This document shows positions 1 through 64,000 of a DNA stretch of 64,000 nucleotides, piece after piece; the first letter of the stretch is position 1, and each line of letters opens with the position of its first letter. A model generated the notes under the pieces. The model did not search any database. It worked only from the letters and a program-made list of their open reading frames with translations, and was not told the DNA's origin. The DNA is from Desulfurobacteriaceae bacterium (GTDB lineage Bacteria; Aquificota; Aquificia; Desulfurobacteriales; Desulfurobacteriaceae), in assembly GCA_027063785.1 (NCBI GenBank), contig JAMORC010000015.1, positions 1-64,000 of the forward strand, given 5' to 3'. Position numbers and translations under genes: made by a program.

Positions 1-134
1 TTATGCCCGGTGATAACGTAACTTTTGAGGTCGAGCTTTTAAAGCCCGTAGCTATTGAGGAAGGGCTTAGGTTTGCTATCCGTGAGGGTGGAAGGACTGT
101 TGGTGCCGGCGTTGTTACGGAAATTCTTGACTAA
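1..134 (+). CDS. tuf: Elongation factor Tu, C-terminal end (partial)
   Basis: The window opens inside this gene; the frame begins at base 3 and ends at the TAA at 132-134. The visible 43 residues include [12 protein letters not shown] and the terminal [19 protein letters not shown], which is the conserved end of domain III of EF-Tu. EF-Tu is the GTPase that brings aminoacyl-tRNA to the ribosome. Its place just before rpmG, tRNA-Trp, secE and nusG is the classic bacterial order. The GTPase domain lies outside the window, so copy number (tufA or tufB) cannot be judged. Confidence 0.95.
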
Positions 135-141
135 AGATTTC

Positions 142-159
142 GCCCTCCTTCGGGAGGGC
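142..159 (+). terminator. Hairpin with UUCG tetraloop after tuf
   Basis: GCCCTCC pairs perfectly with GGAGGGC around a TTCG loop closed by C-G, an unusually stable tetraloop. It lies 7 bases after the tuf stop. The downstream bases TTCAAAATAA are not a real U-tract. It may be a partial terminator, a processing site or a 3'-end stabiliser between tuf and rpmG rather than a full terminator. Confidence 0.5.
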
Positions 160-188
160 TTCAAAATAACCGGTAAGAGGAGTTAAAC

Positions 189-353
189 ATGGCGAAAAAA
201 GGACCCCGTGAGATAATACAGCTTGCCTGCACTGAGTGTAAGAGGAGGAACTACTCGACAACAAAGAACAAGAGGAATACTCCCGATAGGCTTGAACTCA
301 GGAAGTACTGTCCCTGGTGCAACAAGCACACCTTGCACAGGGAGGTTAAATAG
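189..353 (+). CDS. rpmG: 50S ribosomal protein L33
   Basis: This 54-residue protein is a structural component of the large ribosomal subunit. It starts [17 protein letters not shown] and contains two CxxC pairs (CTEC near residue 14 and CPWC near residue 42). That makes it the zinc-binding, four-cysteine form of L33 rather than the Cys-less paralogue. An AGAGGAG ribosome site lies at 176-182, six bases before the ATG. L33 next to tRNA-Trp and secE is the usual arrangement in bacteria. Confidence 0.95.
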
Positions 354-374
354 TTTATATTTCCTCCTGCAGGT

Positions 375-450
375 AGGCCAGTAGCCCAATTGGTAGGGCT
401 CCGGACTCCAAATCCGGCGGTTGGGGGTTCGAGTCCCTCCTGGCCTGCCA
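375..450 (+). tRNA. trnW: tRNA-Trp (anticodon CCA)
   Basis: The 76-nt cloverleaf has acceptor strands AGGCCAG (375-381) and CTGGCCT (440-446), discriminator G and an encoded CCA end. The anticodon stem CCGGA/TCCGG encloses loop CTCCAAA, giving anticodon CCA, which reads UGG (Trp). The T arm GGGGGTTCGAGTCCCTC carries the invariant TTCGA. It sits between rpmG and secE and is probably processed from the polycistronic transcript. Confidence 0.96.
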
Positions 451-507
451 TATTTATCTTTCCCTTCTTTTGTTAAAATCCCGAAAAGCAAAATTTGGAG
501 TTAACTT

Positions 508-687
508 ATGTCTCCATTTCAATTTTTAAAAGAAGTTAAAGAAGAGCTTGACAGGGTACACTGGCCGCAAAGGGATGAAGTTGTGGCTGATACTCTTGCT
601 GTTATTCTGTTCACGGGTTCCGTTGCGCTTTACTTCTGGATTATCGATATGGTGCTGACGAGGATACTCGAAGCAATACTGATGTAA
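508..687 (+). CDS. secE: Preprotein translocase subunit SecE
   Basis: This 59-residue protein is a short bacterial SecE, the clamp-like subunit of the SecYEG protein-conducting channel in the inner membrane. The amphipathic segment FLKEVKEELDRVHWPQRDEV near residues 6-25 is the family signature. One membrane helix follows (about 29-50, TLAVILFTGSVALYFWIIDM). The start is preceded by TTTGGAG. A TAAAAT box at 474-479 might be a -10 element, but no clear -35 accompanies it. nusG follows after 21 bases. Confidence 0.93.
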   Translation: MSPFQFLKEVKEELDRVHWPQRDEVVADTLAVILFTGSVALYFWIIDMVLTRILEAILM

Positions 688-708
688 GTAAAAATAAGGG
701 GAGTTTCT

Positions 709-1446
709 ATGAACGAGAAGAAATGGTATTCCCTCCACGTCCAGTCGGGATTCGAGCCGAGGGTAAAAGCTAATATACTCAAGGCATTAAGGGAAACCGG
801 GCAGGTTGAGAAGGTAGAGGAGATTTTTATCCCGGCTGTTGAGAAAGTTGTTTTCAAGGCCCTTGGTAAGGAAAAGGGGGAACTTCCTCTCCGCGGAGAA
901 CCCAGAATTTTTGAAGTTGAGGGAGAGGAGGGGAAAAAGGTTGTTTTCAGGATAGAAGACGGTAAGGTTTTTGTCGAAAGCTGTGAATGTGAAAGGAAAA
1001 AGTGTGAACCTGAGGGCCCGATAGAGAAGATCGGTCAGAGGATAAGGTGTCCAGAAAACAGGGTTGAAGCGAAGATTGAGCTGAAGGACAGGCTTTATCC
1101 GGGTTACATATTCATAAAAGCTGACCTTGATAAAGACCTTCAGAGTACGATAAGGAGAGTTCCGAGGGTTCTCGGTTTCGTTAGCGCCGGAGGAAGGCCT
1201 GTGGTCGTTCCCGAGTCCGAGGTAACGGCAATTAAGGAAAGGCTGAAGAAGGGTGTTCCAAAAGTCAGGAAATTGAAGTTTGACATCGGGGATAAGGTAA
1301 AGATAAAGGAAGGTCCCTTCATCGGCTTTGAAGGTACTATTTCGGAGATTGACCCTGAGCACGGAAAGATTATAGTTCTGGTTAACATATTTGACAGGCA
1401 GACTCCGGTAGAGCTGGAGTTTGATCAGATAGAGAAAATCAGTTGA
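709..1446 (+). CDS. nusG: Transcription termination/antitermination protein NusG with an inserted domain
   Basis: NusG binds the RNA polymerase clamp through its NGN domain and contacts Rho or ribosomal protein S10 through its C-terminal KOW domain. At 245 residues it is well above the usual 180. The N-terminal WYSLHVQSGFEPRVKANI (6-23) and RLYPGYIFIKADL (128-140) belong to the NGN fold, and the KOW motif FDIGDKVKIKEGPFIGFEGT lies near 191-210. About 80 extra residues (roughly 45-125) interrupt the NGN domain, as known for Aquifex and Thermotoga NusG. The insert carries Cys92, Cys94, Cys99 and Cys114, a possible metal site. rplK follows after 18 bases. Confidence 0.95.
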   Translation: MNEKKWYSLHVQSGFEPRVKANILKALRETGQVEKVEEIFIPAVEKVVFKALGKEKGELPLRGEPRIFEVEGEEGKKVVFRIEDGKVFVESCECERKKCEPEGPIEKIGQRIRCPENRVEAKIELKDRLYPGYIFIKADLDKDLQSTIRRVPRVLGFVSAGGRPVVVPESEVTAIKERLKKGVPKVRKLKFDIGDKVKIKEGPFIGFEGTISEIDPEHGKIIVLVNIFDRQTPVELEFDQIEKIS

Positions 1447-1464
1447 TGTTGAACGGAGGAAGTT

Positions 1465-1890
1465 ATGGCAAAGAAAGTTGTGGCCGAAGTGAAGTTGCAG
1501 TTGCCGGCCGGAGAGGCGACTCCTGCACCGCCGGTAGGACCGGCACTCGGTCAGCACGGCGTAAACATAATGGAGTTTGTTAAGGCCTTTAACGCAGCCA
1601 CGGCTGACAAGAAGGGACTGGTTATCCCTGTGGTCATTACAATTTACGCTGACAGATCCTTCGACTTCGTTCTCAAAACTCCTCCCGCTTCAGTCCTCAT
1701 TAAGAAAGCAGCGGGAATAGAAAAGGGTGCCCACCAGCCCAAGAAAGAGTGGGTGGGACAGATTACCAAAGAACAGCTCAGGCAGATTGCAGAACAGAAG
1801 ATGCAGGATCTAAACTGCTACGACATTGAGGCGGCTATGAGGATCATAGCCGGAACGGCAGAGAACATGGGAGTCAAAATAGTTGACTAA
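1465..1890 (+). CDS. rplK: 50S ribosomal protein L11
   Basis: L11 (141 residues, standard length) forms the base of the ribosomal stalk and the GTPase-associated centre with 23S rRNA. The N-terminal [20 protein letters not shown] (residues 11-30) is the proline-rich family signature, and the C-terminal rRNA-binding domain includes [12 protein letters not shown] strong SD (CGGAGGAAG) precedes the ATG. It sits between nusG and rplA, as in most bacteria. A small hairpin (CCACCG/CGGTGG, 1899-1913) follows in the gap to rplA. Confidence 0.97.
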
Positions 1891-1940
1891 AAATTCAACC
1901 ACCGAGACGGTGGGAGGCAAAAAGCCGACAGGAGGTAAAG

Positions 1941-2663
1941 ATGCCCAAACACGGAAAGAAGTACAGGGACGCTGCAAAGCTCGTTGACAGGCACAAGCTC
2001 TACCCCCTCAAGGAGGCCGTTTCCCTCGTTAAGAAAATGGCCGAGATTACAAAAAGGAACTTTGACCAGACCGTAGAGATGGCGGTCAGGCTCAACGTCG
2101 ATCCCAAGTATCAGGATCAGATGGTGAGGGGTAGCGTTGTTCTTCCCCACGGCCTCGGAAAGGAAAGGGTTGTTGCCGTGATTGCACAGGGGGAGAAGCT
2201 TAACGAAGCAAAGGAAGCAGGAGCCGACTACGTTGGGGGAGATGACCTTATCCAGAAAATTCAGCAGGGCTGGATGGACTTTGACGTTCTTATTGCAACT
2301 CCCGACATGATGGGCAAGGTCGGGAGGCTCGGTAGGATCCTCGGTCCCCGCGGGCTTATGCCGAACCCCAAGACCGGAACTGTCACTTTTGATGTTGCAA
2401 AGGCCGTGAAGGAAGCAAAGAGCGGGAAAGTTGATTTTAAGGTAGAAAAAGCGGGAATTGTTCACGCTCCGATCGGAAAGGTTTCCTTTGATGAGGAGAA
2501 GCTCTACGAAAACGCCGTTGCCCTGTTAAAGGCCATACTTGCTGCAAAGCCGTCCGGAGCCAAGGGACAGTATGTCAGGAGCATTGCAGTTTCTGCAACG
2601 ATGGATCCCGGAGTAAAGGTTGACGTTTTTGACGCTGTTAATGCTGCCCAGAGTGCCGAGTAA
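1941..2663 (+). CDS. rplA: 50S ribosomal protein L1
   Basis: L1 (240 residues) binds 23S rRNA at the mobile L1 stalk, helps release E-site tRNA, and in many bacteria represses its own operon. The signature [19 protein letters not shown] (around residues 131-149) is intact. AGGAGGT at 1931-1937 is a strong ribosome site. The gene is 50 bases after rplK. A new promoter for rplJ begins directly after its stop, so rplKA and rplJL-rpoBC are probably separately initiated units. Confidence 0.97.
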
Positions 2664-2667
2664 GGGG

Positions 2668-2695
2668 TTGACAACGCCGAGCAAATTCATAGAAT
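2668..2695 (+). promoter_or_regulatory. Sigma70-type promoter for rplJL-rpoBC
   Basis: TTGACA (2668-2673, perfect -35) and TAGAAT (2690-2695, five of six -10 matches) are separated by 16 bases, immediately after the rplA stop. Transcription would begin near 2702, at the start of the L10-type leader. This is one of the clearest promoters in the window and shows that the housekeeping consensus applies in this organism. Confidence 0.75.
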
Positions 2696-2702
2696 AAGCG
2701 CT

Positions 2703-2836
2703 GCTAACTTGGGTCGGTTGAAGAGGGTAGGTGCATAGAGCTTAAATGCCCGATGGGGCAGCCTACTGAGACCGGAGGAGTTAACATCCCCCCATTACTA
2801 TGCCCTCCCTCTTCGCCCCCTAAACCTACCAGGAGG
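2703..2836 (+). ncRNA. L10-type ribosomal protein leader RNA
   Basis: The 140-base untranslated stretch between rplA and rplJ contains the elements of the L10 leader. GTAGGTGC near 2730 pairs with GCCTACTGAGAC near 2760, and a longer segment GAAGAGGG (2719-2726) can pair with CCCTCCCTCTTC (2803-2814). In E. coli and Bacillus this RNA binds the L10/L12 complex, which then shuts off translation of rplJL. The same autoregulation is inferred from position and structure; exact boundaries are uncertain. Confidence 0.7.
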
Positions 2837-2844
2837 TAGCTCCG

Positions 2845-3384
2845 TTGAAGACCAGAAAGCATAAAGAACAAATAGCCAAGGAGCTTAAAGAAAAGTTTGA
2901 AAAGGCTCCCCTGGTTATTTTGACCAATTTCCAGGGGATGACTGTTGCGGAAATGAACGCTCTCAGGAGAAAGCTGAGAGAAGCCGGAGCGGAGTATAAG
3001 GTTGTAAAGAATACCCTTATGAGGTACGCCTATCCGGGAACTCCCGTTGAGCAGATTAAGGATGCTTTTGTGGGTCCTACCGGAATTGTGTTTGCCTTTG
3101 AGGACATCGTTGCTGCGGCAAAGGCCCTTAAGGAGTTTATGGAAGGAGATGGTAAGGAGGAGCCAAAACTTAAGTTCAAAGCGGCGGTTGTTGAGGGTAA
3201 AGTTGCTGACTACAACATGATAAAGCAACTGGCGACCCTTCCGAGCAGGGAGGAGCTTCTCGGACAGCTCGCCTTTACCCTCAAGTACCCTGTCAATGCG
3301 GTTGCCTGGTCGCTTGATAACCTCTTTACGAAGCTTGTTACCGTTCTCGAGAACATCAAGGCCGAAAAGGAGAGTGCTGCTTAG
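2845..3384 (+). CDS. rplJ: 50S ribosomal protein L10
   Basis: L10 (179 residues) anchors the L7/L12 dimers to the ribosomal stalk. The N-terminal half binds 23S rRNA and L11 (KTRKHKEQIAKELKEKFEKA, then VVKNTLMRYA). The C-terminal helix (about 150-175) carries L12-binding heptads. Translation starts at TTG 2845, set by AGGAGGT at 2831-2837; no ATG lies nearby. The weak TTG start just after the L10 leader fits translational autocontrol. rplL follows after 34 bases. Confidence 0.95.
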   Translation: MKTRKHKEQIAKELKEKFEKAPLVILTNFQGMTVAEMNALRRKLREAGAEYKVVKNTLMRYAYPGTPVEQIKDAFVGPTGIVFAFEDIVAAAKALKEFMEGDGKEEPKLKFKAAVVEGKVADYNMIKQLATLPSREELLGQLAFTLKYPVNAVAWSLDNLFTKLVTVLENIKAEKESAA

Positions 3385-3418
3385 AAACCAATAAACATAG
3401 AGCAAGGAGGAAGCAGAA

Positions 3419-3808
3419 ATGGCAGAAATCACAAAGGAACAGATCATCGAAGCTATTAAGAACATGACCGTTCTTGAGCTCGTTGACCTCATTAATGCAA
3501 TCAAAGAAGAGTTCGGTGTTTCCGACATGCCTGTCGTTGCTGCCGGAGCTGTTGCTGCTCCCGGAGCTGCCGGTGGTGCTGCGGCTGCCGAGGAGAAGAC
3601 GGAGTTTGATGTTATCCTTAAGTCTGCAGGTGCCAAGAAGATCAACGTTATTAAGGTTGTGAGGGAAATTACAGGCCTCGGACTCAAGGAAGCTAAAGCT
3701 CTCGTTGACAACGCTCCCAGCCCGGTTAAGGAAGGCGTTTCTAAGGAAGAAGCCGAGGAAATCAAGAAGAAGCTCGAGGAAGCCGGAGCGGAAGTAGAAA
3801 TTAAGTAA
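3419..3808 (+). CDS. rplL: 50S ribosomal protein L7/L12
   Basis: L7/L12 (129 residues) is the multi-copy acidic stalk protein that recruits translational GTPases. The dimerising N-terminal domain ([20 protein letters not shown]) is joined by an Ala/Gly-rich hinge ([19 protein letters not shown], about residues 41-59) to the globular C-terminal domain with [25 protein letters not shown] lies just before the ATG. Heavy use of GCT/GGT codons is consistent with high expression. Confidence 0.97.
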
Positions 3809-3849
3809 CCCTTGCAGGGAATCGGAATTCGAGCTATATTTTACCAGTC

Positions 3850-3882
3850 GGGAGACTGCCTACGGGGTAGTCTCCCTTCTGC
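3850..3882 (+). terminator. rplL-rpoB attenuator-like hairpin
   Basis: An 11-bp stem (GGGAGACTGCC, 3850-3860, with GGTAGTCTCCC, 3866-3876, one G-T pair) closes a five-base loop and is followed by TTCTGCTATTT. It lies in the 95-base gap between rplL and rpoB. E. coli has a partial terminator and RNase III site there that lowers polymerase expression relative to L7/L12. The mediocre T-tract suits partial read-through. Confidence 0.65.
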
Positions 3883-3921
3883 TATTTAAACACAAAACTC
3901 CTTATGAGGAAGAGGTCAAGA

Positions 3922-6900
3922 ATGGGAAAAATCCAAAAAACAGCTCCTTCCGCAATTTCAGAAAAAGTTACAACCCTTCCGAGAAAAAGCTTTGCAAAAA
4001 GAGAAGAGAAGTACCCTGTACCTGACCTTTTGAAGTTTCCCTTTGAATCCTACGAACGCTTCCTCCAGCTCAACAAAGCTCCTCATGAGAGGGAAAACGT
4101 CGGGCTTGAGTCGGCCTTTAGACAGGCATTTCCGATCGTTGACGAGGAGTTGGGGGTTGAGATTCACTACAAAGGTTACGAGATAGGCGATTGGTACTGT
4201 AAGTGCGGAAGGTTCCAGGGGCTTGGAGGCAAAGGGGTTGTATGTCCCAAGTGCGGTATGGAAGTCGTTTTCAGACCCAAGTACACGCCCGATGAGTGCA
4301 AGGAGAGGGGAATAGATTACAGCGCTCCCTTGAGAGTTCTCTTTGAGCTTCACGTCTGGCAGAAAGATCCGAAAACGGGAGAGAAGATCGCTCCCATTAT
4401 TAAAGAAAACAAGATGTACTTCGGCGAAATTCCCCTCATGACCGACAGGGCGACGTTCATCATTAACGGAACGGAAAAGGTCGTAGTAAGTCAGCTCCAC
4501 AGGTCTCCGGGCCTCTTCTTCAAAAATGAAATCTCTAAAACGACGCAGGTTGCAAGGATTATTGATATAGCAAGTGTTATTCCCGCAATGGGCTCGTGGC
4601 TGGAGTTTGAGGTTCCCTATAACGATATCCTCTACGCAAAGATTGATAGGAAGAGGAGGTTCCTCGGAACTTACCTCTTGAGGGCTTTCGGCCTCAGAAC
4701 TGATGAAGAGATATTAGATGTCTTCTACGGTGATGATATCGAGGAGCTTAAGGTAGAGAACGGGGAGGTCATTAATGCGGAGACCGGAGAGGTTAAGTCT
4801 CCGGAAGAACTTAACAGCTACTATCTCGTTTCTGACGTGATAGATCCTGAAACCGGGGAAGTTATTCAGGAGGCTTATGAGGAACTTTCTACAAGTTCCA
4901 GGAAGCTTCCCGAGGGAGCTACATTTAAGGCCGTAAATGCAAAGAAAGCCGCTTGCGGTGCTGTCATTATCAATACGCTGAGGAAAGAAAGAAGAGATAG
5001 GGTAAGGGAAAAAATAGAAGATCCCTTAGTTGCTGCTTACGTAGAGATATTCAGGAAGGTAAGGCCGGGTGATACTGCAACCGTTGAGGGGGCAAAGAGG
5101 CTCTTTGAGTCTATGTTCTTCAGCACTAAGAACTACGACCTTTCAAGGGTCGGAAGGGCAAAGGTTAACGAAAAGATTTACCCGAAAGAGAAGCTGTCAA
5201 AGCTTACAAAAGAAGACCTTAAGGCAATAGAGTGGCTTCCTCCTTTGAGGGTTTCTGAGGATATTTACAACGAAGAGGGAGATATCGTCGTAACGAAGGG
5301 CACCCTTATTACTCCGGAAGTGGCTCTAAAGCTTGCGGCTACTTCCCTTGAAGAAATCCCGGTAGAGCCGGACTATGATGATGCGGGAAGGATTCTTCAC
5401 AAAGCCGATATCGTTGGAGCAGTAAAGGCTTTAATAGATGTTCACTTCGGCAGGAGACCTTATGACGACATCGACCACCTCGGGAATAGAAGAGTAAGGG
5501 GCGTAGGAGAGCTTGCAGAGATAGCCTTTAAGTCCGGGCTCTTTAAGCTCGAGAAGGCAGTAAAGGAGAAGCTTGCTACTGTTGATATAGATTCCGTTAT
5601 GCCTCAAGACCTGATAAATCCGAGAACTGCGACAAACCCACTGAAAGAGTTCTTTACCCTTACATCCCTCTGTCAGTTTATGGATCAGACAAATCCCCTT
5701 GCTGAGACAACCCACAAGAGAAGGCTTTCCGCTCTGGGTCCCGGCGGACTTACAAGGGAGAGGGCAGGATTTGAGGTCAGGGACGTTCACCCCTCCCACT
5801 ACGGAAGGATATGTCCGATAGAAACTCCGGAAGGACAGAACATCGGTCTCATTAACTCCCTCACGACTTACGGAAGAATAAACTGGCTTGGGTTCCTTGA
5901 GACTCCTTACAGGAAAGTCGTTAACGGCAAAGTTACCGACGAGATTGTTTACATGACGGCTGATGAGGAGGAGAACTACGTAATTGCCCAGGCGAACGCT
6001 CCCGTTGATGAGAACGGGTACATAGCTGCCGACACGGTAATGGCCCGCCACAAGGCGGAGTTCAAGCTTGTGAAGAGGGAAGAAGTTCAGTTTATGGACG
6101 TATCTCCCAAGCAGGTCTTTTCGGTTTCTTCTTCCCTCATCCCGTTCCTCGAGCACGACGACGCCAACAGGGCCCTCATGGGTTCAAACATGCAGCGTCA
6201 GGCCGTTCCTCTCATTAAGACCGAGGCTCCGCTGGTCGGAACGGGAATGGAGAAGGAGGTTGCTCTCTACAGCCGTTCTGCCGTTGTAGCAAAGAGATCA
6301 GGGATTGTTGAGAGCGTAACGGCCGACAAGATAATAATCAGGGTTGACCAGGAAGAGCTTGAGGAAGGCGGTCTATCCGTTGATACCGGTTTTGACGTTT
6401 ACGAGCTTAAAAAGTTCCAGAAGTCCAACCAGAAAACCTGCATAAACCAAAGGCCGATAGTTAAGAAAGGGCAGAGGGTCAAGAAAGGGCAGATCATTGC
6501 CGATGGTCCTTCCATGGAAAACGGAGAGCTTGCCCTCGGTAAGAACGTCCTGGTGGCCTTCATGCCTTGGAGAGGTTACAACTTCGAGGACGCTATCCTC
6601 GTTAGCGAGAGGCTTCTGAAGGATGATGTCTATACATCTATCCACATTCAAGAGTTTGAATGTGAGGCTGTTGAGACGAAGCTCGGTAAGGAGGAGATAA
6701 CCCGCGATATTCCGAACGTTTCCGAAGCAGCTCTCAGGAACCTTGACGAATCGGGAATCGTAAGGATAGGAACTTACGTTAAGCCCGGTGACATCCTTGT
6801 AGGTAAGGTTACTCCAAAGGGAGAGCAAGTCCTTACTCCCGAGGAGAAGCTCCTGCAGGCAATATTCGGTGAAAAGGCCAAGGGAGTTAAGGATTCCTCC

Positions 6901-8232
6901 CTCAGGGTTCCCCACGGAGTTGAGGGCGTTGTTATCGACGTGAAGATACTCTCGAGGAAAGGAGAGAAGAAAGATCCCAGAACTCAACTTATTGAAGCTG
7001 AAGAAAAGGCAAAGCTTGAAAGGGAAAAGCAGGAGGAGATTAACCTAATTAAGAAGGATAGGGACAGGAAGGCCGCGGAGCTTATCCTCGGAAAGAGGGT
7101 AAAGGAAGACGTTTACGACGCAGCGGGTAACCTTATCCTTTCGGCGGGAGAGGAGATAACCGAGGATAAGGTTGAGCAGGTTGTCTTCTTTGCCCTGAGG
7201 AAACCATCGATAATCGACGACGATAAGGTTGCAGAAGAGCTTAAGAGGATAAGGCTGAGGGCCGTCGACAAGATTGCCCTTATCGAGAACATTTATGAGG
7301 AGAAGAAAGCGGCCATTGAGATGGGCCATGACCTTCCCGCAGGGGTTAACAAGAAGGTTAAGGTTTACATAGCGACCAAGAGAAAGCTTACCGTCGGTGA
7401 CAAGATGTCGGGTCGCCACGGTAACAAGGGCGTTATTTCGCAGATCAGGCCTGTTGAGGATATGCCGTTCTTGGAGGATGGAACTCCAATTGACATAGTC
7501 CTCAACCCTCTCGGTGTTCCGTCCCGTATGAACGTAGGTCAGATACTGGAGGTTCACCTCGGACTTGCGGCCAAAGAACTCGGTAAGAAAATAGAAAAGC
7601 TACTTAAAGTGGGACTCGACAAGGTAAGGGAGGAAATAAAGGCAATCTACAATGACGAGAGGATAAGCAAGCTTATAGACTCTCTCTCCGACGATGAGCT
7701 GAGGGAAGTTGCCAAAAAGCTTTCAAATGGAATAAGGTTCGAGTCTCCGATATTCAACGGTGCAAAGGAGGAGGAGATTAAAGAACTCCTCCGCCGTGCA
7801 GGACTTCCAGAAACAGGGCAGCTTACCGTCTACGACGGACTTACGGGAGAGCCTTTCGACCAGGACGTTACCGTCGGTTACATGTACATGCTGAAGCTCA
7901 TTCACCTTGCCGATGACAAGATTCACGCCCGTTCAACAGGTCCTTACTCTCTCATCACCCAGCAGCCTCTGGGCGGAAAGGCACAATTCGGCGGACAGAG
8001 GTTCGGTGAAATGGAGGTTTGGGCCCTTGAAGCCTACGGTGCTGCTTACACGCTCCAGGAAATGCTTACCGTTAAGTCCGACGACGTTGAGGGCCGTTCA
8101 AGGGTTTATGAGGCAATAGTTAAAGGCAAATACTCCTTCGAACCGGGGCTTCCCGAGTCCTTCAACGTCCTGGTGAGGGAGCTGAAATCTCTTGCCCTTG
8201 ACGTCAGGTTCATAAAGGAACTTGAGGAATAA
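3922..8232 (+). CDS. rpoB: DNA-directed RNA polymerase subunit beta
   Basis: The beta subunit (1436 residues) forms half of the catalytic cleft. Conserved landmarks include the rifampicin region ([20 protein letters not shown] near 595), [29 protein letters not shown] and the C-terminal [23 protein letters not shown] 3922 is chosen because AGGAAGAGG (3907-3915) precedes it; an upstream ATG at 3904 lacks a ribosome site. An unusual insert near residues 89-118 contains C93, C95, C108 and C111 (CKC and CPKC), a probable zinc ribbon just before the normal [15 protein letters not shown] segment. rpoC follows after a GC hairpin. Confidence 0.96.
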
Positions 8233-8238
8233 TACTCC

Positions 8239-8258
8239 GGGGGCTTTGCCCCCTTCTA
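8239..8258 (+). terminator. Hairpin between rpoB and rpoC
   Basis: GGGGGC and GCCCCC pair around TTT, followed by TTCTATTAAAT. It resembles a weak intrinsic terminator, but rpoC begins 32 bases later. It is more likely a processing or mRNA-stability element than a full stop signal. Confidence 0.45.
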
Positions 8259-8284
8259 TTAAATCCTAATCGGGAGGAACCGTA

Positions 8285-11200
8285 GTGAGTAAGAAAGAGA
8301 TTGTCTTTTCTGAAGAACCGAAAACCTTTGACTTTGACGCGATAGAGATCGGACTGGCTTCTCCCGAGCAGATTCGTCAGTGGTCGTACGGAGAGGTCAA
8401 ACTTCCCGAGACGCTTAACTATAGAACTCTTAAACCGGAGAAGGACGGTCTTTTCTGCGCCAGGATTTTCGGTCCTATAAGGGACTGGGAGTGCCTCTGC
8501 GGTAAGTACAGGGGTTCAAAATACGCAGGGGTGATATGCGACAGGTGTGGTGTTGAGGTTACTCTTTCCAAGGAAAGGAGGAAGAGGTTTGGTCACATTG
8601 AGCTTGCTGCTCCCTGTACCCACATCTGGTACGTCAAGTCGGTTCCCAGCAAGATAGGTGCCCTCCTCGGCCTTTCTGTCAGGGAGGTCGAAAGGGTCGT
8701 TTACTTTGAAAGCTACATTGTTCTCGATCCGGGAGATGAGGAAGAAACCGGACTTGAGAAGTTCCAGCTCCTTACGGAGGAGGAATACAGAGAAAAGGTA
8801 GAGGAGCTGGGAGAGGATGCTTTTGAGGTAGGGATAGGTGCAGACGGTATAAAGAAAGCCCTCCAGCTTGTTGACCTTGAAGAGCTTGCAGAGGAGCTTC
8901 GTGAAGAGATAAGAATGTATTCCGGAGAGATTTCCTCCATAAACGCTGACCTTCAGAAGAAGCTTCCCAACGTCTTTAAAGCGGCGGTTGAGACTCTCTC
9001 CTACTACACGGGGCTTTCCGAAGACACAATAATCAGTATAGTTAAGAACGTGAGCGTGGTAGTCACGGATCCCGGAGACTCGGGACTGGAGAAAGGACAG
9101 ATTCTCGATTACCAATCTTATAAGGAGCTTAAGGAAAAGTTTACGATAGAAGCTGAAAGGGGTGGAAAAGCTCTCGACTGGTATGTTGACTTTCTCGTTG
9201 AGCAGGGGAAGATACAGAGCAAGGAGCTTGTAAAAGAAGAAATAAGAAGGGCTACGAGGAAGGACACCACCGAGGCTAAGCTGAAAAAGCTTGTAAGAAG
9301 GTTGAAGATCGTTGAATCCTTCCTCAACTCAAACAACAAGCCGGAATGGATGGTTCTTGAAGTTTTACCCGTACTTCCTCCCGAACTTCGCCCCCTTGTT
9401 CCCCTGGAGGGAGGAAGGTTTGCGACTTCTGACCTTAACGACCTTTACAGGCGTGTAATAAACAGGAATAACAGGCTTAAAAGGCTTCTGGAGCTTGATG
9501 CCCCCGAGATTATCGTCAGGAACGAGAAGAGAATGCTTCAGGAGGCCGTTGATACCCTCATAGATAACGGAAGAAGAGGGAGACCCGTTAAGTCCTCTAA
9601 GGGTCATCCTCTCAAGTCCCTCTCTGACGTTCTCAGGGGTAAGCAGGGAAGATTCAGGCAGAACCTTCTCGGTAAGAGGGTTGACTACTCCGGTCGTGCC
9701 GTTATCGTCGTCGGTCCTGAGTTAAAGATGCACCAGTGCGGGCTTCCGAAGATAATGGCACTCGAGCTTTTCAAGCCCTTCATCTACAGGAGGCTTGAGG
9801 AGAAAGGCTACGCCAATACGATAAAGCAAGCCAAGAAGATGGTTGAGAGGCAGGATCCCGAAGTCTGGGAGTGCCTCGAGGAAGTTATCAAGGAACATCC
9901 TGTTCTCCTCAACAGGGCACCTACACTTCACAGGGTTTCAATTCAGGCCTTTGAGCCTGTTCTCGTTGAGGGTAAGGCTATTCAGCTTCATCCCCTTGTC
10001 TGTACCGCCTTTAACGCCGACTTTGACGGCGACCAGATGGCGGTTCACGTTCCCCTTTCCCTTGAAGCTCAGCTTGAAGCCTATACGCTTATGCTTTCTA
10101 CCCAAAACATTCTTTCCCCCGCCCACGGTAAGCCCCTTGCCGTTCCTTCACAGGACATGATCCTGGGGCTTTACTACATGACCCTTGAGAAACCGGGAGC
10201 AAGAGGAGAAGGAAAGGTTTTCTCCTCAATAGATGAAGTTCTGAAAGCCCTTGACCTTGGGGAAATCGACCTCCACGCAAGGATAAAGGTTAAGCTTCCT
10301 GCAAACAAGACCGAATCGGGTAAGGAAGAAATCGTTACCACGACGGTTGGTAGGGTTAAGTTCAATACCCTCCTTCCCGAGAATTATCCCTTTGTTAACA
10401 AGGTTATGACTAAGAAAGCCGTTGCTGCGCTGATTGCGGATGTTCACAAGAAGCTCGGAAATGAAGTAACCGTTGACATGCTCGACAGGCTTAAGGAGGC
10501 CGGATTTGTTCAGGCAGCCCTTGGGGGCCTTTCCATCGGAATAGACGACCTTCACATACCTCCTACAAAGAAGGAACTGATAGAAAAGGCGAAGAAGGAA
10601 GTAGCCGAGATAGAAGAGGGTTACAAACAGGGACTTCTCTCTAAGGACGAAAGGTACAACAAGATTGTCGATATCTGGACGAGGGTTACAGAACAGCTGA
10701 CAAGGGATATGATGGACTACATGAAGAACCACGACCTCAATTCCCGCGGAAGGCTGCCGAACGACGGAACGTTCAATCCCGTATTTATGATGCTATCCTC
10801 GGGTGCTAGGGGTAGCCAGACTCAGATCCGCCAGCTTGCCGGTATGAGAGGTCTTATGGCCAAGCCTTCCGGAGAAATTATCGAGACTCCGATTATTTCC
10901 AACTTCCGTGAAGGCCTTACGGTTCTTGAATACTTTATCTCCACCCACGGTGCGAGGAAAGGTCTGGCAGATACGGCTCTCAAAACTGCCGACGCCGGAT
11001 ACCTTACAAGGCGTCTTGCCGATGTGGCTCAGGATGTAATCATTACGATGGAAGACTGCGGTTGCGACGACGGAATTGAAGTTTCTGCCCTCATGGAGGC
11101 TGGAGAGGTTGTAATTCCGCTATCCAAGAGGATTGCCGGAAGGTATGCCGCAGAGGACGTTGTTGACCCTGTCACCGGAGAAATCCTCGTGAAGAAGGAC

Positions 11201-12694
11201 GAGGAAATAACCGATGAAGTTGCCGAAAGGATAGAGAACCTCGGAATAGATAAGGTCAAGATACGCTCCGTCCTCACCTGCCGCGCTCCCTTCGGAGTTT
11301 GCTCTAAGTGTTACGGAAGGGACCTTGCAAGGAGGAGGCCTGTTCAAATCGGTGAAGCTATCGGAATCATCGCTGCCCAGTCGATCGGTGAACCCGGTAC
11401 TCAGCTGACGATGCGTACCTTCCACATCGGTGGTATTGCGATGAGGGGAGCGGAGGCTTCCGAGTACAGGGCTAAGAACGACGGTATTGTCAGGATATTC
11501 GATACCAACACGATTACCGATAAGGAAGGCAGAGTAATCGTTATCAACAGGGCAGGAAAGATAGCCGTAGTTGATGAAAAGACGGGCAAGCACCTTGAGC
11601 GCTACGACATACCTTACGCCGCCGTTTTAAGGGTTAAGGATGGAGATAAAGTTCAGAAAGGACAGATACTTGCCGAGTGGGATCCCCACGCTATTCCCAT
11701 CCTTGCGCTGAGGAAAGGAAGGGTAAGGTACAAGGACATAATCCCCGGCGTAACCATTTCCGAAACCGAGCCGGTTGTCCTTGAGTACAGGACGCTTCCC
11801 TACGAGCCGACGATAGAGCTTGTTGACGAAGAGGGTAACGTTATCGACTTCTACCCGCTTCCCGTTGAGGCCAGGATTATGGTCAAGGAAGGAGAAGAGG
11901 TAGAGATAGGAACTCAGCTTGCAAGGCTTCCGAGGAAGATTTCCGGTACAAAGGACATTACCGGAGGTCTTCCGAGAGTTGCCGAACTGTTTGAGGCAAG
12001 AAGGCCTAAGGACACGGCAATCCTTGCCGAAATAAGCGGTAAGGTTCACGTAGAAACCCAGAAGAACAAGATAATCATCACGATTCTTGATCCCGAAACC
12101 GGAGTTAAGAGGGAGTACGAAGTTCCGAAAGGTAAGTACATCTACGTAAGGACGGGTGACTTCGTTAAGGCCGGAGAGCCGCTTACCGACGGACAGCTCA
12201 ATCCCCACGATATTCTCAACATCTTGGGAGAGAGGGCTGTTGCAAGGTTCCTACTTGATGAGATTCAGTCCGTTTACAGGGCTCAAGGGGTTGACATTAA
12301 CGACAAGCACTTCGAGGTCATAATTAAGAAGATGCTATCCAAGGTAAGGATTGAGGATTCCGGGGACTCTAACTTCCTCGTTGAAGAGGTTGTTGACAGG
12401 GAAGAGTTTGAGAAGGTAAGGGAACAGCTCTTCAAAGAGGGTAAGAGACCTCCGAAGGCAAGGCCTGTCCTTACGGGTATTACTAAAGCGGCGCTCTCTA
12501 CGGATTCCTTTATCTCTGCTGCTTCCTTCCAGGAAACGACGAGGGTTCTTTCTGAAGCGGCAATTGCCGGTAAGAGGGACTACCTGAGAGGTCTCAAGGA
12601 GAACGTAATTATCGGTAGGCTCATTCCTGCCGGAACGGGAAGGAAGGAATACAGGAAAGTTACTTGGGACTACTGTGAGAGTTCGGAAAAATAA
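8285..12694 (+). CDS. rpoC: DNA-directed RNA polymerase subunit beta-prime
   Basis: The beta-prime subunit (1469 residues) holds the active-site magnesium in [14 protein letters not shown]. The N-terminal zinc site (CLCGKYRG then CDRCGVEVT, near residues 60-83) and the second zinc site ([18 protein letters not shown]) are complete. Bridge helix and trigger loop segments ([40 protein letters not shown]) are intact. The start is GTG 8285 with CGGGAGG upstream. It ends at a strong hairpin terminator, closing the ribosomal-polymerase superoperon. Confidence 0.97.
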
Positions 12695-12700
12695 AAAATA

Positions 12701-12726
12701 AAGCCCCGCCAGACGGCGGGGCTTTT
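12701..12726. terminator. Bidirectional intrinsic terminator (rpoC / lipoprotein gene)
   Basis: A perfect 10-bp stem, AAGCCCCGCC (12701-12710) with GGCGGGGCTT (12715-12724), has an AGAC loop. On the plus strand it is followed by a short T run. On the minus strand it is followed by a long T-rich run (complement of the A-rich 12688-12700), so it can end both rpoC and the convergent lipoprotein gene. Confidence 0.88.
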
Positions 12727-12730
12727 ACGT

Positions 12731-14263
12731 TTATACTCCCTCAGGTATAGTAGTTGAGCCGATAAGTTGGATGGCTTTAAGAGTAATTTTTTTATCGCCT
12801 ATGGTTAAGTTTAAGTCTCCAAATAAAATACCTGATTCAACGAATCTTTTCGTTTTTTCATTTACATAGGGTAGAGTGATTTTCATGTAAGGTTTAAAAG
12901 TAAATTCAAATACATGACTGTCGTTTCTTGCAAGGACAATTTCAGTTCCTTCTTCCTCGCTTTCCTCTTCAGGAGTACCAATAAGGGAAAATGCTGAAAT
13001 TCTATCTGAAAATTCGTAGTAAGTAGGTGTATTTCCTGAGTTGATTAGTTTAAATTCACTTTCTTCAGTTTCTCCGTATGTGGCCTGTATGAAGTTTTCG
13101 TAGTGAGAAGCAATTGCGAATTCCGTTGTAGCTGTTCCGTTAAGATTGGTGGAGTTATATGTTTCGACTTTGGTAGTTAAACTAACGAGACTTTTACCGT
13201 TAAACGCATAAATGTTCGATCTTGGATATGAATTAAATATGTTTTTATACTTATCGAAGGTTATTCCATTATAGGGGATTCTGCTTCCGTCTTTAGATAT
13301 GTAAAATTCCCCTATAATTGGAGCACTATCCGTAATTGGAGCACTAGCCATCATTTTCTTCATTGGTACTCTTACTTCTTCGGCCGGCTCAAGATTTTGT
13401 AAATAAATTCCGTTCATTCCTTTGGTAGTTAAGTTGCTTAGGTATAAGTATTTATCCATCGTTTCATTCTCATACTGCAAGTATATTACTGGGGCTGTAA
13501 GTTCCATAAATGAGAGAGGTTTATTCACTAAAAAGGTGCCATTACCGGAGGAATCTGTAAATTTGCCGCTTCCTGATGTTTCATTGAAGGATTCAAATCT
13601 AATCCAGTAGTTCTCTTCTCCTATTTTACCTTTCAAAGTATTACCTATATTTTGGGAGATGAATTCCCGTAATAGGTAAGTTTTAGCTATAAGAGGTTGC
13701 ATTTGCATATCTTCTACGAAATCTTCCCAGGTCAAGGTGCCATTGGAGTAAAGGTCTTGTAATATTTCGTTTATTTCTGTTTCGTTGTCAATGTCCGATA
13801 GATTACAATCGTCGGAGGAAGCACAAATCGTTTCCTTTAGGTCTTCATAGTCACAGTTTGTTATGTCAAGGCCATTTGTGGTGTTTCCGTCGTCATCGCA
13901 GTTTCGTAAAACTCCAATAATTAAGCTTGCCTGAGGCCCTGTTTCTGCAATGTTAATGGGGGTTACATCAATCATGTCTGAATTGGCTTTTAGTTTTCCG
14001 AGCTTTATTGTCCCATTAGCGATGGCAAATTCCAGTGTTTTTCCGAGAGCGTTTTTGCAAACAAACCTGCCCTCTTGATCTGTCACGGCGCAAAGTTTAC
14101 CGTTGACGTAGACTTCGATTCCCTTAACCGGTTCATCGTAAAAAACACCTTTAACATCTGTTGTTTTTCCATCAAAGCTTGAGCTTCCTGTGCTTCCACA
14201 GGCCGACAAAACCAAAATGGGTAAGGCGAGAACCGCTTTGGAAATTTTCGATTTCATTTTCAT
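12731..14263 (-). CDS. Uncharacterised lipoprotein with an N-terminal regulatory-type beta-sandwich
   Basis: This 510-residue protein has a type II signal peptide: basic MKMKSKISK, a hydrophobic stretch and lipobox LSAC with Cys22, so it should be a lipidated envelope protein. Residues about 37-80 (VKGVFYDEPVKGIEVYVNG, then VTDQEGRFVC) look like a carboxypeptidase-regulatory/Ig-like sandwich. An Asp/Asn/Cys-rich stretch follows (RNCDDDGNTTNGLDITNCD). The rest is beta-rich and unrecognised. AGGAGGGC precedes the ATG. The coding DNA is visibly AT-richer than the flanking operons and the gene stands alone, suggesting late acquisition. No function can be assigned. Confidence 0.85.
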   Translation of the reverse strand: MKMKSKISKAVLALPILVLSACGSTGSSSFDGKTTDVKGVFYDEPVKGIEVYVNGKLCAVTDQEGRFVCKNALGKTLEFAIANGTIKLGKLKANSDMIDVTPINIAETGPQASLIIGVLRNCDDDGNTTNGLDITNCDYEDLKETICASSDDCNLSDIDNETEINEILQDLYSNGTLTWEDFVEDMQMQPLIAKTYLLREFISQNIGNTLKGKIGEENYWIRFESFNETSGSGKFTDSSGNGTFLVNKPLSFMELTAPVIYLQYENETMDKYLYLSNLTTKGMNGIYLQNLEPAEEVRVPMKKMMASAPITDSAPIIGEFYISKDGSRIPYNGITFDKYKNIFNSYPRSNIYAFNGKSLVSLTTKVETYNSTNLNGTATTEFAIASHYENFIQATYGETEESEFKLINSGNTPTYYEFSDRISAFSLIGTPEEESEEEGTEIVLARNDSHVFEFTFKPYMKITLPYVNEKTKRFVESGILFGDLNLTIGDKKITLKAIQLIGSTTIPEGV

Positions 14264-14293
14264 GATGCCCTCCTATTATTTGGTTAATAAATC

Positions 14294-14299
14294 ATTATA
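14294..14299 (-). promoter_or_regulatory. Candidate -10 box of the lipoprotein gene
   Basis: On the minus strand this reads TATAAT, a perfect -10, 31 bases upstream of the lipoprotein ATG in an AT-rich stretch. No good -35 is seen 16-18 bases upstream, so strength and control are unknown. Confidence 0.45.
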
Positions 14300-14438
14300 C
14301 TTAAAATTAAAGTTAAATTGATGCTTCTGTCGGTTGTTTAGATGCCTGTAATATCAAATTTGCGAAGCCGGGGGGTTAGCCCTAAATTTAACTTCGGCGG
14401 TTAGAAGCTGTCTGTGTTCATCGCACTCATACTCTTTA
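14300..14438 (+). other. Leader/intergenic region upstream of rimP
   Basis: This divergent gap between the lipoprotein gene and rimP holds no open frame I can support. Its left part is AT-rich. The right part (14360-14438) is GC-richer, can form short local stems such as GGG/CCC at 14371-14383, and runs straight into a strong UUCG hairpin terminator. The layout fits a transcribed leader or small RNA ending in an attenuator before rimP-nusA. No known riboswitch class is recognised. Confidence 0.35.
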
Positions 14439-14469
14439 GAGCGGTTCTTCGGAACCGCTCCTTTTTATT
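14439..14469 (+). terminator. Strong UUCG-loop terminator immediately before rimP
   Basis: GAGCGGTTC (14439-14447) and GAACCGCTC (14452-14460) form a perfect 9-bp stem closed by a C(TTCG)G tetraloop and followed by CTTTTTATTT. It looks like a full intrinsic terminator, yet lies only 22 bases before the rimP ribosome site and no gene precedes it on this strand. This suggests attenuation of the rimP-nusA operon or the end of a short upstream RNA. Confidence 0.8.
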
Positions 14470-14491
14470 TAACCCCAATTTGAGGTCTGCC

Positions 14492-14980
14492 GTGGAAGAG
14501 AAAATCAAGGAAATCGTTGATAGAGTTAAGGAGCTTCTTCTTCCAATTTTGGAGGAAGGGGGCTTTGAACTGGTGGACGTTGAGTTTGTAAGGGAACCGG
14601 TCGGCTGGGTTCTCAGGATTTATGCGGACAGGCCCGGAGGAGGCATAACGATATCCGACTGTCAGTGGATAAGCGAGAGGATAGGGACTCTCCTCGACGT
14701 TGAAGACCTCATTCCCCATTCCTACAACCTTGAGGTTTCTTCTCCCGGGCTCGACAGACCTTTGAAGAAAAGGGAGGATTTTGAGAGGCACAGGGGAATC
14801 GTCGTAAAGATAAAAACCCATAAGGCAATGGACAACCAGAGAAACTTCAAAGGTGAGGTTATCTCCGCCGGCGAGAAGGGAGTTACGATCCACGACGTTT
14901 CGAGGAATGCAGATGTGGAGATACCTTACGAGAACATAAAGAGCGCCAGAGTTGATATTGACTCTCTCTTTAACAAGTAA
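14492..14980 (+). CDS. rimP: Ribosome maturation factor RimP
   Basis: RimP (162 residues) assists late assembly of the 30S subunit. The N-terminal domain holds GFELVDVEFVREPVGWVLRI and the characteristic LEVSSPGLDRPLKKREDFER; the C-terminal Sm-like domain ends ENIKSARVDID. GTG 14492 is chosen because GAGG at 14482-14485 is well spaced. The longer frame from 14414 would run through the terminator hairpin. nusA follows after 18 bases, the near-universal arrangement. Confidence 0.93.
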   Translation: MEEKIKEIVDRVKELLLPILEEGGFELVDVEFVREPVGWVLRIYADRPGGGITISDCQWISERIGTLLDVEDLIPHSYNLEVSSPGLDRPLKKREDFERHRGIVVKIKTHKAMDNQRNFKGEVISAGEKGVTIHDVSRNADVEIPYENIKSARVDIDSLFNK

Positions 14981-14998
14981 ATAAGGAGGAATTAGCTT

Positions 14999-16129
14999 AT
15001 GGAAACTCTCGGGAAAACTATTGAGCTTGTGTGCAGGGAGAAAGGCATATCGAAAGATGATGTTATCGAAGCTGTAAAGATGGGCATAATAAATGCCGCC
15101 AAAAAGGCGGGCTACAGGGGAAACCTCGTTGTAAAGATTGACGAAGACGGAAAGGACTTCGGCATATATCAGGAAAAGGTTGTTGTTGAGGAAGTTAAGG
15201 ATCCGGACCACGAAATATCTGTCAGTGAGGCCGAGGAGCTTCTCGGGAGGGAAGTAAAGCCCGGGGAAAAGGTTTTAATAGAGATAAAAACCGATGAACT
15301 CGGAAGAATTGCCGCAAAGGTAGCGGCTCAGGTGATTCACGATAAGATAACCGAGGCTGAGAGGAAGGCCCTCTTTGACTACTTCAAGGAAAAGATAGGT
15401 GATGTTATTTCCGGAACCGTTAAGGAGATCAGGAGGAACGGGGATATAGTTGTTGACCTCGGGAGGGTTGTCGGAATTCTGCCGAGGGAGGAGCAGATTC
15501 CGAAGGAAAGATACAGGATCGGTGACAGGGTCAGGGCTTACATTTATGATGTGGTTTTTGACCTTAAGAGATACAGCAGGAAAAAGCCCTCGAGGCTTGA
15601 GGACTACCCGCCTCCCTACGTAATCCTTTCGAGAACTCACCCGAAGTTCTTGAAGAGGCTTATGGAAATTGAAATACCCGAAGTTGCTGAGGGGCTTGTT
15701 GAGATAAAGGCTGTTGCAAGAGAACCCGGCGTAAGGGCAAAGGTTGCGGTTGATACAAAAGAGGATTACATAGATCCTGTCGGAGCCTGCATAGGGGTAA
15801 AAGGGAGCAGGATTCTTCCGATATCGAGGGAACTTTCCGGAGAGAAAATAGAGATAATACGGTGGTCTGATGATGTTGCGGAGCTTGTAGCCAGGGCTTT
15901 ATCCCCTGCTAAGGTTATCCAGGCGGAAAGTTACGAGGACGAAAACGGGGAGACAAGGGTAGAGGTTGTTGTCCCGGATGACCAGCTTTCCCTGGCCATA
16001 GGGAAGCACGGGGTCAACGCAAGGCTTGCTTCGAAGCTTGTCGGACAAACAGGCCAGGTTGTCGGCATCGACATAATTAAGGAAAGCGACTTCAGGAAGC
16101 TGGAAGAGCTTGAGATGGAAGAAGAATGA
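14999..16129 (+). CDS. nusA: Transcription termination/antitermination factor NusA
   Basis: NusA (376 residues) binds RNA polymerase and nascent RNA, affecting pausing, termination and antitermination. The N-terminal domain (1-120) is followed by S1 (GDVISGTVKEIRRNGDIVVDL, near 132-152), KH1 (VDPVGACIGVKGSRI) and KH2 (LSLAIGKHGVNARLASKL). It ends after KH2 and lacks the C-terminal acidic repeats of E. coli NusA, the usual short form outside Proteobacteria. Its stop overlaps the start of the YlxR gene (ATGA). infB does not follow, unlike the common nusA-infB arrangement. Confidence 0.96.
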   Translation: METLGKTIELVCREKGISKDDVIEAVKMGIINAAKKAGYRGNLVVKIDEDGKDFGIYQEKVVVEEVKDPDHEISVSEAEELLGREVKPGEKVLIEIKTDELGRIAAKVAAQVIHDKITEAERKALFDYFKEKIGDVISGTVKEIRRNGDIVVDLGRVVGILPREEQIPKERYRIGDRVRAYIYDVVFDLKRYSRKKPSRLEDYPPPYVILSRTHPKFLKRLMEIEIPEVAEGLVEIKAVAREPGVRAKVAVDTKEDYIDPVGACIGVKGSRILPISRELSGEKIEIIRWSDDVAELVARALSPAKVIQAESYEDENGETRVEVVVPDDQLSLAIGKHGVNARLASKLVGQTGQVVGIDIIKESDFRKLEELEMEEE

Positions 16130-16668
16130 GAAGGTGCTTTTCCTGTCGTAAGGAAGATGATAACGAGAAGTTTATAAGGTTTGTTGAGTTTGAAGGAAAA
16201 CCCCTGCCGGATCTGAACAGGAAGCTCCCCGGCAGGGGTTTTAATGTTTGTCCTTCTTATGACTGTATAAAAGTCTTTGTAAAGAAGCGCTACAGGGGAA
16301 AGGTAAGTCCCGATGAAGTTTATCGGGACGTGATTTCACGGCTTAAGAAGTACCTGCTTCACCTTCTCTCCCTTTCCCATAAGACGGGGGTAACTGTTGT
16401 CGGCCAGGACAGCATAAAGGAGCTTGGAGAGAGAGAAGGGGTTCTTTTCCTGGCTTCAGATTTAAGCTCCAAAACAAAAGAAAGGTTGAAAAGGAAAGGT
16501 TTTCTTGTAGTTGAAGACGTATTTACTTCGGAGGAACTGGGAAACGCTTTGAGAAAAGATAGGAGAGCCGGTGCCGTTTTTGTCGAGAAGGCGGGGCTCG
16601 GTAGAAAACTCTACGAGCAGGCGGAAAAGTTACTGAAGCTTCTCGGAGATGCCTATGGAAAAGCGTGA
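16126..16668 (+). CDS. YlxR (RnpM-type) RNA-binding domain fused to an L7Ae-like domain
   Basis: This 180-residue protein joins two small RNA-binding folds. Residues 1-75 match the YlxR/DUF448 family (RRCFSCRKEDDNEKFIRFV, then LPGRGFNVCPSYDCIK with the hallmark GRG). Residues about 80-175 resemble L7Ae/YlxQ (LSLSHKTGVTVVGQDSIKEL, then LVVEDVFTSEELGNALRKD). In Bacillus these are adjacent genes, ylxR and ylxQ, in the nusA-infB operon; here they are fused and overlap the nusA stop by four bases. YlxR has been linked to RNase P modulation in Firmicutes; a similar role here is inference. Confidence 0.85.
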   Translation: MRRCFSCRKEDDNEKFIRFVEFEGKPLPDLNRKLPGRGFNVCPSYDCIKVFVKKRYRGKVSPDEVYRDVISRLKKYLLHLLSLSHKTGVTVVGQDSIKELGEREGVLFLASDLSSKTKERLKRKGFLVVEDVFTSEELGNALRKDRRAGAVFVEKAGLGRKLYEQAEKLLKLLGDAYGKA

Positions 16669-17659
16669 TCTTCTTTCCTTCGGAAGTGTTGTAATAGACA
16701 ATGTTTTGGTTGTCAAGAAGTTTGCGGCGGTAAACGAAACCGTGCAGGCGGAAAAGTACCGCTATACCTACGGAGGTGCCGGTGCTAACGTTGCCGTGGC
16801 TTCGGCAAGGCTCGGGGCGAGGAGCGGGATATTTGCCGTTTCCGGTCACGACTTTGAGAGAATGAACTACAAGAAGCACTTAGTGGAGCAGGGAGTTGAC
16901 ATCAGGGGAATTATAGAGGCTAAGAAGTTTCCCATGCCGAGGAGTTTCATCATAAGCAAGGAAAACTCTGATGACCAGGTTCTTTATTACTATGAGAATA
17001 AGAGGGGCACAGCCAGGCTCCTGTTTGAAAACGTTGAAAAAGCAAGGGAACTGGCTTCCGAGTACGAAATCGTTCACTTTTCGACGGGGCACTTTGAGTT
17101 TTATTATCACCTTATAAAGAAGCGCTTGCTGAAAAACGTTCTTAGCTTTGATCCCGGGCAGGAGACCTTTAACTACCCTTACAGGGTTATCAGAATAATT
17201 CCCCACGTTCACATGCTTTTTATGAATAACCACGAAGCAAAGAGAATCAAGGAGCTGTTGAAGATAAAGAGCTTGAGGGAACTTAAAGGGCCTAAGCTTG
17301 TCTGCGTTTCCCTCGGGGCAAGCGGTTCCCTCGTTATGTTTAGGGGAAACCTTTACAGGATTCCCGCCGTTAAGCCGTCCCGGCTGGTTGATCCGACGGG
17401 AGCCGGCGACTCACACAGGGCGGGGTTTCTCGTTGCGCTCCTTAAGGGTTATGATGTAAGGACGGCTGCGAGGATTGCATCTACCGTTGCTTCCTTTACC
17501 ATTGAGGCAGAGGGGGCGCAGACAAACCTTCCCTCATGGGATAAGGTGATAAGGCGTTACGAGCACTTCTTTAAGGAGAAATTCCCGGAGCCGCGAAGCT
17601 CTTGGGAGGAAACGAGAAAACACCTTTTGGAAGGAAACGGCTACTGTGCGGTTTCCTAA
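16655..17659 (+). CDS. PfkB-family carbohydrate/nucleoside kinase
   Basis: This 334-residue ribokinase-fold enzyme phosphorylates a sugar or nucleoside with ATP. The N-terminal YTYGGAGANVAVASARLGA is the PfkB substrate-lid signature, and the C-terminal VDPTGAGDSHRAGFLVALL contains the GAGD anion hole with catalytic Asp. The DPTGAGD form is common in adenosine/ribose-type kinases, but the substrate cannot be named. ATG 16655 is preferred over 16649 because GGAG (16645-16648) is then six bases away. The gene overlaps the end of the YlxR gene. Confidence 0.88.
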   Translation: MEKRDLLSFGSVVIDNVLVVKKFAAVNETVQAEKYRYTYGGAGANVAVASARLGARSGIFAVSGHDFERMNYKKHLVEQGVDIRGIIEAKKFPMPRSFIISKENSDDQVLYYYENKRGTARLLFENVEKARELASEYEIVHFSTGHFEFYYHLIKKRLLKNVLSFDPGQETFNYPYRVIRIIPHVHMLFMNNHEAKRIKELLKIKSLRELKGPKLVCVSLGASGSLVMFRGNLYRIPAVKPSRLVDPTGAGDSHRAGFLVALLKGYDVRTAARIASTVASFTIEAEGAQTNLPSWDKVIRRYEHFFKEKFPEPRSSWEETRKHLLEGNGYCAVS

Positions 17660-17682
17660 ATTTCCCGCCGAAGAGGAGGATC

Positions 17683-18660
17683 GTGGACATACTTGTTAGG
17701 GATCTTTACAAACTCCCGGTTGGAGCCGAGTTTTCGGGATACTTTGTAATCGAACACGTTGAGATTAGGAAGCACAGAACGGGAGATCCTTTTCTCAGGC
17801 TTGTGCTTTCTGATAGAACAGGAACGTTTCCTGCCCTTTGGTGGAAACCGCCCAAGGATGCGGACCTCGGCATTTTTAAAAAGGGGGACGTTGTTTTCGT
17901 TACGGGAACTGTTGAGTACTTTCAAGGGAGCCTTCAGCCGAAACTGAAGGAGATCAGAAAGGCAGATCAGGGGGAGTTCAACCCCGAAAAATTCATATGC
18001 CGGAGCAGGTATTCGGTTGATGATCAGTTTACGGTTTTATTGGAAACGATAGAGTCGGTAGAAAACCCTTACCTGAAGACGTTGCTTGAGAGCTTCTTCT
18101 ATGACGACAGTTTTGTGGACAAGTTCCTGAAGGCACCGGCAGGGAAAACTATTCACCACGCCTGTATAGGCGGGCTCCTTGAGCACACCCTCGGGGTTGT
18201 TGAAATTTGTGAAACTGTTGCCAGAAGATTTAAAACCATAGACAGAGATCTTTTGATAACGGCTGCTATACTTCACGATATCGGGAAGGTTTATGAGTAT
18301 GCCGTTGATATCTCTATTTCGAGGACTGACGAGGGTATACTCCTCGGGCACCTCTACATGAGCTGTGAGATGGTAGCTATGAAAATCTCAGAAATAAAGG
18401 GTTTCCCGAGAGATCTTAAGACCAAGCTTCTTCACTGCATTCTCTCCCACCACGGTGAGTACGAGCACGGTTCTCCGAAGAAACCTAAGACACTTGAAGC
18501 CGTTGCTCTTGCCTATGCCGATGCCCTTGATTCGAGGGTTAAGGGATTTGAGGAGTTCATAGAGAGGGAGTTGGGAAGCGAGAAGGGATGGACTAAGCGC
18601 CACTTTGCTTTTGAAGTTCCGATATTCTTTGACGGTAACTTTAACTACGGAGAGGAGTGA
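17683..18660 (+). CDS. YhaM-like OB-fold/HD-domain 3'-5' exoribonuclease
   Basis: This 325-residue protein has an N-terminal OB fold (about 10-95: [39 protein letters not shown]). An HD phosphohydrolase domain follows, with [19 protein letters not shown] and the metal-binding pair [11 protein letters not shown]. That order matches YhaM/CBF1, which trims RNA and ssDNA 3' ends in Bacillus. GTG 17683 is chosen over an upstream start at 17602 because AGGAGG lies at 17674-17679 and the longer frame overlaps the kinase gene by 58 bases. Its stop overlaps the purM start. Confidence 0.85.
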
Positions 18661-19691
18661 TGGAGAAAAGGCTTACCTACAGGGACGCAGGGGTTGATAT
18701 AGAGGCCGGAGAGAGGCTGGTTGACAGGATAAAGCCTTTTGCAAAGAGAACATTTGATGAGAACGTCCTTGCCGGAATCGGAGGGTTCGGGGCCGGTTAT
18801 ATGCTTCCCAAAGGTTACAAAGAACCCGTTCTCGTCTCCGGTACCGACGGAGTGGGGACGAAGCTCAAGGTTGCTCAGATGGCGAACGTCCACGACACGG
18901 TGGGCATTGATCTCGTTGCCATGTGCGTTAACGATATACTCACGGTCGGGGCAAAGCCCCTGTTCTTTCTGGATTACTTCGCTACGGGAAAACTCTCTGT
19001 CGACACGGCAGCCGAGGTTATTAAAGGCATTGCAAAGGGATGTGAAATAGCCGGCTGTGCCCTGATAGGGGGAGAGACGGCCGAGATGCCCGACTTCTAC
19101 ACCGAAGGGGAGTACGACCTTGCCGGTTTTGTGGTCGGAATAGTTGAGAAGAGTCGGTACGTTACAGGGGAGCGGATAAGACCTGGAGACGTTATACTGG
19201 GACTTGCTTCCTCGGGAATCCACAGCAACGGCTACTCACTTGTAAGAAAGCTTTTCTTCGAAGTTCTCGGCCTTAAAGTTGATGATTTCATAGAAGAGCT
19301 TGGAGGAAGAGTCGGAGATATCCTGCTTACCCCCACGAGGATTTACGTCAGGAGTGTTCTTTCTCTCCTTGAGGAAGTTGACGTAAAGGGGATGGCCCAT
19401 ATAACGGGAGGAGGCATACCGGGTAACCTGGTAAGAGTTCTTCCCGATGGGGTAAGTGCCGTTATCAAGAAGGAAAGCTGGGAGATTCCGGCGGTCTTTA
19501 AGTTCATAGAAGAGAAGGGAAATGTTCCGGAAGAGGAGATGTTCAGGACCTTCAACATGGGAATAGGTTTTGTTGTTATAGTTTCAGAGGAAGAGAAGGA
19601 GAAGGTTATAGAGTTGCTTACTTCGAAAGGTGAAAGGGTGTTTGAAGTAGGAAGAATCGTTGAGGGCAGAAAAGAGGTAATTTTGAAGTGA
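18660..19691 (+). CDS. purM: Phosphoribosylformylglycinamidine cyclo-ligase
   Basis: PurM (343 residues) makes aminoimidazole ribotide from FGAM and ATP in purine synthesis. [20 protein letters not shown] opens the protein. [33 protein letters not shown] and [12 protein letters not shown] are the conserved PurM/ThiL-superfamily loops. GGAGAGGAG just upstream sets the start; ATG 18660 shares its A with the preceding stop. purN overlaps by four bases, so the two purine enzymes are translationally coupled. Confidence 0.96.
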
Positions 19692-20335
19692 GAGTTGCTG
19701 TTTTAGCGTCCGGAAGGGGGAGTAACTTCGAGGCAATTGCAAGGGCTTTCAGGGAAGGAAAAATAAACGGAGAGGTGGCTGTTCTCATTGTCGATAACAG
19801 GAAAGCCGGAGCGATAAAGAGGGCTGAGAGGTTGGGTGTAAACTGGCTCTTTGTTGATCCTTGTTCCTTCCCTTCAAGAGAAGATTACGACAGGAGAGTT
19901 GTCTCAATTCTCAAGCACTTGGGTGTTGAGCTTGTTTGCCTTGCAGGTTACATGAAGGTTGTGAGCGGCGTTTTCGTTGAGAGTTTCAGGAACAGGATTC
20001 TCAACATTCATCCGTCCCTCCTTCCCGCTTTTCCGGGCCTCAGGCCCCACAAGAAGGCAGTCAGATACGGAGTGAAGGTTTCGGGGGCAACCGTTCACGT
20101 TGTTGATGAGGGGGTTGATACAGGTCCCATTGTTATACAGGTAGTTGTTCCCGTCTCGCCGGATGAGACAGAAGAGAGCCTGTCGGAGAAGGTTTTAAAG
20201 TGGGAACACAGAATCTACCCTCAGGCGGTAAAGTGGTTTGTAGATGGGAGGGTAAGGATAGAGGGAAGGAAGGTTATTGTTGAGGGAGCAGACTACACGA
20301 GGCTTCCGGTAGTTCCGGCCTTAGAGGACTTCTGA
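19688..20335 (+). CDS. purN: Phosphoribosylglycinamide formyltransferase
   Basis: PurN (215 residues) transfers a formyl group from 10-formyltetrahydrofolate to GAR. The N-terminal [19 protein letters not shown] binds the phosphate. [20 protein letters not shown] holds the catalytic His in HPSLLP, and [19 protein letters not shown] the catalytic Asp region. It starts at GTG overlapping the purM stop. Its stop overlaps the next ATG by one base, giving tight coupling with the M16-like gene. Confidence 0.95.
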
Positions 20336-21537
20336 TGAAGGCGTTCGAGCTTGAAAACGGCTTGAAGGTTCTCTTCAAAGGAGAAGAGGGCCTTGGCATA
20401 GTCTCCTGTTCGGTTTTTATGCCGGGAGGTTCCGCCGTTGAGGAAAAGGAGGGCTTATCTCTCCTTGCCTTAAAAACGGGATTCAAGAGAAGTAAATCTA
20501 TACCGCCGTTGGAGTTTTACAGGACGCAGGAAAGGCTTGGAACTTCCTTTGTTCCTGATGTTTCTTTTGACTTTTCTTCTGTTAGGTTTCAGGGAGTTTC
20601 CGAAGGCTTTGATGAGTTTTTAAACCTCTTTTTCGAAACGGTTAGGAATCCCGACTTTTCCGAGGAGAGTTTTGAAGTTGAAAAAAATTCTCTTATGGCG
20701 GCGATAAGGTCAAAGAAGGAAAATCCTTTTCTCCTCGCCTATGAGGGGCTTATAAGGAAGACATATAAAGGAACCCCCTACGGGAAGCTTCCTTACGGTA
20801 CAGAGTCGAGCGTTTCGGAGCTTACTCCCGAAGAGGCCGAAGAGAGGTTTAGAAGGATTGTTTTTCCGAGGGGTGCGGTCTTTTCCTTTTGCGGTAAAGT
20901 TAGCTCCATTGATAGGATTGTTGACCTCATTTCCCGACTTGAGACAACTCCGCCGGAGACCTTTTCCGTCTCAAGCCGGATAGAGGCTACTGAGGAGTTT
21001 GTTATAGAGAGGAAGGGAGCTTCCCAGAGCTTTCTCCTTATGGCCTTTAACGCCCCTTCGCTGTTTGAAAAGGACTACGTTGCCTACAAACTCTTAAATA
21101 CCGTTATCGGTGAAGGAGTGGGTTCTCTGCTCTTTCAGGAACTCAGGGAAAAAAGAGGACTGGCGTATGCTACGGGATCCCTCTACCCAACAAGGAAGTT
21201 CTCGGGGAGGCTCTTTCTCTACATAGGTACTTCTCCCGAAAAGGAAAAAGAGGCAAGAAACAGTATTATTGAACTGGTGAGGAAGCTCCCCCACTTTATA
21301 ACTGAAGATTCCGTGAAAAGGGCGAAGGAGTACTTCAGAGGAGGCTACCTCCTTGACCACGAGTCAAGATCGAAAAAGGCTTGGTATTACGGCTTCTGGG
21401 AGGTGGTCGAGAAAGGATACGGTTATGAAGAGCGGTTTCTTGAAGAGCTTCTATCAATCCCTGTTGACGGCTTGAAAAAAGTGGCAGAAAGGCTTTCTGT
21501 CGAACCGTATCATCTGGCGGTGGTCAAAGATGGGTAA
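20335..21537 (+). CDS. M16-family (insulinase-like) protein lacking the zinc-binding motif
   Basis: This 400-residue protein has the two-domain M16 layout: an N-terminal half beginning LENGLKVLFKGEEGLGIVSC and a C-terminal half with ELREKRGLAYATGSLYP, the conserved Arg/Tyr substrate segment. The catalytic HxxEH that should follow the GGSAVEEKEG loop is replaced by SLLAL, and no second-site Glu pattern is evident. It is probably a non-catalytic partner of an active M16 peptidase encoded elsewhere, as in mitochondrial processing peptidase. It overlaps purN by one base and the next gene by eight. Confidence 0.85.
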   Translation: MKAFELENGLKVLFKGEEGLGIVSCSVFMPGGSAVEEKEGLSLLALKTGFKRSKSIPPLEFYRTQERLGTSFVPDVSFDFSSVRFQGVSEGFDEFLNLFFETVRNPDFSEESFEVEKNSLMAAIRSKKENPFLLAYEGLIRKTYKGTPYGKLPYGTESSVSELTPEEAEERFRRIVFPRGAVFSFCGKVSSIDRIVDLISRLETTPPETFSVSSRIEATEEFVIERKGASQSFLLMAFNAPSLFEKDYVAYKLLNTVIGEGVGSLLFQELREKRGLAYATGSLYPTRKFSGRLFLYIGTSPEKEKEARNSIIELVRKLPHFITEDSVKRAKEYFRGGYLLDHESRSKKAWYYGFWEVVEKGYGYEERFLEELLSIPVDGLKKVAERLSVEPYHLAVVKDG

Positions 21538-22024
21538 ACTTGTCATTGTAAGTGCCTGCCTCGCCGGAATAGACTGCAAGTATAACGGCGGCAACAACAG
21601 GTGTGAAGAGGTTGTCGAGCTTCTTAAGGCCGGGAAAGCCGTGCCCCTGTGTCCCGAACAGCTGGGCGGACTCCCTACCCCGAGACCGCCTGCCAAGATA
21701 ACGGAGGGAGACGGCCGAACCGTCCTTTCGGGAAAGTCGAGGGTCGTTACCGTTGACGGAACTTCCCTTGATGTTACCGATAACTTCCTAAAAGGGGCGA
21801 AAGAGGCGCTGAAAGTGGCTTCTCTGCTGAAAGGTAAAATTGCGGCCTGTATATTGAAGGAAAAAAGCCCCTCCTGCGGAGTCAGGAAAATATACAGGTA
21901 TGAGGTTGATGAACTTAAGGAAGGAATGGGGGTAACTGCTGCCCTTTTAAACTCAAAAGGGTTTAAAATTGTCTCATCGGAAAACAAAGACGAAATAGAG
22001 AAACTGCTTAAGGAGATTCTATGA
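21530..22024 (+). CDS. DUF523 family protein (TudS-like desulfidase candidate)
   Basis: This 164-residue cytosolic protein has all DUF523 signatures: VSACLAGIDCKYNGGNN (7-23), PLCPEQLGGLPTPRPPAKI (about 39-57) and ILKEKSPSCGVRKIY near 107-121. The conserved cysteines (ACL, CPEQ, PSCG) are the iron-sulfur ligands described for TudS thiouracil desulfidase, a DUF523 member. Removal of sulfur from thiolated nucleobases or a related thio-compound is therefore a family-based guess. It overlaps its neighbours on both sides. Confidence 0.85.
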   Translation: MGKLVIVSACLAGIDCKYNGGNNRCEEVVELLKAGKAVPLCPEQLGGLPTPRPPAKITEGDGRTVLSGKSRVVTVDGTSLDVTDNFLKGAKEALKVASLLKGKIAACILKEKSPSCGVRKIYRYEVDELKEGMGVTAALLNSKGFKIVSSENKDEIEKLLKEIL

Positions 22025-23097
22025 GCAGGCTTCCGAAACTAAAGATCAAACACCTTGAACCCAAGTACCCGATAATTCAGGGAGGAATGGGAGCAAAGGT
22101 CTCCCTCCACAGGCTTGCTGCGGCGGTGGCCAACGCCGGCGGAATAGGCGTAATATCGGCTGTTTTGCTTCACGAGAAAGATCGTTCGAAGCCGATGAAG
22201 ACCACCTGTAAGGGGATACCCGTTGAGGAGGTCGGGCTAAAGCCTTACCATTATGCCCATGAACTTGCAGAAGAGATTAAAAAGGCAAAAGAGCTTGCCC
22301 CCAACGGGATAATCGGCGTAAACATAATGTACGCTCTCACTCATTTCTACGAACTGCTTATGACTGCAATAGATGCGGGAGCCGACCTCGTCATCCAAGG
22401 GGCGGGATTCGGAAAGGATGTCTTTAAGATATGTAACACCTTTGACATGCCCCTCGTCGAAATAGTGGCAACTCCGAAAGGAGCAAAACTTTCGGAAAGG
22501 CTCGGCGCCGCTGCCGTTATAGTGGAGAGCGGGGAAGCAGGCGGACACCTGGGAACGATGGATTCCCTGTGGGACATACTGCCGGGAATTGTAGAGGCGG
22601 TGGACATACCGGTAATAGCTGCCGGGGGGATATTTGACGGGAAGGACATGGCAAGGGCCTTTGAGATGGGGGCAAAAGGAGTTCAGATAGCCACCCGCTT
22701 TATAGCCACTTATGAGTGTGATGCGGCTCCTGAGTTTAAGGAGTACATAATAAAGGCCAAGCCCGAGGATTCCATCTACATAAAAAGCCCCGTAGGGATG
22801 CCGGCCCACGCGGTCAAGAACCCGTTTACGGAAAGACTTGAAAAAGAGGGGAGAATTCCCCACAAGTGTCCGTTTAACTGCCTCAAGACCTGTAGCGGTG
22901 AAGACTCCATCTACTGCATAGCCGACGTTCTCTTAAAGTCCGTTTCGGGAGACGTTGAGAGGGGACTGGTTTTTGCAGGAAGCAACGTGGGAAGGGTTGA
23001 CAGGCTCTACCACGTTGACGAACTGATAGAAGAGCTTGTGAGGGAGTGTGAGGAAGAGCTTGAGAGGAAAAACCTGAATTTCGGGGAGGAAGAATGA
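22021..23097 (+). CDS. NAD(P)H-dependent flavin oxidoreductase (nitronate monooxygenase family)
   Basis: This 358-residue TIM-barrel flavoprotein belongs to the 2-nitropropane dioxygenase/FabK superfamily. YPIIQGGMGAKVSLHRLAAA opens the barrel. VIVESGEAGGHLG and PVIAAGGIFDGKDMARAFEM give the FMN phosphate loops, and MGAKGVQIATRFIAT closes the site. A Cys-containing tail (HKCPFNCLKTCSGEDSIYC, near 281-299) is reminiscent of other anaerobe members. Whether it oxidises nitronates, acts as an enoyl-ACP reductase or does something else cannot be read from sequence. It overlaps the genes on both sides by four bases. Confidence 0.82.
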   Translation: MSRLPKLKIKHLEPKYPIIQGGMGAKVSLHRLAAAVANAGGIGVISAVLLHEKDRSKPMKTTCKGIPVEEVGLKPYHYAHELAEEIKKAKELAPNGIIGVNIMYALTHFYELLMTAIDAGADLVIQGAGFGKDVFKICNTFDMPLVEIVATPKGAKLSERLGAAAVIVESGEAGGHLGTMDSLWDILPGIVEAVDIPVIAAGGIFDGKDMARAFEMGAKGVQIATRFIATYECDAAPEFKEYIIKAKPEDSIYIKSPVGMPAHAVKNPFTERLEKEGRIPHKCPFNCLKTCSGEDSIYCIADVLLKSVSGDVERGLVFAGSNVGRVDRLYHVDELIEELVRECEEELERKNLNFGEEE

Positions 23098-23780
23098 AGA
23101 GGCTGGTCTTGATAGCTTTTGCCCTTCTGATCGGAGGGTGTGTTCAGCAGAAACAGGTCAGCACGGACGTCCAGCAACTGAAGAACGAAATTGAGGCCCT
23201 AAAGGCGAGGGTATCGGGGAACGAGAATAGGCTCGAAAGGATGGAGGAAAGGCTTTCAAGGGTTGAGGATAAAACGGCAAAGAACGAAGCCCGGATTTAC
23301 GAAGTAAAGAAAGAGGTTGAGGAAGTCAAGCAGACCGTTTCCTCGATTACCGTTCCCGTAACTCCGAAAGTGGAAAAGGAAAAACCCCAGCCGGTAGTGC
23401 AGTACGGGGCGAAGGATATTTACAGGGAAGCTTTTAACGCTATGGAAAGCGGTGACTTTGATAAGGCAAAGCAGCTCTTTGAACAGCTTGTTAATCAGTA
23501 TCCCGAAAGCGACCTTGCCGACAACGCACTTTACTGGATCGGGGAGATCTACTACTCCCACAACGACTACGAAACCGCTGCTGACTACTTCAAACGTGTA
23601 ATTGACAGCTACCCGACCGGCAACAAGGCAGCAGCCGCGATGTTAAAGCTTGCCCTCTGCTACAAGGGAATGGGAGATGTTGAAAAGGCTAAGGAAACCC
23701 TGAGAGAGGTAATAGCCAAGTTTCCCGATTCCAGGGAAGCCCAGATAGCCAAAGTAAAACTGATGGAGCTGGAGAAGTAA
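23094..23780 (+). CDS. CpoB/YbgF-like TPR lipoprotein
   Basis: This 228-residue envelope protein has a short lipoprotein signal (LIGGC, Cys16), then a trimeric coiled coil (about 25-85). A TPR domain (about 103-228) has the repeat pattern YREAFNAMESGDFDKAKQLF, ALYWIGEIYYSHNDYETAAD and LKLALCYKGMGDVEKAKETL. That order is CpoB/YbgF, which in E. coli is periplasmic and links the Tol system to peptidoglycan synthesis. The lipobox is a difference from E. coli CpoB. No tol-pal genes are adjacent, so a role in constriction is inferred only from the family. Confidence 0.83.
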   Translation: MKRLVLIAFALLIGGCVQQKQVSTDVQQLKNEIEALKARVSGNENRLERMEERLSRVEDKTAKNEARIYEVKKEVEEVKQTVSSITVPVTPKVEKEKPQPVVQYGAKDIYREAFNAMESGDFDKAKQLFEQLVNQYPESDLADNALYWIGEIYYSHNDYETAADYFKRVIDSYPTGNKAAAAMLKLALCYKGMGDVEKAKETLREVIAKFPDSREAQIAKVKLMELEK

Positions 23781-23781
23781 A

Positions 23782-24165
23782 ATGGAGATAGATGAAAGGG
23801 CGATTAAAGGACTGGCCTGCAGGGGTGCTGACCTCTGGGTAAACCTGGAACTTTCCAAGTGTCGTCCCGACAGCAACTACGAGCAGGTTGTAGAGCTTCT
23901 GAAGCAGCGGTTTAAGGCAGAAGACCTGAATCCCCTTCTCCTTACGCTGGGACTTCTTGAGATGGCTCTCATAGAGGATGCCCTTAAGGGTAAGGATTAC
24001 ATGACGGAGGAAGAAAGGGAGAAAGTTATTCATGAAGTTGTAAATGGCCTTGCGGAAAATTTCCCGAGGATTGTTGAGGAGATGGAGAGAATCCTTTCCA
24101 GGTTAGAGGTTAAAATAGAGGAGTTCAAGAAGCTTGCCCAGAAGTACAGAACGGGAGGAGAATAA
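23782..24165 (+). CDS. Hypothetical all-alpha protein
   Basis: I do not recognise this 127-residue protein. It is predicted mostly helical and acidic, with two early cysteines (LACRGAD, LSKCRPD), a central hydrophobic helix (LNPLLLTLGLLEMALIED) and a C-terminal amphipathic helix (VEEMERILSRLEVKIEEFKK). No signal peptide is seen. It starts two bases after the CpoB-like gene and ends one base before inositol-1-phosphate synthase, so it is a real member of the operon. Confidence 0.75.
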   Translation: MEIDERAIKGLACRGADLWVNLELSKCRPDSNYEQVVELLKQRFKAEDLNPLLLTLGLLEMALIEDALKGKDYMTEEEREKVIHEVVNGLAENFPRIVEEMERILSRLEVKIEEFKKLAQKYRTGGE

Positions 24166-25263
24166 ATGTCTAAGAAAGTTAAGCTGGCAATAGTCGGGGT
24201 AGGTAACTGCGCAAGTTCCCTTGTTCAGGGAATTTACTACTATAGGAACAAAAGCGAGGATGAAATTGCCGGCCTGATGCACTACGACATCGGAGGCTAC
24301 AAGCCCTGGGACATAGAGGTCGTTGCAGCCTTCGACATAGATACCAGGAAGGTCGGAAAGGATGTAAGCAAGGCAATCTTCGAAAAGCCCAACTGCACCG
24401 CCGTTTTCTGTCCCGATGTCCCCGAAATGGGGGTAGAGGTTCAGATGGGTCCAGTTATGGACGGTTTTGCGGAGCACATGCTTGACTACCCGGAGGATCA
24501 GAGATTCGTTCCCGCGGATAGGGAGCCTGTGGATGTTGTTAAGGTGCTGAAGGAAAGCGGTGCAGAGGTTGTTGTTAACTACTTACCTGTCGGTTCTGAG
24601 GAAGCGACGAGGTTCTATGCCCAATGCGCTCTTGAGGCCGGGTGTGCGTTTGTTAACTGTATTCCGGTTTTCATAGCCTCAGATAAGGAATGGGCGGAGA
24701 AGTTTGAAAAGGCCGGACTTCCGATAGTCGGAGACGACATAAAGTCGCAGGTGGGGGCTACCATAACTCACAGGGTATTGGCAACCCTCATGAGCGACAG
24801 GGGAGTGCCCATCGACAGGACTTACCAGCTTAACTTCGGCGGAAATACCGACTTCCTGAATATGCTCGAGAGAAAAAGGCTGAAGACAAAGAAGGTTTCA
24901 AAGACCGAAGCCGTACGCTCCCTCATTCCCTATCCGATTGAGGACGATAACATTCACATAGGGCCCAGCGATTATGTTCCCTGGCTCAAGGACAACAAGA
25001 TAGCCTACATCAGGCTTGAAGGGCGGCTCTTCGGAGACGTTCCGATGTACATTGAACTCAAATTGTCTGTTGAGGACTCCCCGAACAGTGCAGGTTCTGC
25101 AATTGATGCAATAAGGTGTGCGAAGCTGGCCATGGACAGGGGAGTTTCAGGACCCCTCTATTCCATTTCTTCCTATACGATGAAGCATCCTCCTGTTCAG
25201 TATCCCGACTGGAAGGCCAAGGAGCTTGTAGATAAGTTCATTAAAGGTGAAGTGGAAAGGTAA
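24166..25263 (+). CDS. ino1: Myo-inositol-1-phosphate synthase
   Basis: This 365-residue enzyme converts glucose-6-phosphate to inositol-1-phosphate with NAD. The N-terminal LAIVGVGNCASSLVQGIYYY is the Rossmann motif. VVNYLPVGSEEATRFYAQ, GDDIKSQVGATITHRVLA and QLNFGGNTDFLNMLERKRL are the conserved catalytic segments, with Lys in DDIKSQ. Its size is that of the archaeal/actinobacterial form. The product could feed inositol lipids or the thermoprotectant di-inositol phosphate. GGAGGAG precedes the ATG. Its stop abuts the convergent recG stop with no terminator between them. Confidence 0.93.
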   Translation: MSKKVKLAIVGVGNCASSLVQGIYYYRNKSEDEIAGLMHYDIGGYKPWDIEVVAAFDIDTRKVGKDVSKAIFEKPNCTAVFCPDVPEMGVEVQMGPVMDGFAEHMLDYPEDQRFVPADREPVDVVKVLKESGAEVVVNYLPVGSEEATRFYAQCALEAGCAFVNCIPVFIASDKEWAEKFEKAGLPIVGDDIKSQVGATITHRVLATLMSDRGVPIDRTYQLNFGGNTDFLNMLERKRLKTKKVSKTEAVRSLIPYPIEDDNIHIGPSDYVPWLKDNKIAYIRLEGRLFGDVPMYIELKLSVEDSPNSAGSAIDAIRCAKLAMDRGVSGPLYSISSYTMKHPPVQYPDWKAKELVDKFIKGEVER

Positions 25264-27720
25264 CTATCCGGTGGAGGCAAGCTCCAGCTTGTCTCCGAAC
25301 CGGAACTCCATCAGCTCTTTTAAGTCCTGAAGCCCTTCCAGTTCCGGATTCCTTTCTGCAAGTTCTTCTGCCTCTTTCCTCGCAAGCTTCAGTATTTCAA
25401 AGTCTCTTACGATGTCTGCAACTTTGAAATCTCCGAGCCCCGACTGTCTTGTGCCGAAAATCTCTCCGGGCCCTCTGAATGCGAGGTCGGCTTCGGCTAT
25501 TTTAAAGCCGTCGGTTGTTGATTCCAGAACTTTTAACCTTCTGATTGCCTCTTCCCCGACTTTCCTACTCGTTACCAAGTAGCAGTAGGACTGCCTGTCT
25601 CCTCTTCCGACCCTTCCCCTTAACTGGTGCAGCTGTGCAAGGCCGAACCGCTCCGCGTGTTCGATGACCATAACTGTGGCTTCCGGAACATCAACTCCGA
25701 CCTCTATCACGGTCGTTGAAACAAGCACCTGGATTTTTCCGGTTTTGAATGCTTCCATAACTTTATCTTTTTCGTCCTGCTTCATCCTCCCGTGAAGGAG
25801 TCCTACGGAAAACGGAGAAAGCTTTTCCTTCCAGAATTCGTGCATTTCAACTGCTGCTTTGAGTTCAAGCTTTTCCGATTCTTCTATCAGGGGATAAACG
25901 ATGTAAATTCTATTCCCGGCAGAAAGCTCTTCTCTGAGTTTACTTACAAGCTTCTCCCTCTCGTCCTCAAAGATCAGCTTGGTCTTTACGGGTTTCCTTC
26001 CCGACGGAAGTTCATCTATTACGGAGATGTCCAAGTCTCCGTAAGCCGTCATTGCGAGCGTTCTCGGTATCGGAGTTGCAGTCATTACAAGGACATCGGG
26101 AAGCCTCCCCTTCTTCCTCAGCTCTGCTCTCTGTTTCACGCCGAATCTGTGCTGCTCATCTATCACGACCAGTCCCAGGTCTTTAAACTCGACTCCTTCC
26201 TGAATTAGCGCGTGAGTTCCGACAACAACGTGGAAGTATCCTTCCTTTATTGCCCTGTATATGGTTTCTTTTTCCTTTTTTGTCATGCTTCCGGTTAGGA
26301 GTCCTACCCTTATGCCGTAGGGGGAGAGGAATTCCTTGAATTTCTTGAAGTGTTGGTTTGCCAGTATCTCCGTCGGTGCCATGACTGCCGTTTGGTATCC
26401 TCCTTTTGCGGCAAAGAAAGCCGCTCCGGCAGCAACAACGGTTTTTCCGCTTCCGACATCTCCCTGAATCAGCCTGTTCATAGGTTCTTCTTTCTTCATG
26501 TCTTCCGCTATCTCTCTGAGCACCCTTTCCTGAGCCGAGGTTAGAGTGAAGGGTAGGCCTTTTTTAAACTCTTCAATCAGGGCATCTTCAACCTTGAAGG
26601 CTATTCCTTTTTCTTTCTTTATCTCCTGCTTCTTAAGGGCGATGGCGAGCTGGAACAGGAAAAGTTCGTCAAAGATAACCCTTTTTTGAAAGGGCGTTCT
26701 GAAACCTTCAAGTTCCTTTACGTCTTCATCGTGAGGGAAGTGTGCCCTCCAGAAGGCTTCGTTTGCTTCGGGGAAGCCGTAGCGTTTGATAAGTTCTTCC
26801 GGCAGGTATTCGGGCATATACGGCAGAGTTGTTTTTAGGACTTTCTGAATTACTTTTCTGACGGCAGACTGTTTTAATCCTTCTGCCGAGTGATAGACGG
26901 GAAGAACCGTTCCGAACTTTTCCAGTTTCCTGTTGGGATCGACGATCTCCACTTCTGGGTGAACCATTGAAAAGCTTCCCAATTCTCTCTTAACCGTTCC
27001 GTATGCCAGTACTTCCCTGTCCATCTCTTTTGCGGCGCTGAAAAGCTTTCTGTAGAAGCCGAAAACCCTTTCTTGAAGGAAAATCAATCTAATGTATCCG
27101 GTTTTATCGTAAAGAAGAACTTTTAAAAGTCTCTTTCCTTTCTTCGGGGTTTTTACTTCGGAAATGGAAACAACCTTTCCCTTTACGAGGCTCTGCCTTC
27201 CCGGCCTTAGCCGTGCCATGGGAATAACCGTTGACCTGTCCTCGTAGCGGTAGGGGAAGTAGTAAACGGCATCTATAATCTTTTCTATTCCTAGTTTTTT
27301 TAACCTTTTTTTCTCGGCCTTTGTCAGGTTTTTCAGGCTTTCAATAGGTTTAAAAAATGCCCTTATGGGAAGTTTTTTTTCTTTTGTTTTTAGCGACTCT
27401 CCCCGGGTAATGATTCTTTCTCCGGTTATTTCCCTTTCAGTTTCTTTCTCTATCTCCTCGGGAAGAAACTTTAGCGTTATAACAGAGTGGATTTTCTTTA
27501 TAAATTCCTTTTTTTTCTCCTCGGGGAAGTCTTCGTAGAGATCGCAGAGTTCTATAACTTTTTTAGACCACTCTTTCCTCTTTTCATCAAGGTGGGGAAG
27601 GAGTTCCGAGAGAAGGGTCTTTATAGTCCTGTGTGGGTCTTTGACCCTGTCAAAATACCTGAAGTTGTCCTGAACCAGCAGATCAAGGAGTTTCTTGAGC
27701 CTTGATAGTGTTTTCTTCAT
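25264..27720 (-). CDS. recG: ATP-dependent DNA helicase RecG
   Basis: RecG (818 residues) remodels stalled forks and branched DNA. A helical N-terminal extension (about 1-110) precedes the wedge/OB domain, as in Thermotoga and Aquifex RecG. Helicase motifs follow: MNRLIQGDVGSGKTVVAAGA (Walker A), VVIDEQHRFGVKQR (DEQH), VMTATPIPRTLAMTAYGDLD, and QLHQLRGRVGRGDRQSYCYL (motif VI). The C-terminal GFKIAEADLAFRGPGEIFGT is RecG-specific. The start lacks a good ribosome site, so the exact N-terminus is uncertain. It is the last gene of the dapA-dapB strand group. Confidence 0.94.
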   Translation of the reverse strand: MKKTLSRLKKLLDLLVQDNFRYFDRVKDPHRTIKTLLSELLPHLDEKRKEWSKKVIELCDLYEDFPEEKKKEFIKKIHSVITLKFLPEEIEKETEREITGERIITRGESLKTKEKKLPIRAFFKPIESLKNLTKAEKKRLKKLGIEKIIDAVYYFPYRYEDRSTVIPMARLRPGRQSLVKGKVVSISEVKTPKKGKRLLKVLLYDKTGYIRLIFLQERVFGFYRKLFSAAKEMDREVLAYGTVKRELGSFSMVHPEVEIVDPNRKLEKFGTVLPVYHSAEGLKQSAVRKVIQKVLKTTLPYMPEYLPEELIKRYGFPEANEAFWRAHFPHDEDVKELEGFRTPFQKRVIFDELFLFQLAIALKKQEIKKEKGIAFKVEDALIEEFKKGLPFTLTSAQERVLREIAEDMKKEEPMNRLIQGDVGSGKTVVAAGAAFFAAKGGYQTAVMAPTEILANQHFKKFKEFLSPYGIRVGLLTGSMTKKEKETIYRAIKEGYFHVVVGTHALIQEGVEFKDLGLVVIDEQHRFGVKQRAELRKKGRLPDVLVMTATPIPRTLAMTAYGDLDISVIDELPSGRKPVKTKLIFEDEREKLVSKLREELSAGNRIYIVYPLIEESEKLELKAAVEMHEFWKEKLSPFSVGLLHGRMKQDEKDKVMEAFKTGKIQVLVSTTVIEVGVDVPEATVMVIEHAERFGLAQLHQLRGRVGRGDRQSYCYLVTSRKVGEEAIRRLKVLESTTDGFKIAEADLAFRGPGEIFGTRQSGLGDFKVADIVRDFEILKLARKEAEELAERNPELEGLQDLKELMEFRFGDKLELASTG

Positions 27721-27932
27721 GGCGAAATAGGGGAAACGGAATTACCCTTGGGTAAGGGAATTCGTTCTAAAAGTGAAAACATCGCCGGAATGAAGGACAG
27801 CATAGAGAATAAAACTAAGAGAACCTTTCACTCCGGACTCTCCTTCTTGAAACGCCAGTTTATTTCCAACTAAAATGTATAACCCCGGCAGCAGATAAGC
27901 TACCGGAACACCCGGGATCAGCAGTGCCGGCC
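27721..27932 (-). other. Gap between dapB and recG with a residual open frame
   Basis: The 212-base gap contains no recognised gene. On the minus strand one frame stays open for 68 codons (27742-27948) and reads hydrophobic, protein-like sequence (for example PVAYLLPGLYILVGNKLAF), but there is no ATG or TTG. The only usable start is an internal GTG preceded by AAGGAG, giving a 29-residue peptide (MKGSLSFILYAVLHSGDVFT at its start). It may be a decayed gene end or a microprotein; neither is proven. Confidence 0.3.
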
Positions 27933-28715
27933 TTAAATTCCCAGAACGTCAAACATGGAGTAAAGTCTGGGTTTTTTTCCGACAATCCACCTTGCGGCAA
28001 CTAAAGCTCCCCTTGCAAAGGTTTCCCTGCTCGTTGCCCTGTGGGTAAGCTCGAGCCTTTCGCCCAGGGCGGCAAAAAAGACAGTGTGATCGCCGACGAC
28101 ATCTCCCATCCTTGCCGCTAAAACGCCGATTTCGTCCGGTTTTCTCTCCCCGGTTATTCCTTTCCTGCCGAAAACGGCGATTTCCTCGAGTTCTTTCCCG
28201 AGGTTTTCGGCTACGATTTCTGCAAGTTTCATTGCAGTTCCGGACGGGGCATCTTTCTTGAATCTGTGGTGGATTTCAAAAATCTCTACATCGTAACCTT
28301 TGTCCTTCAGTGCTTTTGTTACTTCAGCAACTATCTTAAACAGGATGTTGACTCCGAGACTCATGTTGGGTGAAAATACGATGGGAATGACCTTGGAAGC
28401 TTCTTCTATTTTCTTTTTCTCATCCTCGGAAAATCCTGTTGTCCCTATTACCAGAGGGATGCCTAATTCCCTTGCTTCTTCAAGGAGCTTGAGCGTAGCC
28501 TGCGGGACGGTGAAGTCGATTACCACGTCCGGCCTTTCGGGAAGCTCCTTTATTGATGAAAAGAACTTTATTCCTTCAGAAAATTCCTTCCCGATAATAC
28601 CGGAATCTGGCCTTTCTGTAACACCGACCAGCTTCAGGTCTTTTTCATTTATTGTAAGATTTGCTATCAGGCTTCCCATTCTTCCCTTTGCACCGGTAAC
28701 GGCAACCTTTACCAT
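27933..28715 (-). CDS. dapB: 4-hydroxy-tetrahydrodipicolinate reductase
   Basis: DapB (260 residues) reduces the product of DapA in the diaminopimelate/lysine pathway. KVAVTGAKGRMGSLIANL is the dinucleotide-binding start. VIGTTGFSEDEKKKIEEAS and FSPNMSLGVNILF line the active site, and EIFEIHHRFKKDAPSGTAMK holds the catalytic His-His-x-x-Lys and the SGTA loop. It lies 10 bases after the globin-PsiE gene and shares an operon with dapA. Confidence 0.96.
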   Translation of the reverse strand: MVKVAVTGAKGRMGSLIANLTINEKDLKLVGVTERPDSGIIGKEFSEGIKFFSSIKELPERPDVVIDFTVPQATLKLLEEARELGIPLVIGTTGFSEDEKKKIEEASKVIPIVFSPNMSLGVNILFKIVAEVTKALKDKGYDVEIFEIHHRFKKDAPSGTAMKLAEIVAENLGKELEEIAVFGRKGITGERKPDEIGVLAARMGDVVGDHTVFFAALGERLELTHRATSRETFARGALVAARWIVGKKPRLYSMFDVLGI

Positions 28716-28725
28716 CTTTCATCCC

Positions 28726-29751
28726 CTAAAGCTTTTTGCTTTTCTGCTTTATTTCAAACCACTTTACGATGCCGTAAACGATTCCAAGTATGAGGATAAG
28801 GGCACCTATTCCGAGCTTAAACTCAATGGGTTTGTCGTGTTCCAGAGAGACAACCAGCGCTTCCCTTATCGTTGCAGCTAGTGCAACGCTGACGAAGGCG
28901 CTGACTGCAAGTTCTCCTCCGAGCATAAACTTGATTTCGCTGTTGAGGAGTTCAAGGACTGTCCACAGGATAAGGAGGTCTCCCATTGCCGCAATGAGGC
29001 CGTGGGCAAGGTCTCCGTGGAAGAAGTGGGATATATCTATTCCGAACAGAACTATAACGAATAGAGCAAGGAACATAAGGCCGATAAGAATTGCGATGTC
29101 CATAAAGACGGCAAACTTCTTGCTGAACGAGATGGCTTTCCTTTCCAGCTTCCCTGCTTCGAGGAACGTTCTCAGCTCGGAGTCGACGTAGTAGGAGACG
29201 AGGACGTCCTCGTTTAAAGCCAGTATTTTTCTCAGGGATCTCGTGAGGTCTTCCATTCTCTCGAAGACTTCCTCAAGAACAAATCCCTCGAGTATCTCGG
29301 CCCTTTGAGGGTCACATACGACTTCTTGTTCTTTCCTGTACTTTTCAAAGAATTCCTTTGCTTTATCGGAGAAAAACTTTGCAATACGCCTTGTGCAGAA
29401 GCGGCTGACGAAGTTCATTGCAACGATTATGTAGTGGGGAGGAATTCCCTCATCTACGTGAACTTTGGCAATCCTCAAGAGGTAGAGGAGGTACTCGGAA
29501 TCGTACTTTCCCGAAAATAGTTTCTCGTACCACTCCTTTATTGTTTTTTTCAGCCTCTGGAGCTTCTGCTCGGGAATGTACTCCTTTATATCACCGAACT
29601 TCATAAGGTTATCGTAGAACGCCTCTGCAAACTCGTCCTTATAGGGGAGGAGTATGTTCCCGAGGAACTGAAGGTTCTTAACATCCTTTTCCCTGATCTC
29701 AAAGTAGATGAACAGCTTTTCTAGATCCCTGTAATCAAGGCCGAGGTTCAC
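28726..29751 (-). CDS. Membrane-bound globin-coupled sensor fused to a PsiE-like domain
   Basis: This 341-residue protein has a cytosolic N-terminal domain (1-175) that matches the protoglobin/globin-sensor family. The segment LLRIAKVHVDEGIPPHYIIV (91-110) carries the typical proximal haem His, here His98. A linker (175-210) leads to four predicted membrane helices. The segment GDLLILWTVLELLNSEIKFM (257-276), followed by ALAATIREALVVS, matches the phosphate-starvation-inducible PsiE family. It overlaps dapA by four bases and sits 10 bases before dapB, so it is co-expressed with lysine synthesis genes. Gas or redox sensing at the membrane is inferred; PsiE's own function is unknown. Confidence 0.8.
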   Translation of the reverse strand: MNLGLDYRDLEKLFIYFEIREKDVKNLQFLGNILLPYKDEFAEAFYDNLMKFGDIKEYIPEQKLQRLKKTIKEWYEKLFSGKYDSEYLLYLLRIAKVHVDEGIPPHYIIVAMNFVSRFCTRRIAKFFSDKAKEFFEKYRKEQEVVCDPQRAEILEGFVLEEVFERMEDLTRSLRKILALNEDVLVSYYVDSELRTFLEAGKLERKAISFSKKFAVFMDIAILIGLMFLALFVIVLFGIDISHFFHGDLAHGLIAAMGDLLILWTVLELLNSEIKFMLGGELAVSAFVSVALAATIREALVVSLEHDKPIEFKLGIGALILILGIVYGIVKWFEIKQKSKKL

Positions 29752-30623
29752 TGTAGAACTCCCATTTTCTTAAGTATTTCCCTAATTCTCTCTTCCTTTT
29801 CCGGAGTCGTCGGACACAGAGGAAGCCTAAACTCCTTCTCCATTTTTCCCATCATAGAGAGGGCGGTCTTTACGGGAATCGGATTGGTATCGATGAAGAG
29901 GACTTTGGATAAGGGGTAAAGCTCAAGATGAAGTTCCTGAGCTTTTACAAGGTCACCGCTTTTAAAGGCCTTAAACATTTCGACCATCTTTTCGGGAGCT
30001 ACGTTTGCTGTAACCGATATAACCCCTTTAGCTCCGACGGCAAGGAGGGGGAAGAAGGTTAGATCATCCCCGGAAAGGACGGAGATTCTTTCCCCGCAGA
30101 GGTTTATGATTTCAGTGGCGACGTTGGTGCTTCCTGTTGCTTCCTTTATCGCGACAATATTGTCTATGCGGGACAGCCTCTCAACTGTTTCGGGAAGCAT
30201 GTTTACTCCGGTTCTGCCGGGAACGTTGTAAAGGACAATCGGAATTGAGACGGCCTCTGCAACGGCTTTGAAGTGGAGGTAAAGTCCTTCCTGGTTTGGC
30301 TTGTTGTAGTAAGGGGTTATAAGGAGTGCTCCGTCGGCCTTTACTTCTTCCGCAAACTTGGTAAGCCTTATGGCTTCTGACGTGGAGTTTGAGCCGGTGC
30401 CGGCTATGACCTTTACCCTTCCCCTGCACTGCTCTATTGTTAGTGCTATGACCTTCTCGTGTTCTTCGTAGGAAAGCGTTGCACTTTCTCCCGTAGTTCC
30501 GCAGGGAACTATTCCGTCAACGCCGTTTTCTATGAGGAACTCGATGTGTTCCTTAAGGGCCTTTTCGTCGACCTTCCCGTTTTTGAAGGGAGTGGGGATA
30601 GCAACGTAGATGCCCTCAAACAT
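29748..30623 (-). CDS. dapA: 4-hydroxy-tetrahydrodipicolinate synthase
   Basis: DapA (291 residues) condenses pyruvate with aspartate semialdehyde. It is a class I aldolase: the Schiff-base Lys lies in NIVAIKEATGSTNVA, and the catalytic Tyr and substrate loop in LYNVPGRTGVNM. The phosphate-loop-like VPCGTTGESATLSYEEH is conserved. AAGGAGG lies four bases before the ATG. It is the first gene of dapA-globin/PsiE-dapB-recG and is transcribed divergently from thrC. Confidence 0.97.
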   Translation of the reverse strand: MFEGIYVAIPTPFKNGKVDEKALKEHIEFLIENGVDGIVPCGTTGESATLSYEEHEKVIALTIEQCRGRVKVIAGTGSNSTSEAIRLTKFAEEVKADGALLITPYYNKPNQEGLYLHFKAVAEAVSIPIVLYNVPGRTGVNMLPETVERLSRIDNIVAIKEATGSTNVATEIINLCGERISVLSGDDLTFFPLLAVGAKGVISVTANVAPEKMVEMFKAFKSGDLVKAQELHLELYPLSKVLFIDTNPIPVKTALSMMGKMEKEFRLPLCPTTPEKEERIREILKKMGVLQ

Positions 30624-30655
30624 AGTGCCTCCTTAAAGTCTGGTAAAGGAGAAAC

Positions 30656-30676
30656 CGAGGATTATAATTCTCCTCG
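30656..30676. promoter_or_regulatory. Inverted repeat over a symmetric -10 box between dapA and thrC
   Basis: CGAGGA (30656-30661) and TCCTCG (30671-30676) flank TTATAATTC. The enclosed ATTATAAT is its own reverse complement, so both strands read TATAAT. It lies in the 79-base gap between divergent dapA and thrC, both aspartate-family genes. It could be a shared promoter/operator; -35 boxes are weak on both sides, which would fit an activator. Confidence 0.45.
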
Positions 30677-30702
30677 TATTTTACCTAATCGGGGGAACTT
30701 AT

Positions 30703-31764
30703 ATGGAAAGATGGAGAGGTGTTATAGAAGAATTTAGGGAGTTTCTTCCCGTTTCCGACAAGACGCCCGTTGTTACTCTGCTCGAGGGAAACACGCCCCT
30801 CATAAAGGCCGATAACTTGGCAGGAGAAATAGCTCCGGGTATAGAACTTTACCTGAAGTTTGAGGGACTTAATCCCACCGGTTCTTTTAAAGACAGAGGA
30901 ATGACGATGGCCGTATCAAAGGCCGTCGAAGAGGGGGCGAGGGCCGTAATTTGTGCCTCTACGGGAAACACCTCCGCTTCTGCCGCCGCCTACGCTGCAA
31001 AGGCAGGGCTTAAGGCCGTTGTGCTTATACCGGAGGGGAAGATAGCCCTGGGGAAGCTCTCTCAGGCCGTGATGTACGGTGCTGAGGTGATTCAGATAAA
31101 GGGGAATTTCGACGATGCTCTGGAGATTGTGAGGGAGATCGGGGAGAGCTACCCTATAACGATTGTTAACTCAATAAACCCTTACAGACTTCAGGGGCAG
31201 AAGACTGCTGCTTTTGAAATATGCGAACAGCTGGGGGAAGCTCCCGACTACCACTTTATTCCGGTCGGGAACGCCGGGAACATAACAGCCTACTGGATGG
31301 GCTACAAGGAGTACTTCGAGGCCGGGAAGGTTAATTCAAAGCCCAGGATGTGTGGATGGCAGGCGGCCGGAGCTGCTCCGATTGTTCTCGGTCATCCGGT
31401 GAAGAACCCGGAAACAATTGCTACTGCTATCAGAATAGGAAATCCGGCAAGCTGGAAGGGAGCCGTTAACGCCGCCGAAGAGTCGGGCGGCTTTATAGAT
31501 ATGGTAACCGATGAGGAGATACTGGAGGCCTACAGGCTTGTTGCCAGAACTGAAGGAATATTCTGTGAACCGGCCTCCGCTGCCTCGATTGCTGGGGTTA
31601 TAAAGGCGGCGAGGGAAAGGAACCTTTTCAGTAAAGGAGACGTGGTTGTTTGCACCCTTACCGGCCACGGTCTTAAAGATCCGGATACGGCGATTTCCAT
31701 GGGAGTTAAGCCGGTAACGCTTCCTGCCGACAAAGAAGAGATAGTCAAGTTTTTAGGGTTTTGA
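30703..31764 (+). CDS. thrC: Threonine synthase
   Basis: ThrC (353 residues) is a PLP enzyme that turns O-phosphohomoserine into threonine. The PLP lysine is in [20 protein letters not shown], the phosphate-binding loop in [20 protein letters not shown] and the cofactor loop in [17 protein letters not shown]. Its length matches the short ThrC type of thermophiles and Gram-positives. GGGGGA lies eight bases before the ATG. It is divergent from dapA and ends overlapping the hisZ start region. Confidence 0.95.
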
Positions 31765-31766
31765 GA

Positions 31767-33020
31767 ATGAGGTTTACAGAAATACCGAAGGGATTTAAGA
31801 CTTACCTGCCAGAAGAGGCCGAGAGAAAGGAGTTTATAGAGGAGAAGCTTAAGAAAGTTGCCTCTCTCTGGGGATATGAGCCGATAATACCGCCTGAAAT
31901 TGAGTTTCTGAAGACCTTTAAAGTTGTCTATAACGGTTTTGAGGAAATTTCCTTTAAGCTTGTTGATAGGGATACCGGGAAGCTCCTTGCCGTGAGGCCT
32001 GACTTTACTCCTCAGGTTGCGAGGATTGTTGCTTCTTCCTTTAAAGATGAGGAACCGCCCTTCCGGTTTTACTACTCGGGAAAGGTTTTCAGAGATAGAG
32101 AAGGGGAAAGGGAGAGTTGTCAGTTCGGCATAGAGCTTATAGGGGTACCCGACGTAGAGGCCGATGCTGAGGTGATTGCTGTCGTTGCCAATATGCTGAA
32201 GGAGCTTGGACTTAAGTCCTTTCAGATAGACATTGGACACTCGGAATTTGTGATCGGTGCCCTGTCGGAGCTTGAGCTTGAAGGAGAAGAGAGCCTCCTT
32301 TCCGTGCTCAAGCATAAGGATATCTCCGGACTGGATCTATTCATTGAGGAGAAGGGAATAGAGGGAGAAAGGGCCGAGAAGTTGCGGATTCTCCTTGAAC
32401 TTTACGGCAGGGAGGAGGTTCTCTCGAGGGCGGAGGAGACGTTTAGTGGAAAGAAGACGAGAAGGGCGATAGCCGAGCTGAGAGAAGTCTTAAAGATCCT
32501 CGAGAGCTACGGTTTTGCCGACAGGGTGATATTTGACCTGACGGAAAAGAGAGAGCTTGATTACTATACGGGAATAACTTATGAGGTCTTCCACCCACTC
32601 TACGGCTTCTCTCTGGGAAGCGGGGGAAGGTACGACGGCCTGCCGGCAAAGTTCGGTAGGGACGTGCCGGCTACGGGTATTGCCCTTTCTATAGATGCCC
32701 TTCAGGAGCTTCTGGAAAAGAAATCACTTTTCAGGAGGATGAAAAGGGATTTCTACATAGTAGACGTTAGAAAGGAGCTTCACAGAGCATACAAGCTTGC
32801 AAAGGAGCTGAGGAAAAAAGGATTTACGGCTGCGAGAGACATAGTAAGGAGGGACTGGAGGGAATCTGTAAGGATTGCTTTTGGGAAGGGATTTAAAGTT
32901 GTGATTCTTTTGGGGGAGGGAGAGGAGGAAAGTTTCATTTTTACATCCCCTGATAGAAGTTTTAAGGTCAAGGGAACACTTATTGATGAGGCTGTGAAAG
33001 CCCTTGAGAGTGGGGTTTAG
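31767..33020 (+). CDS. hisZ: ATP phosphoribosyltransferase regulatory subunit HisZ
   Basis: HisZ (417 residues) is a histidyl-tRNA-synthetase paralogue that activates short-form HisG in the first step of histidine synthesis. The class II aaRS-like motifs are present (VRPDFTPQVARIVASSFKDE; PFRFYYSGKVFRDREGERES; LDYYTGITYEVFHPLYGFSL), but it lacks the tRNA-acylation HisA/HisB signatures in full form. hisG is not in the window. ATG 31767 is preferred over TTG 31761, which overlaps the thrC stop. Confidence 0.88.
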   Translation: MRFTEIPKGFKTYLPEEAERKEFIEEKLKKVASLWGYEPIIPPEIEFLKTFKVVYNGFEEISFKLVDRDTGKLLAVRPDFTPQVARIVASSFKDEEPPFRFYYSGKVFRDREGERESCQFGIELIGVPDVEADAEVIAVVANMLKELGLKSFQIDIGHSEFVIGALSELELEGEESLLSVLKHKDISGLDLFIEEKGIEGERAEKLRILLELYGREEVLSRAEETFSGKKTRRAIAELREVLKILESYGFADRVIFDLTEKRELDYYTGITYEVFHPLYGFSLGSGGRYDGLPAKFGRDVPATGIALSIDALQELLEKKSLFRRMKRDFYIVDVRKELHRAYKLAKELRKKGFTAARDIVRRDWRESVRIAFGKGFKVVILLGEGEEESFIFTSPDRSFKVKGTLIDEAVKALESGV

Positions 33021-33057
33021 TATATTTGCGTCGGCAATTTCTCAGGGAGGAAATTAA

Positions 33058-34347
33058 ATGGCAACGCTGGCCGTAGTGGGAACTCAATGGGGAGACGAAG
33101 GAAAAGGAAAAATCGTAGATATCCTTTCGGAAAAAGCCGACTGGATAGTTAGGTTTCAGGGAGGAAACAACGCAGGCCACACGGTGGTCGTTGACGGCAC
33201 TAAGTATATCCTTCATCTCCTGCCTTCCGGAATTCTTCACGACGGTAAGAGGTGCGTTCTCGGGAACGGAATGGTGATAGACCTTGAATCCCTCATAAAT
33301 GAAATTGAGTTTATAAAAAGGGTCGGAAAGGAGGTAGACGGTCGTCTTTTTGTAAGCGAGAGGGCTCACCTGATACTCCCATACCATAAGGAGCTTGATG
33401 CTGCTTCCGAAAGGCTAAAGGGGGACGGTTCAATAGGAACGACTTTGAAGGGAATAGGCCCTGCCTACAGGGATAAGGCCGGAAGAGTAGGAATTAGGAT
33501 TGCAGACTTGAGGGACGAGAATGCCTTTAAAGAAAAGCTTCGTTGGAACTTGAGGGAAAAAGAGTTGACGTTAAAACACGTCTATAATTACGACGTTTCC
33601 TTCAGTTTTGATGAGATATACTCTCAAACAATGAGGAACTACGAAAAGGTTAAGGCTTTTGTCTGCGATACGGTCACGCTCCTCAACAGGGCAGTTGATC
33701 GGGGAGATAACGTTCTCTTTGAAGGGGCGCAGGCAACGCTCCTTGACATAGATGTTGGAACTTATCCCTTTGTTACCTCTTCAAATTCCTCGGCGCTCGG
33801 AATCTCATCCGGGACGGGCATAAGTCCGAAGAAAGTGGAGAAGATTTACGGGATAATGAAGGCGTATACGACGAGGGTCGGCGGAGGTCCTTTCCCAACG
33901 GAGTTAAAGGATAACGTCGGGGAACTTTTAAGGGCGAGAGGGCACGAATACGGCTCCACGACGGGGAGGCCGAGGCGCTGTGGATGGCTTGACCTCTTTG
34001 CAGTAAAGTTTTCCTGTATGGTGAACGACCTTGACGGCATCATTGTTACGAAACTTGACGTCCTCGATGCTTTTGATGAGATAAAAGTATGTGTCGGCTA
34101 TGAAATTGATGGAGAAATAGTTGAGTCCTTTCCGTCTACAGCCCAGGAACTTTCAAGGGTTAAGCCTGTTTACGAAACGCTGCCCGGGTGGAAAAGGGAA
34201 ACAACTCACGTAAAGAGCTTCAAAGAACTCCCCGAAGAGGCGAAAAACTTCCTCCGGTTTGTTGAAGATTACCTGGGAGTTTCGATTCCCGTTGTCTCAA
34301 CGGGTCCTCAGAGGGATGAAACTATTGTAAAGGATGCACTCTGGTAG
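33058..34347 (+). CDS. purA: Adenylosuccinate synthetase
   Basis: PurA (429 residues) makes adenylosuccinate from IMP, aspartate and GTP, the committed step to AMP. VVGTQWGDEGKGKIVDIL is the GTP-binding P-loop with the catalytic Asp. FQGGNNAGHTVVVDGTKY carries the catalytic His, and GIGPAYRDKAGRVGIRIADL binds IMP. GGGAGGAAATT precedes the ATG. It follows hisZ by 37 bases, so it may be the third gene of the thrC-hisZ operon. Confidence 0.97.
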   Translation: MATLAVVGTQWGDEGKGKIVDILSEKADWIVRFQGGNNAGHTVVVDGTKYILHLLPSGILHDGKRCVLGNGMVIDLESLINEIEFIKRVGKEVDGRLFVSERAHLILPYHKELDAASERLKGDGSIGTTLKGIGPAYRDKAGRVGIRIADLRDENAFKEKLRWNLREKELTLKHVYNYDVSFSFDEIYSQTMRNYEKVKAFVCDTVTLLNRAVDRGDNVLFEGAQATLLDIDVGTYPFVTSSNSSALGISSGTGISPKKVEKIYGIMKAYTTRVGGGPFPTELKDNVGELLRARGHEYGSTTGRPRRCGWLDLFAVKFSCMVNDLDGIIVTKLDVLDAFDEIKVCVGYEIDGEIVESFPSTAQELSRVKPVYETLPGWKRETTHVKSFKELPEEAKNFLRFVEDYLGVSIPVVSTGPQRDETIVKDALW

Positions 34348-34367
34348 AATTAACTGTGGAGGCCGAA

Positions 34368-34682
34368 ATGCTCCTGTACCTGTTTGCCTTTTCTTTTCTC
34401 GCAGGATTGGTTTTGGGTCCGATATTTGCATCTACCATTCTCAGCAGTTATAGCGATGGGGACATCTCCTTTAAAGAAGCTTTAACGTATATACCCCGAG
34501 AACTCTGGCGTGATTCGGTAAGAAGACGCGGCGGCGTAACTCTGTTTGAAATATTCTTTATTCTTCCTATCGTGATCTTCCTTATTCCTATGCAGCTTGG
34601 AGTTGACCTGTGGTTTATGGTATGGATGGTAATCTTCGGCTTCTTCAAGTTCTTAACCTCGGTAAAGATAACAAGTAAGTAA
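34368..34682 (+). CDS. Small membrane protein, hypothetical
   Basis: This 104-residue protein is unrecognised. It has a hydrophobic N-terminal helix (LLYLFAFSFLAGLVLGPIFA) and a second long hydrophobic region (FEIFFILPIVIFLIPMQLGV and on), with a basic cytosolic loop (RELWRDSVRRRGG) between them. ATG 34368 is chosen because GGAGG (34358-34362) lies six bases upstream; an in-frame GTG at 34356 is less likely. It follows purA closely and its stop is almost in contact with the convergent midA stop. Confidence 0.65.
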   Translation: MLLYLFAFSFLAGLVLGPIFASTILSSYSDGDISFKEALTYIPRELWRDSVRRRGGVTLFEIFFILPIVIFLIPMQLGVDLWFMVWMVIFGFFKFLTSVKITSK

Positions 34683-34683
34683 C

Positions 34684-35619
34684 TCATTCCCTGACGGCCT
34701 GAATAACCTTAAACCGCCTTCCCATATCTACGAGGAGTGATAGGACGGCGATGCTATCTGACGGAGATACCGCCTTTTCTATACCTTCCGATAAGAGGAA
34801 TTCGCTCTGATTCCTGACCCTGATCCGGGAAAAGCCCGAAGATGACAGGACATTAAAGAGTCTGTCAAAATCGATGTCGGCCGTCAGGTCGGTTTCTCCC
34901 GGCCTTTCAAGATAGTCTTCGACGATTCTGTTGTTCCTGTAAGCCCTAAAGCTTTTCTTTGAGGACACCTCCTTACACTTTCCTCCGTAGTCAAAGGCGA
35001 TGAAGTAGCCCTTAAACTTTTCCTTTAACTCTTTTAGGAACTCTTTCCAGCCGACAAAAAGGGGGTATTCTCCTCCTTCTTCGGGTTCACAGGGTAATTC
35101 TCCTTTAAAAGGAAGAAGGAATTCCGTAAGTTTATCCCCATCGCTTCCCACAAAGACTTCAAAAAGTTTCCCTCCCCTTTTGAGAATCCTTTTAAACGGA
35201 AAGGCGTCAAAAAATTCGTTTGAGACAACAAATCCCTCGAATGAAGGAACTTCTTCAAGCTTCTTTACGTGCCTGATTCCGGGGAGCGGAGGAAAGTTTC
35301 CGAGTTCAAGAACGATGTATTCTTCTACGGGAATGGATCCGAGAATATCCTTTGCAAGGAAGCCCTTTCCTCCTCCCAGCTCGAGAATTCTCAAAGGGAG
35401 ATTCCTCTCTTCGGAAATTCTTTTCAGGTGGAAGGCCAGGACTTTACCGAAAACGGGGGAGATTTCCGGAGCTGTTACGAAATCCTCCCCCGGAAGGGGA
35501 GACCCTCTCTTTCCTGTGTAGTATCCCCACTTCGGATGGTAGAGGGATAGGTAAACAAACCTGTCAAAGGGAATTTCCCCCCTTTCTTTTATTTCCTTGA
35601 GTATCTCTTCCTTTAACAT
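34684..35619 (-). CDS. SAM-dependent methyltransferase, MidA/NDUFAF7 family
   Basis: This 311-residue protein matches the MidA family of protein arginine methyltransferases that assist complex I assembly in mitochondria. IPFDRFVYLSLYHPKWGYYT, then EDFVTAPEISPVFGKVLAFH, are the family's hallmark N-terminal blocks. LRILELGGGKGFLAKDIL is the SAM-binding glycine loop, and FVVSNEFFDAFPFKRI is the conserved NEFFDAxP motif. The bacterial substrate is unknown; complex I would be a guess. It overlaps dprA by seven bases. Confidence 0.88.
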   Translation of the reverse strand: MLKEEILKEIKERGEIPFDRFVYLSLYHPKWGYYTGKRGSPLPGEDFVTAPEISPVFGKVLAFHLKRISEERNLPLRILELGGGKGFLAKDILGSIPVEEYIVLELGNFPPLPGIRHVKKLEEVPSFEGFVVSNEFFDAFPFKRILKRGGKLFEVFVGSDGDKLTEFLLPFKGELPCEPEEGGEYPLFVGWKEFLKELKEKFKGYFIAFDYGGKCKEVSSKKSFRAYRNNRIVEDYLERPGETDLTADIDFDRLFNVLSSSGFSRIRVRNQSEFLLSEGIEKAVSPSDSIAVLSLLVDMGRRFKVIQAVRE

Positions 35620-36617
35620 AGCTGGTATAAGGCTCCTTCTCTTCTTACAATTCCGAGTACTTCAAGCTCAAACAGGAGTGAAGAGAGTTTCCGGACGGGC
35701 AGTTTCAGCTCTTCGGATAGGCGGTCGATTCCTTTCGGCGAAGATTTAAGAGCTTCAATAACGGGCTTGAGGTGTTCGGACACTTCTACTTCATTTTGAA
35801 CATTATTTTCCGGAAAAAGCTCCAGAATGTCGCCGTAGTCCGTAAGCGGTGCAGCCCCTTCTTTTATCAGCCTGTTCGTGCCGGCGCTGAAGGGGGAATC
35901 TATTGGTCCCGGTACCGAAAATACCTCTTTTCCCTGTTCAAGGGCGAAGTCTACCGTGATAAATGAACCGCTCCTTTCTCCGGCTTCCACGACTACTACC
36001 GCGTCGGAAAGTCCTGCAACTATCCTGTTCCTTCTGGGGAAGTTCTCCCTTGATACCTTCGTTCGGAGCGGAAACTCTGAAACGAGGGCGCCTCCTGACT
36101 CAACTATTCTCTCCGCCAGTTCCCTGTTTCCCCTCGGGTAGACGTCGTCGAGTCCGCAGCCGAGCACGGCGACCGTAGTGCCGCCTTCTAAGGCTCCCCT
36201 GTGGGCGGCCGAATCTATGCCGTAGGCAAGACCGCTGATAATGCAGATTCCCCTCTCGGCGAGGAACTTTGAAAGGCCGAAGGCTACGCGTCTGCCGTAA
36301 GAAGAACATCGGCGTGAACCTACCACGGCAACGGAGGGAGAGTTTGACAGGTTTCCCTTTACGTATAAGACGGGAGGAGGAGAGTTAATATTCTTCAGCT
36401 TTTCCGGGTATTCCCCGTCAAAAAGGGTTATGATTTTTATTCCCAGCCTTTCTGCTTCCCTGATTTCTCCTTCTGCTCTTTCAAGCTCTTGTGAAAGGTC
36501 TGTTTTCTCTTCCCTTGCCCACTCTTCTGCGGAACCGTAGCGTTCTGCTATTTCTGTTATTTTCTTGGGGCCGATACCCCTTTTGAAGGAGAGGGCAAGG
36601 ACTTCGAGCTTTTCCAT
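35613..36617 (-). CDS. dprA: DNA-processing protein DprA
   Basis: DprA (334 residues) loads RecA onto incoming single-stranded DNA during natural transformation. The Rossmann-like core has VAVVGSRRCSSYGRRVAFGL, GICIISGLAYGIDSAAHRGA and VAVLGCGLDDVYPRGNREL, all diagnostic. An N-terminal HhH-like segment (LSFKRGIGPKKITEIAERYG) and a C-terminal winged-helix domain (LKSSPKGIDRLSEELKLPV) flank it. It abuts pgeF with no gap. It suggests competence, although no uptake pilus genes are in the window. Confidence 0.96.
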   Translation of the reverse strand: MEKLEVLALSFKRGIGPKKITEIAERYGSAEEWAREEKTDLSQELERAEGEIREAERLGIKIITLFDGEYPEKLKNINSPPPVLYVKGNLSNSPSVAVVGSRRCSSYGRRVAFGLSKFLAERGICIISGLAYGIDSAAHRGALEGGTTVAVLGCGLDDVYPRGNRELAERIVESGGALVSEFPLRTKVSRENFPRRNRIVAGLSDAVVVVEAGERSGSFITVDFALEQGKEVFSVPGPIDSPFSAGTNRLIKEGAAPLTDYGDILELFPENNVQNEVEVSEHLKPVIEALKSSPKGIDRLSEELKLPVRKLSSLLFELEVLGIVRREGALYQLC

Positions 36618-37220
36618 TTAAGTAATCCTTATTGCAAACAGGTTTCTCTTCTGTGTTTTCTCCTTTCTGTAAGAGTAGAACAGGTGGTTATCGCAGCACG
36701 TGCAACCTTCTAAAAACTCAAAGTCCCTAACACCTGCTGACTTTAACTGAATAAGGTTTGCCGTTTTAATGTCAAATAGAAACTTGCCCTCTCCTATCTC
36801 TTTAAAGCACCCGTCATACATGGGAGGAAACAGAGACCGGACGTCTTCCCCTACCTCGTAGCAAAACTTACATATAGAGACTCCGAATATTGCCTTTTTA
36901 ACCCGGGAAAACTTGTTTATGTAAGAAACGGCATTGAAAGCTATGCCCTTTAAAGTTCCCCTCCATCCGGCATGAACAACACCTACGACTCCTTCTCCGA
37001 TCAGGAAGATGGGAAGGCAATCGGCGGCTAAGACGCCGATCCAGATTTCCTTACTGTCGGTTACAACGGCATCGGCCTTGGGCCTTCTGCTTTTTCCTTT
37101 TCCAACGAAAGCGACGAGGTTTCCGTGAACTTGAATGGGTTTAACTACGGGAAGTCCTTTTATCTCTTCGATTTCCCTGCCGTCAAGGGGTTTCTTCGAG
37201 ACAAAAATCTCGTAGGTCAT
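36618..37220 (-). CDS. pgeF: Peptidoglycan editing factor PgeF (YfiH/laccase-domain family)
   Basis: This 200-residue protein belongs to the YfiH family, Cys/His zinc enzymes once called polyphenol oxidases. VVKPIQVHGNLVAFVG, IGVLAADCLPIFLIGEG and VVGVVHAGWRGTLKGIAFNA give the metal-binding His, Cys and His. PgeF in E. coli removes mis-incorporated serine from peptidoglycan precursors; relatives act as purine nucleoside phosphorylases. It is somewhat shorter than the 240-residue norm at both ends. It starts only 17 bases from the divergent orphan trio. Confidence 0.9.
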   Translation of the reverse strand: MTYEIFVSKKPLDGREIEEIKGLPVVKPIQVHGNLVAFVGKGKSRRPKADAVVTDSKEIWIGVLAADCLPIFLIGEGVVGVVHAGWRGTLKGIAFNAVSYINKFSRVKKAIFGVSICKFCYEVGEDVRSLFPPMYDGCFKEIGEGKFLFDIKTANLIQLKSAGVRDFEFLEGCTCCDNHLFYSYRKEKTQKRNLFAIRIT

Positions 37221-37237
37221 GGTGGTAGAATTTTAGC

Positions 37238-37639
37238 ATGGATGGAAATTTGAAAGTTAAGGTAATCTTAAGCGATAGGTCTTTCCCCGTTCTCTACGGC
37301 AGAAAGCCTTCTGAACTTTTTCGGCTCTTTGAAGAGGCGGTTAAGGATGTCCTTGAGGAAGTAGAGCCGAAAAAGGTAACGAACAGGGCTTTTCACGAGC
37401 TAATGAGAAGGAGAGGAAGGAAAAAGTTAAAAAGACTTAAGAGGCGTTTTTCTGCTCTGGATAGAAGTTCTCCTTATCGGAAAAAAGTTATCTACAACGC
37501 CTTTTATCGGATTTTTAAAAGGCTTGACTGGGCCAGAAGTTCGGGTTCTGAAAGGGAAATAGAGCTGAAAGTTTGGGTTACGTCGTCTGTTGATTTTCTC
37601 TGTCATTTTGTTGACCTTTTGGAGAAGCTTGATGGTTGA
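37238..37639 (+). CDS. Hypothetical basic protein, first gene of an orphan trio
   Basis: I do not recognise this 133-residue protein. A short beta-like start (LKVKVILSDRSFPVLYG) is followed by a strongly basic helical centre (HELMRRRGRKKLKRLKRRFS, about 53-72) that could bind nucleic acid, then LDWARSSGSEREIELKVWVT. A TAGAAT box at 37226-37231 lies so close to the ATG that transcripts would be nearly leaderless. It overlaps the next gene by eight bases (ATGGTTGA), so the three orphans are translationally coupled. Confidence 0.65.
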   Translation: MDGNLKVKVILSDRSFPVLYGRKPSELFRLFEEAVKDVLEEVEPKKVTNRAFHELMRRRGRKKLKRLKRRFSALDRSSPYRKKVIYNAFYRIFKRLDWARSSGSEREIELKVWVTSSVDFLCHFVDLLEKLDG

Positions 37640-37982
37640 AAGGAAAAGCTTTTGGGTTCTTCAGGAAGTTTTTGTCGATCCCGAATCGGGGGAAAAATTC
37701 CTTGAGTGCGAGCTTAACCTTTCGGTGGCCGGTGAAGCCGAAAGAATCGGCGGCGGTTACAGGGTAACCGTGGAAATATCCGGTTCACTTACCTTTACCG
37801 ACAGACAAGTGGCAAACGTGAGGTTTGTCAACCTCTCCTTTGTTGAAGCGGGGAAGAGGGTAAGGAAAGATACCGTTCTCAGGCGCATGAAGAGAAAGAA
37901 AGTAGAGGAGCTTCTCTCCCTCCTCCCCATCTACCTCGTTAAGGCGGGGATAACCGTCGGGGAAGTGATTTATGAGCTGTAG
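37632..37982 (+). CDS. Hypothetical beta-rich protein, second gene of the orphan trio
   Basis: This 116-residue protein is not recognised. It appears mainly beta-stranded (FWVLQEVFVDPESGEKFLEC, YRVTVEISGSLTFTDRQ) with a basic helical segment (GKRVRKDTVLRRMKRKKVEE, about 75-94) and a closing helix/strand. ATG 37632 is set by GGAG at 37621-37624; a longer frame from 37590 lies inside the preceding gene. It overlaps the following nuclease-like gene by 11 bases. Confidence 0.65.
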   Translation: MVERKSFWVLQEVFVDPESGEKFLECELNLSVAGEAERIGGGYRVTVEISGSLTFTDRQVANVRFVNLSFVEAGKRVRKDTVLRRMKRKKVEELLSLLPIYLVKAGITVGEVIYEL

Positions 37983-38664
37983 CTGCAGGAAGGGGATAGA
38001 GCTTGGCAGGATTAAATCGGAAGAGATAGAGGAACTCCTGAAGTTTTTAAAGAAGAACCCGGAAGCCTTCCTCCTGATCCTTGAAGTTGTTAACAGTTTT
38101 CGACCTACAGATCCTCCGAAGGTAAAGCTTGAAAGGCTTTTTCTTGCGGTTAAGGATATGTTGGAGCTTGGTCTGCTTCCCTACTCAAAGGGAAGCAGAA
38201 TTCTCAGGATACTTGAAAACTTCTTCCTGGAGAACACCGATAAGCAGAGGGGGAACTTCTTGGAAATTCTCGCTTCAAGGCTCGGACCCTTTACCTTTTC
38301 GGGCAGGTTCAGGAGGGTTAACCAGTGTAAGGTTTTCAGGGGAAGGAGGAAGCTTTCGGACAAGGAGATTGACGTAGCCTTTTCCGGAAAGGAGGTTCTC
38401 GAGCTTCACGAGTGCAAGGCCAACATGGTAAGGCAGTGGAGGGATCCTCTTGTAAAGAGAACAAAGAGGGGTAGTAAGCTTCACTTCTTGAATTCCTTGC
38501 CTTCGGAATGCAGGAACGGGAAAAAAGTTATTCCCTGCTGCAGCGGCTTGGACGGAGAGATGGGGGTGGAGTACGTGAAGCTTGTCTTCAAGTTCTACGG
38601 ATTTAGAAGGATAAAAACTTTTGGAAGAGAAGACTTCCTGGATAGGTTTCTGAAGAAAAGCTGA
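37972..38664 (+). CDS. Putative PD-(D/E)xK nuclease, third gene of the orphan trio
   Basis: No named family is recognised for this 230-residue protein, but the core of a PD-(D/E)xK nuclease is visible. Glu98 is in helix KQRGNFLEILASRLG, Asp134 in strand DKEIDVAFSG, and Glu147-x-Lys149 in strand VLELHECKANMV, spaced as in restriction-endonuclease-like folds. An N-terminal helical region (1-90) starts with a CSC motif, and further cysteines occur at 119, 148, 180 and in VIPCCSG. It could act on DNA or RNA with its two co-encoded basic partners. Nuclease activity is inferred from motifs only. Confidence 0.7.
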   Translation: MSCSCRKGIELGRIKSEEIEELLKFLKKNPEAFLLILEVVNSFRPTDPPKVKLERLFLAVKDMLELGLLPYSKGSRILRILENFFLENTDKQRGNFLEILASRLGPFTFSGRFRRVNQCKVFRGRRKLSDKEIDVAFSGKEVLELHECKANMVRQWRDPLVKRTKRGSKLHFLNSLPSECRNGKKVIPCCSGLDGEMGVEYVKLVFKFYGFRRIKTFGREDFLDRFLKKS

Positions 38665-38707
38665 TAAAATCCCATCATCAACCTGCCTCGAGCATTAGGG
38701 GATTTTT

Positions 38708-38800
38708 ATGGATGCAAAACTGCTGGAACTGATTATTATTTTCCTTGTAGGCTTTATCGCTTCTATGGTTTTCCTCTACTTTATTTTAAAGAAACTCTAA
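38708..38800 (+). CDS. 30-residue single-pass membrane microprotein
   Basis: ATG 38708 to TAA 38798 encodes 30 residues: MDAKLLEL, a hydrophobic helix (IIIFLVGFIASMVFLYFIL) and a basic KKL end, a textbook inside-positive transmembrane peptide. AGGGGA at 38697-38702 is a good ribosome site five bases upstream, and a TAAAAT box lies at 38665-38670. It is 14 bases ahead of guaA. The function is unknown; such peptides often tune larger membrane complexes. Confidence 0.6.
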   Translation: MDAKLLELIIIFLVGFIASMVFLYFILKKL

Positions 38801-38814
38801 TTTGAGGAGAAGTA

Positions 38815-40371
38815 ATGGCAGTAAAGGACATTCATGAGGACAAGATTCTGATCCTCGACTTCGGCTCCCAGTACACCCAGCTGATAGCGAGGAGGCTCAG
38901 GGAGAAGCACGTCTACTGTGAGATACATCCCTTCAACCTGTCCGTTGAAAGGATTAGGGAATTTAAGCCGAAGGGGATAATTCTCTCCGGAGGGCCTGCG
39001 AGTGTTTACGCTCCTGACTCCCCTAAGGTCGGCAGGGAACTTTTTGAACTGGGAGTTCCTGTTCTGGGTATATGCTACGGTATGCAGCTTATTACCCACT
39101 TGTTCGGCGGGGAAGTTGTAAGGGCGGAAAAGCACGAGTACGGAAGGGCTGAGCTTGAGGTTCTTGATAATTCTGACCTGTTTTCCGGACTTCCCGAGAA
39201 GTTTACGGTCTGGATGAGCCACGGTGACAGGGTTCTGAAAATCCCCGAGGGTTTCGAGCCGATTGCAAGGACGGAAAACGCCCCTTACGCTGCAATAAGG
39301 AATAAGGAGAGGAAAATTTACGGCGTTCAGTTCCACCCGGAGGTAAAGCATACCCGGTATGGTGACAGGATACTGGAAAACTTTGCAGTGAAGATCTGCG
39401 GCTGCAGACAGGTCTGGACTATGGAGAACTTTATAGAGTACGAGATAAAGAAAATCAGGGAAACCGTCGGGGACAAAAACGTTATCTGCGCCCTTTCCGG
39501 AGGTGTTGACTCTTCGGTTGTGGCTGCTCTCCTCCACAGGGCAATAGGCGACCAGCTTTACCCCATATTCGTTGATACGGGGCTTTTGAGGAAAGGGGAG
39601 AGAGAAGCAGTAGAGAGGACGTTTAAGGAAAGGTTTCATATGAAGAACTTCAGAACTATCGATGCTTCCGACCTCTTCCTTGAAAGGCTTAAGGGAGTGA
39701 CGGATCCTGAGGAAAAGAGGAAGATAATCGGCCATACCTTTATTGAGGTTTTTGAAAAGGCGGCAAAGGAGATACCCGATGCCGAGTTCCTTGCCCAGGG
39801 GACTCTCTATCCCGATGTAATAGAGAGTGTATCCGTTAAGGGACCTTCTGCGACGATTAAGTCTCACCACAACGTCGGAGGACTTCCTGAGAGGCTGAAC
39901 TTCAAGCTAATAGAGCCTCTGAGGGAGCTTTTTAAAGACGAAGTGAGGGAACTTGGAAAGGAGCTGGGACTTCCCGAAGAGATAATAAAGAGGCAACCCT
40001 TCCCTGGTCCCGGACTGGCCATAAGAATAATAGGGGAGGTAAAGCCGGAGTACTTAAAGATACTCAGGGAAGCGGATGCAATAGTTCTTGAGGAGATTAA
40101 GAAAGCGGGACTCTACGACAAAATCTGGCAGTCCTTTGCCGTTTTTCTTCCGATACAGACCGTCGGTGTTATGGGGGATGTCAGGACTTATGACTACGTC
40201 ATAGCAATAAGGGCGGTAGAAAGCGTTGACGGGATGACTGCGGATTGGGTGAAGCTCCCCTACGACCTTCTCGAGAGGCTCTCTAACAGGATTATTAACG
40301 AGGTGGAGGGAGTTAACAGGGTTGTATACGATATAACCTCAAAGCCGCCCGGAACAATCGAGTGGGAGTAA
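38815..40371 (+). CDS. guaA: GMP synthase (glutamine-hydrolysing)
   Basis: GuaA (518 residues) converts XMP to GMP using glutamine and ATP. The class I amidotransferase domain (1-200) has catalytic Cys in [17 protein letters not shown] and the His/Glu pair in [13 protein letters not shown]. The ATP pyrophosphatase domain has the P-loop [20 protein letters not shown]. The C-terminal dimerisation domain ends [18 protein letters not shown], the invariant tail. GAGGAG precedes the ATG. nadA follows after three bases. Confidence 0.97.
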
Positions 40372-40374
40372 ACT

Positions 40375-41283
40375 ATGGATAGGACTTACTTTATCAATAA
40401 AATTAAGGAACTTAAGGAGGAAAAGAGGGCTGTAATCCTTGCCCACTACTACGTTGACGGTCTTGTTCAGGATGTTGCCGACTTTGTAGGCGATTCCCTC
40501 GAGCTTGCCAGGAAGGCCAGGGAGGTTGAAGGGGAAATAATCCTATTCTGCGGTGTATACTTCATGGCGGAAACGGCAAAGATTCTTAATCCGGATAGGA
40601 AAGTCCTCATACCCTACTACAAGGCCGGCTGTCTCATGGCAGACATGGTGATAGCTGAGGAGGTAGAGGAGTTCCGAAAGGAGAACCCTGAGTATGCGGT
40701 TGTTACTTACGTCAACAGCTCTGCCGACGTTAAGGCCGTTTCCGACATCTGCTGTACCTCTGCAAATGCGGTAAAAGTGGTGGAGTCAGTAAGGGCAGAG
40801 AAGGTGCTCTTCCTTCCGGACAAAAACCTCGGAAGTTACGTTGCCGAAAAGGTGCAGGGGAAGGAAATTCTTTGCTGGGAGGGATACTGTCCCGTCCATC
40901 AGAAGCTAACAGTTGAGGAGGCCGAGAGAGTCAGGAAAAAATATCCCGATGCCGTTTTCGTCGTTCATCCCGAATGTCGGAAGGAAGTCCGGGATATGGC
41001 AGACTTCATCGGGAGTACGTCCCAGATTGTCAAGTTCGTAAAGGAGACGGATGCAAGGAAGGTTATCGTCGGAACGGAAAAGGGAACGATTCACTGGCTT
41101 AGGAAGCTACGTCCCGACGTTGAGTTTATTCCCGCATACAGTGAGTTTACCTGTGATCAGATGAAAATGATTACGCCGGAGAGGGTTCTTAAGGCTTTAG
41201 AGAGGGAGCAGTTTGAAGTTGAAGTGGATCTTAAGGTGGCCGGGAAAGCCAGAAGGGCTATTGAAAAAATGCTTGAGGTTTAA
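40375..41283 (+). CDS. nadA: Quinolinate synthase A
   Basis: NadA (302 residues) condenses iminoaspartate with dihydroxyacetone phosphate to quinolinate for NAD synthesis. AVILAHYYVDGLVQDVADFV is the family start. The three [4Fe-4S] cysteines are expected in PYYKAGCLMADM, in CWEGYCPVHQKLTVE and in the C-terminal SEFTCDQMKMI. VVHPECRKEVRDMADFIGST binds substrate. The enzyme is oxygen-sensitive, fitting an anaerobe. It is three bases after guaA. Confidence 0.95.
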   Translation: MDRTYFINKIKELKEEKRAVILAHYYVDGLVQDVADFVGDSLELARKAREVEGEIILFCGVYFMAETAKILNPDRKVLIPYYKAGCLMADMVIAEEVEEFRKENPEYAVVTYVNSSADVKAVSDICCTSANAVKVVESVRAEKVLFLPDKNLGSYVAEKVQGKEILCWEGYCPVHQKLTVEEAERVRKKYPDAVFVVHPECRKEVRDMADFIGSTSQIVKFVKETDARKVIVGTEKGTIHWLRKLRPDVEFIPAYSEFTCDQMKMITPERVLKALEREQFEVEVDLKVAGKARRAIEKMLEV

Positions 41284-41286
41284 AGG

Positions 41287-41736
41287 ATGAAGGAGCTGAG
41301 GCTGAAGCAGGATCCCCTTTTCATTGTGGTACCCCTGCTTTTTGACCTGCTGCTGTTTGTCGGAGCGCTCTTTATGTCGGGAATCTGGAAGTACGTTGGA
41401 ATAGTTATGGCCGTTACATTTGCAGTTATAGTTCTGTGGCAGTCGAGGCCACTTTTAAGGAACTTTGAGCTTTTGGTAAGGCCCAGGGAAATTATCGTTA
41501 AGGATTTTAGGGGAAAAGCGGTAAGAAGGCTTGACTGGAAAAAGGTGGAAGGAGTGGCAGCAGGTTTCAAGAGAACCTGGAAGCTACATACTTACAGCTT
41601 TTACTTTAGGGTAAGAGGAGAGGAGGATTTACTCTTTGCCCTTGTTTCAAGGGAAGAGGGATTAACCGCTAAGTTTCAGAGATTCGTAAAAGTCTTTGTC
41701 AGGAAGAAGGTGCCTGTTCAAACTGTGAAAGCGTGA
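41287..41736 (+). CDS. Hypothetical membrane protein with a PH-like cytosolic part
   Basis: This 149-residue protein has two adjacent hydrophobic helices (about 12-32 and 35-52) and a basic cytosolic region. The pattern ELLVRPREIIVKDFRGKAVR, then WKLHTYSFYFRVRGEEDLLF, resembles bacterial PH-like (bPH/DUF304) domains, but the match is weak. It begins three bases after nadA and is likely the end of the guaA-nadA operon, because a separate promoter-like site precedes the next gene. Confidence 0.6.
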   Translation: MKELRLKQDPLFIVVPLLFDLLLFVGALFMSGIWKYVGIVMAVTFAVIVLWQSRPLLRNFELLVRPREIIVKDFRGKAVRRLDWKKVEGVAAGFKRTWKLHTYSFYFRVRGEEDLLFALVSREEGLTAKFQRFVKVFVRKKVPVQTVKA

Positions 41737-41757
41737 ATAATCGAAAATCTTCCGCGG

Positions 41758-41789
41758 TTGATTGCTTTTTTAATCAAATTTTGTAATAT
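41758..41789 (+). promoter_or_regulatory. Promoter candidate with inverted repeat before the DUF2062 gene
   Basis: TTGATT (41758-41763) and AATCAA (41772-41777) form an inverted repeat. Within it TTGCTT (41762-41767) and TAATAT (41784-41789) are spaced by 16 bases as -35 and -10 elements. Transcription would start just before the ATG at 41799. The overlap of repeat and -35 box would suit an operator. Confidence 0.45.
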
Positions 41790-41798
41790 TTGAGTGTT

Positions 41799-42311
41799 AT
41801 GAAAGGGATTGTAAAAGCGCTTTCTCCGAGGTTTTACCTCAAGAAGTTGCTGGAGCTGAGGGAGAGGCCTGACGAAACAGCGAAAGGGCTTGCCCTGGGC
41901 GTCTTTATTGGATTCCTTCCGGTCAACGGATTTCAGGTCATCATAGCCGTTACTATTGCGGCGCTTGCCCGTGTAAGCAAGGTGGCCGCTGCAATCGGGA
42001 CTCACGTTACCAACCCTTGGACGACAATTCCCGTTCTGGTCCTTGATTACTACGTTGGATGTCTGCTACTCGGCAGGAAGATCTGTACTCCTCACTTTGA
42101 TTTTTCTTCCTTGGATGCCCTTCTCCGTTGTGGAAAGGAGATATTTATTCCGATGATGGTGGGCGGTGTCTTTTTGGGGGCAGTCTTTTCCGTCCTTTCT
42201 TACCTGGGGATTAAGAAGCTGCTTAAGAAAGAAGTCGAGACTGTTAAGGGTTATGTCGGAAAAATCAGAAAAGGAAAGGAACGTAGGGAGACTGAAGAAG
42301 CTTCTCTCTGA
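41799..42311 (+). CDS. DUF2062 domain membrane protein
   Basis: This 170-residue integral membrane protein matches DUF2062. The segment ALGVFIGFLPVNGFQVIIAV, then AAIGTHVTNPWTTIPVLVLD with the conserved (N/T)NP(W/F)T motif, and PMMVGGVFLGAVFSVLSYLG are the family's helices. The C-terminal 25 residues are charged (KKLLKKEVETVKGYVGKIRK). The function is unknown; DUF2062 proteins often neighbour glycosyltransferases or nucleases. The gene's end overlaps the AGOG start by 59 bases. Confidence 0.78.
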   Translation: MKGIVKALSPRFYLKKLLELRERPDETAKGLALGVFIGFLPVNGFQVIIAVTIAALARVSKVAAAIGTHVTNPWTTIPVLVLDYYVGCLLLGRKICTPHFDFSSLDALLRCGKEIFIPMMVGGVFLGAVFSVLSYLGIKKLLKKEVETVKGYVGKIRKGKERRETEEASL

Positions 42312-43005
42312 CTTTTCTCCACGGGACATACTCCTCTTGGAATCTGCCGACAGGCAGTTCGTAGCTTTGGAAAACTTGTTTAGAAGTCTGAGAAATCCTG
42401 AGCTTTTCTTCAAGCTTACGTTGATTAACGCTCTTCTTTCGTATCAGCTTTCTATGAAGGGAGAGGTGTACTGGGAAAGGTTTTCTGAGTTTTTCTCACA
42501 AAGCACCGGAGGGTTTGAGGAGTTCATCAGGCGTTACAACAAGAGGTTCTTAAGCGCAAAACTTAAAAGACTCCGTAAAGCCGCGTTTTGTGTGGAGTCC
42601 CTCTTTGAAACGTTTCCCTTTCAGGAGCTTGGAAAGGACTTAAAGCTTTTGGTGGACTTCCTGTCGGCCTGTATGGGGCAGGACAGAGGAGCGAAGACGA
42701 TTGTTTTTGCTTCAAAAATGTTCTGTTACGCTTACAGGATCGTAACGGGCAGAACTCCCGAAGGTATAGAGGGAATAACAATTCCTTACGATTCAAGGCT
42801 TTCAAAGATTGCTACAAAAGATGAGTGGCAAAACCTTTCCCGCGAACTCGGCATTCCTCCCATAAAGCTTGATAGCCTTGTTTGGATTCCTATGGGAATG
42901 AGTCGGGAGGAAATAAAGAAAAAACTGCCAGAGCCTTTAGCCGGCAAGGTTTTGAACTTGAAGAAAGAGCTTGAAAAACTAAGGAAGGAGCGGGGCTCAA
43001 GATGA
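42253..43005 (+). CDS. Archaeal-type 8-oxoguanine DNA glycosylase/lyase (AGOG family)
   Basis: This 250-residue protein resembles AGOG, a helix-hairpin-helix N-glycosylase/AP lyase that removes 8-oxoguanine and is typical of archaea and some thermophilic bacteria. YQLSMKGEVYWERFSEFFSQ precedes the HhH core. DRGAKTIVFASKMFCYAYRI carries the candidate catalytic Lys, and EGITIPYDSRLSKIATKD the catalytic Asp. ATG 42253 is preferred over 42166, which lies deep inside the DUF2062 gene. The end at 43005 faces the convergent outer-membrane gene. Confidence 0.8.
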   Translation: MSEKSEKERNVGRLKKLLSDFSPRDILLLESADRQFVALENLFRSLRNPELFFKLTLINALLSYQLSMKGEVYWERFSEFFSQSTGGFEEFIRRYNKRFLSAKLKRLRKAAFCVESLFETFPFQELGKDLKLLVDFLSACMGQDRGAKTIVFASKMFCYAYRIVTGRTPEGIEGITIPYDSRLSKIATKDEWQNLSRELGIPPIKLDSLVWIPMGMSREEIKKKLPEPLAGKVLNLKKELEKLRKERGSR

Positions 43006-43055
43006 GACGAGAAGCCCCACTAAAGTGAGGGGGAAGTTGCAGGGCGATTGAGGAT

Positions 43056-43796
43056 TTAGAACCTTACTCCGATTTCGCCGAAAACTCCCTTTATTTTAAG
43101 ATCGGAGGAGAAATCATCAATGTCATCTATTTTAAGCCTTTCATACCTGTAACCTACGTGGGCAAAGAAGTTCCCGTACTCCACTCCTCCCTTTAGCTTC
43201 CAGTCGTAAAAGTAATTTCCAGCGTAGGCAAGTCCTTTCCCTTCAAGGCCGATTCGGAAGAGAGAAAACTTGGAACAGACGGCCGTGTAGAGGTAAGGAA
43301 CGGGTATGTCGTAATCCGTATCCGAGTAAGCTCCGGTGGTGAGGCTTTTAAGTTTTACGTAACCGGTCAAGTACTTAACTCCGAGTCCTACCTGAAGGTT
43401 TATTCTGTTTTTCTTCACGGGGTTGTAGAAGAAAGTGGCATCGATCTGGTCGGCCTTAAAGTCGGTATGGATTCTATCGCTGACGTTAAACGTTACATCG
43501 CCGAAGGTTATGTCTTTTGAAATCTTCCCGGTGCCGGAGGTTTTGACCCTTATGTAATCGACTTTAACATCGGGCAGGAACTTGATGTCGTGCTTTACTT
43601 CAAAGGACAGAAAGAGTTTGGTCTTATCGCTTATGTTGAGGTCATCTTTAACGTCGACCTCATTTCCCTTGTACTTTACCCATCCGCTGAAAATTTCCCT
43701 TTGAGGTCCTGCGGAGAAAGAAAACTCTGCCGCCTGACCGGGGCTTGTAAGGAGTCCGGCTGCAAATAGGCCGAGTACGGCAATCGTTCTCTTCAC
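43056..43796 (-). CDS. Outer-membrane beta-barrel protein
   Basis: This 246-residue exported protein has a Sec signal peptide (MKRTIAVLGLFAAGLLTSPG with cleavage likely after GQAA). Alternating-hydrophobic strands follow (FSFSAGPQREIFSGWVKYKG, TKLFLSFEVKHDIKFLPDVK, INLQVGLGVKYLTGYV). The last residue is Phe (GEIGVRF), the usual outer-membrane insertion signal. It resembles small OmpW/TIGR04219-like barrels; the ligand is unknown. It is monocistronic, with a TATAAT box and two tandem repeats upstream. Confidence 0.82.
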   Translation of the reverse strand: MKRTIAVLGLFAAGLLTSPGQAAEFSFSAGPQREIFSGWVKYKGNEVDVKDDLNISDKTKLFLSFEVKHDIKFLPDVKVDYIRVKTSGTGKISKDITFGDVTFNVSDRIHTDFKADQIDATFFYNPVKKNRINLQVGLGVKYLTGYVKLKSLTTGAYSDTDYDIPVPYLYTAVCSKFSLFRIGLEGKGLAYAGNYFYDWKLKGGVEYGNFFAHVGYRYERLKIDDIDDFSSDLKIKGVFGEIGVRF

Positions 43797-43828
43797 CCTT
43801 CCCTCCTGACCGTCGGATTTGTGAGTTC

Positions 43829-43834
43829 ATTATA
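43829..43834 (-). promoter_or_regulatory. -10 box of the outer-membrane protein gene
   Basis: On the minus strand this is TATAAT in context AATGTATAATG, 32 bases upstream of the ATG. The expected -35 position (43852-43857) reads TAAAAC, a poor match. This suggests dependence on an activator, and the tandem repeats at 43866-43893 lie exactly where one would bind. Confidence 0.55.
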
Positions 43835-43865
43835 CATTAGGTTTGGCTGTTGTTTTACGTAAGAG

Positions 43866-43893
43866 TGAGATTTATTCACTGAGATCTATTCAC
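43866..43893. repeat. Two tandem 14-bp repeats (operator candidate)
   Basis: TGAGATTTATTCAC (43866-43879) is followed without a gap by TGAGATCTATTCAC (43880-43893), differing at one base. Each unit has a TGA/TCA dyad. They lie between the divergent outer-membrane gene and the chemotaxis operon, about 35 to 62 bases upstream of the TATAAT box of the former. Two adjacent binding sites for a regulator is the simplest reading. Confidence 0.6.
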
Positions 43894-43958
43894 ACGGTGC
43901 CGTAGTTGATGCAGGTTTTTCTCTTTACGCTGTGGTAAAATCAAAATAGGTGTCGGGA

Positions 43959-44495
43959 ATGATCAACGGGCTGGAGGAGAGGATGGAGAAAAATTTATTA
44001 AAAGAAATAAAAGAACTCCTCTCGATTGTGGAGACCTTCAAGCAGGAGCTGTCTCAGGTATCTGCTAAAAAAGAAGGGTTCAATGCTGTTAATAAACACA
44101 TTGAAACTGCCATATCCGAGAGTGAAGAGGCTACGAAGAAGCTTATAGAGAACATAGGGAACAGCCTTGAAGAGCTTCGAGAACTCAAAGAAACCGTCTC
44201 CGAGTGTCCGGACTTTGAGAGCTTAAAGGAAAAACTCGAGAGCCTTGAATCAAAGCTGGTCGATTCTCTTACCCTTCTTGAGTTCCAGGATATACTTGCC
44301 CAGAGGTTACTAAAAATAAAAGGATTTATTTCCGATATTGAAAAAAGCATACTTAAAATCTTGTTGATGGCCGGTATAGAAGAGGGGCCGGAGGAAGAGA
44401 AAGAAGAGCTTAAGAAAAAGGTTGAGGAGCTTGAGTGGAAAAAGGAGGTTTCTCAGGACGACGTTGATGAAATTCTCAAACAGTTTGGACTTTAG
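43959..44495 (+). CDS. cheZ: CheZ-like CheY-phosphate phosphatase
   Basis: This 178-residue coiled-coil protein carries both functional signatures of CheZ. The catalytic segment LLEFQDILAQRLLKIKG has Asp111 and Gln115, the spacing of E. coli Asp143 and Gln147. The C-terminal tail SQDDVDEILKQFGL matches the CheY-binding peptide. It should dephosphorylate CheY-P. Two starts are possible: ATG 43959 (AGGTG upstream) or ATG 43983, which has the stronger GGAGGAG. It is the first gene of the chemotaxis operon; a TAAAAT box lies at 43936-43941. Confidence 0.82.
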   Translation: MINGLEERMEKNLLKEIKELLSIVETFKQELSQVSAKKEGFNAVNKHIETAISESEEATKKLIENIGNSLEELRELKETVSECPDFESLKEKLESLESKLVDSLTLLEFQDILAQRLLKIKGFISDIEKSILKILLMAGIEEGPEEEKEELKKKVEELEWKKEVSQDDVDEILKQFGL

Positions 44496-44503
44496 AGGTG
44501 GTT

Positions 44504-46459
44504 ATGAGGATAGATGTTCCTCCCGAGCTTGAAGAGATTTTAGAGGAATTTCTGGTTGAAGCGGAAGAGATACTCGAAAACCTTGACCAAGACCTGATAG
44601 ACCTTGAGAATAACCCGGACGATAAAGAGCTTCTAAACAAGATATTCCGCGGAATGCATACCCTAAAGGGAGGGGCGGGCTTTCTAAACCTTACTTCAAT
44701 CGTTGAGGTTGCCCACAGGATTGAGGACATCTTTAACAAGCTCCGGAACGATGAGATGGAGCTTTCCCCGGAGCTTATGGATGTAATACTTGAAGGGGTG
44801 GACATTATAAAGTCCGCCATAGCTTCGATAAAGGAGAGCAGGGAAATTCCCGACCTTGAAGAGGTTAAGCCCATAATAGAAAAGCTTGATAAGGCTTTAA
44901 AAGGAGAGTCGCTTCCTTCGGAAGCCTCCGGCGGAGAAAGCGGTCGGGAGGCCAAAAGCGACAGTGGAGATGTGGAGTTTGTTGACGGAATATCTGAGGA
45001 ATTAAAGAAACTCCTTCGCGAGCATCCCGATAAAGACCTTGCCGGACTCCTTGAGGAAATCATCCTCATGCCTCCGGACAAGAGGCCTATGGAGGTTATT
45101 CCGGAAATAGAGAAGCTGATTGAGGAAGGAAAGGATGTAAAGGATTTGATAAAGAAAAAAGAGCCGGAGAAGCCGAAGGCAGAATCTGAAACAAAAGAAG
45201 TCCAGCCGAAAAAAGAAAAGACAGAGGAAAAGAAAGCTCCGCCTAAAACCAAAAAGGAAGTAAAGTCTTCTGAAACGATAAGGGTAGACGTAGAGAGGGT
45301 TGAGAACTTAATGAACCTTGTTGGGGAGATAGTCCTCGACAGGAACAGGATACTAAGGGTTTCGGCCGATGTTGAGAAGGAGTGCAGGGGTGAGTCTGTA
45401 GAGAAACTTCTTGAGGCGGTAACGAGCCTTGATAGGACGGTGAGCGACCTTCAGGTTGCGGTTATGAAGCTCAGGATGCAGCCCATAAAGAAGATATTCA
45501 GCAAGTTTCCGAGGCTCGTTAGGGACCTTGCGAGGAAGCTCAAGAAGAAGGTTCAGTTGATAATAGAGGGTGAAGATACCGAGCTTGACAGGTCTATTCT
45601 CGATAAGCTGGAGGATCCCCTTATCCACCTTGTCAGGAATGCCCTCGATCACGGCATAGAGCCTCCTGAAGAGAGGGTAATGAAGGGGAAACCCGAAGTC
45701 GGGACGATAAGGCTCTTTGCTTACCACGAGGGAGACCACATAGTCGTGGGAATAGAGGATGACGGAAGGGGGATAGATCCCGAAAAGATTAAGAAAAAGG
45801 CCATAGAGAAGGGACTGATAACGCCGGAGCAGGCCGCACAGCTTTCGGACAAGGAAGCTTATGAACTGATATTCATGCCCGGTTTCTCGACGGCCGAAAA
45901 GGTGAGCGATGTATCCGGAAGGGGCGTCGGAATGGACGTCGTTGCCAGCACGATCCATTCCTTGAGGGGATCCATCGAGATAGATAGTGAAGTCGGGAAG
46001 GGAACTACCATATACCTGAAACTGCCCCTTACGGTTGCCATTATCAGAACGCTGATGATCGGTGTTAAGAATCAGGTTTTTGCCGTTCCCCTTCACTCGG
46101 TTGTTGAAGTTGTAAGGTATAACCCGGATTTGGTTAAGGAAGTGGGAAGTTTCAAGAGCTTCATGCTCCGGGAAGAAGTCCTCCCCCTCTTTTCCCTGAA
46201 TGAGCTTCTCGAGTATGAGGATTCGGGTGAAAAGCGCTTCGTTGTGATAGTTAAGGTCGGAGAAAGGTTGATAGCGGTATCCATTGAGGACCTCTACGGG
46301 GAAGAAGAGATAGTCATTAAATCCCTCGGAGAGCTTCTCGCAGACATACCGGGAATTGCTGGGGCTACGATAGCCGGGGACGGCAGGGTGGTGCTTATTC
46401 TCGACCTTAACTCTCTGCTTTCTGACTATAAAATCAAATTGGCCGGGGCATTTAAATGA
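44504..46459 (+). CDS. cheA: Chemotaxis histidine kinase CheA
   Basis: CheA (651 residues) autophosphorylates and passes phosphate to CheY. P1 (1-110) has the phosphorylated His52 in FRGMHTLKGGAGFLNL. A long charged Lys/Glu linker (about 200-260) follows without a recognisable P2 domain. P3 starts IRVDVERVENLMNLVGEIVL. The ATPase P4 has HLVRNALDHGIEPPEERVMK and VSDVSGRGVGMDVVASTIH, and P5 is CheW-like to the end. ATG 44504 follows AGAGGTGG. It overlaps cheW by four bases. Confidence 0.95.
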   Translation: MRIDVPPELEEILEEFLVEAEEILENLDQDLIDLENNPDDKELLNKIFRGMHTLKGGAGFLNLTSIVEVAHRIEDIFNKLRNDEMELSPELMDVILEGVDIIKSAIASIKESREIPDLEEVKPIIEKLDKALKGESLPSEASGGESGREAKSDSGDVEFVDGISEELKKLLREHPDKDLAGLLEEIILMPPDKRPMEVIPEIEKLIEEGKDVKDLIKKKEPEKPKAESETKEVQPKKEKTEEKKAPPKTKKEVKSSETIRVDVERVENLMNLVGEIVLDRNRILRVSADVEKECRGESVEKLLEAVTSLDRTVSDLQVAVMKLRMQPIKKIFSKFPRLVRDLARKLKKKVQLIIEGEDTELDRSILDKLEDPLIHLVRNALDHGIEPPEERVMKGKPEVGTIRLFAYHEGDHIVVGIEDDGRGIDPEKIKKKAIEKGLITPEQAAQLSDKEAYELIFMPGFSTAEKVSDVSGRGVGMDVVASTIHSLRGSIEIDSEVGKGTTIYLKLPLTVAIIRTLMIGVKNQVFAVPLHSVVEVVRYNPDLVKEVGSFKSFMLREEVLPLFSLNELLEYEDSGEKRFVVIVKVGERLIAVSIEDLYGEEEIVIKSLGELLADIPGIAGATIAGDGRVVLILDLNSLLSDYKIKLAGAFK

Positions 46460-46953
46460 GTAACGAAAGGGAAATGGCAATAGCCGGTGTTGAGGAGCTG
46501 ATAGGGGAAGTTCACGAAAAAGAGGTTCAAGTAATAGCTTTTAGGCTTAAAGATGAGCTTGTGAGTGTTCCCATTGAGGAAGTTGTAGAAATAACGACGA
46601 ACAGGGAGATAACGCCCGTTCCCAAAGCTCCTTCCTACGTGATAGGGGTAATGAACCTGAGGGGAAAGATCGTCCCTGTTATTAACCTTAAAGAGCACCT
46701 TAAAATTCCTTTTACTATTCCGGAGGATATTTACAGCAAGAACCGCATAGTAATTGTTGAAACTCCCAAGGGGGAAGTCGGCGTAATAGTGGATGAGATA
46801 GTCGGGTCGATAAAGTTTCCCGAGGGGGATATCCTTCCGGAGCCGATAGGAACCGTCGGAATAGATGTAAAGTTTATTTCCGGAGTTGTCCAGCTTGACA
46901 GCGATTTGCTGATTGTTCTCAATATAGATTCCGTTTTCTCTGAGGGGGACTGA
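46456..46953 (+). CDS. cheW: Chemotaxis coupling protein CheW
   Basis: CheW (165 residues) bridges receptors and CheA. The SH3-like fold is plain: [40 protein letters not shown] (the RGxxxPVxxL motif) and [20 protein letters not shown]. It overlaps the cheA stop (ATGA) and ends one base before the receptor gene, so signalling components are translated in register. It has about 20 extra N-terminal residues, like many non-enteric CheWs. Confidence 0.95.
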
Positions 46954-46954
46954 G

Positions 46955-48835
46955 ATGTTCGGCTGTTCTAAGGAGAGGCAGGAAATCGAGTTTCTGAGGA
47001 GGGAGCTTGAATCCCTCAGGGCCGAAAATTTGAACCTTAAGCAGGAGAAAGAAAGGCTTGAAAAGGAAAAGAAGGACTTGCAGGAGGAACTGAAAAAGTT
47101 TTCTCAGAAAAACCTTGAACTTTCAAAAGAGAAAGAACAGCTGGAAAGGAAGCTGGAAGAGCTTGAAAACGACGTTTACATGTACGAGCAGATGCTAGAT
47201 TCCCTGATGGAAGAAGCGGTATTCCTGGCCACTCCCGACTTTAAACCCGGAAGGGAGGGTAACGAGCTTGTTTACGCCAACAGAAGAGCTATGGAGATAG
47301 CCCACAAGTGGAGGGACGTCTTTATATCGGAGTTCGGAGTTGATCCCGACAAGCTGATAGGAACGAGCATTCACGTGTTCCACAAAGATCCCGAAAGGGT
47401 CAAAGAACTCCTGAAGGCTTTAAAGCCGGGAGAGCACAAGAAAAATGCCGATATTCCCGTAGGCCCTTACATAATGGCCTCTTACAGGCATGCAATAGCA
47501 AACAAGGACGGTTCGATCAGGTATTACATGGTTACCTGGCGGGATGCTACGGCAGAGAAAGAGATTGAGAATCAGCTCAAGAACGCTCAGAAAATGTTCC
47601 TGCAGAACCTTAAGGCCACAAAGCAGTCCCTCCTCAACAACTTTGAAGCAATAGCCGCCGTTTCTGTTGCTATAAGGGAGATACAGGAGACGTTGAAGCT
47701 CTCCAAAGATCAGCTGGATGCTACCGGGAAAATCGAAGATACTGTGTCTGAGCTGGTGAAGGTTTCGGATCAGCTTCTCGATAACTATAAGTTTGTTTTG
47801 AGCGAGCTTGAAAACGCTGAACGCAAAACGGTTGAGTCGATACAGCATATGGAGAACATAAGGGGCATAACCAGAGAGATGGAGGACGTTGTAGAAGCTC
47901 TCCAGAAGCAGACTGAGCAGATTGACAGGGTTGTTGAGGTGATTACTTCCATAACCGAACAGACAAACCTTCTTGCCTTAAATGCGGCAATAGAGGCTGC
48001 CAGGGCCGGTGAGGCCGGAAGGGGATTTGCCGTAGTTGCAGATGAGGTGAGAAAGCTTGCGGAGAGGACCAATAAGTCAGCAATAGAGATTAGGGAAGTA
48101 GTAAGAAATATGAGAGAACAGATGCTGAAGACGTCGGAGATAACGGGAAGGGCTGTTAAGGCCGTTGATGAAGGGATGGAGATATTTAAAGAGAACCAGT
48201 CAACTTATAACTCTCTGAGATCTTCTTCGGAAAATGTTCTTAAAGTTATAAACAACCTCTCTGAAGTGGTATCGACTCAGAAAGAGAACATCGACTTCAT
48301 AGTTCGCAATATTCAGATGTCCAATGAACACCTGAATACCGTCAAGCAACAGTCCGACAAGGTAATTAAGATAGCAGAGAAGACGGATGCCAGCCTTCAT
48401 AAGATTTGGGAAACCTTCTACATGGTTAAGATCGGAGATGCCGGGGTTCTCCTCGACAGGCTTTCAAGGTTCGGTGACTTTATGACAAGGATAGATGAGG
48501 CCTTTAAGGCAAAGTTCGTTGAAGGACTTCAGCCGGACCTTTCTATCCTCAGCGAAGCCGATAACCTGGCGAGAATTCTGAGTACCGGCAACAAGGAGAT
48601 TTCGGAGCTTTTAGAGAAGTACCCGGAGCTTGAAGAGATAATAAGCTCAATTGAAGAGGCGATGTTTGATGTTAAGCTTCTCCTTAAGGAGATGTTACTT
48701 GCAATGTCTGAGGATGATTACAGGGAAACTGAGGAAAAAGAGAAGGAGCTTGCCGGCATAGTGGAAGATATAACTAATAAGCTTGTTAGTGCTATAACGT
48801 TAGTTCTTACCAAGCAGGATCAGAAGACCAGCTAA
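46955..48835 (+). CDS. Soluble methyl-accepting chemotaxis protein with PAS domain
   Basis: This 626-residue receptor has no membrane helices. Residues 8-85 form a coiled coil ([20 protein letters not shown] and on). A PAS-like domain (about 85-205: [39 protein letters not shown]) follows. The signalling domain has the hairpin tip [20 protein letters not shown] plus [21 protein letters not shown]-terminal helical region (about 480-626) is unassigned. It should sense a cytosolic cue such as redox or energy state through the PAS; whether it binds a cofactor is unknown. Confidence 0.92.
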
Positions 48836-48846
48836 AGGGATTTAAG

Positions 48847-49812
48847 ATGGCCAAGAAGAAGGAATATCTTCCAAAGATTTTGGAGACGGGAGCTAACGAG
48901 CTTGAAATCATAGACTTCCGGATGTACGAGCTTCTCGACGACGGTTCTACTTACGAGTGGATTTTGGGAGTGAACGTTGCGAAGGTTAAAGAGGTGATAT
49001 TTAAGCCGGATAATATTGTTAAAGCTCCCGGTCTGCCTCCTGAGGCGGAGGGAATGGCGAAAATAAGGGGGCAGATGGTTCCGATAATAAACCTTGCTAA
49101 GTGGATGAAGATAAAGGAGCCTCCCGGTGCCGGTAAGTACGTAATCGTCATGGAGTTTTTAAGGGAAATAGTCGGTGTTATAGTTCATGAGGCAAAGAGG
49201 ATAAGGCGTATCAGGTGGGCCGACATAAAGAGGCCTCCTAAAAGTATTGATGAGAAGCTCGGCGGTAAAGTTGTCGGTGTTGTGGAGATAGAAGACAATC
49301 AGCTCCTTCTGCTCCTTGATTTTGAAGGAATACTTGATGAACTGGGGATGATAAAGATCTTCGGTATGGAAGAGGTAAAGGAAATAGAGGGAGTAGAGAA
49401 GAAGGGACACTTTAAGATACTCATCCTCGACGATAGTCCCGTAGCAAGGAAGATAATAAGGAAAATCCTTGAGTCTGACGGCCATACCGTTTTTGAAGCC
49501 CAGAACGGCATTGAAGCCCTCCAGATTCTTCACAACTGGTTGGAAGAAGCAAAGAGAACGGGAAGGGACATTACCGATTACGTCCAGCTCATAATTTCCG
49601 ATATTGAGATGCCGGGTATGGACGGTTTAACCTTTACCAGGAAAGTTAAAGAAGATCCGGAACTTTCCAAGATACCGGTTATAATTAACACCTCTTTAAG
49701 TGATAGGGCGAACGTTGACAAGAGTAAGTTTGTCGGAGCTGATGCGCACCTTGTGAAGTTCGACGCTCCTGACCTTTTGAGGCTTGTTCATAAGTATGCA
49801 CTAACCAAGTGA
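48847..49812 (+). CDS. cheV: CheV-type coupling/receiver protein
   Basis: This 321-residue protein fuses a CheW domain (about 15-170: MYELLDDGSTYEWILGVNVA, MAKIRGQMVPIINLAKWM) to a receiver (about 192-318: KILILDDSPVARKIIRKILE). The phospho-acceptor Asp is in LIISDIEMPGMDGLTFTRKV and the conserved Lys in AHLVKFD. CheV proteins couple receptors to CheA and can drive adaptation by being phosphorylated, which fits the absence of cheR and cheB here. It overlaps the upstream extension of the cheY frame. Confidence 0.92.
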   Translation: MAKKKEYLPKILETGANELEIIDFRMYELLDDGSTYEWILGVNVAKVKEVIFKPDNIVKAPGLPPEAEGMAKIRGQMVPIINLAKWMKIKEPPGAGKYVIVMEFLREIVGVIVHEAKRIRRIRWADIKRPPKSIDEKLGGKVVGVVEIEDNQLLLLLDFEGILDELGMIKIFGMEEVKEIEGVEKKGHFKILILDDSPVARKIIRKILESDGHTVFEAQNGIEALQILHNWLEEAKRTGRDITDYVQLIISDIEMPGMDGLTFTRKVKEDPELSKIPVIINTSLSDRANVDKSKFVGADAHLVKFDAPDLLRLVHKYALTK

Positions 49813-49826
49813 TAGCGGAGGAAGCC

Positions 49827-50228
49827 ATGGCGATGCCTTCACCGGACATTAATATACTGGTAGTTGACGATATGGCTGCAATGAGGAAAATTCTCAGGAC
49901 TCTGCTCGGACAGCTCGGCTATAAGAACGTTGACGAGGCTGAAGACGGAAAGCAAGCCCTTGAGATACTGAGGAAGAACCCCGATAAGTACGGTCTTGTA
50001 ATAACCGACTGGAACATGCCGAACATGACCGGGATAGAGCTTGTTCAGGAGATAAGGAAAGACCCGAACCTCAAGCACCTGCCGATCCTTATGGTTACGG
50101 CGGAGGCCAAGAAGGAAAACGTCCTTATGGCTATAAAGGCCGGAGTTAACAACTATATCGTCAAACCCTTCACGGCCGAAACTCTTAAAGAAAAGCTCGA
50201 GAAGATATTTTCATCCCTTCAGGGATAG
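49827..50228 (+). CDS. cheY: Chemotaxis response regulator CheY
   Basis: CheY (133 residues) is a single receiver domain that binds the flagellar switch when phosphorylated. NILVVDDMAAMRKILRTLLG holds the acidic pair, VITDWNMPNMTGIELVQEI the phospho-Asp61, LMVTAEAKKENVLMA the Thr switch, and NNYIVKPFTAETLKEKLEKI the Lys. ATG 49827 is chosen because GGAGGAAG lies directly upstream; the in-frame GTG at 49809 overlaps cheV. It is the last gene of the operon, and a small hairpin (ATCCC/GGGAT, 50213-50226) plus a T-run follow. Confidence 0.95.
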   Translation: MAMPSPDINILVVDDMAAMRKILRTLLGQLGYKNVDEAEDGKQALEILRKNPDKYGLVITDWNMPNMTGIELVQEIRKDPNLKHLPILMVTAEAKKENVLMAIKAGVNNYIVKPFTAETLKEKLEKIFSSLQG

Positions 50229-50246
50229 GTTTTTCCAGTTTGCGGC

Positions 50247-50276
50247 TTGAGGATTCCGTCTCCCGTTCTCTATAAT
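50247..50276 (+). promoter_or_regulatory. Promoter for the UvrD/PcrA helicase gene
   Basis: TTGAGG (50247-50252) and a perfect TATAAT (50271-50276) are 18 bases apart in the gap after cheY. The transcription start would fall near 50283, just before the GGAG ribosome site at 50292-50295. It separates the helicase from the chemotaxis operon. Confidence 0.65.
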
Positions 50277-50304
50277 TGCTTCATCCCTTTTGGAGTTTCC
50301 GGCC

Positions 50305-52398
50305 TTGGAAAAACTTAAAACCCTACTGGAAAAGCTAAATCCCCAGCAGAAAGAAGCCGTCCTCTACTTTGATTCTCCCCTTCTGGTTCTTGCGGGAGCC
50401 GGTTCGGGGAAAACCAGGGTTATAACTGTAAAGATAGCTTACATGATAGAAGAGCTTCACTTCCCTCCCGAGAGAATTCTGGCTGTTACCTTTACCAACA
50501 AGGCCGCCAGGGAGATGAAGGAGCGGGTGGAGGGAATTCTCGGTAGGGGAGTGCCTGCGGTTATATCTACCTTCCACTCCTTCTGTGTGAGGCTTATAAG
50601 GGCCCACAGCCGGAGGCTCGGGTTCAGTCCCGATTTCCTCATAGTTGATGAGGACGACAGAAAGAGGGTGATAAAAGAGGTTCTGAAGGAACTTAACTTA
50701 AGCTCTGACCTTTACAGCCCTTCTGTCCTCTCCGCTGCCATAAGTAACTTGAAAAACGGAGTGGCTTCCGGCCTTCAGCTGGAAAGAGTTGAGGAGATTT
50801 TCAGGGCTTATAACGAGAAATTAAAAAGCATTAACGCCCTTGATTTTGACGATCTTCTCCTTTACGGAAGGGAGCTTCTCCTTCAGGAAGATTTGGGAGA
50901 GTACTATTCGGAATACTTTCGCTATGTCCTCATAGATGAATATCAGGATACCAATAAGGTTCAGTATGACATTGCGAAGGCTTTGACTGTAAAGAAAGGC
51001 AACATATGCGCCGTGGGAGATGAAGATCAGTGCATCTACACCTGGAGAGGGGCAAACATAGAGAACATACTCTCTTTTGAAAGAGACTTTAAAAACGCGA
51101 AGGTGATAAAGCTCGAACAGAATTACAGGTGTTCGGCTACCATTCTTGAGGCTGCAAACGCAGTGATAGCAAATAACGCTTACAGGAAAGGAAAGAGGCT
51201 GTTTACGAAAAATCCGAAGGGTACGCCCATAAGACTTTACTGTGCCGAAAGCGACGTTGAAGAAGCCCTTTACATTGTAAAGGGTATTAAAAGACTTATT
51301 TCAAAAGGCATAAAACCTTCAGAGATAGCCGTCTTTTACAGGACAAACTCTCTGTCCAGGATTGTTGAGGATGCCCTTAGGAAGGAGGGGGTGGCTTATC
51401 AGATAGTTGGGGGCTTAAAGTTCTATGAGAGAAGAGAAATAAAGGACATCATCGCCTACCTCAGGGTGGCGCTTTTTGAAAAGGACGCTATATCCCTATT
51501 CAGGGTTCTTAACACTCCCAGAAGGGGATTGGGCAGCTCCGTAGAAGAGAAGTTGAGGAAAATCTTGGAAAAGGAAGAGAGTAATCTTGAAGCTCTTAAA
51601 AAGCTGGAAAGTGCTCTGATTCAAAAGAAACAGAGGAATTCGGTTGGGGAGCTTATCGATGTTATAGAGCTGATAAGGGAAAAGGCAAGCTCTTTGCCTC
51701 CTTACGATCTTATTAAGTTCATTGTTGCCGCTACCGGGTATGAGCAGTTCTTGAGGAAGGAGTATCCCGAGGAGTGGGAGTCGAGGCTGGAGAACATCAG
51801 GGAACTCGGGAATACTCTCCAGGAGTTTGCAGAGAGGGAGGGCATTAAGGGTAAAGAACTTTACCTTGAGTTTCTCTCCACGGTTACGCTGTCGTCCGAT
51901 CAGGACGAGCTTGAAGATTCGGAAAAGGTAACTCTTATGACTGTTCATGCCTCAAAGGGACTGGAGTTTGATGCCGTTTTCCTGATGGGGCTTGAGGAAG
52001 GTATATTCCCCCATGCAAAGAGCCAGGATCAGCCCGAAAGGGAAGAGGAAGAGAGGAGGCTCTTTTACGTGGCCCTGACGCGGGCTAAGAAATTCTTGAG
52101 CCTTTCCTATTCGAAGAAGAGGAGGGTTTTCGGAAGCTACAGGGAATCTGAACCTTCAAAGTTTTTAAAGGAGATTCCTCGACACCTGATAAGGGAAGTA
52201 AAGGGTAAAGACCGGAGGGTAAGGGAAGCTGTTCCTTCGGGAGCTTCAAAAAGGCCGAAGCTGGTGTTTCACCCCAAGTTCGGGAAAGGTGTGGTTAAAA
52301 GGGTAGAGGGAAGCGGAGATACTGCAAAAGTTACCGCTTTCTTTGCTAACTTCGGGGAGAAAACCATAGTTATGAAGTTTTTGAAAGTTCTCGGCTGA
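50305..52398 (+). CDS. UvrD/PcrA-type ATP-dependent DNA helicase
   Basis: This superfamily 1A 3'-5' helicase (697 residues) acts in nucleotide excision and mismatch repair and strips RecA. LNPQQKEAVLYFDSPLLVLA and GAGSGKTRVI form the Q and Walker A motifs. YVLIDEYQDTNKVQYDIAKA is motif II, VGDEDQCIYTWRGANIENIL motif III, VTLMTVHASKGLEFDAVFL motif V, and RLFYVALTRAKKFLSLSYSK motif VI. The C-terminal HPKFGKGVVKRVEGSGDTA matches the PcrA/UvrD polymerase-binding Tudor domain. TTG 50305 is chosen with GGAG upstream; TTG 50290 is an alternative. Confidence 0.92.
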   Translation: MEKLKTLLEKLNPQQKEAVLYFDSPLLVLAGAGSGKTRVITVKIAYMIEELHFPPERILAVTFTNKAAREMKERVEGILGRGVPAVISTFHSFCVRLIRAHSRRLGFSPDFLIVDEDDRKRVIKEVLKELNLSSDLYSPSVLSAAISNLKNGVASGLQLERVEEIFRAYNEKLKSINALDFDDLLLYGRELLLQEDLGEYYSEYFRYVLIDEYQDTNKVQYDIAKALTVKKGNICAVGDEDQCIYTWRGANIENILSFERDFKNAKVIKLEQNYRCSATILEAANAVIANNAYRKGKRLFTKNPKGTPIRLYCAESDVEEALYIVKGIKRLISKGIKPSEIAVFYRTNSLSRIVEDALRKEGVAYQIVGGLKFYERREIKDIIAYLRVALFEKDAISLFRVLNTPRRGLGSSVEEKLRKILEKEESNLEALKKLESALIQKKQRNSVGELIDVIELIREKASSLPPYDLIKFIVAATGYEQFLRKEYPEEWESRLENIRELGNTLQEFAEREGIKGKELYLEFLSTVTLSSDQDELEDSEKVTLMTVHASKGLEFDAVFLMGLEEGIFPHAKSQDQPEREEEERRLFYVALTRAKKFLSLSYSKKRRVFGSYRESEPSKFLKEIPRHLIREVKGKDRRVREAVPSGASKRPKLVFHPKFGKGVVKRVEGSGDTAKVTAFFANFGEKTIVMKFLKVLG

Positions 52399-52423
52399 AC
52401 TACGATTTATCAGGAGGTAAGCC

Positions 52424-53587
52424 TTGAAGCCTATAAAGAAGAGGTTGCTGACTCCCGGGCCGACGATGGTTCCCGAAAGGGTGCTTGAAGCCCTTTCGAG
52501 GCCTACGCTCTATCACCGCTCACCGGAGTTTAAGTCTGTCTTTCTCGAGACGAGGGAAAGGCTTAAGAAGCTCCTCAGAACGGAAGGGGAAGTCCTGATA
52601 CTGACCTCTTCCGGAACGGGAGCCATGGAGGCCGCCGTTTCCAATCTCTTCAATCCCGGGGACTCTGCAGTTGTCGTTGTCGGAGGAAAGTTCGGTCAAA
52701 GGTGGGAGGAGCTGTGCAGGGCTTACGGTGTGGAGCCGGTTAAGGTGGAAGTGGAGTGGGGAAAGGCCGTTGACGTCGACAGCGTCAGAAAGGCGGTTGA
52801 GGAGAATCCCGGCGTTAAGGGCGTTCTCGTTCAAATTTGCGAAACCTCTACCGGAACTGTTCACGATGTAAAGGCAATAGGAGAGGTGCTTAAGGACCAC
52901 TCCGACGTTCTGCTCGTGGCCGACGGGATAACTGCTTACGGAGTTTACGATATTCCCACCGATGATTGGGGAATAGATGTGGCGATAACGGGGTCTCAGA
53001 AAGCCCTTATGACTCCGCCGGGGCTTGCTGTGATTTCCCTTAACGAAAAAGCTCAGGAAAGGCTTTGTGAGGGCAGGAGCTATTACTTCAACCTGAGTAA
53101 GGAGCTGAAGAACCAGAGAAAGGGACAGACGGCCTACACTACGGCGACGAATCTGGTCGTCGCCCTTAACGAGGCCTTAAAGATGATCGAAGAGGAAGGA
53201 CTGGAAGAGGTTGCAAGGAGGCATTTTGTACTTGCGGAAGCGACCAGAGCTGGAGTAAAGGCTCTGGGACTTTCACTCTTTTCCGAAAGTCCTGCAAATG
53301 GAGTAACTGCGGTTGTTTCTCCCGAAGGAGTGAACGGACAGGAAGTTGTAAGGATTGCCAGGGAAGAGTTCGGAGTAACCATAGCAGGCGGTCAGGAGCA
53401 CCTGAAGGGTAAAATCTTCAGGCTGTCCCATATGGGTTACGTTGACATCTTTGACGTTCTTACCGGACTGGAGGTTACAGAACTTGCCCTCCGGAAGCTG
53501 GGTTACAGTGGCTTTAAGTTCGGAGATTCTGTCAGCGCGGCTTTAGAGGTTTACCGGAAGCTGGAGGGGCAGGTTGAGGTCGATTAA
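52424..53587 (+). CDS. Class V aminotransferase (alanine-glyoxylate/serine-pyruvate type)
   Basis: This 387-residue PLP enzyme starts with the family hallmark RLLTPGPTMVPERVLEALSR and YHRSPEFKSVFLETRERLKK. The PLP Lys lies in VAITGSQKALMTPPGLAVIS, and the cofactor Asp in LLVADGITAYGVYDIP. Relatives include serine-pyruvate, alanine-glyoxylate and phosphoserine transaminases and the so-called soluble hydrogenase 42-kDa subunit; sequence alone cannot choose. Translation starts at TTG 52424 after a strong CAGGAGGT. Confidence 0.88.
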   Translation: MKPIKKRLLTPGPTMVPERVLEALSRPTLYHRSPEFKSVFLETRERLKKLLRTEGEVLILTSSGTGAMEAAVSNLFNPGDSAVVVVGGKFGQRWEELCRAYGVEPVKVEVEWGKAVDVDSVRKAVEENPGVKGVLVQICETSTGTVHDVKAIGEVLKDHSDVLLVADGITAYGVYDIPTDDWGIDVAITGSQKALMTPPGLAVISLNEKAQERLCEGRSYYFNLSKELKNQRKGQTAYTTATNLVVALNEALKMIEEEGLEEVARRHFVLAEATRAGVKALGLSLFSESPANGVTAVVSPEGVNGQEVVRIAREEFGVTIAGGQEHLKGKIFRLSHMGYVDIFDVLTGLEVTELALRKLGYSGFKFGDSVSAALEVYRKLEGQVEVD

Positions 53588-54152
53588 GGTTTCGGAAGCC
53601 GAGCAAAAGCTTGTAAGTAAGTTGATTTTCAATACGGTCGTTCCCAGGCCTATTGCCTGGATAACTACGGTTTCCGCGGGGGGAGTTGTAAACCTTGCCC
53701 CCTTTTCCTTCTATAACGCGATTACGACAAAGCCGCCGCTCATTCTTGTTTCTATCGGAAAGAGGAAGGACGGCTCTCTGAAGGACACCGGCAGGAACGT
53801 AAGGGAGACGGGGGAATTTGTTGTTAACGTTGTCAGCCGTGAGTTCTTGGAAGTTATGCACGAGAGCGGTAGGGATTTTCCTCCGGATGTTAGTGAGGTT
53901 GAAGCTCTCGGTCTGGAGGTTGAGGACTCACTGCTCGTTAAACCGCCGAGGATAAAAGGCGTTCCGGCCGCCCTCGAGTGTAAGGTAAGGGAGATTTTGG
54001 AGCTTGGATCTACGCCGATGGATGTTGTTGTCGGAGAAGTTGTGGCGGTTCATTATTTAGAAGAGCTTCTGGAAACCCAGAAAGGTATAGTCGGAAGGCT
54101 CGGCGGAAAAAGATACATTATTGTTGAGGATGAGGTTGATCTGGCAGATTAA
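53574..54152 (+). CDS. Flavin reductase-like (FMN-binding split barrel) protein
   Basis: This 192-residue protein matches the DIM6/NTAB flavin-reductase family. FNTVVPRPIAWITTVSAGGV, then NLAPFSFYNAITTKPPLILV, form the FMN-binding barrel, and KDTGRNVRETGEFVVNVVSR is the conserved second block. It probably binds FMN; partner and substrate are unknown. It starts at TTG 53574 within the end of the aminotransferase gene (14-base overlap) with GGAGGGG upstream, so the two are translationally coupled. Confidence 0.87.
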   Translation: MRSIKVSEAEQKLVSKLIFNTVVPRPIAWITTVSAGGVVNLAPFSFYNAITTKPPLILVSIGKRKDGSLKDTGRNVRETGEFVVNVVSREFLEVMHESGRDFPPDVSEVEALGLEVEDSLLVKPPRIKGVPAALECKVREILELGSTPMDVVVGEVVAVHYLEELLETQKGIVGRLGGKRYIIVEDEVDLAD

Positions 54153-54172
54153 TCCGCTTCGTAGGTTGGGTA

Positions 54173-55408
54173 GTGGAAACGCTCTTCTCAAAGCAGAGTA
54201 AGCCTTTACCGGCAAGGTTAATTCCGAACAGCTTTGACGAGTTTGTCGGCCAGAGGCATCTGGTTGCTCCCGGTAAGCCCTTAAGGAAGCTTGTTGAATC
54301 CAACCGTCTGTTTTCCGTGATTTTTTACGGCCCTCCCGGAACGGGAAAGACCGCCCTTGCCCGCCTGATAGCTAAGAGGGTCAGCGGAGAATTCCGGGAG
54401 CTAAACGCCGTTATGACTACAGTCCAGGAGCTTAAGAAGGTTTTAGGGGCAGGCAGAAGGAACTTAGAAGTCGGGAGAAGGACGATTCTTTTCCTCGATG
54501 AAATCCATAGGTTTAACAAAGCCCAGCAGGATGCCCTTCTGCCGGACCTTGAGGAAGGAAACGTAATCCTTGTCGGTGCTACTACCGAAAACCCTTACTT
54601 CTCGTTGGTTCCTGCCCTCAGGTCGAGAGTAAAGGTTTACAAGTTTAATCCGCTTTCAGAGGAGGAGCTTAAAAAGCTTTACAGGCTTGCCGTCTCCGAC
54701 AGCAGGGGTCTTCCCGGCTTCAGCGTTCCGGACGATGTCCTTGACTTCCTCGTAAGGGTTTCTGGGGGCGACGGCAGGCGTTTTCTTTCACTTCTCGAAG
54801 AACTGTACTTCCTATCGGACGGGGAAGTTCCTTCTATGGAGCTTGCAGAGGAAGCTGTCGGGGAGCCGAGCCTGAAGTACAGCAGGGGGGATGAACACTA
54901 TGACGTGATTTCGGCCTTCATAAAGTCGATGAGGGGAAGCGACCCCGATGCAGCCCTCTATTACCTGGCGAAGATGCTGAAGGCGGGGGAAGACCCGCTG
55001 TTCATTGCCCGGAGAATCGTTATATTTGCTTCCGAAGATGTGGGGAATGCGGATCCTCAAGCCCTCTGGGTTGCGGTTTCAGCCCTTCATGCCGTTGAGA
55101 AGGTCGGAATGCCTGAAGCGGCGATAAACCTGGCTCACGCGGTTATCTACCTCTCCCTGACTCTCAAGTCCAATGCGGTTTACAAGTCACTGAGAAGGGC
55201 TTTGAAAGATGTGGAGTCGGGGATCGACCTGCCCGTTCCCGAGCACCTGAAAACGAGGAGTAAGAAGTATAAATACCCCCACGACTACCCCCGCCACTAC
55301 GTTGAACAGGACTACCTTTCTGAAAAGAGAAAGTACTACAGGCCTGACGGGATAGGCTTTGAGAAAGAACTGCTTAAGTTCTGGAAGTGGATGAGGGGTG
55401 AAAATTAG
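54173..55408 (+). CDS. rarA: Replication-associated recombination protein RarA (MgsA)
   Basis: RarA (411 residues) is an AAA+ ATPase of the clamp-loader group that acts at stalled forks. LPARLIPNSFDEFVGQRHLV is the typical start, VIFYGPPGTGKTALARLIAK Walker A, TILFLDEIHRFNKAQQDALL Walker B, and LVGATTENPYFSLVPALRSR sensor 1. The C-terminal tetramerisation domain ends with DYPRHYVEQDYLSEKRKYY, diagnostic of RarA. It starts at GTG 54173. Its 3' end overlaps the convergent pdxA gene by 35 bases. Confidence 0.94.
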   Translation: METLFSKQSKPLPARLIPNSFDEFVGQRHLVAPGKPLRKLVESNRLFSVIFYGPPGTGKTALARLIAKRVSGEFRELNAVMTTVQELKKVLGAGRRNLEVGRRTILFLDEIHRFNKAQQDALLPDLEEGNVILVGATTENPYFSLVPALRSRVKVYKFNPLSEEELKKLYRLAVSDSRGLPGFSVPDDVLDFLVRVSGGDGRRFLSLLEELYFLSDGEVPSMELAEEAVGEPSLKYSRGDEHYDVISAFIKSMRGSDPDAALYYLAKMLKAGEDPLFIARRIVIFASEDVGNADPQALWVAVSALHAVEKVGMPEAAINLAHAVIYLSLTLKSNAVYKSLRRALKDVESGIDLPVPEHLKTRSKKYKYPHDYPRHYVEQDYLSEKRKYYRPDGIGFEKELLKFWKWMRGEN

Positions 55409-56330
55409 CCAAGGAAAGTGCCAGCTTGACCGCCTCTTTAAAACTTCCGGTATCGGCGATTCCCCTGCCGGCTATGTCGTAAGCCGTTCCGTGATCGACG
55501 GAAGTTCTGATTACCGGCAGTCCGAGGGTAACGTTTACGGATCTTCCGAACCCTAAAAGCTTGATCGGAATCAACCCCTGGTCGTGGTACATGGCGAGGA
55601 CTACGTCAAACTCTCCCTCTGCGGCTTTAGGAAACAGCGTGTCGGCGGGGAAAGGGCCGTAAGCCTTTATTCCCAGCTCTTGGGCCTCCTTGACGGCGGG
55701 TTCTATTTCTTCAATTTCCTCCCTTCCGAAAAGGCCTCCCTCTCCTCCGTGGGGGTTGAGGGCAGCTACGGCCACCTTACTCCCGGGCATTATCCTGTTT
55801 ATAAGCACAAGCTTCTTTAAGATATTCTCCTTCTTAATAAAGTCGGGAACTTTCCTGAGGGAAACGTGGGTCGTCAGGAGAACTACCTTGAGCTTCTCGT
55901 TTGAAAGCATCATTGCGTAGTCCTTTACTTTAAAGGCGTCGGCCAGGTATTCCGTATGCCCCGGAAACTTAAAACCTGCGAGGGCTATTGCTTTTTTGTT
56001 TATCGGTAAAGTTATAACGGCGCCGAGCAGTCCCCTTTTTGCCTCCTCTACTGCCTTTCTTAAAAAAGAAAACTGAGCTTTTCCTGAAATTTCGGAAATT
56101 TCCCCCGGCGCTGGCAGGGCGTCCACCGGAACGTTAACGAGGTAAACTCCTTTTCTTCTGACTTCGGCTGCCGATTCCACTTCCTCTATCGAGTAGGGAA
56201 TCCTCAGGAGCCTTGAGTAGTAGTCAAGAACCTCCTTTGAACCGTAAACAACGAAAGCGGCAGGCAGGCCGACGAGGAAAGGAATAGACTTCAGCAAAAT
56301 CTCCGGCCCGATCCCTGCCGGATCTCCCAA
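55374..56330 (-). CDS. pdxA: 4-hydroxythreonine-4-phosphate dehydrogenase
   Basis: PdxA oxidises 4-phosphohydroxy-L-threonine in pyridoxal phosphate synthesis. The metal- and substrate-binding motifs are intact: GDPAGIGPEILLKSIPFLVG, NKKAIALAGFKFPGHTEYLA, LAMYHDQGLIPIKLLGFG and RTSVDHGTAYDIAGRGIAD. The conventional start is TTG 56330, giving 318 residues that begin at the GDPAGIGPE motif. The family's preceding strand is encoded in frame just upstream (KRAGIT), and GGAGGAG is placed for an ATC codon at 56351, which would give a canonical N-terminus of 325 residues. The 3' end overlaps rarA. Confidence 0.92.
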   Translation of the reverse strand: MGDPAGIGPEILLKSIPFLVGLPAAFVVYGSKEVLDYYSRLLRIPYSIEEVESAAEVRRKGVYLVNVPVDALPAPGEISEISGKAQFSFLRKAVEEAKRGLLGAVITLPINKKAIALAGFKFPGHTEYLADAFKVKDYAMMLSNEKLKVVLLTTHVSLRKVPDFIKKENILKKLVLINRIMPGSKVAVAALNPHGGEGGLFGREEIEEIEPAVKEAQELGIKAYGPFPADTLFPKAAEGEFDVVLAMYHDQGLIPIKLLGFGRSVNVTLGLPVIRTSVDHGTAYDIAGRGIADTGSFKEAVKLALSLANFHPSSTSRT

Positions 56331-56332
56331 TG

Positions 56333-56605
56333 TTATTCCTGCCCTTTTGATTCCTGCTCCTCCGTTGCTTTCAGGAATGCAGCGGCGATCCTTTCGCTCA
56401 AGTTCTTCAGGTCGTTACTAAGCTGTCTGAGCTTGTACTTAAGCTCTAAGTTTTCCTGTTCAAGCTCTTCCACTTTCTGTTCAAGTTCGTTTATCCGTCC
56501 CTCGTAGTTCTCAACAATTCCTACTATGAACTCCGACAGGTATCCCTGTATCTGGGAAAGCTTATTTTCTATTTCTTCGGGTATTTTAATTTCCCTGCTC
56601 TCCAT
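56333..56605 (-). CDS. Small coiled-coil protein, hypothetical
   Basis: This 90-residue protein consists of a short head ([20 protein letters not shown]) and a long heptad coil ([20 protein letters not shown] and on, about 36-75), with a charged tail. It resembles small division or scaffold coils such as ZapB only in general character, so no function is assigned. Its start overlaps the end of ribBA by 20 bases. Its end overlaps the probable true start of pdxA, placing it in the clpP-ribBA-pdxA transcription group. Confidence 0.7.
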
Positions 56606-57833
56606 TTTTCTCCTCCAGGTTTAAGAGATGTCCCAGCTTTTCCTTCTTTGTCTTTAAGTAGTTTACGTTGTGCTCGCAGATTCCCACTTCAATGGGAACT
56701 CTTTCGACTATCTCAAGGCCGTATCCTTCTAAACCTATCAGCTTCTTCGGGTTGTTTGTCATAAGCCTCATTTTCCTGACTCCCAAATCCCTGAGGATCT
56801 GGGCTCCGATTCCGAAATCCCTCAGGTCGGGTGGAAATCCTAACTTCTCGTTTGCCTCTACCGTATCGAACCCGTGGTCTTGGAGATGGTAAGCCTTGAT
56901 CTTGTTTACAAGACCTATACCCCTTCCCTCCTGCCGCAGGTAGACTATTACGCCCTTTCCTTCCCGGGCAATCATTTCCATGGCCTTGTGAAGCTGTGCG
57001 CGGCAGTCACACTTTAGCGAGCCGAAAACGTCCCCGGTGAGGCACTCCGAGTGAACCCTAACGAGGACGGGCTCTTCTTCGCTTATCTCTCCCATGACAA
57101 GGGCTACGTGTTCCTTGTTATCAACCAGAGAAGTGTAGGCGTAGATTTTCCAGTTCCCGTAGGCCGTGGGAAGGTTTGCTACGGCCTCCCTCCTTATGAG
57201 GCTTTCGCTCTTCATCCTGTATTCTATCAGGTCTGCAATGCTGATTATCTTTAATCCGTGCTTTCTTGCGTAGTCTATGAGCTTCGGAAGCCTCATCATG
57301 GTACCGTCTTCGTCCATAATCTCGCAGATAACGCCTGCCGGGTAAAGACCTGCAAGCCTTGCCAGGTCAACGGCTGCTTCCGTGTGGCCGGACCTTTTCA
57401 GCACTCCTCCTTTCCTCGCTCTCAGCGGGAATACGTGTCCCGGCTTGACGAAGTCTTCCGGCTTTGCATCTGGGGAAACAGCCCTTTTTATTGTTACGGC
57501 CCTGTCGTGGGCGGAAATTCCCGTTGTCGTTCCGAACTTCGGGTGAGCGTCGACGGAAACGCAGAAGGCAGTTTCTTTCGGGTCGGTCGGCCTCGGAGTC
57601 ATGGGTTCAAATCCCAGCTGGTCGCACCTCTCCTCCGGCAGGGCAAGGCATATTAAACCCCTCCCGAACTTTGTCATGAAGTTAATCGCTTCGGGGGTTA
57701 CTTTTTCCGCTGCAAGTACCAGGTCTCCCTCGTTTTCCCTGTTCGGGTCGTCAACCACGACGACCATGTTTCCTTTCTTTATCTCTTCTAAGGCCTCTTC
57801 TACCCTGTCTAAGGGAAACCTGCCCTTTACCAC
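56586..57833 (-). CDS. ribBA: Bifunctional DHBP synthase / GTP cyclohydrolase II
   Basis: RibBA (415 residues) provides both precursors of riboflavin. The N-terminal RibB half (1-205) has [20 protein letters not shown] and the catalytic [20 protein letters not shown]. The C-terminal RibA half has [20 protein letters not shown] with the zinc cysteines, [20 protein letters not shown] and [20 protein letters not shown]. Both active sites look complete. It starts directly after clpP (one base apart) and overlaps the small coiled-coil gene. Confidence 0.97.
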
Positions 57834-58436
57834 CTATTTACCCCTCTTTGTAAGGACTTTGTCTATGAGGCCGTAGTCCTTTGCCTCTTCCGCGCTCATA
57901 AAGTAGTCCCTTTCCGTATCCTGCTCAATCTTCTCTATGGGCTGTCCCGTGTGCTTTGAGAGGATTTCGTTAAGCATTCTCTTGAGCCTGAGTATCTCTT
58001 TCGCGTGGATTTCTATGTCCGTTGCCTGTCCCTGAAAGCCTCCGAGGGGCTGGTGTATCATTATTCTGGCGTGAGGGAGGGCAAACCTCTTCCCTTTTGC
58101 CCCTGCGGCTAGCAGGACAGCTCCCATGCTGGCTGCCTGTCCCATGCAGATCGTAACCACGTCGGGTTTTATGTACTGCATCGTGTCGTAGATGGCAAGA
58201 CCTGCCGTTACGACGCCTCCGGGACTGTTTATGTATAGGTAAATATCCTTTTCGGGGTCTTCGGCTTCTAAGAACAACAGCTGGGCAACTATGAGGTTTG
58301 CTATGTGATCGTCTATCGGGGTTCCTAGCATTATAATTCTGTCCTTCAAGAGCCTTGAGTATATGTCGTAGGCCCTCTCTCCCCTTCCCGTCTGCTCTAT
58401 GACTATGGGAATGTACTGGTTGAGTATCTCTTCCAT
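57834..58436 (-). CDS. clpP: ATP-dependent Clp protease proteolytic subunit
   Basis: ClpP (200 residues) forms the tetradecameric peptidase chamber used by ClpX or ClpA. The catalytic Ser is in [20 protein letters not shown], the His in [20 protein letters not shown], and the Asp in [40 protein letters not shown] opens the mature protein, so no long propeptide is present. GGAGAGA precedes the ATG. clpX is not adjacent; relA/spoT lies 46 bases upstream. Confidence 0.97.
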
Positions 58437-58482
58437 TCTCTCCTCCGAAAGGTTTGGCTTAAAATATAGGTAGAAGTGGCCG

Positions 58483-60636
58483 TCAAGTCCTAACCTTTGG
58501 GGATTCTCTTCTTATTCTCTTTGCGGCAATGACCCCCTTCAGCTTCCTTATTGATATCAGGAGCTTCTCAAGTTCTTCCTTGCTCCTTACCTCAAGGACA
58601 AAGTCGAGAACTGCCCTTCCGGAAACGTTCCTGGTGTTTACTGAGGCTATGTTTATTTTCTGCTTTGATATTACTGACGATATCTCTGCAAGCATTCCCG
58701 GTTGGTCAACCGTTGAGACCCTTACCTTTGCCGGGTAAACCCTGTCTGACGGGTTAAAGTTTACTCTGACTACCTTCCCCGGTGCGCTTTCTGCAATCTG
58801 CCTTGCCACGATGCAGTCCCTGGTGTGGATAACTATTCCCTTGCCAGAGTTGACAACTCCTATTACTTCGTCTCCGGGAAGGGGGTGGCAGCACTCTGCC
58901 AGCGAAACCACCATGTTGTCTATTCCGTCTATATTTATGGCAACGTCGCTTCTTCTCTTCGTTCCCTTCTTTCTCTTCTTCTCCCCTTCCGGTGCTATTC
59001 CGAGGAGCTTTCTGGCTACCTTGTCGGGGTCAACCTTCCCGAATCCCACGTCGACGAGGAGAGACTCGAGGCTGGAATAGCCGAGTCCCTTTATCCTTTC
59101 CGTGATTTCTTCCTCTTCCCTAATGGAGTTGAGGGTTCTTTCGGAGATTTTCCTTACTGCCTTATCTACGAGGCTTTCGCCCAGCTTCCTCGCCCTTTCG
59201 TTCTCTTCTTTCCTGAGGAAGTTCTTAATGGCGTTCCTTGCCTTTGATGTCTTTACAAAGTTGAGCCAGTCCCTGTTAGGCCTTTCCTGATTTCCCGTTA
59301 TTATCTCCACCCTGTCACCGCTGGAGAGGGTGTAGTTAAGGGGAACCATTTTGCCGTTAACCCTTGCTGCCCTGCACCTGTGGCCGACGGAAGTGTGAAT
59401 TGAATAGGCAAAGTCAACGGGTGTTGCTCCGACGGGAAGTGTTTTTATGTCTCCCTTCGGAGTGAAGACGTAGATATCCTCATTGTAGAGATCTTTCCTT
59501 ACAGAGTCTATGAACTCCCTGGGATCCTTTTCTTCTTTTACCCACTCGAGGAGGTTTCTGAGCCAGAGAAACCTTTCCTTTTCCGATTCGGTCAGTGCTC
59601 CTCCTCCTTCCTTGTACTTCCAGTGGGCGGCTATACCCATCTCGGCAACCTGATGCATTTCCCACGTTCTGATCTGGAACTCTATAAACTGGCCTTTGGG
59701 GCCCACGACCGTTGTGTGGAGTGATTGGTACATGTTGGGCTTGGGAACGGCTATGTAATCCTTAAACCTTCCGGGGACGGGAGTCCAGATGCTGTGGATT
59801 ATCCCGAGGGTCTGGTAACAGTGTCCGACAGTTTCCGTTATTACCCTTATCCCGGCTACGTCGTAGACCTCTTCAAAGGGTATTCCCTTCGTCACCATTT
59901 TCCGGTATATGCCGTAGATGTGCTTTATTCTCCACTGTATTTCGCACTCTATTCCGTTTTTCTCAAGCTCTTTCCTTACCTGCTCGATAACTCCTTCCAG
60001 GTAAGGAAGGAGCTTCTTCTTCTTTTCCCTTACCTTTTTCTCAATTTCCCTGTAAATTTCGGGTTCCAGGTACTTAAGGGAAAGGTCTTCAAGTTCGTTC
60101 TTTATCCTGTACATGCCGAGCCTGTTGGCAAGGGGCGCGTATATCGTCAGGGTTTCTTTTGCGTTTCTTATCTGGCTTTCCCTTTTCATGTGCTCCATTG
60201 TTCTCATGTTGTGGAGCCTGTCTGCCAGCTTTACTATCAGGACTCTTATATCCTCTGCAAGGGAGATGAGGAGGTTCCTGAAACTTTCAGCGTCCGCTTC
60301 CTCTTTGCTCTCGAAAGAGTAATTTTCCAGTTTTGTTACTCCCTTTACTATGAAGGCCACTTCCCTGCCGAACTCTTTCTCTATTTCCTCGATTGTTGTA
60401 TCGGTGTCTTCGACGGTGTCGTGGAGGAGGCCCGCAACTATCGTGGGGACGTCCATTTTCAGCTCTGCGAGTATGTAGGAGACTTCGGCCGGGTGGGAAA
60501 AGTAGGGCTCTCCCGACTTCCTGAACTGACCCTTGTGCTTTTCCCTTGCAAAGTTGTAGGCTTTTTCTATAAGTTTTTCGTCGAACTTATCCCGGTATTC
60601 CCTTACTTTTTCTATAATTTCCTGACAGCTCCTCAT
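58483..60636 (-). CDS. Bifunctional (p)ppGpp synthetase/hydrolase (Rel/SpoT)
   Basis: This 717-residue stringent-response enzyme has the hydrolase HD domain ([20 protein letters not shown], then [20 protein letters not shown]), with the metal-binding HD intact. The synthetase domain has [19 protein letters not shown] and [20 protein letters not shown]. The RFKD motif, rather than EFDD, marks the bifunctional type. TGS ([20 protein letters not shown]) and C-terminal ACT ([20 protein letters not shown]) domains complete it. It should both make and degrade ppGpp. It is divergent from murI. Confidence 0.95.
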
Positions 60637-60663
60637 GCCTTTAAACCGTAAAAGGGTTAACTT

Positions 60664-60676
60664 ACTTAAATTAAGT
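60664..60676. promoter_or_regulatory. Palindrome between divergent rel and murI
   Basis: ACTTAA and TTAAGT flank a single central A, a 13-base odd palindrome in the 60-base divergent gap. AT-rich palindromes here could be an operator or an overlapping pair of -10 elements. No -35 was found, so the assignment is tentative. Confidence 0.35.
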
Positions 60677-60696
60677 CGTTCTGTTCAGGAGATGCA

Positions 60697-61488
60697 ATGC
60701 CGGAAAGCCCTATCGGCGTTTTTGACTCGGGGGTGGGGGGGTTAACGGTACTGAAAGCCCTGAGGGAGCTTCTCCCCGGGGAGAATCTCATCTACTTCGG
60801 GGATACCGCAAGAGTTCCTTACGGAACAAAATCGCCCTCAACGATAATAAGATACAGCCTCGAAAACGCGAGGCTTCTGGAAAGCTTCGGCGTGAAAATG
60901 GTTGTTGTTGCCTGCAATACTTCCTCTGCTCACGCCCTCGATATATTGAGAAAGGAGTTTGATTTTCCCGTTGTAGGCGTTGTTAGGCCTGGGGCAAAGC
61001 TTGCCGTTGCTCTTTCAAAGAGCGGTAGGATCGGAGTAATCGGTACCGAGGCGACGGTTAGCAGCGGAGCTTACAGAAAGGCCATACTTTCTATAAACCC
61101 GTTTGCCACCGTTTTTGAGAAGGCCTGTCCCCTCTTTGTTCCCCTTATTGAGGAAGGATGGATAGAGGATGAGGTCACGGAGATCGTTGCAGGAAGATAC
61201 CTGAAGGAGCTTCTCTCGGTGGGGATAGATACTCTGGTTCTCGGATGTACCCACTACCCCCTGATAAAGGGGATTCTCAGGAAGGTGTGCGGCGAAGGGG
61301 TTCGGCTGGTTGATTCTGCCGATGCTGTGGCGAGGGAGGTTGAGGGACTGCTGCCCTCAAGGAGCGGCAGGACTGAGGGAAAGGTCAGGATTCTGGTCAG
61401 CGACAGGACTGAGAGGTTTGAAAGGATAGCCAGAATGATTATGGGAGACGGCATAACAATCGAGGAGGTTTCCCTTGAAAAGGATTGA
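60697..61488 (+). CDS. murI: Glutamate racemase
   Basis: MurI (263 residues) makes D-glutamate for peptidoglycan. [20 protein letters not shown] holds the catalytic Asp/Ser loop, [20 protein letters not shown] the substrate loop, [19 protein letters not shown] the first catalytic Cys, and [20 protein letters not shown] the second Cys. GAGGAGATGCA-type sequence upstream (CAGGAG) sets the ATG. Its end overlaps rph by 14 bases. Confidence 0.96.
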
Positions 61489-62185
61489 CGGAAGGCTTCC
61501 GGATCAGATGAGGGAAGTGAAAATAACGGTTGATTACATAAAGTATGCGGAAGGGTCGTGCCTTATTGAGTTCGGTGATACCAAGGTGATCTGCACGGCT
61601 TCTGTCGAGGAGAAAGTTCCTCCCTTCCTCAAGGGCACGGGGCAGGGGTGGATAACGGCAGAGTACTCGATGCTTCCCCGGGCAACTGCACAGAGAACCG
61701 TTAGGGAAGCAGCAAAGGGGAGGCTTACGGGGAGAACGCAAGAGATACAGAGGCTCATCGGCCGTTCCCTGAGGAATGGCGTGAACCTTTCGGAACTCGG
61801 GGAGATAACTATCTGGATTGACTGTGACGTTATTCAGGCCGACGGGGGAACGAGAACGGCCTCAATAACGGGAGCATTTGTAGCCCTTTACAGGGCGCTT
61901 CAGAGAATCGACAAGGTCGATGCCGTGAAGAACTTTATAGCTGCGGTGAGCGTCGGAATAGTGGAGGGCGTTCCTCTTCTTGACCTTAACTACCAGGAAG
62001 ATTCGATGGCGGAAGTTGATATGAACGTTGTTATGACTGATAAGGGGGAGTTTGCGGAGGTTCAGGGAACGGGGGAAGGGAGGCCCTTCAGCAGGGAGGA
62101 GCTTGAACGGCTTTTAAGCCTTGCAGAAAAGGGCATAATGGAGCTGGTGGAAAAGCAGAAGTCGGCTCTAGGGGTGGAGTCTTGA
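61475..62185 (+). CDS. rph: Ribonuclease PH
   Basis: RNase PH (236 residues) trims tRNA 3' ends phosphorolytically and forms a hexameric ring. [19 protein letters not shown] is the start; [20 protein letters not shown] and [20 protein letters not shown] bind phosphate and [23 protein letters not shown] holds the catalytic Asp. It starts at TTG 61475 with AGGAGG upstream, inside the end of murI, and overlaps rdgB by four bases. Confidence 0.96.
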
Positions 62186-62778
62186 GGATTGTCTTTGCTA
62201 CGAAAAATAGGGGAAAGGTGAAGGAAGCGGCCGAAAAGCTCAAGGAGTTCGGAATAGAGGTGGTTCCCTTATCCGAACTCGGAGACTTCCCGGCACCGGA
62301 GGAAACCGGGGAGACATTTTGTGAAAATGCCTATGAAAAGGCCGTTTATTACTCCAACCTTATCGGAGAACCTGTCATTGCCGAGGATTCCGGCCTTGTC
62401 GTTGATGTCCTCGGAGGCCGTCCGGGCGTTTACTCGTCGAGGTTTGCCGGTGAAGGAGCTTCTGATGAAGAGAACAACAGGAAGTTGATTGAAGAACTTA
62501 AAAGGCTCGGCCTTGACTCTTCCCCGGCACGCTACATTTCGTTTGTTTTCCTCTCCTTCCCCGAAGGAATGGGGCTTTGGAGTGAGGGGAAAGTGGAGGG
62601 GAAAGTAATAACAGTTCCGAGGGGAAAAGGAGGATTCGGCTACGATCCCCTCTTTGTTCCGGAGGGTTTTGACAGAACGATGGCTGAGCTGCCACTGGAA
62701 GAGAAGAACAGGATAAGCCACAGGGGTAAGGCCTTGAGTAAGCTGGTAGACTTGATAAAAGAGGTAAAAAAGTGGTAG
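62182..62778 (+). CDS. rdgB: XTP/dITP pyrophosphatase (RdgB/HAM1)
   Basis: This 198-residue housecleaning enzyme hydrolyses non-canonical purine NTPs (dITP, XTP) to monophosphates. [20 protein letters not shown] is the N-terminal signature. [20 protein letters not shown] and [20 protein letters not shown] line the active site, and [20 protein letters not shown] and [14 protein letters not shown] finish it. It starts at TTG 62182 overlapping the rph stop. The rph-rdgB pair is common in bacteria. Confidence 0.96.
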
Positions 62779-62805
62779 TTTTGATCTTAACAGGGAGGAG
62801 TGTTA

Positions 62806-63330
62806 ATGTCGGCTGATAGCATTAAGGGTTTAAAGAAGAGGAGGTTAAAACCTTCCGACATAAGGAACAGGGAATTTTCGAAGAAGCTCTTCGGATACGA
62901 TCCCGACGAGGTTGATGCTTTTCTGGCAGAGGTTGCCAACAGCTACGATCAGCTGATAAGGGAGCTTGAACAGCTTCAGAGGAAAACGCCGGAGTATAAA
63001 GCTCAAACCGCCGTTGAAAAAGCAAAAAAGGAAATCGAGAAGCTCCTTGAGAAAAAGAGAGCCGAAAAGGAGGAGCTTGAGCGTCAGAAAAGGGAGATTG
63101 AAGTTGAAATAGAGAAGCTCAAGCTCGTTCAAAGGAAGATTTTCTCAAAGCTTAAGGCTACCATTATAGATATGACAAGGATAATTGAGGAGATCAAGCC
63201 CGATGCTCAAGGTAAGAAGAAGGAAGAACGGAGTGGAGCTGGAGTTGAGGGTTCAGCCCAAAAGTTCGAGGAACAGGATAGAGAAGGCGGAAGGGGGAAG
63301 ACTGAAGGTGAGGGTAACGGTTCCCCCTGA
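62806..63330 (+). CDS. DivIVA-domain protein with an overprinted low-complexity tail
   Basis: This 174-residue coiled-coil protein begins with a DivIVA/GpsB-type membrane-recognition motif: RRLKPSDIRNREFSKKLFGY, then DPDEVDAFLAEVANSYDQLI. A long coil follows (about 60-120). DivIVA proteins mark curved membrane at poles or septa; a role in division or cell shape is inferred. ATG 62806 follows GGGAGGAG; the upstream GTG 62800 is less likely. The last 43 residues are a Gly/Glu/Lys-rich tail coded by bases that also encode the start of the DUF167 protein in another frame. Confidence 0.82.
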   Translation: MSADSIKGLKKRRLKPSDIRNREFSKKLFGYDPDEVDAFLAEVANSYDQLIRELEQLQRKTPEYKAQTAVEKAKKEIEKLLEKKRAEKEELERQKREIEVEIEKLKLVQRKIFSKLKATIIDMTRIIEEIKPDAQGKKKEERSGAGVEGSAQKFEEQDREGGRGKTEGEGNGSP

Positions 63331-63508
63331 AGGGGGTAAGGCCAACAGGGCGGTAATTGAGCTTCTCTCAAAGGCGCTGAAAGTTCCCAAGAGTTCTATA
63401 GAAGTGGTAAGAGGAGAGACTTCCAGAAACAAGGTGGTCTTCATCGAAGGGATTGATGTTGCAACCTTGCAAGAGAAACTGGGTATAGAGGTCGTTGAAA
63501 CTACTTGA
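63203..63508 (+). CDS. DUF167 (YggU) family protein
   Basis: This 101-residue protein matches the YggU/DUF167 fold: VELELRVQPKSSRNRIEKAE, then GRLKVRVTVPPEGGKANRAV (the conserved PPxxGKAN motif) and LKVPKSSIEVVRGETSRNKV. The function is unknown across the family. ATG 63203 gives the usual length; a longer frame from 63185 exists. The gene overlaps the DivIVA-like gene by 128 bases in a different frame, and its stop overlaps the -35 box of the hup promoter. Confidence 0.83.
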   Translation: MLKVRRRKNGVELELRVQPKSSRNRIEKAEGGRLKVRVTVPPEGGKANRAVIELLSKALKVPKSSIEVVRGETSRNKVVFIEGIDVATLQEKLGIEVVETT

Positions 63509-63533
63509 CAACAAAAGCTTTAAATTGTATTTT
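63505..63533 (+). promoter_or_regulatory. Sigma70-type promoter for hup
   Basis: A perfect TTGACA (63505-63510) is followed after exactly 17 bases by TATTTT (63528-63533). The start of transcription would be near 63540, leaving a 48-base leader before the HU gene. It overlaps the stop codon of the DUF167 gene. Confidence 0.72.
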
Positions 63534-63587
63534 CTGGAGTAGGTATTGAGGCACTTGGCCTAAAACTAATTATATGGAGGGAGCGGC

Positions 63588-63887
63588 ATGACGAAGAGCG
63601 ATCTCGTAGCAGCAATCGCAGAAAAGGCGGGAATCAGGAAAAAAGATGCAGAGGCCGCACTCAACGCCTTCATCGAAGTAGTTACCGAAGCCCTCAAGAA
63701 CGGCGACAAGGTCGAGATCAGGGGATTCGGTACTTTCCTCATGAAGGAGAGGGCGCCCAGGGTTGCAAGGAATCCCAAGACCGGGGAAAAGGTGGAAGTT
63801 CCCGCAAAGCTCACTCCGGCTTTCAAGCCCGGAAAGGACCTCAAAGAGGCTACCGAGAAAGTTCTCAAGAAGAAGAAAAAGAAGTAA
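63588..63887 (+). CDS. hup: DNA-binding protein HU
   Basis: HU (99 residues) is the histone-like nucleoid protein that bends DNA. TKSDLVAAIAEKAGIRKKDA and GDKVEIRGFGTFLMKERAPR are the dimer core, and ARNPKTGEKVEVPAKLTPAF is the DNA-clasping arm, followed by KPGKDLKEATEKVLKKK. A run of Lys at the C-terminus, longer than in E. coli HU, may add DNA affinity at high temperature. GGAGGGAG sets the ATG. Its own promoter and terminator make it a single-gene unit. Confidence 0.96.
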   Translation: MTKSDLVAAIAEKAGIRKKDAEAALNAFIEVVTEALKNGDKVEIRGFGTFLMKERAPRVARNPKTGEKVEVPAKLTPAFKPGKDLKEATEKVLKKKKKK

Positions 63888-63889
63888 TT

Positions 63890-63910
63890 GGGGGCTTCTG
63901 CCCCCTTTTT
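63890..63910 (+). terminator. Intrinsic terminator of hup
   Basis: GGGGGC (63890-63895) and GCCCCC (63900-63905) pair around TTCT and are followed by five T residues. It lies three bases after the hup stop and also separates hup from the convergent lepB end. Confidence 0.85.
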
Positions 63911-64000
63911 CAATCTATCAGCTTAAATATCCTGTTAAACCTCGGCAGGTGTTTCTCCCCGTCCCAGGAGAAGAAGATAATCCTGGCTATACCGACGATC
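63910..64000 (-). CDS. lepB: Signal peptidase I, C-terminal end (partial)
   Basis: The last 29 codons of a minus-strand gene enter from the right edge, ending at TGA (63912-63910). The peptide IVGIARIIFFSWDGEKHL, followed by PRFNRIFKLID, resembles the end of bacterial type I signal peptidases, where a (V/I)GxA...FxSWD segment precedes an RxxRI(G)K tail. Signal peptidase I cleaves Sec and Tat leader peptides at the membrane. The catalytic Ser and Lys lie outside the window, so the call rests on this tail only. Confidence 0.7.
   Translation of the reverse strand, partial: IVGIARIIFFSWDGEKHLPRFNRIFKLID

Follow-up and report, generated by a model that had tools for sequence, protein, structure and literature searches.

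We found that three overlapping genes of a Desulfurobacteriaceae bacterium form a cassette that, on balance, probably represents a toxin-antitoxin-chaperone (TAC)-type module in which a PD-(D/E)xK nuclease effector would be under chaperone control. We favor this reading, with modest confidence, because the third protein, P3, combines the predicted nuclease fold with active-site residues that are invariant across three subfamilies; because the second, P2, is predicted to have a SecB fold, in a family in whose genomes no canonical SecB was found and in view of surveys that mostly place non-proteobacterial SecB genes beside toxin-antitoxin genes (PMC4257090); because the genes for P1, P2 and P3 overlap and the first two stay paired; and because a SecB-nuclease trio recurs independently in C. 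difficile phages, where the partner protein has a C-terminal end like that of the LAA-ended TAC antitoxins.

The window, by which we mean the whole 64,000-nucleotide stretch of DNA that was analyzed, is one contig in a 1.57-Mb genome. The close relatives of this genome among public records are Desulfurobacteriaceae/Thermovibrio MAGs. All three genes lie on the forward strand. P1 (37238..37639) encodes a basic, apparently mainly helical protein of 133 amino acids (pI 10.1), P2 (37632..37982, with its ATG at 37632) a 116-amino acid protein with a predicted SecB fold, and P3 (37972..38664) a predicted PD-(D/E)xK nuclease of 230 amino acids. These open reading frame coordinates give overlaps of 8 bp between P1 and P2 and 11 bp between P2 and P3, as described in an earlier note on this DNA. 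The GC content of the cassette (0.47) is ordinary within the window. Upstream, a divergent gap of 17 bp (37221..37237) separates P1 from pgeF (yfiH) and contains the sequence TA(G/A/T)AATTTTAGC abutting the P1 ATG, an arrangement kept in most genomes compared. Judging from its sequence, this element is probably a -10 box common to P1 and the divergent pgeF, and the P1 transcript probably starts at or adjoining the ATG and would be leaderless. Downstream, a 30-codon open reading frame on the forward strand (38708-38800, MDAKLLELIIIFLVGFIASMVFLYFILKKL) lies between P3 and guaA, and its product is a candidate small membrane peptide. The neighbors of the cassette in the window are pgeF, dprA, a COG1565-like methyltransferase homolog, guaA, and nadA; by eye, we judged the methyltransferase homolog not to be a DNA methylase. 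Inspection of these neighbors bore out the earlier statement that no modification enzyme or helicase adjoins the cassette. As they include no DNA methylase that could serve as a cognate methyltransferase beside the cassette, we rejected a Type II restriction system, in line with the earlier view that a simple restriction system is unsupported.

The AlphaFold2 model of P3, built on an alignment of 17 orthologs (pLDDT 89.8, pTM 0.86), consists of an N-terminal helical domain (residues 1-88) followed by a PD-(D/E)xK core that begins with helix 89-104. This model places Glu98 in helix 89-104, Asp134 directly ahead of strand 135-138, and Glu147 and Lys149 of the Glu147-Cys-Lys149 motif in strand 142-149. 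The earlier note had called P3 a hidden PD-(D/E)xK nuclease on the basis of these four residues in the order helix, strand, strand, and the model agrees with it in fold, placement, and residue numbering. The same note had proposed conservation of the four residues in homologs as a check, and we found them invariant in 33 of 33 P3 relatives (17 orthologs, 15 paralogs, and one C. difficile phage homolog), which span three subfamilies that are ~22% identical. The dN/dS ratio of P3 was 0.04-0.12 in close pairs with measurable dS (one pair was dS-saturated), a range indicative of purifying selection. Given this ratio and the invariance of the four residues, the residue pattern exceeds chance. When the model was compared with the PDB using Foldseek, the best matches were Cdn1 and Can2 (E 4e-5 to 9e-4), and lesser matches to BstEII, AddAB, and McrBC followed at weaker E. 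From the predicted fold and the conserved residues, we conclude that P3 is a PD-(D/E)xK nuclease whose activity would be metal-dependent. Sequence searches of P1-P3 against Pfam, NCBIfam, PADLOC, PHROGs, and PDB sequences gave nothing significant except the match of P3 to PHROG 22416/32696.

P3 has a distant paralog family of ~261 amino acids (hhalign E 3e-11) in 18 of 22 family genomes, usually encoded directly after flgL in a flagellar operon. Examples carrying the E...D...ECK pattern are L002:1270-2052 (G000:C37) and L067-L075. We recognized no SecB-like gene beside the flgL-linked paralog and found no relatives of the paralog in the viral scan. A flagellar role for P3, as this linkage might suggest, was rejected; FlgK is present even where the paralog is missing. 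Among P3 orthologs, Cys3, Cys5, Cys119, Cys180, and Cys190 are invariant or nearly so, and the C. difficile homolog does not have this set; in the thermophile branch, these cysteines could possibly bind a metal or an Fe-S cluster.

P2 had been described in the earlier note as an unrecognized protein with basic segments, and its predicted structure points away from a nucleic acid binder and to a SecB fold. The AlphaFold2 model (20-ortholog alignment, pLDDT 90.4) combines four long antiparallel strands with a helix of 25 residues and a terminal strand. The first 19 Foldseek matches in the PDB were all SecB, from E. coli and H. influenzae, or M. tuberculosis Rv1957 (5mtw), with a probability of ~1.0 for nearly all. 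On this model, P2 is a SecB-fold protein, and it may act as a chaperone. Sequence profiles (Pfam and profile comparison) gave no match between P2 and SecB. Accepted TAC chaperones are likewise not matched to one another by this test, which we therefore consider uninformative on this point. A profile scan found no canonical SecB (PF02556) in any Desulfurobacteriaceae genome, and no P2 relatives were found in the viral scan.

P1 is encoded directly upstream of the putative chaperone, which is the position of the antitoxin in TAC modules. It had no significant match in Pfam, NCBIfam, PADLOC, PHROG, or the PDB. TAC antitoxins carry a C-terminal chaperone-addiction region or an LAA-type degron, and we found no AA-type degron on P1 (0 of 20 P1 proteins end in AA). 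The antitoxins of CmdTAC homologs are reported to vary widely in sequence (PMC9519451). When compared with the upstream protein of the C. difficile trio, P1 scored 6.7 bits, a value reached in 3 of 300 shuffles, and hhalign gave E 0.09, so that a similarity between the two sequences is doubtful.

Four C. difficile phage-plasmids, L120 and L121 among them, were hit by P3 in a tblastn search of plasmids (E 2e-4 to 7e-4), and P3 and the C. difficile phage homolog matched by hhalign with E 1.9e-13. In these elements, a protein of 187-198 amino acids, an annotated SecB, and the P3 homolog are encoded in that order, directly after holin and amidase. The region after holin and amidase is a usual place for accessory prophage genes. 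Eight IMG/VR contigs carry the same gene trio, and in two of these the nuclease match is truncated to 153 amino acids; a tblastn search of INPHARED with P3, P0005, and P0006 found no relatives. Both Pfam SecB (E 3e-7) and PADLOC PD-T4-9_C, the CmdTAC chaperone (E 3e-8), match the C. difficile SecB, so that a SecB-like chaperone, as expected in the operon of a TAC module, is present here by profile and in our cassette by predicted fold. The upstream protein ends in DDYALAA, which resembles a degron: LAA is the C-terminal end of CmdA and other TAC antitoxins and is recognized by ClpXP (PMC11618068). Given this gene order, SecB match, and YALAA end, the C. difficile trio is built like a TAC module in which a PD-(D/E)xK protein takes the toxin role. 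Its members correspond to PHROGs 27061, 20189, and 22416/32696, which are annotated as unknown (P3 vs PHROG 22416, E 5e-4), and the open-access papers we searched contain no prior description of the trio as one module. We judged a PADLOC match of the C. difficile nuclease to PtuB (E 0.001) to be spurious, as the alignment lies mostly outside the catalytic core. The order of small protein, SecB-like chaperone, and nuclease thus recurs in unrelated phyla.

Five TAC modules were seen in other Aquificota (L148-L152), apparently HigBA or HicAB with a SecB-like chaperone; their toxin and antitoxin types (HigA- or HicB-type) were assigned by eye. In all five, the antitoxin lies directly upstream of SecB, and the antitoxin ends are GIAA, SIAA, SIAA, SLAA, and RYAA. 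In addition, the Deinococcus radiodurans MP1 megaplasmid has hicA near a SecB-like gene that itself precedes mcrBC (L136:3156-4516), with an unannotated gene in between. This is probably a TAC module in a defense region.

The distribution of the cassette differs from that of mobile toxin-antitoxin modules. P3 is present in all seven Desulfurobacteriaceae genera and in 21 of the 24 Desulfurobacteriales genomes; within the family, it is missing only from one genome, which is 62% complete. P1 was found in 20 genomes and P2 in 21, so that each gene occurs in 20-21 of the 22 family genomes. Profile searches across 136 Aquificota genomes detected no P3 outside Desulfurobacteriaceae and, for P2, weak fragments only (E 0.003 or weaker); our scan of cellular genomes beyond Aquificota used strict P3 patterns, which are sensitive to close relatives only. 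In most genera, P1-P2-P3 is divergent from pgeF-dprA and is followed by guaA-nadA or a phosphorylase gene. Where contigs permit testing, this gene order is kept in all genera except one (g4). The three genes are vertically inherited in Desulfurobacteriaceae, in every well-sampled genome. As near-universal, conserved, and vertical genes, they are neither orphans, as the earlier note had labeled them, nor a recent acquisition. P1 and P2 are adjacent in every genome in which both are complete. In genus g4, P1-P2 lie by pgeF or elsewhere, and P3 is distant, behind sir2/cobB and near radC, overlapping the Sir2/CobB deacetylase gene by 4 bp (L060, L061). P1 and P2 are thus a tight pair from which P3 is separable. 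The earlier note had argued from tight coupling that the three proteins act as one complex; the distant P3 of g4 weakens the inference of one obligate complex. Overall, the earlier interpretation stands in its nuclease call, whereas its view of P2 needs changing and its case for a single complex is weaker; the TAC-like arrangement was not part of it.

As these genes are so widely kept, we considered domesticated housekeeping, in which P3 would be a nuclease of DNA repair, recombination, or transformation and P2, perhaps with P1, a dedicated chaperone for its folding or assembly, and nothing of a toxin-antitoxin mechanism would remain. This is a serious rival, although we judge it rather unlikely. 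It would account for the presence of the cassette in nearly all family genomes, the low dN/dS, the conserved synteny divergent from pgeF-dprA, and a P1 that carries no degron. It would also fit the neighbors of P3 in two lineages, a RuvB-like gene that it overlaps in one genome (G016) and the sir2 and radC genes between which it lies in g4. Against it, the dprA link runs through P1 and not P3, whose other neighbors vary (guaA, phosphoribosyltransferase, ruvB-like, and sir2). Because these neighbors differ between genomes, P3 has no consistent repair partner, and for the same reasons we rejected a role in competence or recombination suggested by dprA. The location of the C. difficile phage version, in an accessory region by holin and amidase, also argues against a housekeeping function.

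It is very unlikely that P3 is a reduced member of the Card1/Can2/Cdn1 group of CRISPR ancillary nucleases (PF09002) that has lost its CARF domain and is regulated in trans. These enzymes are the nearest solved folds to P3 and have the same active-site spacing (PMC7969007, PMC12825302): the E-x-D and E-x-K pairs of Can2 (E276/D278 in SthCan2; E302/K304 in TsuCan2; PMC7969007) match E132/D134 and E147/K149 of P3. Unlike these enzymes, P3 has no CARF domain, no CRISPR neighborhood or nearby cas genes, and no profile-level match to PF09002, and it is fixed family-wide; its alignment with family Card1 profiles covers 21 columns only (E 0.025). In addition, the window genome has a separate, true CARF-nuclease Card1 (L109, G000:C10:18791-19060; PF09002 E 1e-18). 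We therefore rejected membership of P3, a 230-amino acid protein with a helical N-terminal part, no CARF, and no Pfam match, in the Card1 family. Least probable of all is that unrelated genes overlap by chance, as a compact genome and the unlinked P3 of g4 might suggest, given that P1-P2-P3 order is kept in the other testable genera and that SecB-nuclease adjacency is also found in C. difficile phages.

In the TAC-type module that we favor, P3 would be the nuclease effector and P2 a SecB-like chaperone. P1 would restrain P3 and need P2 for folding, a role suggested by gene position only, and the three proteins would form an inactive complex. A phage structural protein or another unfolded client could then capture P2, upon which P1 would collapse, and the freed P3 would cut DNA or RNA and so stop growth or virus replication. 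The C. difficile phage trio, with its LAA-type end, SecB-type chaperone, and nuclease, would be what looks like the mobile form of this module; the Desulfurobacteriaceae form, which is chromosomal and vertical, is perhaps a domesticated immune or stress switch. Domestication is possible because the genes are vertically inherited, P1 is degron-less, and P3 is unlinked in one genus, and it may be the simplest way to reconcile vertical inheritance with a mobile-type module. Several findings count against a TAC type: P1 carries no AA-type degron, P2 resembles SecB in predicted fold and not in sequence, the operon is family-wide with conserved synteny, unlike the patchy and mobile toxin-antitoxin modules, P3 is unlinked in g4, and the gene order differs from classical TAC, in which the toxin comes first. 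We propose only tentatively the more specific reading that the cassette is a degron-less core innate defense (or stress) switch fixed across a family of deep-branching thermophiles, a chaperone-sensed nuclease that is mobile in C. difficile phages. If the module is as we suggest, it would provide a directly testable chaperone-sensed nuclease, of which the C. difficile phage copy would be a simple, mesophilic version, and its fixation in the Desulfurobacteriaceae core genome would offer an example of the possible domestication of a mobile-type immune module.

Among known systems, the HigBA1-Rv1957 module of Mtb and the HicAB and MqsRA TAC modules have, like P2, a SecB-like chaperone directly after the antitoxin position (PMC5105189). 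Their toxins HigB, HicA, and MqsR cleave mRNA and have folds unlike that of P3, and, unlike their antitoxins, P1 is not recognizable as one. CmdTAC (PD-T4-9), an anti-phage TAC of E. coli, likewise consists of three genes that include a SecB-like chaperone (PMC11618068, PMC9519451), and the likeness extends to the C. difficile trio, in which SecB matches PD-T4-9_C and the upstream protein has the same LAA end as CmdA. The cassette is unlike CmdTAC in its order of small protein, chaperone, and effector and in the P1 of the window, which is without an LAA end. The two also differ in their effectors, an ADP-ribosyltransferase in CmdTAC and a predicted PD-(D/E)xK nuclease here. TAC toxins in the open-access papers we searched are RNase-type or ADP-ribosyltransferases (PMC11618068, PMC4257090, PMC9519451), with no PD-(D/E)xK TAC described among them, and a SecB module with a restriction-endonuclease-like effector would, if our reading is correct, widen the TAC class.
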